From: Chloroflexota bacterium
GTDB lineage: Bacteria; Chloroflexota; Dehalococcoidia; DSTF01; JACRBR01
DNA: 35,624 bases
Reading direction: 5' to 3'
NCBI GenBank assembly: GCA_028872875.1
Contig: JAGWOC010000029.1
Coordinates: 1-35,624, forward strand
In this document: piece after piece, positions 1 through 35,624 of the stretch
Numbering within the stretch: position 1 is the first letter of the stretch
How the letters are laid out: every line of letters starts with the position of its first letter
The notes under the pieces: generated by a model
Seen by the model: the letters and a program-made list of their open reading frames with translations, nothing else
What the model was told of the DNA's origin: nothing
Databases searched by the model: none
Made by a program: the position numbers and the translations under genes

Positions 1-149
1 CCGCCCAGGATCGCCGCCGCCAGCTTGCCGTCGGCGGGCGCTTCGACGAGCAGCACGTCCGCGCCCAGATCGCCCAGCATCATCGAGCAGAACGGCCCGG
101 GCGCCAGGCGGGAGAGGTCGAGGATCTTGATGCCTTCGAGCGGCAGCAT
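1..149 (-). CDS. CaiB/BaiF CoA-transferase family III protein, N-terminal fragment
   Basis: Only the first 49 codons lie in the window; the gene continues past the left edge. The N-terminus reads [19 protein letters not shown] and continues with [18 protein letters not shown]. This is the typical opening of family III CoA-transferases (CaiB/BaiF, Frc, Amacr), whose first strand is followed by a glycine/proline turn and a conserved [12 protein letters not shown]-like segment. Members move CoA between carboxylic acids or, in the racemase branch, epimerise acyl-CoAs, in the cytoplasm. The ATG at 149 follows AAAGGA at a spacing of five bases. The substrate cannot be told from this fragment. Confidence 0.85.
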
Positions 150-310
150 AGCCGTCCTTTCGATGCCGGCGCGCCCTCCGCACCGACCGGCGGAAGGGTG
201 TCCGCTGCGCGTGCTTGCGTCAAGCGCAGGTGCCCCTCATCGCCGGGCGGCGTCTTGCCGGGCGTGGGGACGCAACGCCTTGCGCCCGCGTACTTCGCGC
301 CCACGCAGCC

Positions 311-1564
311 TCAGCCAGAGAACGGCTGTGCGATGGTCAACGCCACGAGCACCACGGACAGCGCCACGACGATCGCCACGGTCGCGATGCCGATCACGTT
401 GAAAGCGCGCGTGTTCGCACGATCACCCATCAGCTCGCGGTCGTTCGTCAGCCGCAGCAGGCTGAACAGCACGATGGGGAGCGCCAGCCCGTCGACGATC
501 TGGATCAGCAGCAGCGTGCTGGTGAACGGGATCCCCGGCAGGAGCGCGAAGCCCGCCGCCAGCACGATCATGCCCGTGAACAGCCCCATGAACACCGGCG
601 CCCGGCGGAAGTCCTGCGACACGCCCTTCTCCAGCCCGAGCGCCTCCGTCACGCTGTACGCGCTCGTCAGCGCAAGCACCGGCGCCGCCAGCAGGCAGGC
701 GCCCAGCAGCCCCACCGCGAACAGCGTCTTCGCGAACGCACCCGCCACGGGCTCCAGCGCCCTCGCGGCGTCCGACGCCGTCTGCACGTCGCGCGTGCCC
801 GCCGCATAGAGCGCCGCCGCCGTCGCGACGATGATCGCGAGCGAGACGAAGTTGCCGAAGAGCGACCCGGCCACGACGTCCGCCTGTACGTACACGTAGT
901 CCTCGCGCCGCACCGCCTTCTCCGCCACCGACGACTGCAGGTAGAGCTGCATGTACGGCGTGATCGTCGTGCCGATGAGCGCCATCACCACCTGCGCCCC
1001 GCCGAACGAGCGGGGGACCTCCGGCACGATCAGGCCGTGGCCAATGCTGCCCCAGGCCGGGTGCGTAAGCAGGGCCGCGACCGGGTACGAGAGGAACGCC
1101 AGGCTCATCACCAGGAATGTCCGCTCGACGATCTTGTAGGACCCGAACACAACGAGCATCCACAGCAGCGCCGCGCCGACGGGGATCGCCGCCAGCCGCG
1201 GGATGCCCAGCAGCTCCGCCGCCGCGCCGATGCCGACGAACTCCGAGAACGCGGTGCCGAAGTTGGCGATGAGCAGCGCCACCACCACGGACGACGTCCA
1301 GCGCACGCCGAAGTGCTCGCGCACCAGGTCGGTGAACCCCATGCCCGTCACCGAGCCCAGCCGCGCGCACATCTCCTGCACGACGATCAGCGAGACGGTG
1401 ATCACCACCAGCACCCAGAGGAGCTGGTAGCCGTACCGTGCGCCCGCCGCGGAGTACGTCGCGATGCCGCCGGCGTCGTTGCCGGCGTTCGCCGCGATCA
1501 GGCCGGGACCGATGACCGCGAGGAAGAGGAAGAGGCGGGGAAACCGGCGGGCAAGCGGAGACAG
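311..1564 (-). CDS. NRAMP-family divalent metal transporter, start codon unresolved
   Basis: Inner-membrane carrier of the NRAMP (SLC11) family with about eleven hydrophobic helices. Helix 1 carries GPGLIAANAGNDAGG, the position of the metal-binding DPGN loop in classic NRAMPs. In helix 6 the canonical MPHN is replaced by TPYM (ITPYMQLYLQSS), so the metal-coordinating methionine is missing. Such substitutions occur in NRAMP-related proteins, some of which are known to move Mg2+ rather than Mn2+ or Fe2+, so the cation is uncertain. The frame is open back to the stop of the upstream MgtE_N/CBS gene (1655-1657), but it has no ATG, GTG or TTG before helix 1. The first usual start, GTG at 1414, would delete helix 1. 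The start given is an in-frame CTG; a frameshift after the ATG at 1652 is the alternative. The family is certain and the 5' end is not. Confidence 0.85.
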   Translation of the reverse strand: MSPLARRFPRLFLFLAVIGPGLIAANAGNDAGGIATYSAAGARYGYQLLWVLVVITVSLIVVQEMCARLGSVTGMGFTDLVREHFGVRWTSSVVVALLIANFGTAFSEFVGIGAAAELLGIPRLAAIPVGAALLWMLVVFGSYKIVERTFLVMSLAFLSYPVAALLTHPAWGSIGHGLIVPEVPRSFGGAQVVMALIGTTITPYMQLYLQSSVAEKAVRREDYVYVQADVVAGSLFGNFVSLAIIVATAAALYAAGTRDVQTASDAARALEPVAGAFAKTLFAVGLLGACLLAAPVLALTSAYSVTEALGLEKGVSQDFRRAPVFMGLFTGMIVLAAGFALLPGIPFTSTLLLIQIVDGLALPIVLFSLLRLTNDRELMGDRANTRAFNVIGIATVAIVVALSVVLVALTIAQPFSG

Positions 1565-1654
1565 ACGCGAGGCTCGCTCAGCCTGCGCCGGGGCATGCTC
1601 CTCTCCGGTGCCGGTCCGTGCGTCCCGAATGACGATCGCCCATCTCTCGCATGG

Positions 1655-2932
1655 TCAGCCGCCAAACGCGCGGCTGCGTCCCCGTCTCCACGATTCCTTC
1701 AGCAGGCGGTCGAGCACGTCATCGACCGTGATCGCCCCCAGAAACCGCCCGTCGTCATCGACGACAGGAATCGCCAACAGATTATATTCCGCGATGGCCT
1801 CCGCGACCTCCTGCGGCTCGGCGTCCGGCCGCACCGTCTCGGGCTCGCGCGTCATCACATCCCGCACCAGCGCGCCCGGCGGCGCCGCCAGCACCTGGCG
1901 CAGGCTCAGCACGCCCTCGAGCCGGCCGCCGTCGTCGATGACGAAGAAGTAGTACGCGAAGTCCGGCGGGTCCTCGCTTCGCCCGAAGATGTCCAGCGCG
2001 TCGGACACAGGCCGGTCGCCGCGGATGCGGAAGACGTTCGTCGTCATCGCGCCGCCGGCGCTGTCCGGGTCGTACGACAGCAGGTGCCGCACCGCCGCCG
2101 ACTCGGGCGGCTCCATCTCGTCGAGCAGCGCCTCGGCCCGCGCCGCCGGCACTTTCGCCAGCACGTCGGCCGCTTCGTCCGGCTCCATCTCTTCGATCAG
2201 GTCCGCCGCTCGCTCGACGGGCAGCGCACTCAGGATGTGCGCCTGCTGATCCGTCGAGAGCTCTTCGAGCGTGTCGGCCGCCTGCTCCTCGTCGAGCGAC
2301 GCCAGGATCTCCGCCCCCTCGTGCCTGCTCAGCCCCGTCAGGATGCGCGCGAGTTGCTGCGGCCGCAGTCTGCGGAGTTGCAGGTGTCCCGTCCGCAGCC
2401 GCACCGCCGGCGTGTCGGATGCCAGATACTCCACCTCGCGCCAGTCGATGAGTGAGCGCCCCTCGAAGTGTGCGCGCAGCCCGCCCGGCACGAGCCGCCG
2501 CACGATCGCGCGCCCGCCCGTGTCCAGTGCGACGACCCGGTACGCGCCGCCGATGTGCGAGATGTAGAGGTCGTTCACCCGCACCACGCGCGTGCCCTTC
2601 ACGTCGATCACCTGCCGGTCGAGTACATCCTTGGCCAGCAGCAACTCGCCGTCACGGCGCTCGAAGCGCTGCACGTCGACCGCGCCCGAGGCCAGGCGCA
2701 CGCGCCCGGGCGCCAGCTCCGCGACCCGCCCGATCGGGATGAAGAACTCCCTCCCGGCCGCCCGCGACACGACGCCGATGACGTGCGGGTACACGCCCTC
2801 CTGCATCCGTGCCACGACGTCCTTCACCCGCGCGATGCGTTCGCCTCCGCGCGGCTCGACGATCGGCGAGGCGATGACCTCCGAGAGCGGCATCAGCCCG
2901 GCCCGCGGCTCCGCCAGTGCGTGTTCGGCCAC
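1655..2932 (-). CDS. PRC-barrel / MgtE N-terminal / tandem CBS domain protein
   Basis: Cytoplasmic protein of 425 residues with no membrane helix. Its first ~150 residues look like PRC-barrel-type beta modules (segments IARVKDVVARMQEG and LLLAKDVLDRQVIDVKG). A helical MgtE_N-type superhelix of repeated 'LxxLxxxEAAxIL' units follows to about residue 290 and ends in the SAGGAMTT signature. A pair of CBS domains closes the protein. In MgtE channels the N and CBS domains sense Mg2+ and gate the pore; here the pore is absent and an NRAMP carrier lies directly downstream in the same frame. I infer a metal- or nucleotide-sensing regulator of that carrier. GTG at 2932 was chosen because GGAGG sits seven bases upstream; the frame extends further but runs antisense to the end of argG. 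Confidence 0.85.
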   Translation of the reverse strand: MAEHALAEPRAGLMPLSEVIASPIVEPRGGERIARVKDVVARMQEGVYPHVIGVVSRAAGREFFIPIGRVAELAPGRVRLASGAVDVQRFERRDGELLLAKDVLDRQVIDVKGTRVVRVNDLYISHIGGAYRVVALDTGGRAIVRRLVPGGLRAHFEGRSLIDWREVEYLASDTPAVRLRTGHLQLRRLRPQQLARILTGLSRHEGAEILASLDEEQAADTLEELSTDQQAHILSALPVERAADLIEEMEPDEAADVLAKVPAARAEALLDEMEPPESAAVRHLLSYDPDSAGGAMTTNVFRIRGDRPVSDALDIFGRSEDPPDFAYYFFVIDDGGRLEGVLSLRQVLAAPPGALVRDVMTREPETVRPDAEPQEVAEAIAEYNLLAIPVVDDDGRFLGAITVDDVLDRLLKESWRRGRSRAFGG

Positions 2933-3044
2933 GGTCTCCCCTCCGTTCGCGAGGGTACGCCCGCCGATCGGGTCCGGCAAGCGTGCCGCCGGCCGCGGCG
3001 CGTCCCGCCCGCCGTGGCCCGGTGCCGGCCCGGCGCACTGCCTG

Positions 3045-4301
3045 TCAGGCAGGCGGCGCGGGCGGCGTCCCTTCCGAGGTCCCGAGCTGGAACGGCGCCT
3101 CACCCTCGGCGAGCAGTTGCGTGCGCGCCTGCTGCGCGACGGGCAGCCCCCAGATCTTGATGAACCCCACGGCGTTCCCCTGGTCGTAGCTGTCACCGCG
3201 ATCGTAGGTGGCAAGCTGGTAGCTGTACAGGCTGCGCGGCGATTTCCTGCCGGCCGGCACCGCCTGCCCCTTGTGCAGTCGCATCCGCACCGCGCCGGTC
3301 ACGTGGCGCTGCGTGCTGGCCACGTAGGCCGCAAGATCCTGGTGGTGCGCGGTGAACCAGAGCCCGTTGTAGATCAGGTCCGCGTACTCCTGCCGCAGGG
3401 CGTTCTTCGTGCGCAACTGCGGCTTCGAGAGCGTGAGCTGCTCCAGCGCCTCGTGGGCCGCGTGCAGCGTCCACGCCGCCGGCGCCTCGTAGATCTCGCG
3501 CGACTTGATGCCGATCAGCCGGTCTTCGACGAGGTCGGTGCGTCCGACGCCGTGCTCGCCCGCCCACTGGTTCAGCGTCTGCACCAGCGTTACGCCGTCC
3601 ATCTCGTGTCCGTCGAGCCGCACCGGCCGCCCGTGCTCGAAGCCGATCTCGATCTCGCGGGGCTGCTCCGGCGCGTCCGCGACGCCGCGCGTCCACGCGT
3701 AGATCTCCTCGGGCGGTGTCTGCCACGGGTCTTCCAGCACGCCGGCCTCGATGCTGCGGCCCCAGAGGTTCTCGTCCGTGCTGTAGGGGCTGGCCTTCGT
3801 CGCCGGCACCGGTACGCCGCGCGCCGCCGCCCACTCGATCTGCTCCTCGCGGCTCATCCGGTGTTCTCGCACCGGCGCGATGATCTCGATGTCCGGCGCC
3901 AGCGCCTGCGTGCTGACGTCGAAGCGCACCTGGTCGTTCCCCTTGCCCGTGCAGCCGTGCGCGATCGCCGTCGCCCCTTCCTCGCGCGCGACGTCGACGA
4001 GCATCTTCGCGATCAGCGGCCGGCCAATCGCCGTCGCCAGCAGGTACTGCCCCTCGTACACCGCGCCGGCCATCAATGCCGGGAACGCGAAGTAGTCGAT
4101 GAACAGCCGCTTGCCGTCGCGCACGATCGCCTTGACCGCGCCGATCTGCAGCGCCCGCTCCTCGACCGTGCGCAGGTCCTTCTCGTTGCCCAGGTCGATC
4201 GTGAGCGCGACGACGTCGTAGCCGCGCTCCTCCTTCAGCCAGCGGATGGCGACGGACGTATCGAGCCCGCCCGAGTATGCGAGGACGACCTTCTTGGCCA
4301 T
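3045..4301 (-). CDS. argG: argininosuccinate synthase
   Basis: Joins citrulline and aspartate with ATP to form argininosuccinate, the penultimate step of arginine synthesis, in the cytoplasm. The protein has 418 residues, normal for the family. It opens with the ATP-pyrophosphatase P-loop VVLAYSGGLDTS. The family signatures GCTGKGNDQVRF and SPYSTDENLWGRS are intact. The ATG at 4301 follows GGGAG at a spacing of six bases; an in-frame ATG six codons upstream has no such site. The C-terminus ends in a short proline/alanine tail (GTPPAPPA) that probably has no catalytic role. No other arginine gene is in the window, so it stands apart from its pathway here. A gap of 112 bases precedes the MgtE_N/CBS gene. 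Confidence 0.97.
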   Translation of the reverse strand: MAKKVVLAYSGGLDTSVAIRWLKEERGYDVVALTIDLGNEKDLRTVEERALQIGAVKAIVRDGKRLFIDYFAFPALMAGAVYEGQYLLATAIGRPLIAKMLVDVAREEGATAIAHGCTGKGNDQVRFDVSTQALAPDIEIIAPVREHRMSREEQIEWAAARGVPVPATKASPYSTDENLWGRSIEAGVLEDPWQTPPEEIYAWTRGVADAPEQPREIEIGFEHGRPVRLDGHEMDGVTLVQTLNQWAGEHGVGRTDLVEDRLIGIKSREIYEAPAAWTLHAAHEALEQLTLSKPQLRTKNALRQEYADLIYNGLWFTAHHQDLAAYVASTQRHVTGAVRMRLHKGQAVPAGRKSPRSLYSYQLATYDRGDSYDQGNAVGFIKIWGLPVAQQARTQLLAEGEAPFQLGTSEGTPPAPPA

Positions 4302-4516
4302 GCTGTGCTCCCGGCGCACGGCGGCTTCCGCGCCCGCCCGGCGCCCGTGGGTCGATGCGTGTCAGGCACATCGTATCGAGCGTGGCCCAGACGCGCGAAC
4401 GGCCGCCGCGGCCCGCCCGGACTGCTGCGGGAGGGCGCCCTGCGGCCCCGCGCCGCGCGCTCCTCTGCCGCGCTGCCGCTGCCGGCCCACACGGTTCGCG
4501 GATAGCACGGACGCGG

Positions 4517-5815
4517 CTACCGCTCCAACACGTTCATCACCAGCCCCGTCGGCAGCTTCGGGTGGAAATACGTTGATTTCTGCGGCATGCGCGCCCCCGC
4601 GTCCGCGACCGCCAGCACCTGGTCGACGGGCGTTGGGTTCAGCAGGAAGGCCGCCGCCGCTTCGCCCGTCTCGACGGCCCGCGCCGCCTCGGACGCGTCC
4701 TGCGTGTACGTGACGGCGCCGCCCGCCGCGAGCGCCGGGTCATCGATACCGAACACCGCCCGCAATACCCCGTACTGCAGCACGCTCACGTCGAGCCGCT
4801 TCCACGCGTCCGGCTGGTCCTCCGGCATCAGCGCCTCGGCGCCGGCCCGGTCGCGCAGGGTCAGCAGGTGCTTTGCGCCGGGCCGCAGCCCCAGCGCGAG
4901 GTATCGCGTCTCTTCGCCCGCGGCGCGGAGCATCGCCAGCGCCTCGTCGAGCGGCGCCGACGAGACGTCGTCCATCCTGAAACTGCGGCCGACGCGCTCG
5001 ATCTGCGCCTGCGTGATCTCGCCTACGTGCACGATCCGGTGCGTCGGCAGCACGAGCAGGCCGGGGTCGTGCGCGTCCGTCAGGGCCATCAGCACGAAGT
5101 TCTCCGGTTCCTCGCCGGTCCACGCCGAAGCGCGCGCCCGCACCTCGTCGCGATAGGCCAGCGCCGTCTCGTAGCGATGGTGGCCGTCGGCGATGTACAC
5201 GTCGCACATTGCGATGTGCTCCTGGAAGGCCGCGAGCGCGGTGGCATCGCGCACGGCCGAGATCGCGTGCCGCTGTCCGTCGGCCTCGAAGTCCGCAAGC
5301 GCCTCGCCCTGGCCATCGCACAACGCCCGCATGTGCGCGCCGGCCGTTGGCCGGTAGAGGCTGTAGACGGGGCTGACCTGCGTCCGCGTCGCGCGAAGCA
5401 GGTGCAGGCGGTCTGCCTTCGGCGTGGCGAGCGTGTGCTCGTGTGGTTTGATGACGCCGCGTTCCCACGGTTCGAGCCGGACCGCCGCGAAGTACGCCTC
5501 GCGCGCGTGCCGTGCGCCCGCCCACACGAACTCCTGCCGGTAGCGATAGATCGCTGGCGCGTCATCCCGCACCAGCACGCCCTCGCGCCGCCAGGCATCG
5601 AGGGCGCGTGCCGCGCGCGTGTAGCGGTTATCGCGCTCGCCGTCCCCAGCGCGCTCCTCCCCGTACTCGACGCGCACGATGTTGTACGGGCTGCGCTCGT
5701 AGAGCGCGCGCTGCTCCCCGACCGAGATCACGTCGTACGGCGGGGCGATGGTGAGTGCGGGGTCGACGCGCCGCGCGCCGAAGCGCAGCGCGCGGAACGG
5801 GCGGGCGTCTGCCAT
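4517..5815 (-). CDS. DUF1015 family protein
   Basis: Conserved bacterial protein of 432 residues, the usual length for DUF1015. It begins MADARPFRALRF and soon contains IAPPYDVIS, the hallmark of the family's N-terminal region. A second conserved block, YIADGHHRYETALAYRDE, lies near residue 210, and YFHPKLPTGLV closes the protein. The family's fold resembles ParB/sulfiredoxin-like domains, but the biochemical function is not settled and I do not assign one. The gene probably has its own promoter: TATACT lies six bases before the ATG, which suggests a leaderless mRNA, and no Shine-Dalgarno sequence is seen. It is divergent from the HIT gene across the heptad-repeat region. Confidence 0.9.
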   Translation of the reverse strand: MADARPFRALRFGARRVDPALTIAPPYDVISVGEQRALYERSPYNIVRVEYGEERAGDGERDNRYTRAARALDAWRREGVLVRDDAPAIYRYRQEFVWAGARHAREAYFAAVRLEPWERGVIKPHEHTLATPKADRLHLLRATRTQVSPVYSLYRPTAGAHMRALCDGQGEALADFEADGQRHAISAVRDATALAAFQEHIAMCDVYIADGHHRYETALAYRDEVRARASAWTGEEPENFVLMALTDAHDPGLLVLPTHRIVHVGEITQAQIERVGRSFRMDDVSSAPLDEALAMLRAAGEETRYLALGLRPGAKHLLTLRDRAGAEALMPEDQPDAWKRLDVSVLQYGVLRAVFGIDDPALAAGGAVTYTQDASEAARAVETGEAAAAFLLNPTPVDQVLAVADAGARMPQKSTYFHPKLPTGLVMNVLER

Positions 5816-5821
5816 GCCCGG

Positions 5822-5827
5822 AGTATA
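5822..5827 (-). promoter_or_regulatory. -10 box of the DUF1015 gene, probably leaderless
   Basis: On the minus strand TATACT is followed by six bases and then the ATG at 5815, so transcription should begin at or next to the start codon. No clear -35 box is visible. Confidence 0.5.
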
Positions 5828-5882
5828 GGAGCGCCCCCGCCGCGGGCGGTAGGGCTCCGTCCGTGGCCACCTCGCGGGCGCC

Positions 5883-5952
5883 TGCTGTCTGCTGTCTGCT
5901 GTCTGCTGTCTGTTGTCTGTTGTCTGTTGTCTGTCGCCTGTCGTCCGCCGTC
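5883..5952 (+). repeat. ten-unit heptanucleotide repeat tract
   Basis: Ten consecutive 7-base units: TGCTGTC four times, TGTTGTC three times, then TGTCGCC, TGTCGTC and CGCCGTC. It lies between the divergent DUF1015 and HIT genes. Three of these units recur in the same order at 11661-11681. The tract resembles the short tandem heptads known between genes in some cyanobacteria. The translation of its reverse strand (RQQTADSRQQ) is an artefact of the repeat. Confidence 0.9.
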
Positions 5953-5967
5953 ATGATGCACGGCCGG

Positions 5968-5973
5968 TACACT
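5968..5973 (+). promoter_or_regulatory. -10 box of the HIT gene, probably leaderless
   Basis: TACACT is followed by seven bases and then the GTG start at 5981. There is no room for a Shine-Dalgarno site, and no clear -35 box is seen. Confidence 0.5.
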
Positions 5974-5980
5974 GTGCATC

Positions 5981-6310
5981 GTGGACGACTACTGCGTCTT
6001 TTGCGAGATCATCGCCGGCCGCGAGCCCGCCGATGTGCAGTACGAGGACGAGCACGTCATCGTCTTCAGGAACCGCCTGAACTGGGTGCCGGTGATGCTC
6101 CTCGCCGTCCCGAAGGCGCACATGACGCAGGGCGAGCTCTGGACCTCCGGCGCCATGATCCACGTCGCGCGCGTCGCCGCCGAGGTCGGCGACAGGCACT
6201 CGCCCGCCGGCTTCCGCCTGCTCAGCAACTTCGGCACGCAGGCGATGCAGAGCCAGGTGCACGCCCACGTCCACGTCCTCGGCGGCACCTTCCTCGGCGA
6301 GTACGCGTGA
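5981..6310 (+). CDS. HIT family nucleotide-binding hydrolase
   Basis: Small protein of 109 residues belonging to the histidine-triad superfamily, which hydrolyses or transfers nucleoside monophosphates from phosphoramidates and dinucleotides. The triad is HAHVHV at residues 94-99 and is followed by LGG, as in Hint-type proteins. An N-terminal CVFC pair (residues 5-8) begins a CxxC that often binds zinc with later histidines. The GTG start is supported by the -10 box seven bases upstream; no ATG lies in frame ahead of it. The protein is complete. Its substrate is unknown, and it has no obvious operon partner. Confidence 0.9.
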   Translation: MDDYCVFCEIIAGREPADVQYEDEHVIVFRNRLNWVPVMLLAVPKAHMTQGELWTSGAMIHVARVAAEVGDRHSPAGFRLLSNFGTQAMQSQVHAHVHVLGGTFLGEYA

Positions 6311-6371
6311 TCGCGCCGCGGGCATGCGTCTGCCGGTGATTCATCGTCGGGCCGCGCACTGGTGCACCGCC

Positions 6372-6401
6372 TTGACTGCCGCCGCTTTGGGTGCATATCG
6401 T
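6372..6401 (+). promoter_or_regulatory. sigma-70-type promoter for the DUF5678-protease pair
   Basis: TTGACT (6372-6377) and TATCGT (6396-6401) are separated by 18 bases. The expected transcript has a leader of about 180 bases before the GTG at 6589, with a small GACGGG/CCCGTC hairpin inside it. Confidence 0.55.
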
Positions 6402-6588
6402 ACGGATGGCGTGGGGACGTGAAGGTTCACCGGACAGGCACCGTTCGCAGGGCGTGACTCAGCTCCACCTGAGGAAGACGGGCAGCCCGTCCATTCACGT
6501 CAGGCTCGAATCGGCCGAATCTGCCCCCGAGGCGGGGTCGAATCTCCCTCCCCGAGCAATCATGTGGAGACAGGATGGAGGTACAGCC

Positions 6589-6843
6589 GTGACGGCGCCG
6601 AGCTTGGAACAGGCGAAGGAGCGGATGCTCGAGGCTGCCGAGGAACAGGAATATTGGGACCGGCACTACGACGAAGTGCTTGCGAAGTACCCTGATCAGT
6701 TCGTGGCGGTGAAGGACGGCGTGGTGGTCGGGGCGGAGTCTGATCTTGCCCAACTCATCTTCGTGCTCAGTACCAGGCACATCGATATCCGTGACACGTG
6801 GGTCCGGTTCGTCACCGAGGATCACAGCAAGCTCCTCTTGTGA
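6589..6843 (+). CDS. DUF5678 domain protein
   Basis: Acidic protein of 84 residues. A short helix (LEQAKERMLEAAEEQEYW) is followed by the DUF5678 module: a conserved 'xYPDQFVAVKDGVVVG' strand pair, then SDLAQLIFVL and a C-terminal strand. The family is small, widespread in archaea and deep-branching bacteria, and of unknown function. GTG at 6589 was chosen over the longer frame because GGAGG lies seven bases upstream. The stop overlaps the GTG of the next gene (GTGA, four bases), so the two products are probably made together in similar amounts. I infer that this protein is the partner, substrate or regulator of the aspartic protease downstream. Confidence 0.8.
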   Translation: MTAPSLEQAKERMLEAAEEQEYWDRHYDEVLAKYPDQFVAVKDGVVVGAESDLAQLIFVLSTRHIDIRDTWVRFVTEDHSKLLL

Positions 6844-7274
6844 TCCCGGGCTACTTTCATCCGCACTCTTCGTGGCCCGTACCATTCGTGCGGGCTTCGC
6901 TCTGGCTTCCGGGCATACAGGAGCAGTGGACACCCGTTGAGATTCTGATCGACACGGGTGCTGGTCGAACCGCCCTCCATCCGCTGGACGCCGTTACGAA
7001 AGTCGGCATCCCGATTCAGACCCTTGTCGATCCGACCGCGTGGACAAGACATGAAACCCCCGCCGGGATAGGCGGGAAGGCGCTGTATTTCGTTGTGGCA
7101 GCCCACTATGCCTTCCTGAAGAGCGACGGCCAGTGGCATCAGATGGATGGCGAGATCCGTATTGCCCAGGCGACCATGAGCAATGTTACCTTGCCATCGT
7201 TGCTCGGCTGCGATCTCCTCCAGCATCTTCCGCTGACCACGGACTGGGTGAACCGCACGATTCTGCTCGGCTAA
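6840..7274 (+). CDS. retropepsin-like aspartic protease domain protein
   Basis: Protein of 144 residues with the single-domain aspartic protease pattern. DTG occurs at residues 38-40 within ILIDTGAGRTAL, and a second hydrophobic segment SLLGCDLL (120-127) matches the LLGxDxL flap-to-core motif of retropepsins. Such proteins act as homodimers with one Asp from each chain. There is no signal peptide, so it is probably cytoplasmic. The start is the GTG overlapping the stop of the DUF5678 gene. The target is unknown; tight coupling to DUF5678 suggests a joint function. Retropepsin-like domains without proteolysis exist, so activity should not be assumed. Confidence 0.8.
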   Translation: MIPGYFHPHSSWPVPFVRASLWLPGIQEQWTPVEILIDTGAGRTALHPLDAVTKVGIPIQTLVDPTAWTRHETPAGIGGKALYFVVAAHYAFLKSDGQWHQMDGEIRIAQATMSNVTLPSLLGCDLLQHLPLTTDWVNRTILLG

Positions 7275-7394
7275 CCGCCGAGCCTTGCTCTTCAACCGCG
7301 AGGCGCCGGGCGGGAGGCGGGTATGCCCAAGGGAGTCGGCCTCGCACGGGGCGCCGCTTGCCGCGCCCACGGGTCCACGGCCCCGCCCCCGCCT

Positions 7395-8132
7395 CTACCC
7401 CAGCTCGACCCCCAGCCGCGCCAGCGCCGCCCGCTGCGCCCCGTGCAGCTCGCGGATGCCGCCCGCCGCCAGCGCCAGCAGCCGGTCCATCATCGCCCGC
7501 TCGAACGGCGGCCCCTCGGCCGTGCCCTGCACCTCGACGAACCGCCCGTCCTCCGTCATCACGACGTTGAAGTCGACCGCCGCCGCGGAGTCCTCCACGT
7601 AGTCCAGGTCCAGCACACCCTCGCCCTCCACGACACCGGCGCTCACTGCCGCGACCAGGCCTGAGATCGGCAGCGAGCCGAGCGTGCCCGCGCGCACGAG
7701 CTTGTGCAGCGCCTGCGCCAGCGCGACGCACGCGCCCGTGATCGATGCCGTGCGCGTCCCGCCGTCCGCGCGGATCACGTCGCAGTCGGCGATGAAGTTC
7801 CGCTCGCCGAGCAGGTCGAGGTTGACGATGCTCCGCAGCGACCGCCCGATCAGCCGCTGGATCTCCTGCGAGCGTCCCGACTGGCGCCCGCGCGCCGCCT
7901 CGCGCTCCGTGCGCGTGTTGGTCGAGCGGGGCAGCATGCCGTACTCCGCCGTCACCCAGCCGGAGCCCGTGCCGCGCAGGAACTGCGGTACGCGTTCCTC
8001 CATGCTCACCGTGCACAGCACCCAGGTGTTGCCGAAGCGCACCATCGCCGACCCCTCGGCGTGATCGAGGTAGTCCGGCTCGATGCTCACCGCCCGCAGC
8101 TCGTCGTCCCGTCGCCCGTCGTGCCGTGCCAC
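7395..8132 (-). CDS. rph: ribonuclease PH
   Basis: Phosphorolytic 3'-5' exoribonuclease of 245 residues that trims the 3' ends of tRNA precursors using inorganic phosphate and forms a hexameric ring. Family signatures are complete: [51 protein letters not shown] (phosphate-binding arginines) and [18 protein letters not shown]. The ATG at 8132 follows AAGGAG by five bases. It lies downstream of comEC on the same strand with a gap of about 150 bases that holds heptad-like sequence, so transcription may or may not be shared. Confidence 0.97.
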
Positions 8133-8255
8133 GCGCGCTCCTTCTTGCTGATGTGCCCCGCACCGTACCGCTTGCCTGGCGCAGCGGCCACTGCGCCGCT
8201 GGCCTCGCGTGTCTGCGTCGCGAAGGCTCGCAACGCTGCCTGCCCGGCCTTCGCT

Positions 8256-8297
8256 TTCCGACCTCCCGCCTTCTATGTCTCACTTCCTGCCTCCCGC
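8256..8297 (+). repeat. degenerate heptad repeat at the end of comEC
   Basis: Six 7-base units in phase: TTCCGAC, CTCCCGC, CTTCTAT, GTCTCAC, TTCCTGC and CTCCCGC. The tract spans the comEC stop codon, so the last codons of comEC (GGRK) are made of repeat sequence. Units are diverged and the call rests on the 7-base phase and the exact return of CTCCCGC after 28 bases. Confidence 0.45.
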
Positions 8298-10664
8298 GTC
8301 GTACCACAGCGTGCGCCCGTCCGTCTCGAACCGCACCGCTCCGACGGCCGCGGTCGTCAGCACCGGCCCGTACGCCTCGAGCCGCGCGACGACCTCAGGG
8401 CGCGGGTGCCCGAACGGGTTGTCGCGTCCGGCGGATACCACCGACACCCGCGGCCGCACCGCGTCGAGGAACGCGCGGCTGCTCGACGAGGCACTGCCGT
8501 GGTGCGCCACCTTCAGCACGTCCGCCCGCAGGTCCACGCCGTCCGCGATCAGCGCGCGCTCCGCCTTCACCTCGATGTCCGCCGTCAGCAGGAAGCGCAC
8601 GCCGCCCCAGCTCACCCGCACCACCGCGCCGGTGTTGTTGAGTTGCTGGTCCGCCGCTTCCGCGTCGTCTGGCCCCAGCACGTCGAGCCGCGCACCGCGT
8701 CCCAGGTCGATGCTCATCCCCTGCCGCGCCGTCTCGACCAGCGTGCCTTCAGACCGCGTGGCATCGAGCCACGCGCGGTATCCCGTCGACTGCTGCACCC
8801 CCGGCCCGGCGAGCACGCGGCGCACGTCGTAGCGGTCCAGCACGCCGAGCAAGCCCGTCAGGTGGTCGGCCTGCGGATGCGTCAGCACCACCAGCTCGAT
8901 CGCGCGGTCGTACCACGGTAGCGCGTCGCCCAGCCCGCGCAGCACCGCGCGCCCCGGCCCGCCGTCGATGAGGACGTCGCGCCCGTCCGGTGTCCGCACG
9001 AGGATCGCGTCGCCCTGCCCGACGTCCAGCACGGTCACCCGCAACCCCGCCGGCGGCGACGGCCAGAGCAGCACCCCGACGCTCACCGCCAGGACGAGCG
9101 CCGGCACGCCCACGGCGGCAATCAACGCGCCATGCCGCATCGGGCGCGACTCCGCGAGCCGCGATGCCTGGCCGGGACGCGCGTAGCGCAGCGCGGCGGA
9201 CGCGAGCAGCGCAATCGCCGCGTACGCCGCCGCCGCCCACGGCGACGTGAAGCCGCCGAACGACAGCGCCGCGTGCGGCACCGACGCTAGCCGGTGGGCG
9301 ACGTTCAGCCAGTACGACAGCAGGTAGTACGCGGGCGCCGCTGCGGCGAGGTGCAGGCGCGGGACCATGCCGCCGATCGCCGCCACCAGCGACGAGAGCA
9401 GGATGAACGGGAATGCCGGCACGACCAGCAGGTTCGCCGGCACCGCCACGAGCGACAGCCGGCCGAAGTTCAGCGCCACCAGCGGCTCTGTCCCGATGAT
9501 CGCCGCCAGCGTCACCGACAGCGGCTCGGCGAAGAACGTCCCCAGCGGCCGCGGCACCTCATCGCGCCGCAAGAGCCATGCGGCTCCTTCGATGATCCAG
9601 CGCCGCAGCGGCGATGCGAGATAGACGATGCCCGCCGTCGCCGCGAAGCTGAGCTGAAACGATACGTCTCGCACCACCGGCGGGTCGATGCCCGCCATCA
9701 GCGCCGCCGCGAACAGGATCGACGTCAGCCCGTGCGTCGGCCGGCCGCTGAGCTGCGCCACCACGAGCAACAGCCCCATGATCGTTGCCCGCAGCACCGG
9801 CGGCGACGCACCGACGAGCAGCGCGTACGCGACCACTGCCACCACGGACAGCGCGAGCGCGCGCCGCCGTCCGACGATCCACGCCAGCGCCATCGTCACG
9901 AACGCCGACACCAGCACGACGTTCTCCCCCGATACGACGACCAGGTGCGATGTGTTCGTGGCGTTCAGGTCGCCGCTGACGTCGCGCGGCAGCGCCGACC
10001 GCTGGCCCAGGAGCACGCCCTGCGCCAGCGACGCCTGCGGCTCAGGAAGCGAGACCGCGAGCGCGCGCGAGAGGCGCCGCCGGATTGCCAGCGTCATCGC
10101 CGTCAGCGGCGCGTCGTCCTCGTGCCCGATCAGGCGCGCCGCCGGGTACTGCATCGTGCTCTGGATACCGCGCCGGTCGAGGTACGCCGCGTAGTCGAAG
10201 CCACCGGCGCCCTTCGGCGTGTTCAGCTTGCCTTCGAGCTCGAGCACGTCACCGGAGCGATAGCGCGGCAGCAGCTCCGCACGCACCAGCACCCCGCCGG
10301 CCGCCGGGCGCCAGGTGCCTTCGAGCTGTAGCGCGCGCACGCGCACGCTGACCTGCTGCGACGTGTCGCCCTGCTGCGGGTCGCCCGCGACGACCCCCCG
10401 CAGGCGCATCGCCACGCCGTCGTTGTAGTGCAGGGCCGCGCGTCCGGCATGTGAAGGCCGCGCCTGCTCGAAGCGCAGCGCCGCGCCCGCGAACGCGAGC
10501 GTCACCGCGACGCCGACGAGCAGCGTACCCCGGCCCGGGCGCGCCAGCGCGAGGGCGAGCGTGGCCGCCGCGACCGCGAACGCCAGCGGCCAGGCGCCGC
10601 GCCCCAGCATCGCCGAAGCAGCGATGCCGGCCAGCCACGCCGCCGCCAGCCATGCGACAGTCAT
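8280..10664 (-). CDS. comEC: ComEC/Rec2 DNA uptake channel
   Basis: Polytopic membrane protein of 794 residues that forms the channel for single-stranded DNA in natural transformation. Three parts are seen: an N-terminal membrane and OB-like region (DUF4131, to about 220); the competence domain with many helices and the conserved LPEPQASLAQGVLLGQRSALP and SHLVVVSGENVVLV; and a C-terminal metallo-beta-lactamase-like domain from about 560 with TVLDVGQGDAILV, THPQADHLTGL and VAHHGSASSSS. The last domain is thought to degrade the non-transported strand. The ATG at 10664 begins right before the first membrane helix. All signature residues are present. No other competence gene is in the window. Confidence 0.95.
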   Translation of the reverse strand: MTVAWLAAAWLAGIAASAMLGRGAWPLAFAVAAATLALALARPGRGTLLVGVAVTLAFAGAALRFEQARPSHAGRAALHYNDGVAMRLRGVVAGDPQQGDTSQQVSVRVRALQLEGTWRPAAGGVLVRAELLPRYRSGDVLELEGKLNTPKGAGGFDYAAYLDRRGIQSTMQYPAARLIGHEDDAPLTAMTLAIRRRLSRALAVSLPEPQASLAQGVLLGQRSALPRDVSGDLNATNTSHLVVVSGENVVLVSAFVTMALAWIVGRRRALALSVVAVVAYALLVGASPPVLRATIMGLLLVVAQLSGRPTHGLTSILFAAALMAGIDPPVVRDVSFQLSFAATAGIVYLASPLRRWIIEGAAWLLRRDEVPRPLGTFFAEPLSVTLAAIIGTEPLVALNFGRLSLVAVPANLLVVPAFPFILLSSLVAAIGGMVPRLHLAAAAPAYYLLSYWLNVAHRLASVPHAALSFGGFTSPWAAAAYAAIALLASAALRYARPGQASRLAESRPMRHGALIAAVGVPALVLAVSVGVLLWPSPPAGLRVTVLDVGQGDAILVRTPDGRDVLIDGGPGRAVLRGLGDALPWYDRAIELVVLTHPQADHLTGLLGVLDRYDVRRVLAGPGVQQSTGYRAWLDATRSEGTLVETARQGMSIDLGRGARLDVLGPDDAEAADQQLNNTGAVVRVSWGGVRFLLTADIEVKAERALIADGVDLRADVLKVAHHGSASSSSRAFLDAVRPRVSVVSAGRDNPFGHPRPEVVARLEAYGPVLTTAAVGAVRFETDGRTLWYDAGGRK

Positions 10665-10882
10665 CCGTCCTCGTCCCGTGCGGGTCCGCGCTCCTCCGCC
10701 CGCCCGGCGGCCCGTCTGGGTTGCGCGCGCCTCCCGGCGCCATGGGCAGGCCCGCGCTTCCGTGAATCTGGCCCGTACCGTAGCATGATGCGGCCTTGTG
10801 GTGGTCGCCGGGCGGTCCCTCTGCCCGCGCGGGCACGCACCGCATGCTTGACCGGCGGCTCGCACCGAAGGACGCCCAACCC

Positions 10883-11581
10883 ATGACGCAAGCCATCATC
10901 GAATCCGCCCGCGCCCAGGGCCGTACGCTGCTCACCGAGATCGAGGCCAAGCAGGTGCTCGAAGAGGCCGGCATCCGCGTCTCGCCCGCGCGGCTCGCGA
11001 AGACGGCCGGCGAGGCGGCCACGATCGCCGATGGCCTCGGCTACCCCGTCGTGCTCAAGGTCGTCTCCCCCCAGATCACCCACAAGTCCGATGTCGGCGG
11101 CGTCGAGCTGGACATCGCGTCCGCCGCCGACGTGCGCGCCGCCTTCGACCGCATCGTCGCCGCGGCCAGGCAGCACGCGCCCGACGCGACCATCGATGGC
11201 GTCGCCGTGCAGCGCATGGAGCCGCCGGGCATCGAGGTGATCGTCGGCATGACGAAGGATCCGCAGTTCGGTCCCGTGCTCATGTTCGGGCTCGGCGGCA
11301 TCCTCGTCGAGGTGCTGAAGGACGTCGCGTTCCGCGTCGTGCCGCTGACAGAGCGCGACGCCCGTCAGATGATCCACGAGATCAAGGGCTACCCGCTGCT
11401 CGAGGGCTACCGCGGCCATGACCCCGCCGATGTCGCGAAGCTTGAGCAGCTCGTCCTGCAGGTGTCCGCGTTCGTCGAGCAGCACCCCGAGGTCGCCGAG
11501 CTCGACCTCAATCCCGTCTTCGCCTACAAGGACGGCGCCATCGCCGTCGACGCGCGGATCGTGCTCGCGGATGGCGCGTGA
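10883..11581 (+). CDS. acetyl/acyl-CoA synthetase (ADP-forming), ATP-grasp (beta) subunit
   Basis: Protein of 232 residues with the ATP-grasp_5 fold of the NDP-forming acyl-CoA synthetase family, which makes ATP from acyl-CoA, ADP and phosphate (or runs in reverse). Visible blocks: EAKQVLEEAGIRVSP at the start, YPVVLKVVSPQITHKSDVGGV with the conserved nucleotide-binding Lys and the active-site His, GMTKDPQFGPVLMFGLGG, and ELDLNPVFAY near the end. The CoA-binding subunit follows 166 bases later, so the enzyme is split as in archaea rather than fused. The start is the ATG at 10883; no clear Shine-Dalgarno sequence precedes it. The acyl substrate is not determined. Confidence 0.92.
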   Translation: MTQAIIESARAQGRTLLTEIEAKQVLEEAGIRVSPARLAKTAGEAATIADGLGYPVVLKVVSPQITHKSDVGGVELDIASAADVRAAFDRIVAAARQHAPDATIDGVAVQRMEPPGIEVIVGMTKDPQFGPVLMFGLGGILVEVLKDVAFRVVPLTERDARQMIHEIKGYPLLEGYRGHDPADVAKLEQLVLQVSAFVEQHPEVAELDLNPVFAYKDGAIAVDARIVLADGA

Positions 11582-11610
11582 GCGGCGCGTGGGGATCTGA
11601 CGTGATCTCA

Positions 11611-11726
11611 AACAACAACAGACGGCAGACAACAGACAAAAGATCGCGAATCGCCGCCTCTGTTGTCTGTCGCCTGTCGTCTGCTGTCGGCGACGGCGTA
11701 GGTGTTTGCCGCTTGCCGTTTGCCGT
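11611..11726 (+). repeat. inverted heptad repeats between the acyl-CoA synthetase subunits
   Basis: Right part: TGTTGTC, TGTCGCC, TGTCGTC and TGCTGTC in tandem (11661-11688). Left part (11611-11638): related units on the other strand, so CAGACAACAG (11626-11635) and CTGTTGTCTG (11660-11669) form a perfect 10-bp inverted repeat with a 24-base loop. A second heptad type follows: TTGCCGC, TTGCCGT, TTGCCGT (11706-11726). In mRNA this would form a long hairpin between the two subunit genes. Confidence 0.8.
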
Positions 11727-11747
11727 GCCGGCCGGAGCCGCCGGCTG

Positions 11748-13187
11748 ATGCCCATCTCGTCCGACCGCCTGCGCCGCGCGCTCAACCCACGCACCGCCGT
11801 GGTCGTCGGCTCGAAGAAGGCCGACGGCTACATGTGGCTGCGCAACTACAGCACCTTCACCGGCCAGCTCTCCTCCGTGCAGATCGACCCCAACGAGATC
11901 CCCGGCATCGAGGCCCTCGGCGTCAAGAACTATACGTCGCTGCTCGATGTGCCCGGCGAGGTCGACTACGTGATGCTCGCCGTCCCGCGCCCCGTCGCAC
12001 CGCGCGTCCTCGCCGACTGCGCGAAGAAAGGCGTCGGCGCCGTCGCGCTCTTCACGTCGGGCTTCGCCGAGACCGGCGAGGGCGAGGGCATCCGCCTCCA
12101 GGACGAGCTGCTGCGCATCGCGCGCGACGGCGATGTCGCGCTCATCGGCCCGAACTGCATGGGGCTGTACAACCGCAGGCTCGGCATCCGCCAGAGCGCG
12201 GAGCAGGGCTCCGGCGACGCGGGCGACGTCGGCTTCATCTCGCAGAGCGGCACGCACGCCATCAACTTCTCGCTCGTCGGCGAGCAGCACGGGGTGCGCG
12301 TCAGCACGTCGGTCAGCATCGGCAACGCCATCGTCCTCGACGTGCCGGACTACCTCGACTACCTCGCGGACGACGCCGACACGAAGGTCATCGCGATGTA
12401 CATCGAGGGCGTCAGGGACGGCCCGCGCTTCGTGCGCTCGCTCCGGCGCGCCTGCTCGCAGAAGCCCGTCGTCGTCTGGAAGGGCGGCGTCACCGCGGCC
12501 GGCGCCCGCGCGACGGCGTCCCACACCGGCGCCCTCGCCACCTCGTCGGCCGTGTTCCGTGCGGTCCTGCGGCAGGCGGGCGCGCTCGCCGCCGACAGCC
12601 TCGAGGACACGATCGACGTTGTGAAGGCGCTGCTCTACGCGAAGCCCGCAACCGGCCGCCGCATGGGGCTGATGGCGATGACCGGCGGCCAGTCCGTCGT
12701 CATCACCGACGCCTTCGTGACCGTCGGGCTCGATGTGCCGCGCCTGTCCGGGGCGTCGTACGCCGAGCTCGCGTCGTTCTTCAACATCATCGGCGGCAGC
12801 TACCAGAACCCGCTCGATATGGGCGGCACGATCGGCTTCGGCGGCTCCGCCCAGACGCTGGGCAAGCTCTTCGCCATCCTCGACGCCGACCCCAACGTCG
12901 ACGCGATCGCGATGGAGATGGCGGCGGGCTTCCTGGCACGCCGCTGGCAGGCCGACCCGGCGTCGCTCGATGGCCTGCTCGATTCCCTCGTCGCGCACCA
13001 GCAGCGCTCGGCGAAGCCGTTCGTCACCATCCTGCAGCCGCAGCACGTCGAGGAGATCGTCGCGCAGGCGCGCCGCCGCATGCAGGAGCGTGGCCTTGCC
13101 GTCTTCCCCTCGTTCGAGCGCGCCGCCCGCGCCCTCAACCGCGCGATCGACTACCACCGCTTCCGCGCGGGCATGGACGTCCCGTGA
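11748..13187 (+). CDS. acyl-CoA synthetase (ADP-forming), CoA-binding (alpha) subunit
   Basis: Protein of 479 residues homologous to the alpha part of NDP-forming acyl-CoA synthetases. A Rossmann CoA-binding domain (NPRTAVVVGSKK, then YVMLAVPRPVAPRVLADCAKKG) is followed by succinyl-CoA-ligase-like domains with IGPNCMGLYN, GFISQSGTHA and ATASHTGALAT. These are the blocks that in family members bind CoA and carry the phosphohistidine relay. With the ATP-grasp subunit upstream it should make a complete enzyme in acetate or branched/aryl-acid metabolism. The ATG at 11748 is preferred; GGAG lies about eleven bases upstream. The ORF could start at 11706 but would then include repeat sequence. Confidence 0.92.
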   Translation: MPISSDRLRRALNPRTAVVVGSKKADGYMWLRNYSTFTGQLSSVQIDPNEIPGIEALGVKNYTSLLDVPGEVDYVMLAVPRPVAPRVLADCAKKGVGAVALFTSGFAETGEGEGIRLQDELLRIARDGDVALIGPNCMGLYNRRLGIRQSAEQGSGDAGDVGFISQSGTHAINFSLVGEQHGVRVSTSVSIGNAIVLDVPDYLDYLADDADTKVIAMYIEGVRDGPRFVRSLRRACSQKPVVVWKGGVTAAGARATASHTGALATSSAVFRAVLRQAGALAADSLEDTIDVVKALLYAKPATGRRMGLMAMTGGQSVVITDAFVTVGLDVPRLSGASYAELASFFNIIGGSYQNPLDMGGTIGFGGSAQTLGKLFAILDADPNVDAIAMEMAAGFLARRWQADPASLDGLLDSLVAHQQRSAKPFVTILQPQHVEEIVAQARRRMQERGLAVFPSFERAARALNRAIDYHRFRAGMDVP

Positions 13188-13324
13188 GCGGCTGATCCCC
13201 GCGCGCCGCGGAGAGCTGGCACGCGTACTCCATTGCCGGTTCCTTTCATCGCCGCGTGATGATCGCGCGTCAAGCACGTCGATGCATGACCCACGGATCA
13301 GGCGTTGCGCGGCGGCGAGCGTGC

Positions 13325-13330
13325 TATCAT
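13325..13330 (+). promoter_or_regulatory. -10 box for the acidic protein gene
   Basis: TATCAT lies about 33 bases before the CTG/Shine-Dalgarno start region, the right place for a promoter. No convincing -35 box is seen at 17 bases. Confidence 0.35.
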
Positions 13331-13362
13331 AGATCAGACCGCATCGGTCAGAGGAGGATCGC

Positions 13363-13902
13363 CTGGACGCTGACTACCGCATCGATGTCTCCGAAGTGAA
13401 CCGCAACCTCGATGTCGCCGAAGTCGTCGCGCTCTACTTCCCCATGCTCCGCAAGACCCTGCTGATGGACGTCCGCACCAACGAGGTCGATGGGCCGATG
13501 ATCCGCGTCGTGCCGATGGCGAAGACGCCGGAGGAGCGCTTCCAGTCGCTGCTCAAGATGCGCCCGCGCTTCGGCAAGCCCGACAGCATCACCATCATCC
13601 CCTGGCCGAAGTTTGTCCAGAGCCTCGGCGAGCTCGGCATCTGGGACCACATCGTCCGCCGCTACGCCGACCTCGGCTCGCCGAAAATGGTGCGCGAGTG
13701 CGAGAAGTGCTTCGTCCAGCTCCGCAAGTTCGAGAGCGACGAGGTCCGCAACGCTATCACCGGCGAGAACTACGAGACCATCTGGGGCGCCCGCGGCATC
13801 GCCGAGGTCGAGGTCACGGTCGGCGATGACGAGATCGACCTCGATGACGACGACGTCGACGACGACGGCCTCGAGGACGACTTCCTCGACGAGAACGACT
13901 GA
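13363..13902 (+). CDS. conserved-looking acidic protein of unknown function
   Basis: I do not recognise a family. The protein has about 168-179 residues with a compact mixed alpha/beta core (ALYFPMLRKTLLMDVRTNEVD, then ITIIPWPKFVQSLGELGIWDHIV). A CEKC pair follows, and the last ~30 residues are almost all Asp and Glu (EIDLDDDDVDDDGLEDDF), like the flexible tails of nucleic-acid- or basic-protein-binding proteins. Codon use matches neighbouring genes. GAGGAGG (13351-13357) is followed after five bases by CTG at 13363, while the first usual codon, GTG at 13396, has no Shine-Dalgarno site. I therefore give the CTG start. The frame is closed by TAG at 13330. The protein is convergent with the patatin-like gene across the tandem duplication. 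Confidence 0.75.
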   Translation: MDADYRIDVSEVNRNLDVAEVVALYFPMLRKTLLMDVRTNEVDGPMIRVVPMAKTPEERFQSLLKMRPRFGKPDSITIIPWPKFVQSLGELGIWDHIVRRYADLGSPKMVRECEKCFVQLRKFESDEVRNAITGENYETIWGARGIAEVEVTVGDDEIDLDDDDVDDDGLEDDFLDEND

Positions 13903-14236
13903 CCGCCGGCGGTAGGGGCGGGCCCGCGTGCCGCCCTCTTCGATACGGGGCGTGTCCAGGCTCCCTTCGTTCGGCTCCAGCAAGTCCCGCCGTGCCCAGC
14001 GTTGAGCGCACCGTCACCCCCACCACGTCCGCAGGCCCGCGGCCAGCCGGTGTGCGTGCGCGTAGCCTGACCGCCGGCGGTAGGGGCGGGCCCGCGGGCC
14101 CGCCATCTTCGATACGGGGCGTGTCCGGGCTCCCGTCGTTCGGCTCCAGCACCTCCCGCCGCGCCCAGCGTTGAGCGCACCGTCACCCCCACCACGTCCG
14201 CAGGCCCGCGGCCAGCCGGCGTGCGTGCGCGTAGCC
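13901..14236. repeat. 168-bp tandem duplication
   Basis: Two direct copies, 13901-14068 and 14069-14236, both starting GACCGCCGGCGGTAGGGGCG and differing by a small number of substitutions. The second copy contains the last ~18 codons and stop of the minus-strand patatin-like gene; the first copy carries a detached duplicate of that 3' end. The duplication lies in a convergent gene junction, contains many short G/C palindromes, and starts at the stop codon of the acidic protein gene. Confidence 0.92.
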
Positions 14237-15043
14237 GGCGTCCGCGGCCGGCAGCGCCTCCGCCGGGTCCATCAGGTTCCCCATGTGCGCGCGCGCGCCA
14301 TCGTCCGGCTCGATGAGCCGCACCCGCGCGCCCGCCGCCTCGAGGGCCCCGATCTCCTGTGCCAGTTGCAGCGCCGCCAGCCGGTGGATGCCGCGCCCTG
14401 CCCAGCCGATCGGCGCCACGACCAGTACAACGTCCGGCTCGATCCGCTGCGCCAGGTCCGCCGACGTGCCCGAGCGCACGCCGCCGTCCATGCAGCGCAC
14501 CCCGTCGACCGTCACGGGCGGGAAGAGCCCCGGCACCGCGCACGACGCCGCGACCGCGCGCTCGATCGGCACGCCCGACGCCCTGTCGATCGCGCGGAAG
14601 GCACCGCTCTCGCACTCGACCGCTGTCAAAACGAGGTGCTGCTCGGGCCAGCCCGGCCAGCCGTTCGCCGCGAAGCTGGCGACCCACTGCTCCTCCGGCA
14701 TCGTGCGCGCCTGCAGCGCGAGGGCCCCGATCTGCGCGGCGTGCGCCTGCGTCATCTCGGTCGCCGAGACCCAGAGCGCGAACACCCCGGCGGCGTCCGC
14801 CGGCACAGCGCTCGGCGCACCCTCGCCCGATGGCTGTGCCGGCGCGGCGCGGCGCTCCGCGAGCAGCGCGCTCGGGTCGCGCCCGTGCCCGACCTGGGCC
14901 CCCACGACCGACCCCGCCGACGTGCCGACCATCAGGTCCGCTGCTCGCGCGTCGATGCCGCTCTCCGCGAGCGCTGCCAGCACTCCGAGCTCCCACGCGA
15001 CGCCGACGGGGCCGCCGCCGCCCAGGACCACTGCTCGCTTCAT
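14183..15043 (-). CDS. patatin-like phospholipase / serine esterase
   Basis: Cytoplasmic or peripheral lipid acyl hydrolase of 286 residues. The oxyanion-hole loop GGGGPVG (residues 8-14), the nucleophile elbow GTSAG with Ser42, and the DGG motif with Asp186 give a complete Ser-Asp dyad. It is close in size to the RssA/YchK branch of bacterial patatins, whose substrates are mostly unknown. The ATG at 15043 follows GGGGGAGGAG. The 3' end lies inside the second copy of a 168-bp tandem duplication, so a copy of its last codons is found downstream without a gene. It is divergent from tyrS. Confidence 0.9.
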   Translation of the reverse strand: MKRAVVLGGGGPVGVAWELGVLAALAESGIDARAADLMVGTSAGSVVGAQVGHGRDPSALLAERRAAPAQPSGEGAPSAVPADAAGVFALWVSATEMTQAHAAQIGALALQARTMPEEQWVASFAANGWPGWPEQHLVLTAVECESGAFRAIDRASGVPIERAVAASCAVPGLFPPVTVDGVRCMDGGVRSGTSADLAQRIEPDVVLVVAPIGWAGRGIHRLAALQLAQEIGALEAAGARVRLIEPDDGARAHMGNLMDPAEALPAADAGYAHARRLAAGLRTWWG

Positions 15044-15143
15044 GGCTCCTCCCCCATGATCGGCGCCGGGATCAGTGTAGTGCCATCGCGGCGCTCGCGG
15101 GCGCCGCGTAGCGGAATGCGGGACAGCGCATCGGTGCGTCGCC

Positions 15144-15178
15144 CTCCCACATCTAACCTCCAACTTCCGATTCTGATA
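15144..15178 (+). repeat. short degenerate heptad repeat
   Basis: Five 7-base units in phase between divergent genes: CTCCCAC, ATCTAAC, CTCCAAC, TTCCGAT, TCTGATA. The last three bases of each unit often read AAC or CAC. The similarity to the tract at 8256-8297 (TTCCGAC, CTCCCGC) suggests a common repeat family. Confidence 0.4.
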
Positions 15179-15220
15179 GGGTGTAGCGCCAAGCCGACGC
15201 GCGCACCACGGGGGCCATCG

Positions 15221-16339
15221 GTGACCGACCGACTCGAGCTGATCACCCGCAACCTGGAAGAAGTGCTGACGCGCGACGACCTCGCGCATCTGCTGGCGAC
15301 GGACACGCCGCTGCGCCACTACATCGGCTTCGAGATCTCGGGGAAGATCCACCTCGGCAGCATGGTGTGCATGTCGAAGGTGCGCGATTTCGTCGAGGCG
15401 GGCGCGCACAGCACGATCTTCCTGGCAGACTGGCACACGTGGATCAACGACAAGCTGGGGGGCGACCGGGAGACGATCCGGCGCGTCGCCGTCGGCTACT
15501 TCCGCGAGGGGCTGCGGGCGACCTTCCTGGCGGTGGGAGGCGACCCCTCGAAGCTGGAGTTCGTGCTGGCGAGCGAACTGTACCACCACAACGACGACTA
15601 CTGGGCGACGCTGATCGACGTCAGCAAGAACACGACGCTGGCGCGCATGCAGCGCAGCATCACGATCCTGGGCCGCAGGGAGGGCGAGTCGGTCGACTTC
15701 GCGAAGCTGATCTACCCGCCGATGCAGGTCGCCGACATCTTTTCGATGGGGATCAATCTGGCGCACGCCGGCATCGACCAACGGAAGGCGCACGTCGTCG
15801 CGCGCGATGTCGCGGCGAAGATGCGCGTGTCGCCGCTGCGCGACGCGCGGGGGGCGCAGGTGAAGCCGGTGACGGTGCACCACCCGCTGCTCCTGGGCTT
15901 GAAGAAGCCCGCCATCTGGCCGCCGCCGGAGACGGACCTCACCGACTTCTGGGCGTCGATGAAGATGAGCAAGTCCGAGCGGAGCACGGCGATCTTCATC
16001 CACGACTCGCCCGAGGAGATCCGCGCGAAGGTGCGCAAGGCGTTCTGCCCGCCGGACTCGCTGACGTTCAACCCGATGCTCGACTGGGTGCGCAAGCTCG
16101 TCTTCCCGCGCGACGGTGAGTTCCGCATCGCCCGGACGCCCGAACACGGCGGCGGCCTGCGCTTCACGGCGCCGCAGGAGGTCGACGAGGCGTACCGCTC
16201 CGGCGCGCTGCACCCGGCGGATCTGAAGGAAGGCGTGGCGGCCTGGCTCATCGACGCGCTCGAGCCGGCGCGGGCGGTCTTCGCGGCGCCGGAGGGGCAG
16301 CGACTGCTGGCCGAACTCGAGGACCTGCTCGCCCGGTAG
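15221..16339 (+). CDS. tyrS: tyrosine--tRNA ligase, archaeal type
   Basis: Class I aminoacyl-tRNA synthetase of 372 residues that charges tRNA(Tyr). The HIGH-like motif is HLGS (44-47) and the second motif is KMSKS (248-252). YIGFEISGKIHLG at the front and MQVADI (168-173) match the archaeal/eukaryal TyrRS pattern, not the bacterial one. Tyr34, Gln169 and Asp172 occupy the positions that contact the substrate tyrosine in the Methanocaldococcus enzyme, so tyrosine rather than tryptophan is expected. There is no C-terminal S4 domain, as in archaea. GTG at 15221 is the start, with GGGGG nearby upstream. The only bases shared with the exonuclease gene downstream are a 30-base convergent gap. Confidence 0.92.
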   Translation: MTDRLELITRNLEEVLTRDDLAHLLATDTPLRHYIGFEISGKIHLGSMVCMSKVRDFVEAGAHSTIFLADWHTWINDKLGGDRETIRRVAVGYFREGLRATFLAVGGDPSKLEFVLASELYHHNDDYWATLIDVSKNTTLARMQRSITILGRREGESVDFAKLIYPPMQVADIFSMGINLAHAGIDQRKAHVVARDVAAKMRVSPLRDARGAQVKPVTVHHPLLLGLKKPAIWPPPETDLTDFWASMKMSKSERSTAIFIHDSPEEIRAKVRKAFCPPDSLTFNPMLDWVRKLVFPRDGEFRIARTPEHGGGLRFTAPQEVDEAYRSGALHPADLKEGVAAWLIDALEPARAVFAAPEGQRLLAELEDLLAR

Positions 16340-16369
16340 GGCGGCGGCGCGAGGCGGCCCCGTGCCCGG

Positions 16370-17341
16370 CTACGGCGCGAGCGCCTCCGCCTGCGCCCGC
16401 AGCAGCTTGCCGTCCAGCGACGAGATGCGCTGCTCGCCGAGCCACGCCGCGAACGCCGCGTCGTCGTAGGCGCCGCGTCGCGTCGCGCGCGCCAGCTCGT
16501 CCCAGCACGGCGACGGCGCGCGCAGGTCCATCAATGTCCGGTTGCGCCGCACGATCTCCTCCGCCGTCCCGTCCGCGAACGCGCGCTCCATCGGCTCATT
16601 GCGGCGGCCGAGCGCCGCGCGCACACCGTCCGGACGGCCGAAGTAGCCGTCGAGCGGCGCCGCGGCCACCAGCTTCGCCGCCGACAGCGGGCCACCGCCC
16701 GGCACGCCGGGCAGCGAGTCCGAGGGGTCGCCGACGACCGTGCGATAGTCGAGGAAGCGCTCGCGCGGGAACTCCACGCGCTCGCCCGCCGAGGTCTTCG
16801 GCGCCGCGTGCTCGAAGAAGTTGCCCTCGTCGATCACCGTCTTCTTCACCGGCGAGTAGATGCTCGTCGTCGCCGAGACGAGCTGCAGGAAGTCGCGGTC
16901 GCCGGAGACGATGCGCTTCGGCGTCGCCGGGCCCGCCGCCACCAGCCCCGCGATCAGGTCGTCGGCCTCGGTGTTCGCCAGGCGCAGGATCTCGAACGGC
17001 AGCATGGCCGCCGCCATCGCGCTGAACTCCGCGATCGCGTCGAGGACCGTCGGCTCGTTGCCGGTGAACTTCGGGTCGGCCTCCCGCCCCATCTGGTACG
17101 GCGGATACATCGCCCGCCGACGCAGCGGCCGGCCGTCGTCGAAGCAGATCGCCGCGCGCGAGAGCGTGAGCGGCGCCGCGCCCGGCGCCACGCCGCCGCG
17201 CGCGACCGCGCCCAGCGCCATGCCCGCCAGCCCCAGTAGCGCCACCCGCCGCCGCCGCTCCGGCGTGTCGGGCTTCATCGCCCGCTCGAGGGCGTAGTAC
17301 CCCGCCCACGCCAGGTTGTTGCCGTCGATGATCAGGAACAT
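16370..17341 (-). CDS. 5'-3' exonuclease / flap endonuclease domain protein
   Basis: Stand-alone 323-residue nuclease related to the 5'-nuclease domain of DNA polymerase I. The N-terminal MFLIIDGNNLAW supplies Asp6. The acidic cluster EADD (125-128) and SGDRDFLQLV (146-155) hold further metal ligands, and VVGDPSDSLPGVPGGGPLSAAKL (202-224) is the helix-3-turn-helix that grips double-stranded DNA. The spacing is complete, and no polymerase part follows. Expected role: removal of RNA primers and flaps in replication and repair. The ATG at 17341 was chosen because residue 1 begins the PIN-like strand; a GACAAT box six bases upstream could be a leaderless promoter. It is divergent from the GNAT gene. 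Confidence 0.9.
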   Translation of the reverse strand: MFLIIDGNNLAWAGYYALERAMKPDTPERRRRVALLGLAGMALGAVARGGVAPGAAPLTLSRAAICFDDGRPLRRRAMYPPYQMGREADPKFTGNEPTVLDAIAEFSAMAAAMLPFEILRLANTEADDLIAGLVAAGPATPKRIVSGDRDFLQLVSATTSIYSPVKKTVIDEGNFFEHAAPKTSAGERVEFPRERFLDYRTVVGDPSDSLPGVPGGGPLSAAKLVAAAPLDGYFGRPDGVRAALGRRNEPMERAFADGTAEEIVRRNRTLMDLRAPSPCWDELARATRRGAYDDAAFAAWLGEQRISSLDGKLLRAQAEALAP

Positions 17342-17406
17342 GCCCGCATTGTCCCGCAGGCGCCGCGCGCGAGCCACCTGCCGCCGTGCGGAAGGCGCGG
17401 ACGGCG

Positions 17407-17412
17407 TATGAT
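17407..17412 (+). promoter_or_regulatory. -10 box of the GNAT gene, probably leaderless
   Basis: TATGAT followed by seven bases and ATG at 17420. This argues for the 17420 start rather than the upstream ATG codons at 17408 and 17411, which lie within the box. Confidence 0.5.
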
Positions 17413-17419
17413 GGCGGCG

Positions 17420-18148
17420 ATGACGGCCGACTCCTCACTTGACCTCGTCCGCGCGTACTGGACCGCGCAGCTCGGCTTCGACCCGGACCTCGCCAATGGC
17501 GTCCTGGTCGCCCGGCCCGAGGGCACCCTGCGCGGCTATCACGGCGTCTATGTGTTCCGGCACGGCTTCTCGTGCATCGTCTCGCCACCCGCCGCGTGGC
17601 GCGCGCCCCTGCGCGCCGCGCTCGCCGGCCGCACGCCCGATGGCGCGTTCGACGTCGATACGCTGCTCGCCGTCCTCGGCGCTGCCGCCGAGCGCGCGGT
17701 CGGCCCGTCGTGGATCGGCTGCGCCGACGCGTCGGATCTGCGCCCCGTGCGCGCCGGCGCCGCGCGCCAGCTCGAAGGCCGCGACCGTCCCGCGCTTCTC
17801 GCGCTGGCCGAGGCCTGCGGCGCGGCCGACTGGGAGCACAGCGCCATCGACCCCGCCCGCCCGCCGATCTTCGGCGCCTTCGAAGGCCCCGCGCTCGCCG
17901 CCGCCGCCTCGTACGAGCCGTGGGGCGAGCGCCTGCGCGCCGTCGGCGTCGTCACGCATCCCGCGCGCAGGCGCCGCGGCTACGGCCGCGCGGTCGCCGC
18001 CGCCGCGACGGCGCACGGCATCGAGGACGGGCGCGTCATGCTCTGGCAGACCCTCGAAGCGAACGCGCCGTCGATGGCCATCGCCCGCGCCCTCGGCTAC
18101 CAGCCGTACGCCCGCACGATCGCCGTCCGCCTGCGTGGCGGCGGGTGA
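17420..18148 (+). CDS. GNAT family N-acetyltransferase
   Basis: Protein of 242 residues. The C-terminal third carries the acetyl-CoA-binding pattern of GNAT enzymes: LRAVGVVTHPARRRRGYGRAVAAAAT (the RxxGxG/A loop), then LWQTLEANAPSMAIARALGYQPY. The N-terminal half (residues 1-110) is a separate alpha/beta region with no motif I recognise; two-part GNATs of this layout are common in actinobacteria and Chloroflexota. Substrate unknown. The ATG at 17420 lies seven bases after a TATGAT box; longer versions from 17408 add only four residues. After its stop the base composition changes abruptly. Confidence 0.85.
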   Translation: MTADSSLDLVRAYWTAQLGFDPDLANGVLVARPEGTLRGYHGVYVFRHGFSCIVSPPAAWRAPLRAALAGRTPDGAFDVDTLLAVLGAAAERAVGPSWIGCADASDLRPVRAGAARQLEGRDRPALLALAEACGAADWEHSAIDPARPPIFGAFEGPALAAAASYEPWGERLRAVGVVTHPARRRRGYGRAVAAAATAHGIEDGRVMLWQTLEANAPSMAIARALGYQPYARTIAVRLRGGG

Positions 18149-18480
18149 TGGGCGGCCGCAGTCACGTGAGCACAGGCAGGACGCGAACCACATTAAAGAA
18201 GATTCATCGAATGAGTCGGCGGCGCTACTTGACAGGATGGGGGGCGGGTGCATCATCGGTGGCGGTCGTCGAGCCGGATCAATGGAGCAGCCCCGGCCGC
18301 CGCTCCTGATGCGCCCAACGATGGGCAGCAGGATCGCCGTGCGCCGGTGGGAGTGCGGGCCAGCCCGCCGTGATGAAACTGACGCAATGTCCCCGCATTG
18401 CCCCTCGCAATGTCACAGGTTGGGGGCGCATGATCGGCACCAACCGGGATCGCACCCGTCGTGAACCAAGCAAGGAGCAG
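18149..18480. other. non-coding stretch at the start of a less G+C-rich patch
   Basis: No convincing gene. The reading frames are short and out of character (for example MSRRRYLTGWGAG at 18210). It contains a TTGACA-like hexamer near 18229 without a good -10 box, and the GCAATG/CATTGC palindrome cluster described separately. Base composition is visibly less G+C-rich than the genes to the left. Confidence 0.6.
18384..18414. promoter_or_regulatory. operator-like palindrome cluster
   Basis: GCAATG (18384-18389), six bases, CATTGC (18396-18401), five bases, GCAATG (18407-18412). The middle element pairs with either flank, and GCAATGTC is directly repeated 23 bases apart. This is typical of a double regulator-binding site or switching hairpin. 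It precedes the secreted-protein genes by 70-200 bases. Confidence 0.4.
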
Positions 18481-18580
18481 GCAACATGCGAGGTCGTTTT
18501 GCCGGTCCCATCGTCGCTCCGGCGCCCGCTGGCGCTCGCTGGCGTTCTCGTCGTCGCGCTGAACAGGGAGCTAGTATACG

Positions 18581-18908
18581 ATGTTTCGAACGCTCGCTAT
18601 AACTGGGATGGCGGCGGTGCTCGTCCTTAAGTTGGAACTACTTCGGGCAGCTTGCTTCGCCGGGCTACCAAGCCAGTCCGTACACGCTCAACGCCGCAGG
18701 CACCTACGACACAAATGCCAGCGACTGCTACTACGGTCACAACATAGGGACCTACTCGTGGTACCACTGGGAAAACGCGGTGTTCCCGGCGGTCAATCTC
18801 ACTCTGCTATCAGATACCGGGCAGGGCTACTGGAACTGTGAAACACTGGTGCCAGCTTACGATCTGCCCTCCAACATCTACTGCCAGATGACGGACTGGA
18901 CTAAGTAA
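18581..18908 (+). pseudogene. small secreted protein, reading frame broken near 18625
   Basis: The ATG at 18581 opens a signal-peptide-like stretch, MFRTLAITGMAAVLVL. At about 18620-18630 the sense moves to the +1 frame, which reads SWNYFGQLASPGYQASPY and continues to TAA at 18906. The second part is Tyr-, Trp- and Asn-rich with three cysteines and ends CQMTDWTK; this is clearly protein-like, and no start codon exists in its own frame. A single-base deletion or sequencing error would join the two. AAGGAG eight bases before another ATG (18486) hints at an older start whose frame is now closed by TAA near 18600. I recognise no family. The next gene begins 12 bases downstream and is probably co-transcribed. 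Confidence 0.6.
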
Positions 18909-18919
18909 GAGGTGCCACC

Positions 18920-20044
18920 ATGAAATCTCCGACCTTCGTACGCCTCGCAGTTCTCGCTGCCGTCCTGCTGGGCGTCGCGGCGGGCGCGGTCACGGGCTTG
19001 CTGTTCATCACCCGCAGCACGACCGCCCAGTCCGCCGTCAGCGTCCTGCAAGAGGCCAGGGCCGCGCAGACAGCGGCGCTGGCCGCGCTCGGCTCCAACA
19101 CCACGCTCCACGTTATGGGCGTGGAATACCGGTCGCCAGCACCGCTGAATCTGCCGGGCACCACCATCAGCGAGTCGTTCTGGACGTTCGACGCGGCGGG
19201 GAAGCTGAGCGCCTATTCGTCGGTGACCAAAGGCACGGACGGGCACGTGTACCAGCATGCAGAGTTGGTGGGCGGCGCGATGGTGCATACGGATGTAGCG
19301 TCCGGGCAGACGTCCACAACGCCCGGCTGGGGCGCATACACGTTCGACGGCCTGCGCGCAAGATACAACCAGGTCGTAACGGACTTGCTCGCCCGCGTCG
19401 GGTCATCGGCTACAGCGCAGACCACCACGTTCAATGGCGTCGCCGCCTACGCCATCGAGATGCCCGGCGGGGGCGGCCGCACGAACCGCAGCTACATCAG
19501 CCAGAACGACCACAGCATCCTGGGGTCGGAAACCCTCGCCCCGGACGGGCACGTGACGGCGTACACACGGACAGCGGTGATGGAGGTGCTCAGCAACGGC
19601 CCGGCCATCGCGACAGGAGCGCCGTCCCTGGTGAACGGGAAGGTCAGCGTCCCGATCATGACCACGGGGGCTATCACCAACCCGTACAGTGGTATCAACG
19701 TCCACCTGCGGTGGAACCCTGCCGTGTTCTCCTTTCGCTCCGCCAACGCCAGCGGCAGTGTCCTCGGCAGTCCCGTCTGTCCGTCTGCCGTGGACAGCGA
19801 CGGCGGCGGCGTGGTTGTGGGCTGCGCTTCAACAGGGGGCGCGTCCACGAGTGTTTCCGGGCTCGTGCTAACCGTCATCCTAATGCCGAAGACGGGTTGT
19901 TCCGCGTTGCACCTGTATACCCATGCAGGTACGGACGGTGGCGATGCAAAGACGGGTAGTTACACGATCAACGCGGCCGACACGCACCCGCAATTCAACC
20001 AGTACGTGGGCGGCACAGCAAACGTCAGCGGGCAGAGGTGTTGA
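18920..20044 (+). CDS. exported membrane-anchored protein with cohesin-like C-terminal domain
   Basis: Protein of 374 residues with an N-terminal membrane anchor or uncleaved signal (LAVLAAVLLGVAAGAVTGLLF). Residues ~50-215 form a beta-rich domain (TTLHVMGVEYRSPAPLNLPG, then TTTFNGVAAYAIEMP) that resembles lipoprotein-carrier or regulator-type folds, but I cannot name it. From about 225 the sequence GINVHLRWNPAVFSFRSANA, then DSDGGGVVVGCASTGG and a final CSALHL, looks like the cohesin/CARDB-type beta-sandwiches seen on Chloroflexota surface proteins. GAGG lies eight bases before the ATG. Base composition is less G+C-rich than in the core genes, suggesting acquisition. Function unknown. Confidence 0.75.
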   Translation: MKSPTFVRLAVLAAVLLGVAAGAVTGLLFITRSTTAQSAVSVLQEARAAQTAALAALGSNTTLHVMGVEYRSPAPLNLPGTTISESFWTFDAAGKLSAYSSVTKGTDGHVYQHAELVGGAMVHTDVASGQTSTTPGWGAYTFDGLRARYNQVVTDLLARVGSSATAQTTTFNGVAAYAIEMPGGGGRTNRSYISQNDHSILGSETLAPDGHVTAYTRTAVMEVLSNGPAIATGAPSLVNGKVSVPIMTTGAITNPYSGINVHLRWNPAVFSFRSANASGSVLGSPVCPSAVDSDGGGVVVGCASTGGASTSVSGLVLTVILMPKTGCSALHLYTHAGTDGGDAKTGSYTINAADTHPQFNQYVGGTANVSGQRC

Positions 20045-20196
20045 TCAAATACGCTTGGCTGGCCATCGTGGCAGGCGCGTGGCCGTTCGTCTTCGTCGGA
20101 TGGCCGAGTTGCACTACCTGCTCGACCCGGAGGGGATGCTGTCCGTGGTCGCTCGCGGCGGGCGTCTACCTTCAGTCGGCCGGCGCTTGCCCGTGA
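20041..20196 (+). CDS. possible 51-residue membrane peptide
   Basis: TTG at 20041 overlaps the stop of the preceding gene (TTGA). The frame encodes a hydrophobic N-terminus, IKYAWLAIVAGAWPFVFVGW, followed by a cysteine-rich stretch (SCTTCSTRRGCC) and a second hydrophobic segment. The four-base overlap and one-helix profile are typical of a real coupled small gene. A TTG start and short length keep confidence low, and no family is recognised. Confidence 0.35.
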   Translation: MIKYAWLAIVAGAWPFVFVGWPSCTTCSTRRGCCPWSLAAGVYLQSAGACP

Positions 20197-20233
20197 GTGG
20201 TTACCCGCCGTTCGCCGTTATCGAGTAGGAGCC

Positions 20234-20819
20234 ATGGGGGAGTCTGGAGCGACAGGTACGACGCGTAATCTCGGTCCCGTGTGGCGCCTGCCGGTGATGG
20301 CGGTCCTGGCCCTCGCCATCGCCGGCACGGCCGCCTGCTCGGGCGGTTCATCGAAGCACGCGCCCACGGCCACCTCCTCCGTCGGCACACCACTTGGCGC
20401 TGGCGCCGTGCCGACCGCTACGCCAAGCGCTGGCATTCCCCCGTTCACGCTGACGCCACCCGCGAAGTACGGCGGCATCAGTCCCATGTCCGTGGCGAGC
20501 AGCGCGTTTGCGGACGGCGGCGGCATCCCGCGCGAGTACACTTGCGACGGTCGGGACATCTCGCCGCCGCTCTCATAGAGCAGCGCGGTGGCCGTCAGCG
20601 AGGCCTTCGTGATCTTTGTCGAGGATCCTGACGCCGAGCGCGGCGCACGGCCGCACCCCTACCCGGGCCCGTGCCCGCCGCGCGGCGCCACGCATCGTGA
20701 CGTGTTCCGCGCTCATCGCGCTCGACACGCCGCTTGGCGCGACGGCCACAGCCGTCGCGCGCGCGGTCCAGGGGCACGCTATCGCCGCCGGCGAGCTCAC
20801 GGGCACGTACGCCCGGTAG
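20234..20819 (+). pseudogene. decayed PEBP-type (YbhB/YbcL) lipoprotein gene
   Basis: The first 114 codons encode a lipoprotein: a signal with lipobox IAGTAAC, a Thr/Ala/Pro linker, then SSAFADGGGIPREYTCDGRDISPPLS, the conserved opening of phosphatidylethanolamine-binding-protein homologues. The next codon is TAG (20576-20578) where the family has Trp, so TGG became TAG. The same frame then continues SEAFVIFVEDPDAERG. About 50 residues of the family core are missing before YPGPCPPRGATH. A further one-base shift near 20710 puts the C-terminus, LIALDTPLGATATAVARAV and GELTGTYAR, in another frame. Three independent lesions make this a pseudogene rather than a sequencing error. Confidence 0.85.
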
Positions 20820-20832
20820 CGCGTTCGGGATC

Positions 20833-21318
20833 CTACGGCTGCGCCCGCACCCGCGTACCGCGCTTCTTCAACAGCCGCGTCGAGAACAGCACGTCGTGCG
20901 GATACTGCGCGAGGCCAAGCTCCCGCGCGATGCGCTCGACCGTCGCCACGACCTCGTCGCGCGAGCGCGCGTGCACCATGCCGAAGATGTTGTACGGCCA
21001 GCCCGGCTGCCGCGGCCGCTTGTAGCAGTGCGTGATCTCCTCGCGCGCGCCCAGCCGCCGCCCGACCTCGCCCGCCACCTCGTCGGGCACGTCCCAGACC
21101 GACATGCCGTTCGCCGTGATGCCCAGCGCGTAGTGGTCCGGCACCGCGCCGATGCGCTTGATCTTGCCCTCGGCCAGCATCGACGTGATCAACTCCATGA
21201 CGCGCGCTTCGCTCATGCCGGTCCGCTCGCCGACGACGCGGTAGGGCTCCGGCTCCAGCGGCAGCCCGTCCTGGATCGCCGCCAGCACCGCGCGCTCGTC
21301 GTCGCTCAGCGCACCCAT
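20833..21318 (-). CDS. ahbB: siroheme decarboxylase subunit AhbB / Lrp-type protein
   Basis: Protein of 161 residues of the AsnC/Lrp fold used by siroheme decarboxylase, which removes two acetate carboxyls from siroheme to give didecarboxysiroheme in the alternative heme pathway. The paralogous NirDLGH proteins do this for heme d1. An N-terminal helix-turn-helix (LEPEPYRVVGERTGMSEARVMELI) precedes the effector-like domain. ITHCYKRPRQPGWPYNIFGMVHA is the AhbB/NirD signature, with the conserved WPYN. ATG at 21318 lies two bases after the stop of the AhbA-like gene, implying coupled translation. That AhbA and AhbB are adjacent supports enzyme rather than regulator roles. Confidence 0.85.
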   Translation of the reverse strand: MGALSDDERAVLAAIQDGLPLEPEPYRVVGERTGMSEARVMELITSMLAEGKIKRIGAVPDHYALGITANGMSVWDVPDEVAGEVGRRLGAREEITHCYKRPRQPGWPYNIFGMVHARSRDEVVATVERIARELGLAQYPHDVLFSTRLLKKRGTRVRAQP

Positions 21319-21320
21319 CG

Positions 21321-21809
21321 TCAGAACCGGAACCTCAGGTCCACGAAGTACTCCTCGACCGTCGGCAGGTTGATCACCGCCAGCCCCGTCTCCCGCTCGA
21401 TGGCCGCGATCGTCCGCGCGATGTCCGCTTCGTCCTCCGACGAGATGACGAACCACATGTTGAAGTCGTGCGCGCGCTCGTAGTTGTGCGAGATGGCGTC
21501 GAGGCCGTTGACGAACGCGGCGACCTCCTCGAAGCGGTCCGCCGGCACCCGCATCGCCGCCAGCGTGCGCTCGCCGCCGAGCTGCGGCGCGTTGAGGATC
21601 GTCCCGAAGCGGCTGAGCGCGCCCGTCTCGACGAGCCGCCGCAGCCGCCGCAGCACCTCGTCCTCCGTCAGCCCGAGCCGCCCCGCGACGTCCGCGTACG
21701 GCCGGTGTGTCACCGGAAAGTCGCCCTGCAGGTTGTTCAGCAGCAGGCGGTCCGTGTCGTCGATCTGTACCCCAGACGGGCTGTCCGGCTGCCGTTCAGC
21801 GCGCGGCAT
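21321..21809 (-). CDS. ahbA: siroheme decarboxylase subunit AhbA / Lrp-type protein
   Basis: Protein of 162 residues and partner of the AhbB-like protein downstream. Residues ~17-75 form the winged helix (DTDRLLLNNLQGDFPVTHRPY, then LGLTEDEVLRRLRRLVETG). The second domain has ISHNYERAHDFNMWFVIS, the AhbA/NirL-type motif with the HNY and N-W-F positions. The C-terminus is INLPTVEEYFVDLRFRF, also family-typical. Together the two form the heterodimeric decarboxylase. GGAGGGG precedes ATG 21809, and the gene overlaps the end of the upstream membrane protein gene by 14 bases, so it belongs to one operon. Radical-SAM partners (AhbC, AhbD) are not in the window. Confidence 0.87.
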   Translation of the reverse strand: MPRAERQPDSPSGVQIDDTDRLLLNNLQGDFPVTHRPYADVAGRLGLTEDEVLRRLRRLVETGALSRFGTILNAPQLGGERTLAAMRVPADRFEEVAAFVNGLDAISHNYERAHDFNMWFVISSEDEADIARTIAAIERETGLAVINLPTVEEYFVDLRFRF

Positions 21810-22248
21810 GCATCCCCTCCGTCGTCGGCAGCCGCAGGACGCGCGCGGCGCCCAGCGCCAGCCCCCAGACGATCACTGCCGTCAGACCGCCGCCCGTCAC
21901 GCCGAGGAAGAGCGCGTCCACCAGGTCGACCTGCGACCGCGTGCCGCGCGCGCCGAACGCCGCCGAGAGCGCGAACGCCGCGCACGCCGCGATCGTCACG
22001 ACGAACGACGCCGTCGCCACGTCCGGCAGGTCCGCCTGCCGCACGAGCAGCAGCACCGCCGCCGCCGACCAGGCGATGGCGCCGGCCCACATCGCGAACA
22101 GCAGGCCCGCGTTCGCGTGCGCGCCCGTCGTCAGCGGCCCGGCGACGGCCGCCGCCGCCGTCTGCGCCGCGAACATCACCAGCCCGGCGGCGAGCAGCGC
22201 CTTCTTGCGGGTTGTCAGCGGGAGCTGCGGGCCGTCTTCGAACTGCAT
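21796..22248 (-). CDS. small four-helix membrane protein, unknown function
   Basis: Protein of 150 residues with four membrane helices (about 17-37, 47-70, 76-98 and 110-134). Its start overlaps the stop of the preceding membrane protein gene (TGATG), and its own 3' end overlaps ahbA. The operon position suggests a role near the heme pathway or its membrane end-user, such as a quinol- or heme-linked component, but I see no clear heme-ligating His pair or Cys motif. Family not recognised. Confidence 0.75.
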   Translation of the reverse strand: MQFEDGPQLPLTTRKKALLAAGLVMFAAQTAAAAVAGPLTTGAHANAGLLFAMWAGAIAWSAAAVLLLVRQADLPDVATASFVVTIAACAAFALSAAFGARGTRSQVDLVDALFLGVTGGGLTAVIVWGLALGAARVLRLPTTEGMHAAR

Positions 22249-22730
22249 CAGGCCGCCTCGGCGTCCGCCCGCGCCGCCCGCCGCGCGAGCCGCGCGCGCA
22301 GCCACGGTGCGTGCAGCAGCGCCGCCGCCACCAGCCCCGTCGGCAGGCCGAGGAACAGCGCGTGGACGCCGATTAGCCCCAGCGCCTGCGCCGGCTGCGG
22401 CCCGAAGCGGCCGGCGTGGAAGGGCTCGCCGCGCGCGCTGTGGATGACCGTGTAGAGAGCCTCGCCGGCGCCCCACGTCGCCATGCCCACGAGCACCGTC
22501 AGCGCGAAGCGCCGCCCGCCCGCCCGGGCCCCCGACAACGCGTACGACGTCGCCAGCACCCCGCAGCCGACCACGAGCAGAAACGGCACCCGGAGCGCCC
22601 GGAAGTCGAGCCACTCCGCGCCCATGCCGGCGAGCAGGGCGGCGAGCGGCGCGCCCCACACGAGCACCGCGGCGGCGCGCGATGGGCGTCGGTCCGGCGG
22701 AGCGGCGGCCAGGGCGGAGATCGATGCCAT
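22248..22730 (-). CDS. small membrane protein, unknown function
   Basis: Protein of 160 residues with four hydrophobic helices (about 19-41, 48-68, 75-97 and 115-140) and a basic C-terminal tail (RARLARRAARADAEAA). It is the first of two consecutive membrane proteins in the ahb operon, joined to the second by a TGATG overlap. The ATG at 22730 is the only sensible start before helix 1. It lies 80 bases after serS and may be transcribed with it or from its own promoter. No family is recognised. Confidence 0.72.
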   Translation of the reverse strand: MASISALAAAPPDRRPSRAAAVLVWGAPLAALLAGMGAEWLDFRALRVPFLLVVGCGVLATSYALSGARAGGRRFALTVLVGMATWGAGEALYTVIHSARGEPFHAGRFGPQPAQALGLIGVHALFLGLPTGLVAAALLHAPWLRARLARRAARADAEAA

Positions 22731-22810
22731 ACCGGATCCATTATTCGCGACCGGCAGGGGGGCGACAAGCGAGCGGAGGCCGGGGTCTGGGGGCCGGAGG
22801 TGGGGGCGCG

Positions 22811-24079
22811 TTACGGTGTGATCACCCCGATCCCGCCCATGTAGGGCAGCAGCGCCTCCGGCACCTCGACCGAGCCATCGGGCCGCTGGTAGTTCTCCAT
22901 GACCGCGATCATCGTCCGCGGCAAGGCGAGGCCCGAGCCGTTGAGGGTGTGCACGAACTCCGGCCGCGCTCCCGCCTCCCGGCGGAAGCGGATGTTCGCC
23001 CGCCGCGCCTGGAAGTCGGTGCAGTTGCTGACCGACGAGACCTCGAGCCACTCGCCGACGCCCGGCGACCAGACCTCGACGTCGTACGTCCTGGCGGCGT
23101 TGAACCCGAGGTCGCCCGTGCAGATCTCCACGACCCGATAGCTCAGCCCCAGCGCGCGGCAGACGTCGATGGCATCATCGAGCATCGCCTCCAGCTCGTC
23201 GGCGGAGCACTCGGGCGCGCAGAAGGTGTACATCTCTACCTTGTCGAACTGGTGGCCGCGCTTGATGCCGCGTACGTCGCGGCCGGCGCTCATCTTCTCG
23301 CGGCGGAAGCACGGCGTGTAGGCGACATAATGCAGCGGCAGCGCGCCGCCCGGGAGGATCTCGCCGCCGTGCATGTTTGTCAGCGGCACCTCGGCGGTCG
23401 GCACGAGCCAGTAGTCCTCCTCGGCATCGTGGTACAGGTTGTCGCGGAACTTCGGGAGCTGTCCCGAGTGCCACATCGTCTCTTCCTTGACCAGCGCGGG
23501 CGGGTAGACCTCCGTGTAGCCGTGCTTGTCGATGTGGAGCGCCAGCATGAAGGCGATCAGCGCGCGCTGCATCCGCGCCCCCGCGCCCCGCAGCAGGTAG
23601 AAGCGGCTCCCCGACAGCTTCACCCCGCGCTCGAAGTCGATGATCCCCAGCGCCTCGCCCAGCTCCCAGTGCGGCTTTCGCCAGTCGTCGCGTGTCTCCT
23701 CGCCGGACTGCATGCGTACGACGTTGTCGGCTTCGCTCTCGCCGACGCGCGTCCCCGGGTCGGGGATGTTCGGGATCTCGAGCGCCAGTGCCTGCAGGCG
23801 CTCCTCGGCCTTGCGCAGCTCCGGCGCCAGCTCATCGATGCGGGCGGACACGCCCTTCATGGCGTCGATCAGCCGCTGCCGCTCGCCCGGCTCCTTCGCC
23901 GCGCCGATCTTCTTCCCGGCGGCGTTCTGCTCGGCGCGCAACCGCTCCGTCTCGGACAGCAGGTCGCGGCGGCGTAGGTCGAGCGCCAGGATCTCGTCGA
24001 GCGGCCCCGGCGTCTGGCGGTCGGCCAGCGACCGGCGCACGACGTCCGGATGCTCGCGGATGAACTGGAGGCTCAGCAT
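22811..24079 (-). CDS. serS: serine--tRNA ligase
   Basis: Class II aminoacyl-tRNA synthetase of 422 residues charging tRNA(Ser). The N-terminal coiled-coil arm that contacts the long variable arm of the tRNA is seen at about 30-105 (LRAEQNAAGKKIGAAKEPGERQ). Class II motif 2 is PCFRREKMSAGRDVRGIKRGHQFDKVEM, and motif 3 is LNGSGLALPRTMIAVMEN. All are intact, and the bacterial form fits. The ATG at 24079 has no Shine-Dalgarno sequence; TACCCT six bases upstream suggests a leaderless transcript. Confidence 0.97.
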   Translation of the reverse strand: MLSLQFIREHPDVVRRSLADRQTPGPLDEILALDLRRRDLLSETERLRAEQNAAGKKIGAAKEPGERQRLIDAMKGVSARIDELAPELRKAEERLQALALEIPNIPDPGTRVGESEADNVVRMQSGEETRDDWRKPHWELGEALGIIDFERGVKLSGSRFYLLRGAGARMQRALIAFMLALHIDKHGYTEVYPPALVKEETMWHSGQLPKFRDNLYHDAEEDYWLVPTAEVPLTNMHGGEILPGGALPLHYVAYTPCFRREKMSAGRDVRGIKRGHQFDKVEMYTFCAPECSADELEAMLDDAIDVCRALGLSYRVVEICTGDLGFNAARTYDVEVWSPGVGEWLEVSSVSNCTDFQARRANIRFRREAGARPEFVHTLNGSGLALPRTMIAVMENYQRPDGSVEVPEALLPYMGGIGVITP

Positions 24080-24085
24080 GGCCGC

Positions 24086-24091
24086 AGGGTA
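24086..24091 (-). promoter_or_regulatory. -10 box of serS, probably leaderless
   Basis: TACCCT on the minus strand, six bases before the serS ATG. A weaker match than the others in this series; no -35 box recognised. Confidence 0.35.
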
Positions 24092-24243
24092 GCAGGCGAC
24101 ACGCGACATCGCAGCCGCCTGCGCTCGATGCCGAGCGTCGGGAGCCTGACCCCCGATGCGTGTCCCGGGTCTCCGTATGGGTGGGCGCAGCCACCCCTTT
24201 GGCCCGCGGCCGGCCGAGCGGCTGGACGCGAGCCCGCCGTCGC

Positions 24244-24249
24244 TACACT
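24244..24249 (+). promoter_or_regulatory. -10 box of the small Cys-rich protein gene, probably leaderless
   Basis: TACACT, seven bases, then ATG at 24257. CTGGAC at 24222-24227 could be a weak -35 box with a 16-base spacer. Confidence 0.5.
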
Positions 24250-24256
24250 GCCTGCG

Positions 24257-24460
24257 ATGCCCGACCTCGACCCGCGCGCCGGCCTCTGCCCGTCCTGCCT
24301 CCACGTCCGCCCCGTGACGTCCGCGCGCGGCTCCCGGTTCCTGATGTGCGCCCGCGCCGCCACCGACCCGCGCTTCCCGAAGTACCCGCGCCTGCCCGTC
24401 GTCCGCTGCCCCGGCTACGAACGCCGCCCCGAACCCGACCGGTCCGCGCCCGAGGGCTGA
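24257..24460 (+). CDS. small cysteine-rich conserved protein
   Basis: Protein of 67 residues. CPSCLHVRPVTSARGSRFLMC is followed by DPRFPKYPRLPVVRCPGYE, a pattern I recognise from a small uncharacterised bacterial family with the near-invariant PRFPKYPRLPV block. Four cysteines (two in CxxC, then two single ones) suggest a zinc site. It has no membrane segment. The leaderless-type -10 box seven bases upstream fixes the ATG. Function unknown. Confidence 0.75.
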   Translation: MPDLDPRAGLCPSCLHVRPVTSARGSRFLMCARAATDPRFPKYPRLPVVRCPGYERRPEPDRSAPEG

Positions 24461-24620
24461 CACGCACCGGCGCGGCGCCCACGCGCCATACCCCGGGTGC
24501 CCGGCCGCCGTTGACGGGATGCGTAGCTGGGGTGCATGCCGTCCAAACGGGCCGCGCGCAGCCGGTCGAGGTTCTGGGCGCCGGGCGCCGGCGAAATGTG
24601 CGCACAACGGTACCCTGATC

Positions 24621-24647
24621 TGTCGATCCGGCTGTCGCCCGTTCGAC
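24621..24647 (+). promoter_or_regulatory. candidate ECF42-type promoter
   Basis: TGTCGA (24621-24626), 17 bases, CGAC (24644-24647), about 80 bases before the first DGPF gene. From memory, ECF42 sigma factors use a TGTCGA -35 element and a CGA(A/T)C-like -10 element ahead of DGPF genes. The match and its placement suggest autoregulation by the sigma factor encoded downstream. Confidence 0.55.
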
Positions 24648-24725
24648 GCATTCACAGCGTGCCGGTGGCCGCCACGCTGCCGGGACGAGCCAGTGTCATC
24701 AGGATCGAGAGGAAGGAGTCAGCGC

Positions 24726-25091
24726 ATGAAGTACTTGAGTTTCATCCGCACCTCGGAAGCGTACCGCGAATCCCCGCCGCCAGCCGCGTTGATGGGGGCG
24801 ATGGGCGAGTTCGTGGAGAAGTCGATGAAGGACGGCAGCGTGGTCGACACGGGCGGCCTGCTGCCGAGCAAGGACGGCTTCCGCGTGCGCCTCGCCAACG
24901 GGAAGATCACCGTGACCGACGGCCCGTTCTCTGAGGGCAAAGAGGTCATCGGCGGCTGGGCCATCCTGAAGACGGACACGAGGGCCGAGGCGCTCCGGAT
25001 CGCGACCGAGTTCATGGAACTGCATCGCAAGTACTGGCCCGGGTTTGAGGGCGAGTCTGAGGTGCGCCCCATCCAGGAGATGGAGCCCTGA
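24726..25091 (+). CDS. DGPF/YCII-related domain protein
   Basis: Protein of 121 residues of the YciI-like superfamily. The hallmark TVTDGPFSEGKEVIGGW sits mid-protein, with MKYLSFIRT at the start and a ferredoxin-like pattern of strands. These proteins accompany ECF42 sigma factors; their biochemical role is unknown, although an effector or stress-response function is suspected. AAGGAG precedes the ATG by seven bases. It is the first gene of the module and follows the candidate TGTCGA promoter. Confidence 0.88.
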   Translation: MKYLSFIRTSEAYRESPPPAALMGAMGEFVEKSMKDGSVVDTGGLLPSKDGFRVRLANGKITVTDGPFSEGKEVIGGWAILKTDTRAEALRIATEFMELHRKYWPGFEGESEVRPIQEMEP

Positions 25092-25197
25092 GGATGTAGC
25101 TGCCGTACGGCCGGCCGGAGTTCGTCGTGTGCTAGACCGCGACACGACGGTGGACATCGGAGAGAATGGGCGGCGTCGAGCCGCCAGGAGCAAGAGC

Positions 25198-25614
25198 ATG
25201 CGCTACATGATCATCGTCAGGGCCACGCCGGACAGCGAAGCCGGCGTGATGCCTCGGGATGAGGACATCGCTCGGATGGGCGCCTACCACGAGGAGCTGG
25301 CGAGGGCTGGCGTCCTCCTCGACGGCGCCGGCCTCAAGGGCAGCTCCCACGGCTGGCGCGTGCGCTACCGGGGGAACAGCCGCAGCATCGTCGATGGGCC
25401 GTTCACGGAGTCGAAGGAGCTGATCGCCGGCTATACACTGATTCAGGTCAAGTCCCGCGAGGAGGCGCTCGAGTGGGCGCGCCGCTATCCGAACCCGGTG
25501 GCGGACGGAGCAGACGCCGAGATTGAGGTGCGGGAGCTGTTCGAGCTGGACGACTTCGAGCCCAGCCCCTCCCTCGAGCGCTTCCGCGAGCTCGACGCGG
25601 GGCGGGAGCGATAG
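25198..25614 (+). CDS. second DGPF/YCII-related domain protein
   Basis: Protein of 138 residues with RSIVDGPFTESKELIAGYTLIQV, the second DGPF member of the module. It differs from the first by a longer C-terminus with an acidic FELDDFEPSPSLERF tail. AGGAG precedes the ATG at 25198 by eight bases. Its stop lies 25 bases before the sigma-factor gene, so the three are probably one transcript. The pair may act as a heterodimer, which is inference. Confidence 0.9.
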   Translation: MRYMIIVRATPDSEAGVMPRDEDIARMGAYHEELARAGVLLDGAGLKGSSHGWRVRYRGNSRSIVDGPFTESKELIAGYTLIQVKSREEALEWARRYPNPVADGADAEIEVRELFELDDFEPSPSLERFRELDAGRER

Positions 25615-25638
25615 GGGACGCGGGCGAGGGTGGCGACG

Positions 25639-26922
25639 ATGACGGACGCGCACCGCGCCATCGAAGCGGTCTGGAGGATCGAGGCGCCGAGGCTGGTCGG
25701 GGGCCTCGTCCGCCTCACGCGCGACGTCGGCCTGGCCGAGGACCTGGCACAGGATGCGCTGGTCGCGGCGCTGCAGCAGTGGCCGGAGTGCGGCGTCCCG
25801 GACCAGCCGGGTGCCTGGCTCATGGCCGTCGCCCGCCGGCGCGCCCTCGACCTGTACCGCCGCAGTGAGCGCCTGCGACGGAAGCAGGAGGAGATCGGCC
25901 GCTCGCTCGAAGCGCGCGAGCGGGAACGTGAAGCCGCGCTGGACGACGCGATCGACGACCCGGTTGGGGACGACGTGCTCCGGCTCGTGTTCGCCTGCTG
26001 CCACCCCGTCCTGTCGATGCAGGCGCGCGTCGCGCTCACGCTCCGTCTGCTCGGCCGCCTGACGACCGGCGAGATCGCGCGTGCATTCCTCACTCCAGCG
26101 CCCACCATCGCCCAGCGCATCGTCCGGGCGAAGCGCACGCTGGCCGCGGCGCACGTGCCGTTCGAGGTGCCGCGCGGCGCGGAGCTGATGGCTCGTCTGC
26201 CGGCGGTGCTGCAGGTCGTCTACCTGATCTTTAACGAGGGCTACACCGCTACGGCAGGTGACGACTGGATGCGACCCGCCCTCTGCGAGGAGGCGCTGCG
26301 GCTGGGCCGTATCCTGGCTCGGCTCGTGCCGGGGGAGTCCGAGGCGCACGGCCTGGTGGCGCTGATGGAGATCCAGGCGTCGCGGATGCGTGCCCGCACG
26401 AGGCCCTCCGGCGAGCCCGTGCTGCTGCTCGACCAGGACCGCGCGCGATGGGACCACCTGCTGATCCGCCGCGGCCTCGCCGCCCTCCGCCGCGCTGAGC
26501 GCACCGCCGGCCCGGAGGGGCTCGGCCCGTACGCACTGCAGGCCGCCATCACCGCCTGTCACGCCCGCGCCCGCACGCAGGAAGAGACGGACTGGCCGCG
26601 CATCGTCGCGCTGTACGACGCGCTGGCGCAGGTCGCGCCATCCCCGGTGGTGGAGCTCAACCGCGCGGTCGCCGTCGGCATGGCGTTCGGCCCCGCCGCC
26701 GGTCTGGAGGCCGCCGATGCGCTGGTCGATGAGCCCGCGCTCTCCCGCTACCACATGCTGCCTTCGGTGCGCGCCGACCTGCTGATGAAGCTCGGCCGGC
26801 TGGACGAAGCGCGTGCTGAGTTCGCGCGGGCGGCGTCGCTCACGCGCAACGAGCGCGAGCGTGCGCTGCTGCTCGATCGCGCGGCATCCGGCGCCCCGGG
26901 GCCGTGGCCGTCCCGGACCTGA
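25639..26922 (+). CDS. ECF sigma factor with C-terminal extension (ECF42 type)
   Basis: Protein of 427 residues. Region 2 is at the start (EAVWRIEAPRLVGGLVRLTRDVGLAEDLAQDALVAAL), with region 4 near 140-180 (RLTTGEIARAFLTPAPTIAQRIVRAKR). A long C-terminal extension begins with the DUF6596-like block (VLQVVYLIFNEGYTATAGDDWMRPALCEEALRLGRIL) and ends in helical TPR-like repeats. This is the ECF42 layout; such factors have no anti-sigma gene and depend on the extension, again as here. ATG 25639 has GAGGG eight bases upstream; GTG 25630 is less likely. It should drive the DGPF promoter. Confidence 0.93.
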   Translation: MTDAHRAIEAVWRIEAPRLVGGLVRLTRDVGLAEDLAQDALVAALQQWPECGVPDQPGAWLMAVARRRALDLYRRSERLRRKQEEIGRSLEAREREREAALDDAIDDPVGDDVLRLVFACCHPVLSMQARVALTLRLLGRLTTGEIARAFLTPAPTIAQRIVRAKRTLAAAHVPFEVPRGAELMARLPAVLQVVYLIFNEGYTATAGDDWMRPALCEEALRLGRILARLVPGESEAHGLVALMEIQASRMRARTRPSGEPVLLLDQDRARWDHLLIRRGLAALRRAERTAGPEGLGPYALQAAITACHARARTQEETDWPRIVALYDALAQVAPSPVVELNRAVAVGMAFGPAAGLEAADALVDEPALSRYHMLPSVRADLLMKLGRLDEARAEFARAASLTRNERERALLLDRAASGAPGPWPSRT

Positions 26923-26951
26923 CCCGCCCCCGCCGCCACGGCCCCCCGCCG

Positions 26952-26981
26952 TTGACCATGCCGCTCCCCTATCCCTATAGT
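26952..26981 (+). promoter_or_regulatory. sigma-70-type promoter of the thiolase gene
   Basis: TTGACC (26952-26957), 18 bases, TATAGT (26976-26981), about 40 bases before the ATG, with GGAGG in the expected place. The thiolase is therefore transcribed separately from the sigma-factor module. Confidence 0.65.
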
Positions 26982-27024
26982 GTTCTTCGCACCTGGATTC
27001 GATTCGCCCCATCGGAGGTCCGTC

Positions 27025-28200
27025 ATGGAAGAGGTCGTCATCGTCAGCGGCGCCCGGACGCCCATCGGGAGGTTCCAGGGCGCCTACGCCAACCTCTCGG
27101 CATCGGACCTCGGTGCCATCGTCATCAGGGCCGCCGTCGAACGGGCGGGCCTCGACCCCGGCCACGTCGACCACGTCATCCTGGGCTGCGTCGGCCAGGT
27201 GATGGAGGACGGCTACATCGCCCGCCACGCCGCCGTCAAGGCCGGGATGCCGATCGAGACCCCTGCCCTCACCGTCAACCGTATCTGCGGCAGCGGCCTC
27301 GAAGCCATCAACACGGCCGGCCGCTACATCCAGTCCGGCGATGCCGGGGTCGTGGTTGCCGGCGGCGCCGAGAACATGACGATGATGCCGTACTACGTCC
27401 GCCAGGGCCGCACCGGCTACCGCATGGGAAACGGCGTCCTGGAGGACGGCATCCTCCACCTGCTCGGCGACCCCTTCAGCAAGCAGCACATGGGGATCAC
27501 CGCCGAGAACCTCGCCGAGAAGTACGAGGTCTCCCGCGAGGCGCAGGATGAGGTTGCGATGCGCTCGCAGGAGCGGGCCGCCGCCGCCATCGCCGCCGGC
27601 AGATTCAAGGACGAGATCGTGCCCGTCCAGGTGAAGGCCGGCAAGGAGACCGTCACCATCGACACCGACGAGCATCCCCGCCAGACCAGCATGGAGGCGC
27701 TCGGCAAGCTGCGCCCGGCGTTCAAGGACGGCGGCATGGTCACCGCCGGCAACGCCAGCGGCATCAACGACGGCGCCGCCGCCGTCGTCGTCGCCTCCGC
27801 CGCTCGCGCCCGCGAGCTCGGCCTCAAGCCACGCCTGCGCCTGGTGGCGCGCGCCGAGGCCGGCGTCGAGCCGTCGATCATGGGGAGCGGCCCGATCCCG
27901 GCCGTCCAGAAGGCGCTGCAGAAGGCCGGCCTGACCATCGATCAGATCGACCTGGTCGAGATCAACGAGGCGTTCGCCTCGGTCGCGGCGGCGTGCAGCA
28001 CGGCGCTCCGCCTCGACCCGGAGAAGACGAACGTGAACGGCGGTGCCATCGCCCTCGGCCACCCGCTCGGCGCCACCGGCGCCGTCCTCACGGTAAAGCT
28101 GATGTACGAGATGGAGCGCCGCGCCGCGCGCTACGGCCTGGTGACGCTCTGCATCGGCGGCGGCCAGGGCATCGCGTCCATCTTCGAGCGGGTCGCGTAG
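27025..28200 (+). CDS. thiolase (acetyl-CoA C-acyltransferase)
   Basis: Complete 391-residue thiolase. It condenses two acetyl-CoA or cleaves 3-ketoacyl-CoA in the cytoplasm. The nucleophile is Cys88 in VNRICGSGLEAI; GGAIALGHPLGATGA holds the catalytic His, and TLCIGGGQG the second Cys. NEAFASVAA is the usual substrate-pocket block. GGAGG lies seven bases before the ATG at 27025, behind its own promoter. No other beta-oxidation or polyhydroxybutyrate gene is nearby, so the direction of use cannot be told. Confidence 0.95.
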   Translation: MEEVVIVSGARTPIGRFQGAYANLSASDLGAIVIRAAVERAGLDPGHVDHVILGCVGQVMEDGYIARHAAVKAGMPIETPALTVNRICGSGLEAINTAGRYIQSGDAGVVVAGGAENMTMMPYYVRQGRTGYRMGNGVLEDGILHLLGDPFSKQHMGITAENLAEKYEVSREAQDEVAMRSQERAAAAIAAGRFKDEIVPVQVKAGKETVTIDTDEHPRQTSMEALGKLRPAFKDGGMVTAGNASGINDGAAAVVVASAARARELGLKPRLRLVARAEAGVEPSIMGSGPIPAVQKALQKAGLTIDQIDLVEINEAFASVAAACSTALRLDPEKTNVNGGAIALGHPLGATGAVLTVKLMYEMERRAARYGLVTLCIGGGQGIASIFERVA

Positions 28201-28494
28201 GCGCCCACTGCCGGCGACCGCGCGGAAGGCGCGGACCGACGCGGCGTGTCGCAGTTCCTACCGTAAAGTGGCTCGAAGCATGTGTATCGTAGCGAGGCAG
28301 CCGCCGCGGCGGCCCGAATCCCGGCCGGGAGCCTCCGCGCCATGACACCCCCCAAACTCTTTCGCATGTATGCGAGGAAGCAGGCGCCTTAGCGGCTGCC
28401 CGGGCGCCGTCCCGGATTCGAATTATGATCGCAGACGAGGAAGCCGCTGGCGCCGGCTCGACGCTGATCCGCAGTGCCGGCGGGCCAGGCGGGG
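28201..28494. other. intergenic stretch after the thiolase gene
   Basis: No gene. Short frames without family resemblance. The section 28270-28400 has several small palindromes (CCGCCGCGGCGG) and a lower G+C pocket near 28350-28385 that may hold a terminator, but there is no T-tract. The promoter for the 3D-domain protein gene begins at the right end. Confidence 0.6.
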
Positions 28495-28522
28495 TTGACC
28501 TCCCGGGTTCGGAGGGTATAAT
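28495..28522 (+). promoter_or_regulatory. near-consensus sigma-70 promoter
   Basis: TTGACC (28495-28500), 16 bases, TATAAT (28517-28522): the best promoter in the window. It drives the 3D-domain gene through a ~95-base leader. Confidence 0.8.
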
Positions 28523-28535
28523 CCGCCTGTTTTGC

Positions 28536-28576
28536 GCCCTCGCGCCTGGTGGCGAGGGCCGCCCGCCCACGGCGGG
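28536..28576 (+). promoter_or_regulatory. two tandem hairpins in the 3D-gene leader
   Basis: Stem GCCCTCGC (28536-28543) with GCGAGGGC (28552-28559), then CCCGCC (28562-28567) with GGCGGG (28571-28576) and TTT right after. The second is like a short intrinsic terminator and could serve attenuation, but three T residues make it weak. Confidence 0.5.
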
Positions 28577-28621
28577 TTTCGGGCATGTTCTGGCCCCGGG
28601 TTCGTTCACAAGGAGGGCTCT

Positions 28622-29497
28622 CTGAGATACCGAGGATTCGTTGCGGGCGCCCGCGCGGCCATGATGGTCGCCGGCACTGCCGCCGCGGTCGGCATGGCGC
28701 TCGTCAACGAGCGGAGGCCGCAGCCGGTCTTCGCCGAGGCATTCCCGCAGCCGAAGCCGCTCGTCGCCGGGATTGGCGCACGCGTCGGCCAACTTCCGAA
28801 CGCACGTGAAGCCGTCGGCCGCCGGTTCGTCTCCGCGGCCCTCATCGGTGTCGCCGTGATCCTGCTGGCGGCATCGATCCCCGCCATGACGGCGCTAATC
28901 AGCAGCATCCGGTCGTCCTCGTCTCCCGCGCGGCCCCTCTACGGACCGCCGGCCGAGCTGCGCGCCGCCTCCGGCGTGGCGGGTGACTGGGCGCGGTCCG
29001 CCAGCGATGCCGCGCCACCCGCGCCGCAGCTTGGCGCCGCGGTGATGGCGGCGGCCGCCGAGGCGGAGCGCTGGCAGCAGGTGAAGGCCCTCGTTACGAT
29101 CGCGCACGAGCGCGAGGCCCAGCAGCGGGCGCTGGCGAGCCAGCGGGCCGGGGCTGGCGCACCGTACAGCGTCAACGCGGCCTCGGGCTACGCGCCAGGC
29201 ACCGTGCTGTTGTCGCGCATCACGATCTACGGCTGTACCGGTCCAGGCGGCGGCTACTGCAACCGGATGTCGAGCGGCGGCGAGCCCTTCGCCGGTGCAG
29301 CGGCCTGTAGTTCCAACCTGGCCTTCGGCACCAAGCTGAAGATCGATGGCGACCCGACCGGGCGCACCTACGAGTGCCTCGACCGCGGCATGCTCTCGCC
29401 GACCTGGGTCGACGTGTACTTCAGCGACACGTCGGACGGCATGGCCTGGCAGCGCCAGCTCGGCTCGACCATGTCCAGGATCCACATCGTCAACTAG
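28622..29497 (+). CDS. membrane-anchored 3D-domain cell-wall protein
   Basis: Protein of about 291 residues. A short basic N-terminus and a first hydrophobic stretch (ARAAMMVAGTAAAVGMALV) are followed by a second membrane helix near 70-95 (FVSAALIGVAVILLAASI). A helical, Gln- and Glu-rich part (AEAERWQQVKALVTIAHEREAQQ) follows. The C-terminal ~90 residues match the 3D/double-psi barrel of MltA-like and Rpf-associated wall hydrolases: TIYGCTGPGGGYCNRM, then ECLDRG and VDVYFSD with the aspartates. It probably acts on peptidoglycan outside the membrane. AAGGAGG is followed after five bases by CTG at 28622; the first usual codon, ATG 28661, has no such site, so CTG is preferred. Confidence 0.8.
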   Translation: MRYRGFVAGARAAMMVAGTAAAVGMALVNERRPQPVFAEAFPQPKPLVAGIGARVGQLPNAREAVGRRFVSAALIGVAVILLAASIPAMTALISSIRSSSSPARPLYGPPAELRAASGVAGDWARSASDAAPPAPQLGAAVMAAAAEAERWQQVKALVTIAHEREAQQRALASQRAGAGAPYSVNAASGYAPGTVLLSRITIYGCTGPGGGYCNRMSSGGEPFAGAAACSSNLAFGTKLKIDGDPTGRTYECLDRGMLSPTWVDVYFSDTSDGMAWQRQLGSTMSRIHIVN

Positions 29498-29779
29498 CTG
29501 CCGACTATGTGGGCGCACGCGCGCGTTCGGGCTGAGGCTGCGAGCGGCGCTGCTGTGATGGCCCCGCCATCGCGCCGCGGCCGGACCGTGCCCACGCACC
29601 TCGGCACCGAAGAAGGCCAGCGAAGGGCGCGATCCCCCGTTGTCAATCATGAGAGATTACCGTTACGCAGGAGCGCGCAGAGCGCACATTCCGGCAGATG
29701 CGAATGCGGGACGCCCGCGTTACGGATTGGAGAACCCACATGCGTAACGATCACGCCTACGCGACCGAAGTTCGACCCG
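29498..29779. other. intergenic stretch with CGTTACG sites
   Basis: No gene. CGTTACG occurs at 29661-29667 and 29718-29724, and its complement CGTAACG at 29743-29749, making an inverted repeat with 25-base spacing. The base composition is lower in G+C than the surroundings. The sites lie upstream of the TTGACA promoter, a place for an activator or repressor. Confidence 0.5.
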
Positions 29780-29809
29780 TTGACAACAAGCCATAACCTG
29801 TGTTGCAAT
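29780..29809 (+). promoter_or_regulatory. candidate promoter of the long leader
   Basis: TTGACA (29780-29785), 18 bases, TGCAAT (29804-29809). The -35 box is perfect, the -10 box matches four of six. A transcript starting here would carry a leader of about 500 bases with all the helices described below. Confidence 0.4.
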
Positions 29810-29820
29810 TGCCGCCGAGG

Positions 29821-29962
29821 TCCCCTCGATGCGGGGACAGCGGCCACGATTCAGCGCAAGGATTGTCGAGTCGGGGCATCGAAGGCGGCAGAGGTGGGCT
29901 GTTCTTCTCCGATGCAGGGTGGGGGCAAGTCTCGACTGAACATCCCGAAACGCGTTGGGATG
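29821..29962 (+). ncRNA. structured region, upstream half of the leader
   Basis: Four helices: TCCCC/GGGGA (29821-29825, 29833-29837); GTCGAG/CTCGAC (29865-29870, 29931-29936), enclosing GCATCG/CGATGC (29876-29881, 29910-29915); CATCCC/GGGATG (29941-29946, 29957-29962). No reading frame fits. It could be part of the leader or a separate RNA; the class is not recognised. Confidence 0.4.
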
Positions 29963-30132
29963 CCCTGCGGGGCGGTCGTCCGCGCCTCGTCCCTGATCTG
30001 ACCTAACCTAGCGCCTGCCTCTCCGATCGCATGCGAGGCGCGAACCCGCGCGGGCGGCTCGCTCCTTGTCCACTCGCGGTTCCTGCACGTGCCGCCCGCA
30101 GCCACGCGCGTGCGCCGGGGTCGCCGGGCGAA

Positions 30133-30323
30133 GGGAGGTGAGGACGCTGCCAAGCACAACCGAATAGAGGCCCCACCGGGGTTGGATCCCGGCAGGGCCA
30201 AGGACATAGGCAGGTCGAGCCACACCCAGTCCGTGGAGATTATCGCCTCCCGGCTGGCAGCGCGGCAAGAATCTCGTTGACAGACAGGGCGGAGCCGCGT
30301 GCGGCTCTGCGCCCGATGGGAGG
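30133..30323 (+). ncRNA. candidate riboswitch-like leader RNA
   Basis: Nested helices: GGGAGG (30133-30138) with CCTCCC (30246-30251); GGAC (30142-30145) with GTCC (30229-30232); CTGCC (30147-30151) with GGCAG (30209-30213); GGCCC (30169-30173) with GGGCC (30195-30199); CCGGG (30176-30180) with CCCGG (30188-30192), loop GTTGGAT. Single-stranded joints are A-rich (AAGCACAACCGAATAGA and AAGGACATA), as in ligand pockets. The Shine-Dalgarno GGGAGG (30318-30323) is identical to the 5' strand of the closing helix, so CCTCCC can pair with either. A further hairpin GAGCCG/CGGCTC lies at 30292-30307. It does not match any riboswitch class I can recall. Confidence 0.5.
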
Positions 30324-30331
30324 AACAACAC

Positions 30332-30718
30332 GTGATGCGATCATTGAAGCGGGCGCGCCTGTTCGGCGCGGTCGCCCTTGCGGTCGTGGTCGGCGGCGCC
30401 GCCTTCGCCTTCACGGCGGCGAACACGGTCCCCGACTCCAACGCCGGTCAGGGGACCGGCAACGTCAACGGCTACACGGTCAGCAACATCCACTACACCT
30501 ACGGCTCGCCGGCGCCCAACTCGCAGGACGTCGACACGGTCAGCTTCACGCTGAGCGCCCCGGCGGCCTCGGCGAATGTATCGCTTGATGGCGGCAGCGG
30601 CTGGCAGGGTCCGGCCTCGTGCACGAACCCCTCGGCCAACGACTGGACGTGCGACGTCCAGAGCCTCGGCGTGGCGCTGAGCAAGGTCGTCGCACTCGAC
30701 GTCGCGGCGGCGCAATAG
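30332..30718 (+). CDS. small secreted SipW-type substrate protein
   Basis: Protein of about 128 residues with a basic start, a hydrophobic signal (LFGAVALAVVVGGAAFAFTA) and then NTVPDSNAGQGTGNVNGYTV, followed by Ser/Thr-rich beta strands (VDTVSFTLSAPAASANVSLDGG). This pattern is typical of proteins with SipW-dependent signals, the class that includes the TasA and camelysin fibre subunits, but the protein is much shorter. It is probably cleaved by the peptidase of the next gene. GTG 30332 is preferred over ATG 30335 because of its spacing of about eight bases from GGAGG; both are in frame. Two cysteines (CTNPSANDWTC) may form a disulfide. It is controlled by the leader RNA upstream. Confidence 0.8.
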   Translation: MMRSLKRARLFGAVALAVVVGGAAFAFTAANTVPDSNAGQGTGNVNGYTVSNIHYTYGSPAPNSQDVDTVSFTLSAPAASANVSLDGGSGWQGPASCTNPSANDWTCDVQSLGVALSKVVALDVAAAQ

Positions 30719-30726
30719 GGCAGCGT

Positions 30727-30766
30727 CGCCGGAGGCGGGAGCCGCTGCGGGCTCCCGCCTCCGGCG
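30727..30766 (+). terminator. 17-bp intercistronic hairpin
   Basis: Perfect inverted repeat: CGCCGGAGGCGGGAGCC (30727-30743) with its complement (30750-30766) and a 6-base loop. No T-tract follows, so it is more likely to reduce read-through or stabilise the upstream mRNA than to be a complete terminator. It sits between the secreted substrate gene and the signal peptidase gene and could make the substrate the more abundant product. Confidence 0.65.
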
Positions 30767-30784
30767 CGCGAAGAGGAGCGGGCG

Positions 30785-32341
30785 ATGCGCACGTGGTATG
30801 CGGCCCCGGGAATCGCGCTGGTGGTGGCGCTGGCAGTGCTGGCGTGGCTGGCCTTCGCGCCCGCCGGACTGGGTGGGCGCGATGCCTACGTCATCACCTC
30901 CGGTGTCAGCATGCAGCCGCGCTTTCACACGGGCGACCTCGCGATCGTCCGGCGCGCGAGCCACTACCAGGTCGGCGAGATCGTCGCCTACCACGACCCC
31001 GCGATCGGCCGCATCCTCCACCGCATCATCGCCCGGGACGGCGACCGCTTTGTGATGAAGGGAGACAACAACTCCTTCATCGATGCCTATCACCCGACGT
31101 CAGCGGAGATCGTGGGCCGGCTCTGGCTGCACGTGCCCGCGGCCGGACGCGTGCTCGTCGCGCTGCGGCAGCCAGCGTGGGCCGCGGCCGCAGCGACGCT
31201 CAGCATGCTCCTGTTCGCCGCGCCGATCGCCGGCGAGCGACGGCGGCGCGGCGCCCGAACGACGCACCGGCACGCCGGCGCCGGCGTGGCGGTGCTCGGG
31301 CCCGCGGGCCAGGTCGCCGCCGTCGCGCTCTGCCTCGTCGCGCTGGCCGGGGCGGCGCTCGCCGTCGTCGCGTTCCGGCGTGGCAGCACGCACACCGCGC
31401 TGGTGCCCGTCGCGTACGAGCAGAAGGGCGCCTTCAGCTACACCGCCCCGGCGCCCGGCGTCTATGCGTCGGGCCAGGCCGCCACAGGCCAGCCCGTCTT
31501 CCCGGCGCTCGCCTCGCGCGTCGACCTGACGTTCGCCTACCAGATCAACTCGGTGCTGCCGGTCATCGCGAAGGGCTCCTACCAGGTCGATGCCGTCGTC
31601 CGCGGCCAGGACGGATGGACGCGGACACTGCCGTTGGTGCCGCCGACGCCCTTCAGCGCGGACCACTTCCAAACGTCGGCCGTGCTCGACCTCAAGCAGC
31701 TCCTGGATCTGATCAACGTCACACAGGAAAGGACGGGCGTCCAGCAGCGCCGGGTCTCGGTTGCCATCGCACCGAGCGTCAACGTCGCGGGCACGGTCGG
31801 CGGCGCGCCGTTGAAGGAGACGTTTGCGCCGGATCTTGGCTTCGTCTTCGACCCCGGCGAGCTGCAGGTCGACCGCTCACAGCCGCAGGGGGCGAACCCC
31901 TACGGGAGCGATCCCTTCGCCCCCAAGACGTCCGGCACCGCGCGCCAGTCGCGCGTCGTCGCCAGCCAGCTCTCTCTGGCGGGCCTGCGTATCGGCGTCG
32001 GGGCTGCCCGCCGCCTCGCGGAGGCGGGCCTCGCCCTCGCGGCGATCGGCGCCGTCGCCTTCTTCGTGCTCCTGCGCCGCGCCGCAGGCGCCGACGAGCC
32101 CGCCCGCATCCGCGCGAAGTACGGCGCGCTCCTCGTCTCGCTGCGCGCCTCCGGCCTCGCCGACTCTGCGCGCGTGGTCGATGTCAGCACGTTCGAAGAC
32201 CTCGTCCGCATCGCCGACCGTTCGGACCGCATGATCTTGCACCAGCAGCGCGGCGCGATGCGCGAGTACTTCCTGGCGGACGCAGAGGTGACGTACCGGT
32301 ACACGGCCGGCCCCGTCCGCGGCGGCGAGGAGGTGCCCTGA
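30785..32341 (+). CDS. SipW-type signal peptidase I fused to DUF5305-like domain
   Basis: Protein of 518 residues. The first ~130 form an ER/archaeal-type signal peptidase: an N-terminal membrane helix, the nucleophile Ser42 in TSGVSMQP, His79 in RILHRI in place of the bacterial Lys, and Asp94 in MKGDNNS. This Ser-His-Asp set is that of SipW and Sec11. Helices at about 160-175 and 190-210 follow. The remainder resembles DUF5305 of archaea: ALVPVAYEQKGAFSYTAPAPG, VDLTFAYQIN, DGWTRTLPLV, ETFAPDLGFVF, then a further helix and a cytoplasmic tail. In archaea the two are often adjacent genes; here they are one chain. GAGGAG lies six bases before the ATG. Confidence 0.88.
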   Translation: MRTWYAAPGIALVVALAVLAWLAFAPAGLGGRDAYVITSGVSMQPRFHTGDLAIVRRASHYQVGEIVAYHDPAIGRILHRIIARDGDRFVMKGDNNSFIDAYHPTSAEIVGRLWLHVPAAGRVLVALRQPAWAAAAATLSMLLFAAPIAGERRRRGARTTHRHAGAGVAVLGPAGQVAAVALCLVALAGAALAVVAFRRGSTHTALVPVAYEQKGAFSYTAPAPGVYASGQAATGQPVFPALASRVDLTFAYQINSVLPVIAKGSYQVDAVVRGQDGWTRTLPLVPPTPFSADHFQTSAVLDLKQLLDLINVTQERTGVQQRRVSVAIAPSVNVAGTVGGAPLKETFAPDLGFVFDPGELQVDRSQPQGANPYGSDPFAPKTSGTARQSRVVASQLSLAGLRIGVGAARRLAEAGLALAAIGAVAFFVLLRRAAGADEPARIRAKYGALLVSLRASGLADSARVVDVSTFEDLVRIADRSDRMILHQQRGAMREYFLADAEVTYRYTAGPVRGGEEVP

Positions 32342-33300
32342 TGCGCTGGACCGTGCCGCGGCTGGCGGCGGTCGCGGTGCTGCTGCTGGTCGGCGCCAGC
32401 GCCGTGATTGGCTACACCGCGGGGATGGACGTGCCGGTGAGCTACCTTGGCCGCACCACCGTGCCCGTAACGCCGCCGCCGGCCGCCTTCACGGCTACGC
32501 CGTCGCCGCGGAGCTCGGCGACGGCGCGCGCGGTGGACGACGCGTCATCGACGCCCGCGGCCTCGGCAACGCCGGTCGCCTCCACCGCGACGCCAGCGGC
32601 CGTGGCCACCGCGAGCCCGACCGCCGCGGACACGCCGTCGTCTGTCCCCGGCACGCCGGTACCCGGGGCGCTGCGTCCCGCCCCCGGCAGCGCATCCCCG
32701 ACGCCCGTCGTGCTGGCGCCGCGCAGCGCGACACCATCGTTGGTGCTGGCGCCCCTGCCAGTGACGGCGACCCCGGCGCCGACGGCGAGCCAGACCTCGG
32801 CGCCGGCGGCGACGGCCACGCCGGCCATCTCACCGGCGCCGGCGCTGACCTTCGGCAACGCGGCGCCGGCGTTCTCGATTGACAGCTCCGACTACGCATA
32901 CCTCAATGGCTCAGACGCGACGCTTGCCTTCGCAGGCACGCTGCTGAGCCTCTCGGTGTACGTCGGTGCGACGGCGCCCGGTGCCCACCTCCGCCTTGCG
33001 CTGTATCGCGCGGACGCGACGGGCGATCCGGGCGCCCTGCTTGTCCAGACGCCCGCCACCGCCGCCGTCGTGGGCTGGAACACGCTGCCATCGCCGCCTC
33101 TTGCGCTCGCCGCAGGCACGTACTGGATCGTGGCCCAGACCGACAGCCCGGCGACGGTGTATGGCTACACGACCGGGCCGCCGTCGGTGCGCTGGGGCTG
33201 GGCGCCGTACACCTACGGCCCCTTCCCCGTGTCCGCCGGGCCGTGGCAACTCCAGGCCGGCCACAGCTTCGCGATGTACGGCACCGTGGCCGGGACGTAG
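32341..33300 (+). CDS. Pro/Thr/Ala-rich surface protein with C-terminal beta-sandwich
   Basis: Protein of 319 residues. A membrane helix (AAVAVLLLVGASAVIGYTA) anchors a linker of ~130 residues (40-170) made of Ala, Thr, Pro and Ser repeats (TPVASTATPAAVATASPT), probably glycosylated and extended through the wall. The C-terminal ~145 residues form a beta-rich domain: LLSLSVYVGATAPGAHLRLALYRADATGDPG, then AAGTYWIVAQTDSP. This resembles the choice-of-anchor or carbohydrate-binding modules of surface proteins. The ATG overlaps the peptidase stop (TGATG), so it completes a three-gene operon. Sequence bias may exaggerate similarity; function unknown. Confidence 0.8.
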   Translation: MRWTVPRLAAVAVLLLVGASAVIGYTAGMDVPVSYLGRTTVPVTPPPAAFTATPSPRSSATARAVDDASSTPAASATPVASTATPAAVATASPTAADTPSSVPGTPVPGALRPAPGSASPTPVVLAPRSATPSLVLAPLPVTATPAPTASQTSAPAATATPAISPAPALTFGNAAPAFSIDSSDYAYLNGSDATLAFAGTLLSLSVYVGATAPGAHLRLALYRADATGDPGALLVQTPATAAVVGWNTLPSPPLALAAGTYWIVAQTDSPATVYGYTTGPPSVRWGWAPYTYGPFPVSAGPWQLQAGHSFAMYGTVAGT

Positions 33301-33389
33301 CTCATCTGCGACCGGCGGGAGCGCCACCGGCGTGTGCCGCACCCGCGGGACGCGGCGGGCAGCGCCCGCCACCCAGCCTTCGCCTGCGC

Positions 33390-33395
33390 TATCCT
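33390..33395 (+). promoter_or_regulatory. -10 box of the endonuclease III gene, probably leaderless
   Basis: TATCCT, seven bases, then ATG at 33403. It replaces a Shine-Dalgarno site, none being visible. No -35 box recognised. Confidence 0.45.
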
Positions 33396-33402
33396 GCGCG
33401 CG

Positions 33403-34218
33403 ATGCCCCGCACACGGCCCAGCGCCGAGACCCTGAAGCAGCGACTGAATGTCGCCCGCATCCCGGAGATCATCGCCCGCCTCGATGACGCTTACGGCCT
33501 GCCGGAATGGCGCCCGCACCACGACGCCATCTCCGAGCTGGTGCTCACGATCCTCTCGCAGAACACGTCCGACGCCAACTCCGGCCGCGCCTTCGTGCGG
33601 CTGACCGAGGCGTTCCCCGCCTGGGACGATGTCGCGTCGGCGCCGCTCGGCGCGCTGGTCGCCGCCATCCAGCCCGGCGGCCTCGCGCCGACGAAGGCGC
33701 CGCGCATCCAGGGGGCGCTGCGCGACATCAAGGAGCGCACCGGCGGCTACGACCTCCAGTTCCTCACCGGACTGCCGCTCGAGGAGGCGCGCGCCTGGCT
33801 GCGCAGCATCCACGGCGTCGGCCCGAAGACCGCCGCCTGCGTGCTGATGTTCGCCCTCGGCCGCCCGGCGATGCCCGTCGATACGCACGTCTTCCGGGTC
33901 GCCACGCGCCTGGCGCTCATCCCCGAGCGCGCGGGCCGGGCGAGGATGACGCCGGAGAAGGCCCATGAGCTGCTCGAAGCGCAGGTGCCGCCGCGGGACT
34001 TCTACGCCTTCCACATCGCCCTCATCAAGCACGGACGGCGCGTCTGCACGGCCCAGCGGCCCCGCTGCCCGGAGTGCGTCCTCCGCGACCTCTGCCCCGC
34101 CGCCGCGGTCTTCCATCCGGAGCTGGCCGGCGCGGACCGGGGCCCGGCCCGGGCTGCCGCAATGGTGGGAACATCGCCGCGAAAGACCCCTTCGCAAGCG
34201 CCGCGAACGGGTGTATGA
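33403..34218 (+). CDS. nth: endonuclease III family DNA glycosylase
   Basis: Base-excision repair glycosylase/AP lyase of 271 residues acting on oxidised pyrimidines. The helix-hairpin-helix is LRSIHGVGPKTAACVLM with the catalytic Lys142; the catalytic Asp160 is in MPVDTHVFRVATRL. A C-terminal [4Fe-4S] site is complete: Cys215, Cys222, Cys225 and Cys231, with the classic 6-2-5 spacing. LVLTILSQNTSD is the usual N-terminal block. A basic tail of ~35 residues follows the cluster; the last ~15 residues (GTSPRKTPSQAPRTGV) look unconserved. ATG 33403 lies seven bases after a -10 box. Confidence 0.95.
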   Translation: MPRTRPSAETLKQRLNVARIPEIIARLDDAYGLPEWRPHHDAISELVLTILSQNTSDANSGRAFVRLTEAFPAWDDVASAPLGALVAAIQPGGLAPTKAPRIQGALRDIKERTGGYDLQFLTGLPLEEARAWLRSIHGVGPKTAACVLMFALGRPAMPVDTHVFRVATRLALIPERAGRARMTPEKAHELLEAQVPPRDFYAFHIALIKHGRRVCTAQRPRCPECVLRDLCPAAAVFHPELAGADRGPARAAAMVGTSPRKTPSQAPRTGV

Positions 34219-34560
34219 TCGCCCGGCGGTGCCGTCGCGCGACGTGGCGGCGAGCAGGAGGGGCGAGCAGGAGGGTTGATGATGAGACAGGCATCCCCAT
34301 CCGCACGAGACCCAGGCACGATCCTGCGCCCGGCGGCGATGCCGGGGCCCGCCGTCCGCGGGCCCGCCGGGAGCACCGGCCGGGCGAAACGCCACACCGT
34401 GCAGGTGCGCGCGAGCTTCCGTCGGCTGCCCCGCAGTGCCGGGGCGGCGGGCACCGCGCTGGACTCGCTGAGCTAGCGGAGCCGCCCGGGCGCCCCACCC
34501 TCCGGCCGCATGCGCCGCCGCGCGCGCGAGATGGGTGGCGGGGGACCGCGACCCGGCCCG
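34219..34560. other. gap between nth and the McrB-like gene
   Basis: Apart from a possible small reading frame at 34282, it holds no gene I can support. It is G+C-rich with short palindromes (GCGGGCCCGC-like) and no T-rich terminator. Confidence 0.5.
34282..34476 (+). CDS. possible 64-residue basic protein
   Basis: An open frame of 64 codons. AGGAGG (34269-34274) lies four and seven bases before the adjacent ATG codons at 34279 and 34282, which is good initiation context. The product (MRQASPSARDPGTILRPAA, then RAKRHTVQVRASFRRLPRS) is basic and of low complexity with no family match. Coding status is doubtful because G+C-rich DNA gives such frames easily. Confidence 0.3.
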   Translation: MRQASPSARDPGTILRPAAMPGPAVRGPAGSTGRAKRHTVQVRASFRRLPRSAGAAGTALDSLS

Positions 34561-34590
34561 TTGACACCCACGGCAAGGTCCCGATACGCT
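34561..34590 (+). promoter_or_regulatory. promoter of the McrB-like gene
   Basis: TTGACA (34561-34566), 18 bases, TACGCT (34585-34590). The -35 box is perfect and the -10 box weak. The expected leader is short (about 20 bases), and no Shine-Dalgarno sequence precedes the ATG at 34615. Confidence 0.45.
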
Positions 34591-34614
34591 CGCGTCAACG
34601 AAACCGCGCCTGCG

Positions 34615-35624
34615 ATGCAGGAGCCTACCTGCGCGCGGCCCGGCGAGGGCGATGTGGGCCTGGAACCACTGCTAGACATCGCCATGCACGGCGCGGCCGA
34701 CTGGGCGCCGGCGAATCAGGCTGCGTTCGAAGCGCTGTTCGGTTCCGGCGACGGCCGCTATCCGGCGGCGGCGAAGGACACAGTGGCGCTTCGTCCGGCA
34801 GCGGCGAGCAATGAGTCGGGTGTGCCGTATGTGGGTTACATCCACCCGAGCAACCCTACGTCCGGCCAGTACGGCGGCATGTCGATCGCAATCTTCCCAG
34901 CACCGGGGGCGCGCTGTCTGGTGACGTTCGTTGTCGGCACCGCTGGCCTCCATCCGGACGACGAGATACTGGGCCGACCCGGGCACGCGCGCAAGGTGCA
35001 GGCGCTCTGCGGCTGGTTGAATGCTGCGCACGGCCGCGGCAGGCAGGTGGCATGGGCCAAGCAGGATCCCACGCGCACGGACGAGAATGTTCCGGCGACT
35101 GTCATCTCGCACTTCGAACCCTACAAGCGCGTCTTCGATCGATACGGCAAGGTGCTCTACGGGATTTACGCGCCTGGGGACGACGCACAGCTCACGATGG
35201 AGGCACTGAAGGCATTCTTCGATCTCATGTTCGCTGAGCGGGGAGTCAAGCCGCTTGTGCCCCTACGGCCCGAGGCAGGAGCGATCCGAGACGCATGGCT
35301 CAATCATTTGATGCCCGACCTGTCCGAGGACGATGTGATCGCTCTGCTTGAAGCGCGGCGCTTCGTGATCGTCGAGGGGCCGCCCGGTACCGGCAAGACC
35401 CGCCTGGCGCGACGCCTGCTTGCCTGCCAGTACGCCGGGCGGGGCACGTCGATCCAGTTCCACCCGAACACGACCTACGAAAACTTCGTCGGTGGATTGG
35501 CCCCAACCCGGACGTCGGAAGGCGTCGGGCTGAGCTTCGCGCCGCAGCCCGGCTTTCTCATGCAAGCCGCCCAGGCGGCTCGAGACGACCCTGCACTTCC
35601 ATACATTCTCCACGTCGACGAAAT
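34615..35624 (+). CDS. McrB-like AAA+ NTPase, 5' part
   Basis: The frame runs off the right edge after 336 complete codons. Residues 1-235 are an unfamiliar N-terminal domain (GYIHPSNPTSGQYGGMSIAIF, then ISHFEPYKRVFDRYGKVLYG). It has a plausible mixed alpha/beta pattern and might be a target-recognition or adaptor domain. Walker A is GPPGTGKT (255-262), followed by IQFHPNTTYENFVGGLAP, FAPQPGFLMQAAQAA and a final HVDE that should be Walker B. These blocks are those of the McrB motor of type IV restriction and its relatives. A nuclease partner (McrC-type) is expected beyond the window. The start is the ATG at 34615; GTG 34654 is an alternative with GAGGG ahead of it. Confidence 0.85.
   Translation, partial: MQEPTCARPGEGDVGLEPLLDIAMHGAADWAPANQAAFEALFGSGDGRYPAAAKDTVALRPAAASNESGVPYVGYIHPSNPTSGQYGGMSIAIFPAPGARCLVTFVVGTAGLHPDDEILGRPGHARKVQALCGWLNAAHGRGRQVAWAKQDPTRTDENVPATVISHFEPYKRVFDRYGKVLYGIYAPGDDAQLTMEALKAFFDLMFAERGVKPLVPLRPEAGAIRDAWLNHLMPDLSEDDVIALLEARRFVIVEGPPGTGKTRLARRLLACQYAGRGTSIQFHPNTTYENFVGGLAPTRTSEGVGLSFAPQPGFLMQAAQAARDDPALPYILHVDE

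Follow-up and report, generated by a model that had tools for sequence, protein, structure and literature searches.

Riboswitches that act on translation through strands complementary to the Shine-Dalgarno (SD) sequence are a general kind of regulatory leader. In the window (the whole stretch of 35,624 nt analysed here), the leader of an operon that encodes a secreted protein together with a SipW-like signal peptidase resembles them: two of its strands complement the SD region, and one of these is able to pair elsewhere. It differs from them in that a ligand, homologues and covariation are absent from the data, and in that its switching would follow from SD masking predicted in silico, which varies with the transcript ends. 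By position, the closest described systems are the c-di-GMP-I (RF01051) and c-di-GMP-I-GGC (RF03167) riboswitches at L081, L083, L091 and other loci, which also lie upstream of homologous secreted-protein genes, and two c-di-GMP-I leaders of the same genome have a 5' tag, ACAACCGAATA, in common with the window. Unlike the c-di-GMP-I and c-di-GMP-I-GGC leaders, the window leader has neither the aptamer core nor an Rfam match, and the hairpin with a T run found in 23 of the 25 c-di-GMP leaders of homologues is missing from it. The identical 11-nt tag also starts leaders from the same order that carry SAM-I, cobalamin, c-di-AMP or T-box elements (L216, L217, L230, L233 and others); however, each of these includes a recognised aptamer and, where the upstream DNA is complete, a recognisable sigma-70 promoter, and the window has neither.

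As judged by the tag and by the other leaders that begin with it, and not by the fold, the stretch before the SipW-substrate operon is very probably a regulatory RNA leader, and likely a riboswitch-type element, probably of a class outside Rfam. The full reading, in which this is the 5' leader of an islet-borne operon, starts at the tag and exerts riboswitch-type translational control, is given a probability of about 0.5. The features are as follows.

29504-33445, plus strand: islet with the leader and operon; right border approximate; flanks adjacent in same-genus G001 and close together in G002
30133-30138, plus strand: GGGAGG, 5' strand of the closing helix of the earlier note; probably promoter DNA from its position relative to the tag
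about 30156-30334 (179 nt), plus strand: remaining leader, with the tag, two hairpins and two alternative anti-SD strands
30156-30166, plus strand: ACAACCGAATA, conserved 5'-terminal 11-nt tag, an exact match to the tagged leaders; putative transcription start at 30156
30169-30199, plus strand: predicted hairpin 1, GGCCC/GGGCC with inner CCGGGGU/AUCCCGG; outer stem probability 0.95-1.00 at every transcript length tried
30202-30233, plus strand: possible hairpin 2, outer stem GGAC/GUCC, in the minimum free energy (MFE) fold of 30156-30251; lost in folds of longer transcripts
30236-30241, plus strand: GAGATT, can pair with AATCTC at 30270-30275 (complementarity only)
30246-30251, plus strand: CCTCCC, potential anti-SD strand, from sequence and predicted pairing
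30270-30278, plus strand: AATCTCGTT, alternative anti-SD strand; predicted folds of 30156-30334 and 30156-30345 have it paired with the SD region
30286-30313 (approximate to 1-2 nt), plus strand: predicted strong hairpin GGGCGGAGCCGC/GCGGCTCTGCGCCC, immediately 5' of the SD and with no T run
30318-30323, plus strand: SD sequence GGGAGG
30335-30718, plus strand: 127-aa secreted protein of the SipW-substrate type, with homologues and no Pfam match
30785-32341, plus strand: SipW-like signal peptidase fused to DUF5305 (Pfam Peptidase_S24 and DUF5305)
32341-33300, plus strand: third operon ORF, a Ser/Thr/Pro-rich exported protein with no relative in the loci compared

As predicted from sequence, the operon has the gene order of a SipW-substrate operon, in which the gene for a SipW-like signal peptidase comes after that for a small secreted substrate. 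The 3.9-kb islet was missing from two genomes of the same genus, G001 and G002. Its flanks, 26949-29503 and 33456-35624, adjoin in G001, where the aligned parts are 236 bp apart, and are close together in G002 too; the absence of the islet partly explains why no homologous leader was found. Relatives of the secreted protein were identified in another 17 of 197 genomes of the class, and at 69 loci that belong mostly to Anaerolineae and other Chloroflexota, with some in Actinomycetota and Acidobacteriota and a single one in a Saccharibacteria record. A second SipW-like signal peptidase (G000:C230:43513-45060; L157 3514-5061) is preceded by a tandem pair of small exported proteins, and the locus has no clear match to the leader model.

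Across the window, every Rfam 15 family stayed below its gathering score, and all matches in a permissive scan of 30000-30450 were far below gathering scores. The statement of the earlier note that its riboswitch-like fold could be matched to no class was thus borne out; known riboswitch, T-box and tRNA-like identities were considered and dropped, in agreement with the scan. Downstream of the tag, the scan recognised no riboswitch or T-box. A homologous leader was found neither in ~790 Chloroflexota genomes nor at the 69 loci with related secreted proteins; hence, there is no covariation to draw upon. A covariance model of 30133-30251 (R1) recovered itself only from 393 genomes of the class, and the six weak matches (E 0.1-0.6) that it gave when 400 genomes of the phylum were searched were dropped as their context looks protein-coding. 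The earlier note had proposed homologous leaders as the place to look for its helices, and the upstream regions of homologous genes gave nothing convincing with R1, which tells in part against that fold. A second model, of 30156-30251 (R2), found nothing except the tag. Searches with blastn of the leader in its own genome and 60 relatives returned short chance-like matches, the best-looking of which (L010) appears to lie inside a protein gene on the other strand. The leader DNA had no match in plasmids and only partial ones in phages (best listed 34 nt), and a decayed coding gene was rejected after no Pfam match was obtained in three overlapping frames.

The homologous operons are preceded by known riboswitches in many cases. 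A c-di-GMP-I, c-di-GMP-I-GGC or c-di-GMP-II-GAG riboswitch lies 98-482 nt before the matched gene at 25 of the 60 homologous loci scanned with Rfam, these 25 being from other Chloroflexota (L081, L082, L083, L085, L088, L091, L094, L104, L105, L107, L111 and 14 more), and none of the scanned Actinomycetota and Acidobacteriota loci has a known riboswitch upstream. A stable hairpin stands directly before a T run between aptamer and gene in 23 of the 25; that of L104 is inside the gene region, leaving 22 clean cases. These terminator-like hairpins indicate that the homologous operons concerned are probably under c-di-GMP control via transcription termination. The window leader occupies the slot, before secreted-protein genes, that is typical of c-di-GMP riboswitches. 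Its own genome has 13 GGDEF matches and three c-di-GMP-I riboswitches at other loci. Because c-di-GMP riboswitches probably govern homologous operons and the genome uses c-di-GMP, this nucleotide is the leading guess for the ligand, a guess that is drawn from the homologous operons. If the leader is a switch, it would be a sensor RNA in a slot filled by c-di-GMP riboswitches in relatives, which would give a head start on the ligand. No link between c-di-GMP riboswitches and SipW operons was found in the titles and abstracts of open-licence papers.

Genes homologous to those of the window are also found behind the leaders of Tepidiforma SipW-substrate operons (L043, L044, L046, L047, L049 and L077). 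Four of the six are G+C-rich with a possible anti-SD strand, CTCCAG opposite CTGGAGG; the Tepidiforma leaders differ from the window leader in that the R1 model was unmatched in the loci scanned and no tag was present in the upstream DNA inspected. A compact conserved pattern ~100 nt upstream of the gene, with no Rfam match in the leaders scanned, could be another leader of unknown type.

The tag was first spotted on comparing the three c-di-GMP-I loci of the genome, two of which begin with ACAACCGAATA. There are four exact copies in this genome: that of the window, those at the two c-di-GMP-I loci and one at a c-di-AMP riboswitch. The three outside the window (G000:C140:25738-25748, minus strand; C204:42880-42890, plus strand; C178:17527-17537, minus strand) all directly precede the riboswitch. 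Across 20 related genomes, 24 exact copies (L216-L239) were counted, as compared with 4 of a reversed control pattern; at 15 of the 24, a SAM, cobalamin, c-di-AMP, c-di-GMP or T-box leader begins with the tag. An Rfam match follows the tag directly in 10 cases, namely SAM (3), cobalamin (3), c-di-AMP (3) and c-di-GMP-I-GGC (1); the others are c-di-GMP-I (3, from the core or coordinates), cobalamin (1, from the core) and T-box (1, from GGGTGGCACCGCG). Among the 27 c-di-GMP-I loci of the order, 10 carry the tag with up to three mismatches, against 1 of 54 controls, and at c-di-GMP-I loci it stands a few nucleotides ahead of the aptamer. Outside the order, exact copies are mostly chance-like, with a few riboswitch cases. 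To the extent known, a fixed 5' sequence before unrelated aptamers is undescribed, and it may offer a route to unknown regulatory leaders in uncultured bacteria; no description was found in titles and abstracts of open-licence papers, which is weak evidence of novelty.

All 10 SAM, cobalamin, c-di-AMP and T-box cases whose upstream DNA is complete have a sigma-70 promoter that stops 5-9 nt short of the tag, with scores of 8.5-10.5, where the chance of a score of at least 8 is 1%. The tag is therefore the first part of the transcript in these leaders, and by analogy the window transcript should start near 30156. A promoter scan recognised no promoter before the tag of the window: the best site, TCGCCG-16-GACGCT, scores 5 against a null mean of 5.2, and the tagged c-di-GMP members are likewise without a sigma-70 site. 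Transcription probably starts at about 30156, judging from the related leaders.

With such a start, the RNA would retain a largely unpaired tag followed by the elements listed above. The predicted folds of 30156-30334 and 30156-30345 have the SD mostly masked by AAUCUCGUU (30270-30278) and not by CCUCCC, whose pairing with the SD is minor (probability 0.01-0.08); the predicted SD pairing shifts with transcript length. As no terminator was found in the leader, any control would be exerted on translation. In the proposed mechanism, the leader at about 30156-30334, with its start at ACAACCGAATA as seems to be the case for riboswitch and T-box leaders elsewhere in the order, would control the islet operon for a secreted fibre-type protein and the SipW-like signal peptidase. 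By default, the SD would be held largely by the 30270-30278 strand and less often by CCUCCC at 30246-30251. It would be freed by a change upstream that involves the hairpin at 30169-30199, the possible hairpin at 30202-30233 and GAGAUU at 30236-30241, the last being able to sequester AAUCUC. On these folding predictions, a translational switch in the RNA from 30156 is plausible, although its folding energy is unremarkable and the searches for homologues gave it no comparative backing.

The leader might instead be an ordinary long 5' UTR, with the tag as a shared initially transcribed sequence, no aptamer in 30167-30334, and expression set by the promoter and a static SD structure. With a z of -1.44 (-1.31 for 30156-30251), the RNA from 30156 shows no unusual stability, which fits this explanation, as does the lack of homologues among the sequences searched. 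The tag also stands ahead of leaders without a known riboswitch (L220, L221, L225, L228 and L235) and is thus no proof of an aptamer. However, the other three tag copies of the genome all belong to riboswitch leaders, and homologous operons are riboswitch-controlled, and an ordinary UTR is considered unlikely, if by no means negligible. An extension of the preferred reading, a riboswitch-type leader starting at the tag, would make ACAACCGAATA a general 5'-terminal RNA element of riboswitch and T-box transcripts in the order, perhaps a binding site for a factor with an effect on the elongating polymerase or the leader, and would at the same time make the window leader a new rare riboswitch class in this group, for c-di-GMP or another second messenger. 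That combination is speculative and rather doubtful as a whole. The shared tag raises the question of which factor reads it.

The model of the earlier note implies a start upstream of 30133, with P1 (GGGAGGUGA/UCGCCUCCC) closing an aptamer and CCUCCC alternating between P1 and the SD, so that aptamer formation would switch the operon on. The sequence elements that it named (GGGAGG twice, CCTCCC, GAGATT and AATCTC) are all present at the positions given above, and the complementarities between them are real. Its nested helices were also reproduced in the predicted fold of 30133-30251, which consists of P1 (9 bp), GAC/GUC with CUGCC/GGCAG, GGCCC/GGGCC, CCGGGGU/AUCCCGG and CCAC/GUGG. This fold has an MFE of -51.1 kcal/mol (z -2.61), and in a comparison with 1184 windows of 119 nt from both strands of the contig its z of -2.84 falls within the lowest 1.4%. 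GGGAGG followed by CCTCCC at least 60 bases on occurs once in the window, and the pattern of a hexamer, its reverse complement and the hexamer again has a base rate of 1.5% for any hexamer. The complement strand of 30133-30251 is nearly as stable (z -2.50), and the entire leader 30133-30334 is unremarkable (z -1.30). The arrangement is unusual at the ~1-3% level, which alone is not beyond chance and carries modest statistical weight. The P1 and CCUCCC:SD states of 30133-30334 have ensemble energies of -86.3 and -87.2, less than 1 kcal/mol apart; however, the balance varies with the transcript ends and is gone in longer transcripts (30050-30380 or 30000-30400), in which P1 is dominant and the SD is paired elsewhere. 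In 2-3% of trials, random or shuffled 23-mers put upstream matched the quality of this fold, and hence the closing helix can be a coincidence. The helices are kept in no homologue. Moreover, the tag at 30156-30166 falls inside what had been described as an A-rich joining strand, and it is the transcript start in related leaders. With a start at about 30156, GGGAGG at 30133-30138 would occupy about -23 to -18 of the promoter, and the RNA would lack the closing helix. The switch helix was therefore probably mis-bounded and seems to lie partly in untranscribed promoter DNA, and the mutual exclusion between CCTCCC and GGGAGG would be lost with it. What stands of the earlier description is an unrecognised riboswitch-like leader, unmatched in Rfam and carrying the tag of riboswitch and T-box leaders, with boundaries that are probably wrong; the original switch is improbable.

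A degenerate or variant c-di-GMP riboswitch beyond the recognition of Rfam would share its genomic slot with the c-di-GMP riboswitches of homologous operons and its tag with two c-di-GMP-I leaders of the genome. It is nevertheless very unlikely, with no match to c-di-GMP-I (RF01051) or c-di-GMP-II (RF01786, RF03169) at gathering score or up to E 10, and with the GGCAAA...CGCAAAG core of the three true copies in the genome missing from 30156-30334. Assignment of the structured element to an antisense RNA of the minus strand, where a promoter-like TTGCCG-18-GATAAT at 30268-30239 points out of the leader (9 of 12 matches; shuffle mean 0.0) and the fold is stable as noted above, is highly improbable, as the plus strand carries the tag at a position that makes sense for the operon, structured RNAs generally have structured complements, and no terminator was found.

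The riboswitch-type leader starting at the tag is thus retained as the preferred reading. Some further occurrences of the tag were recorded. At L228 (1501-1551), it stands ahead of a terminator-like hairpin followed by a surface-protein-like gene, and at L221 (from 1501), ahead of an unrecognised leader of a pilin-like gene. At L271 and L341, outside the order, the 11-mer comes immediately after a CTTTA boxA-like core and before an apparent 23S rRNA, perhaps by chance or perhaps in relation to antitermination. An identity of the tag with boxA was dropped, as in the order of the window the bases that precede it are promoter DNA where this can be judged. Upstream of tagged c-di-GMP-I riboswitches (L177, L178, L180, L182, L184 and L239), CAGATC-N12/13-GCCGATG was seen repeatedly by eye, and this is possibly the promoter of an alternative sigma factor.
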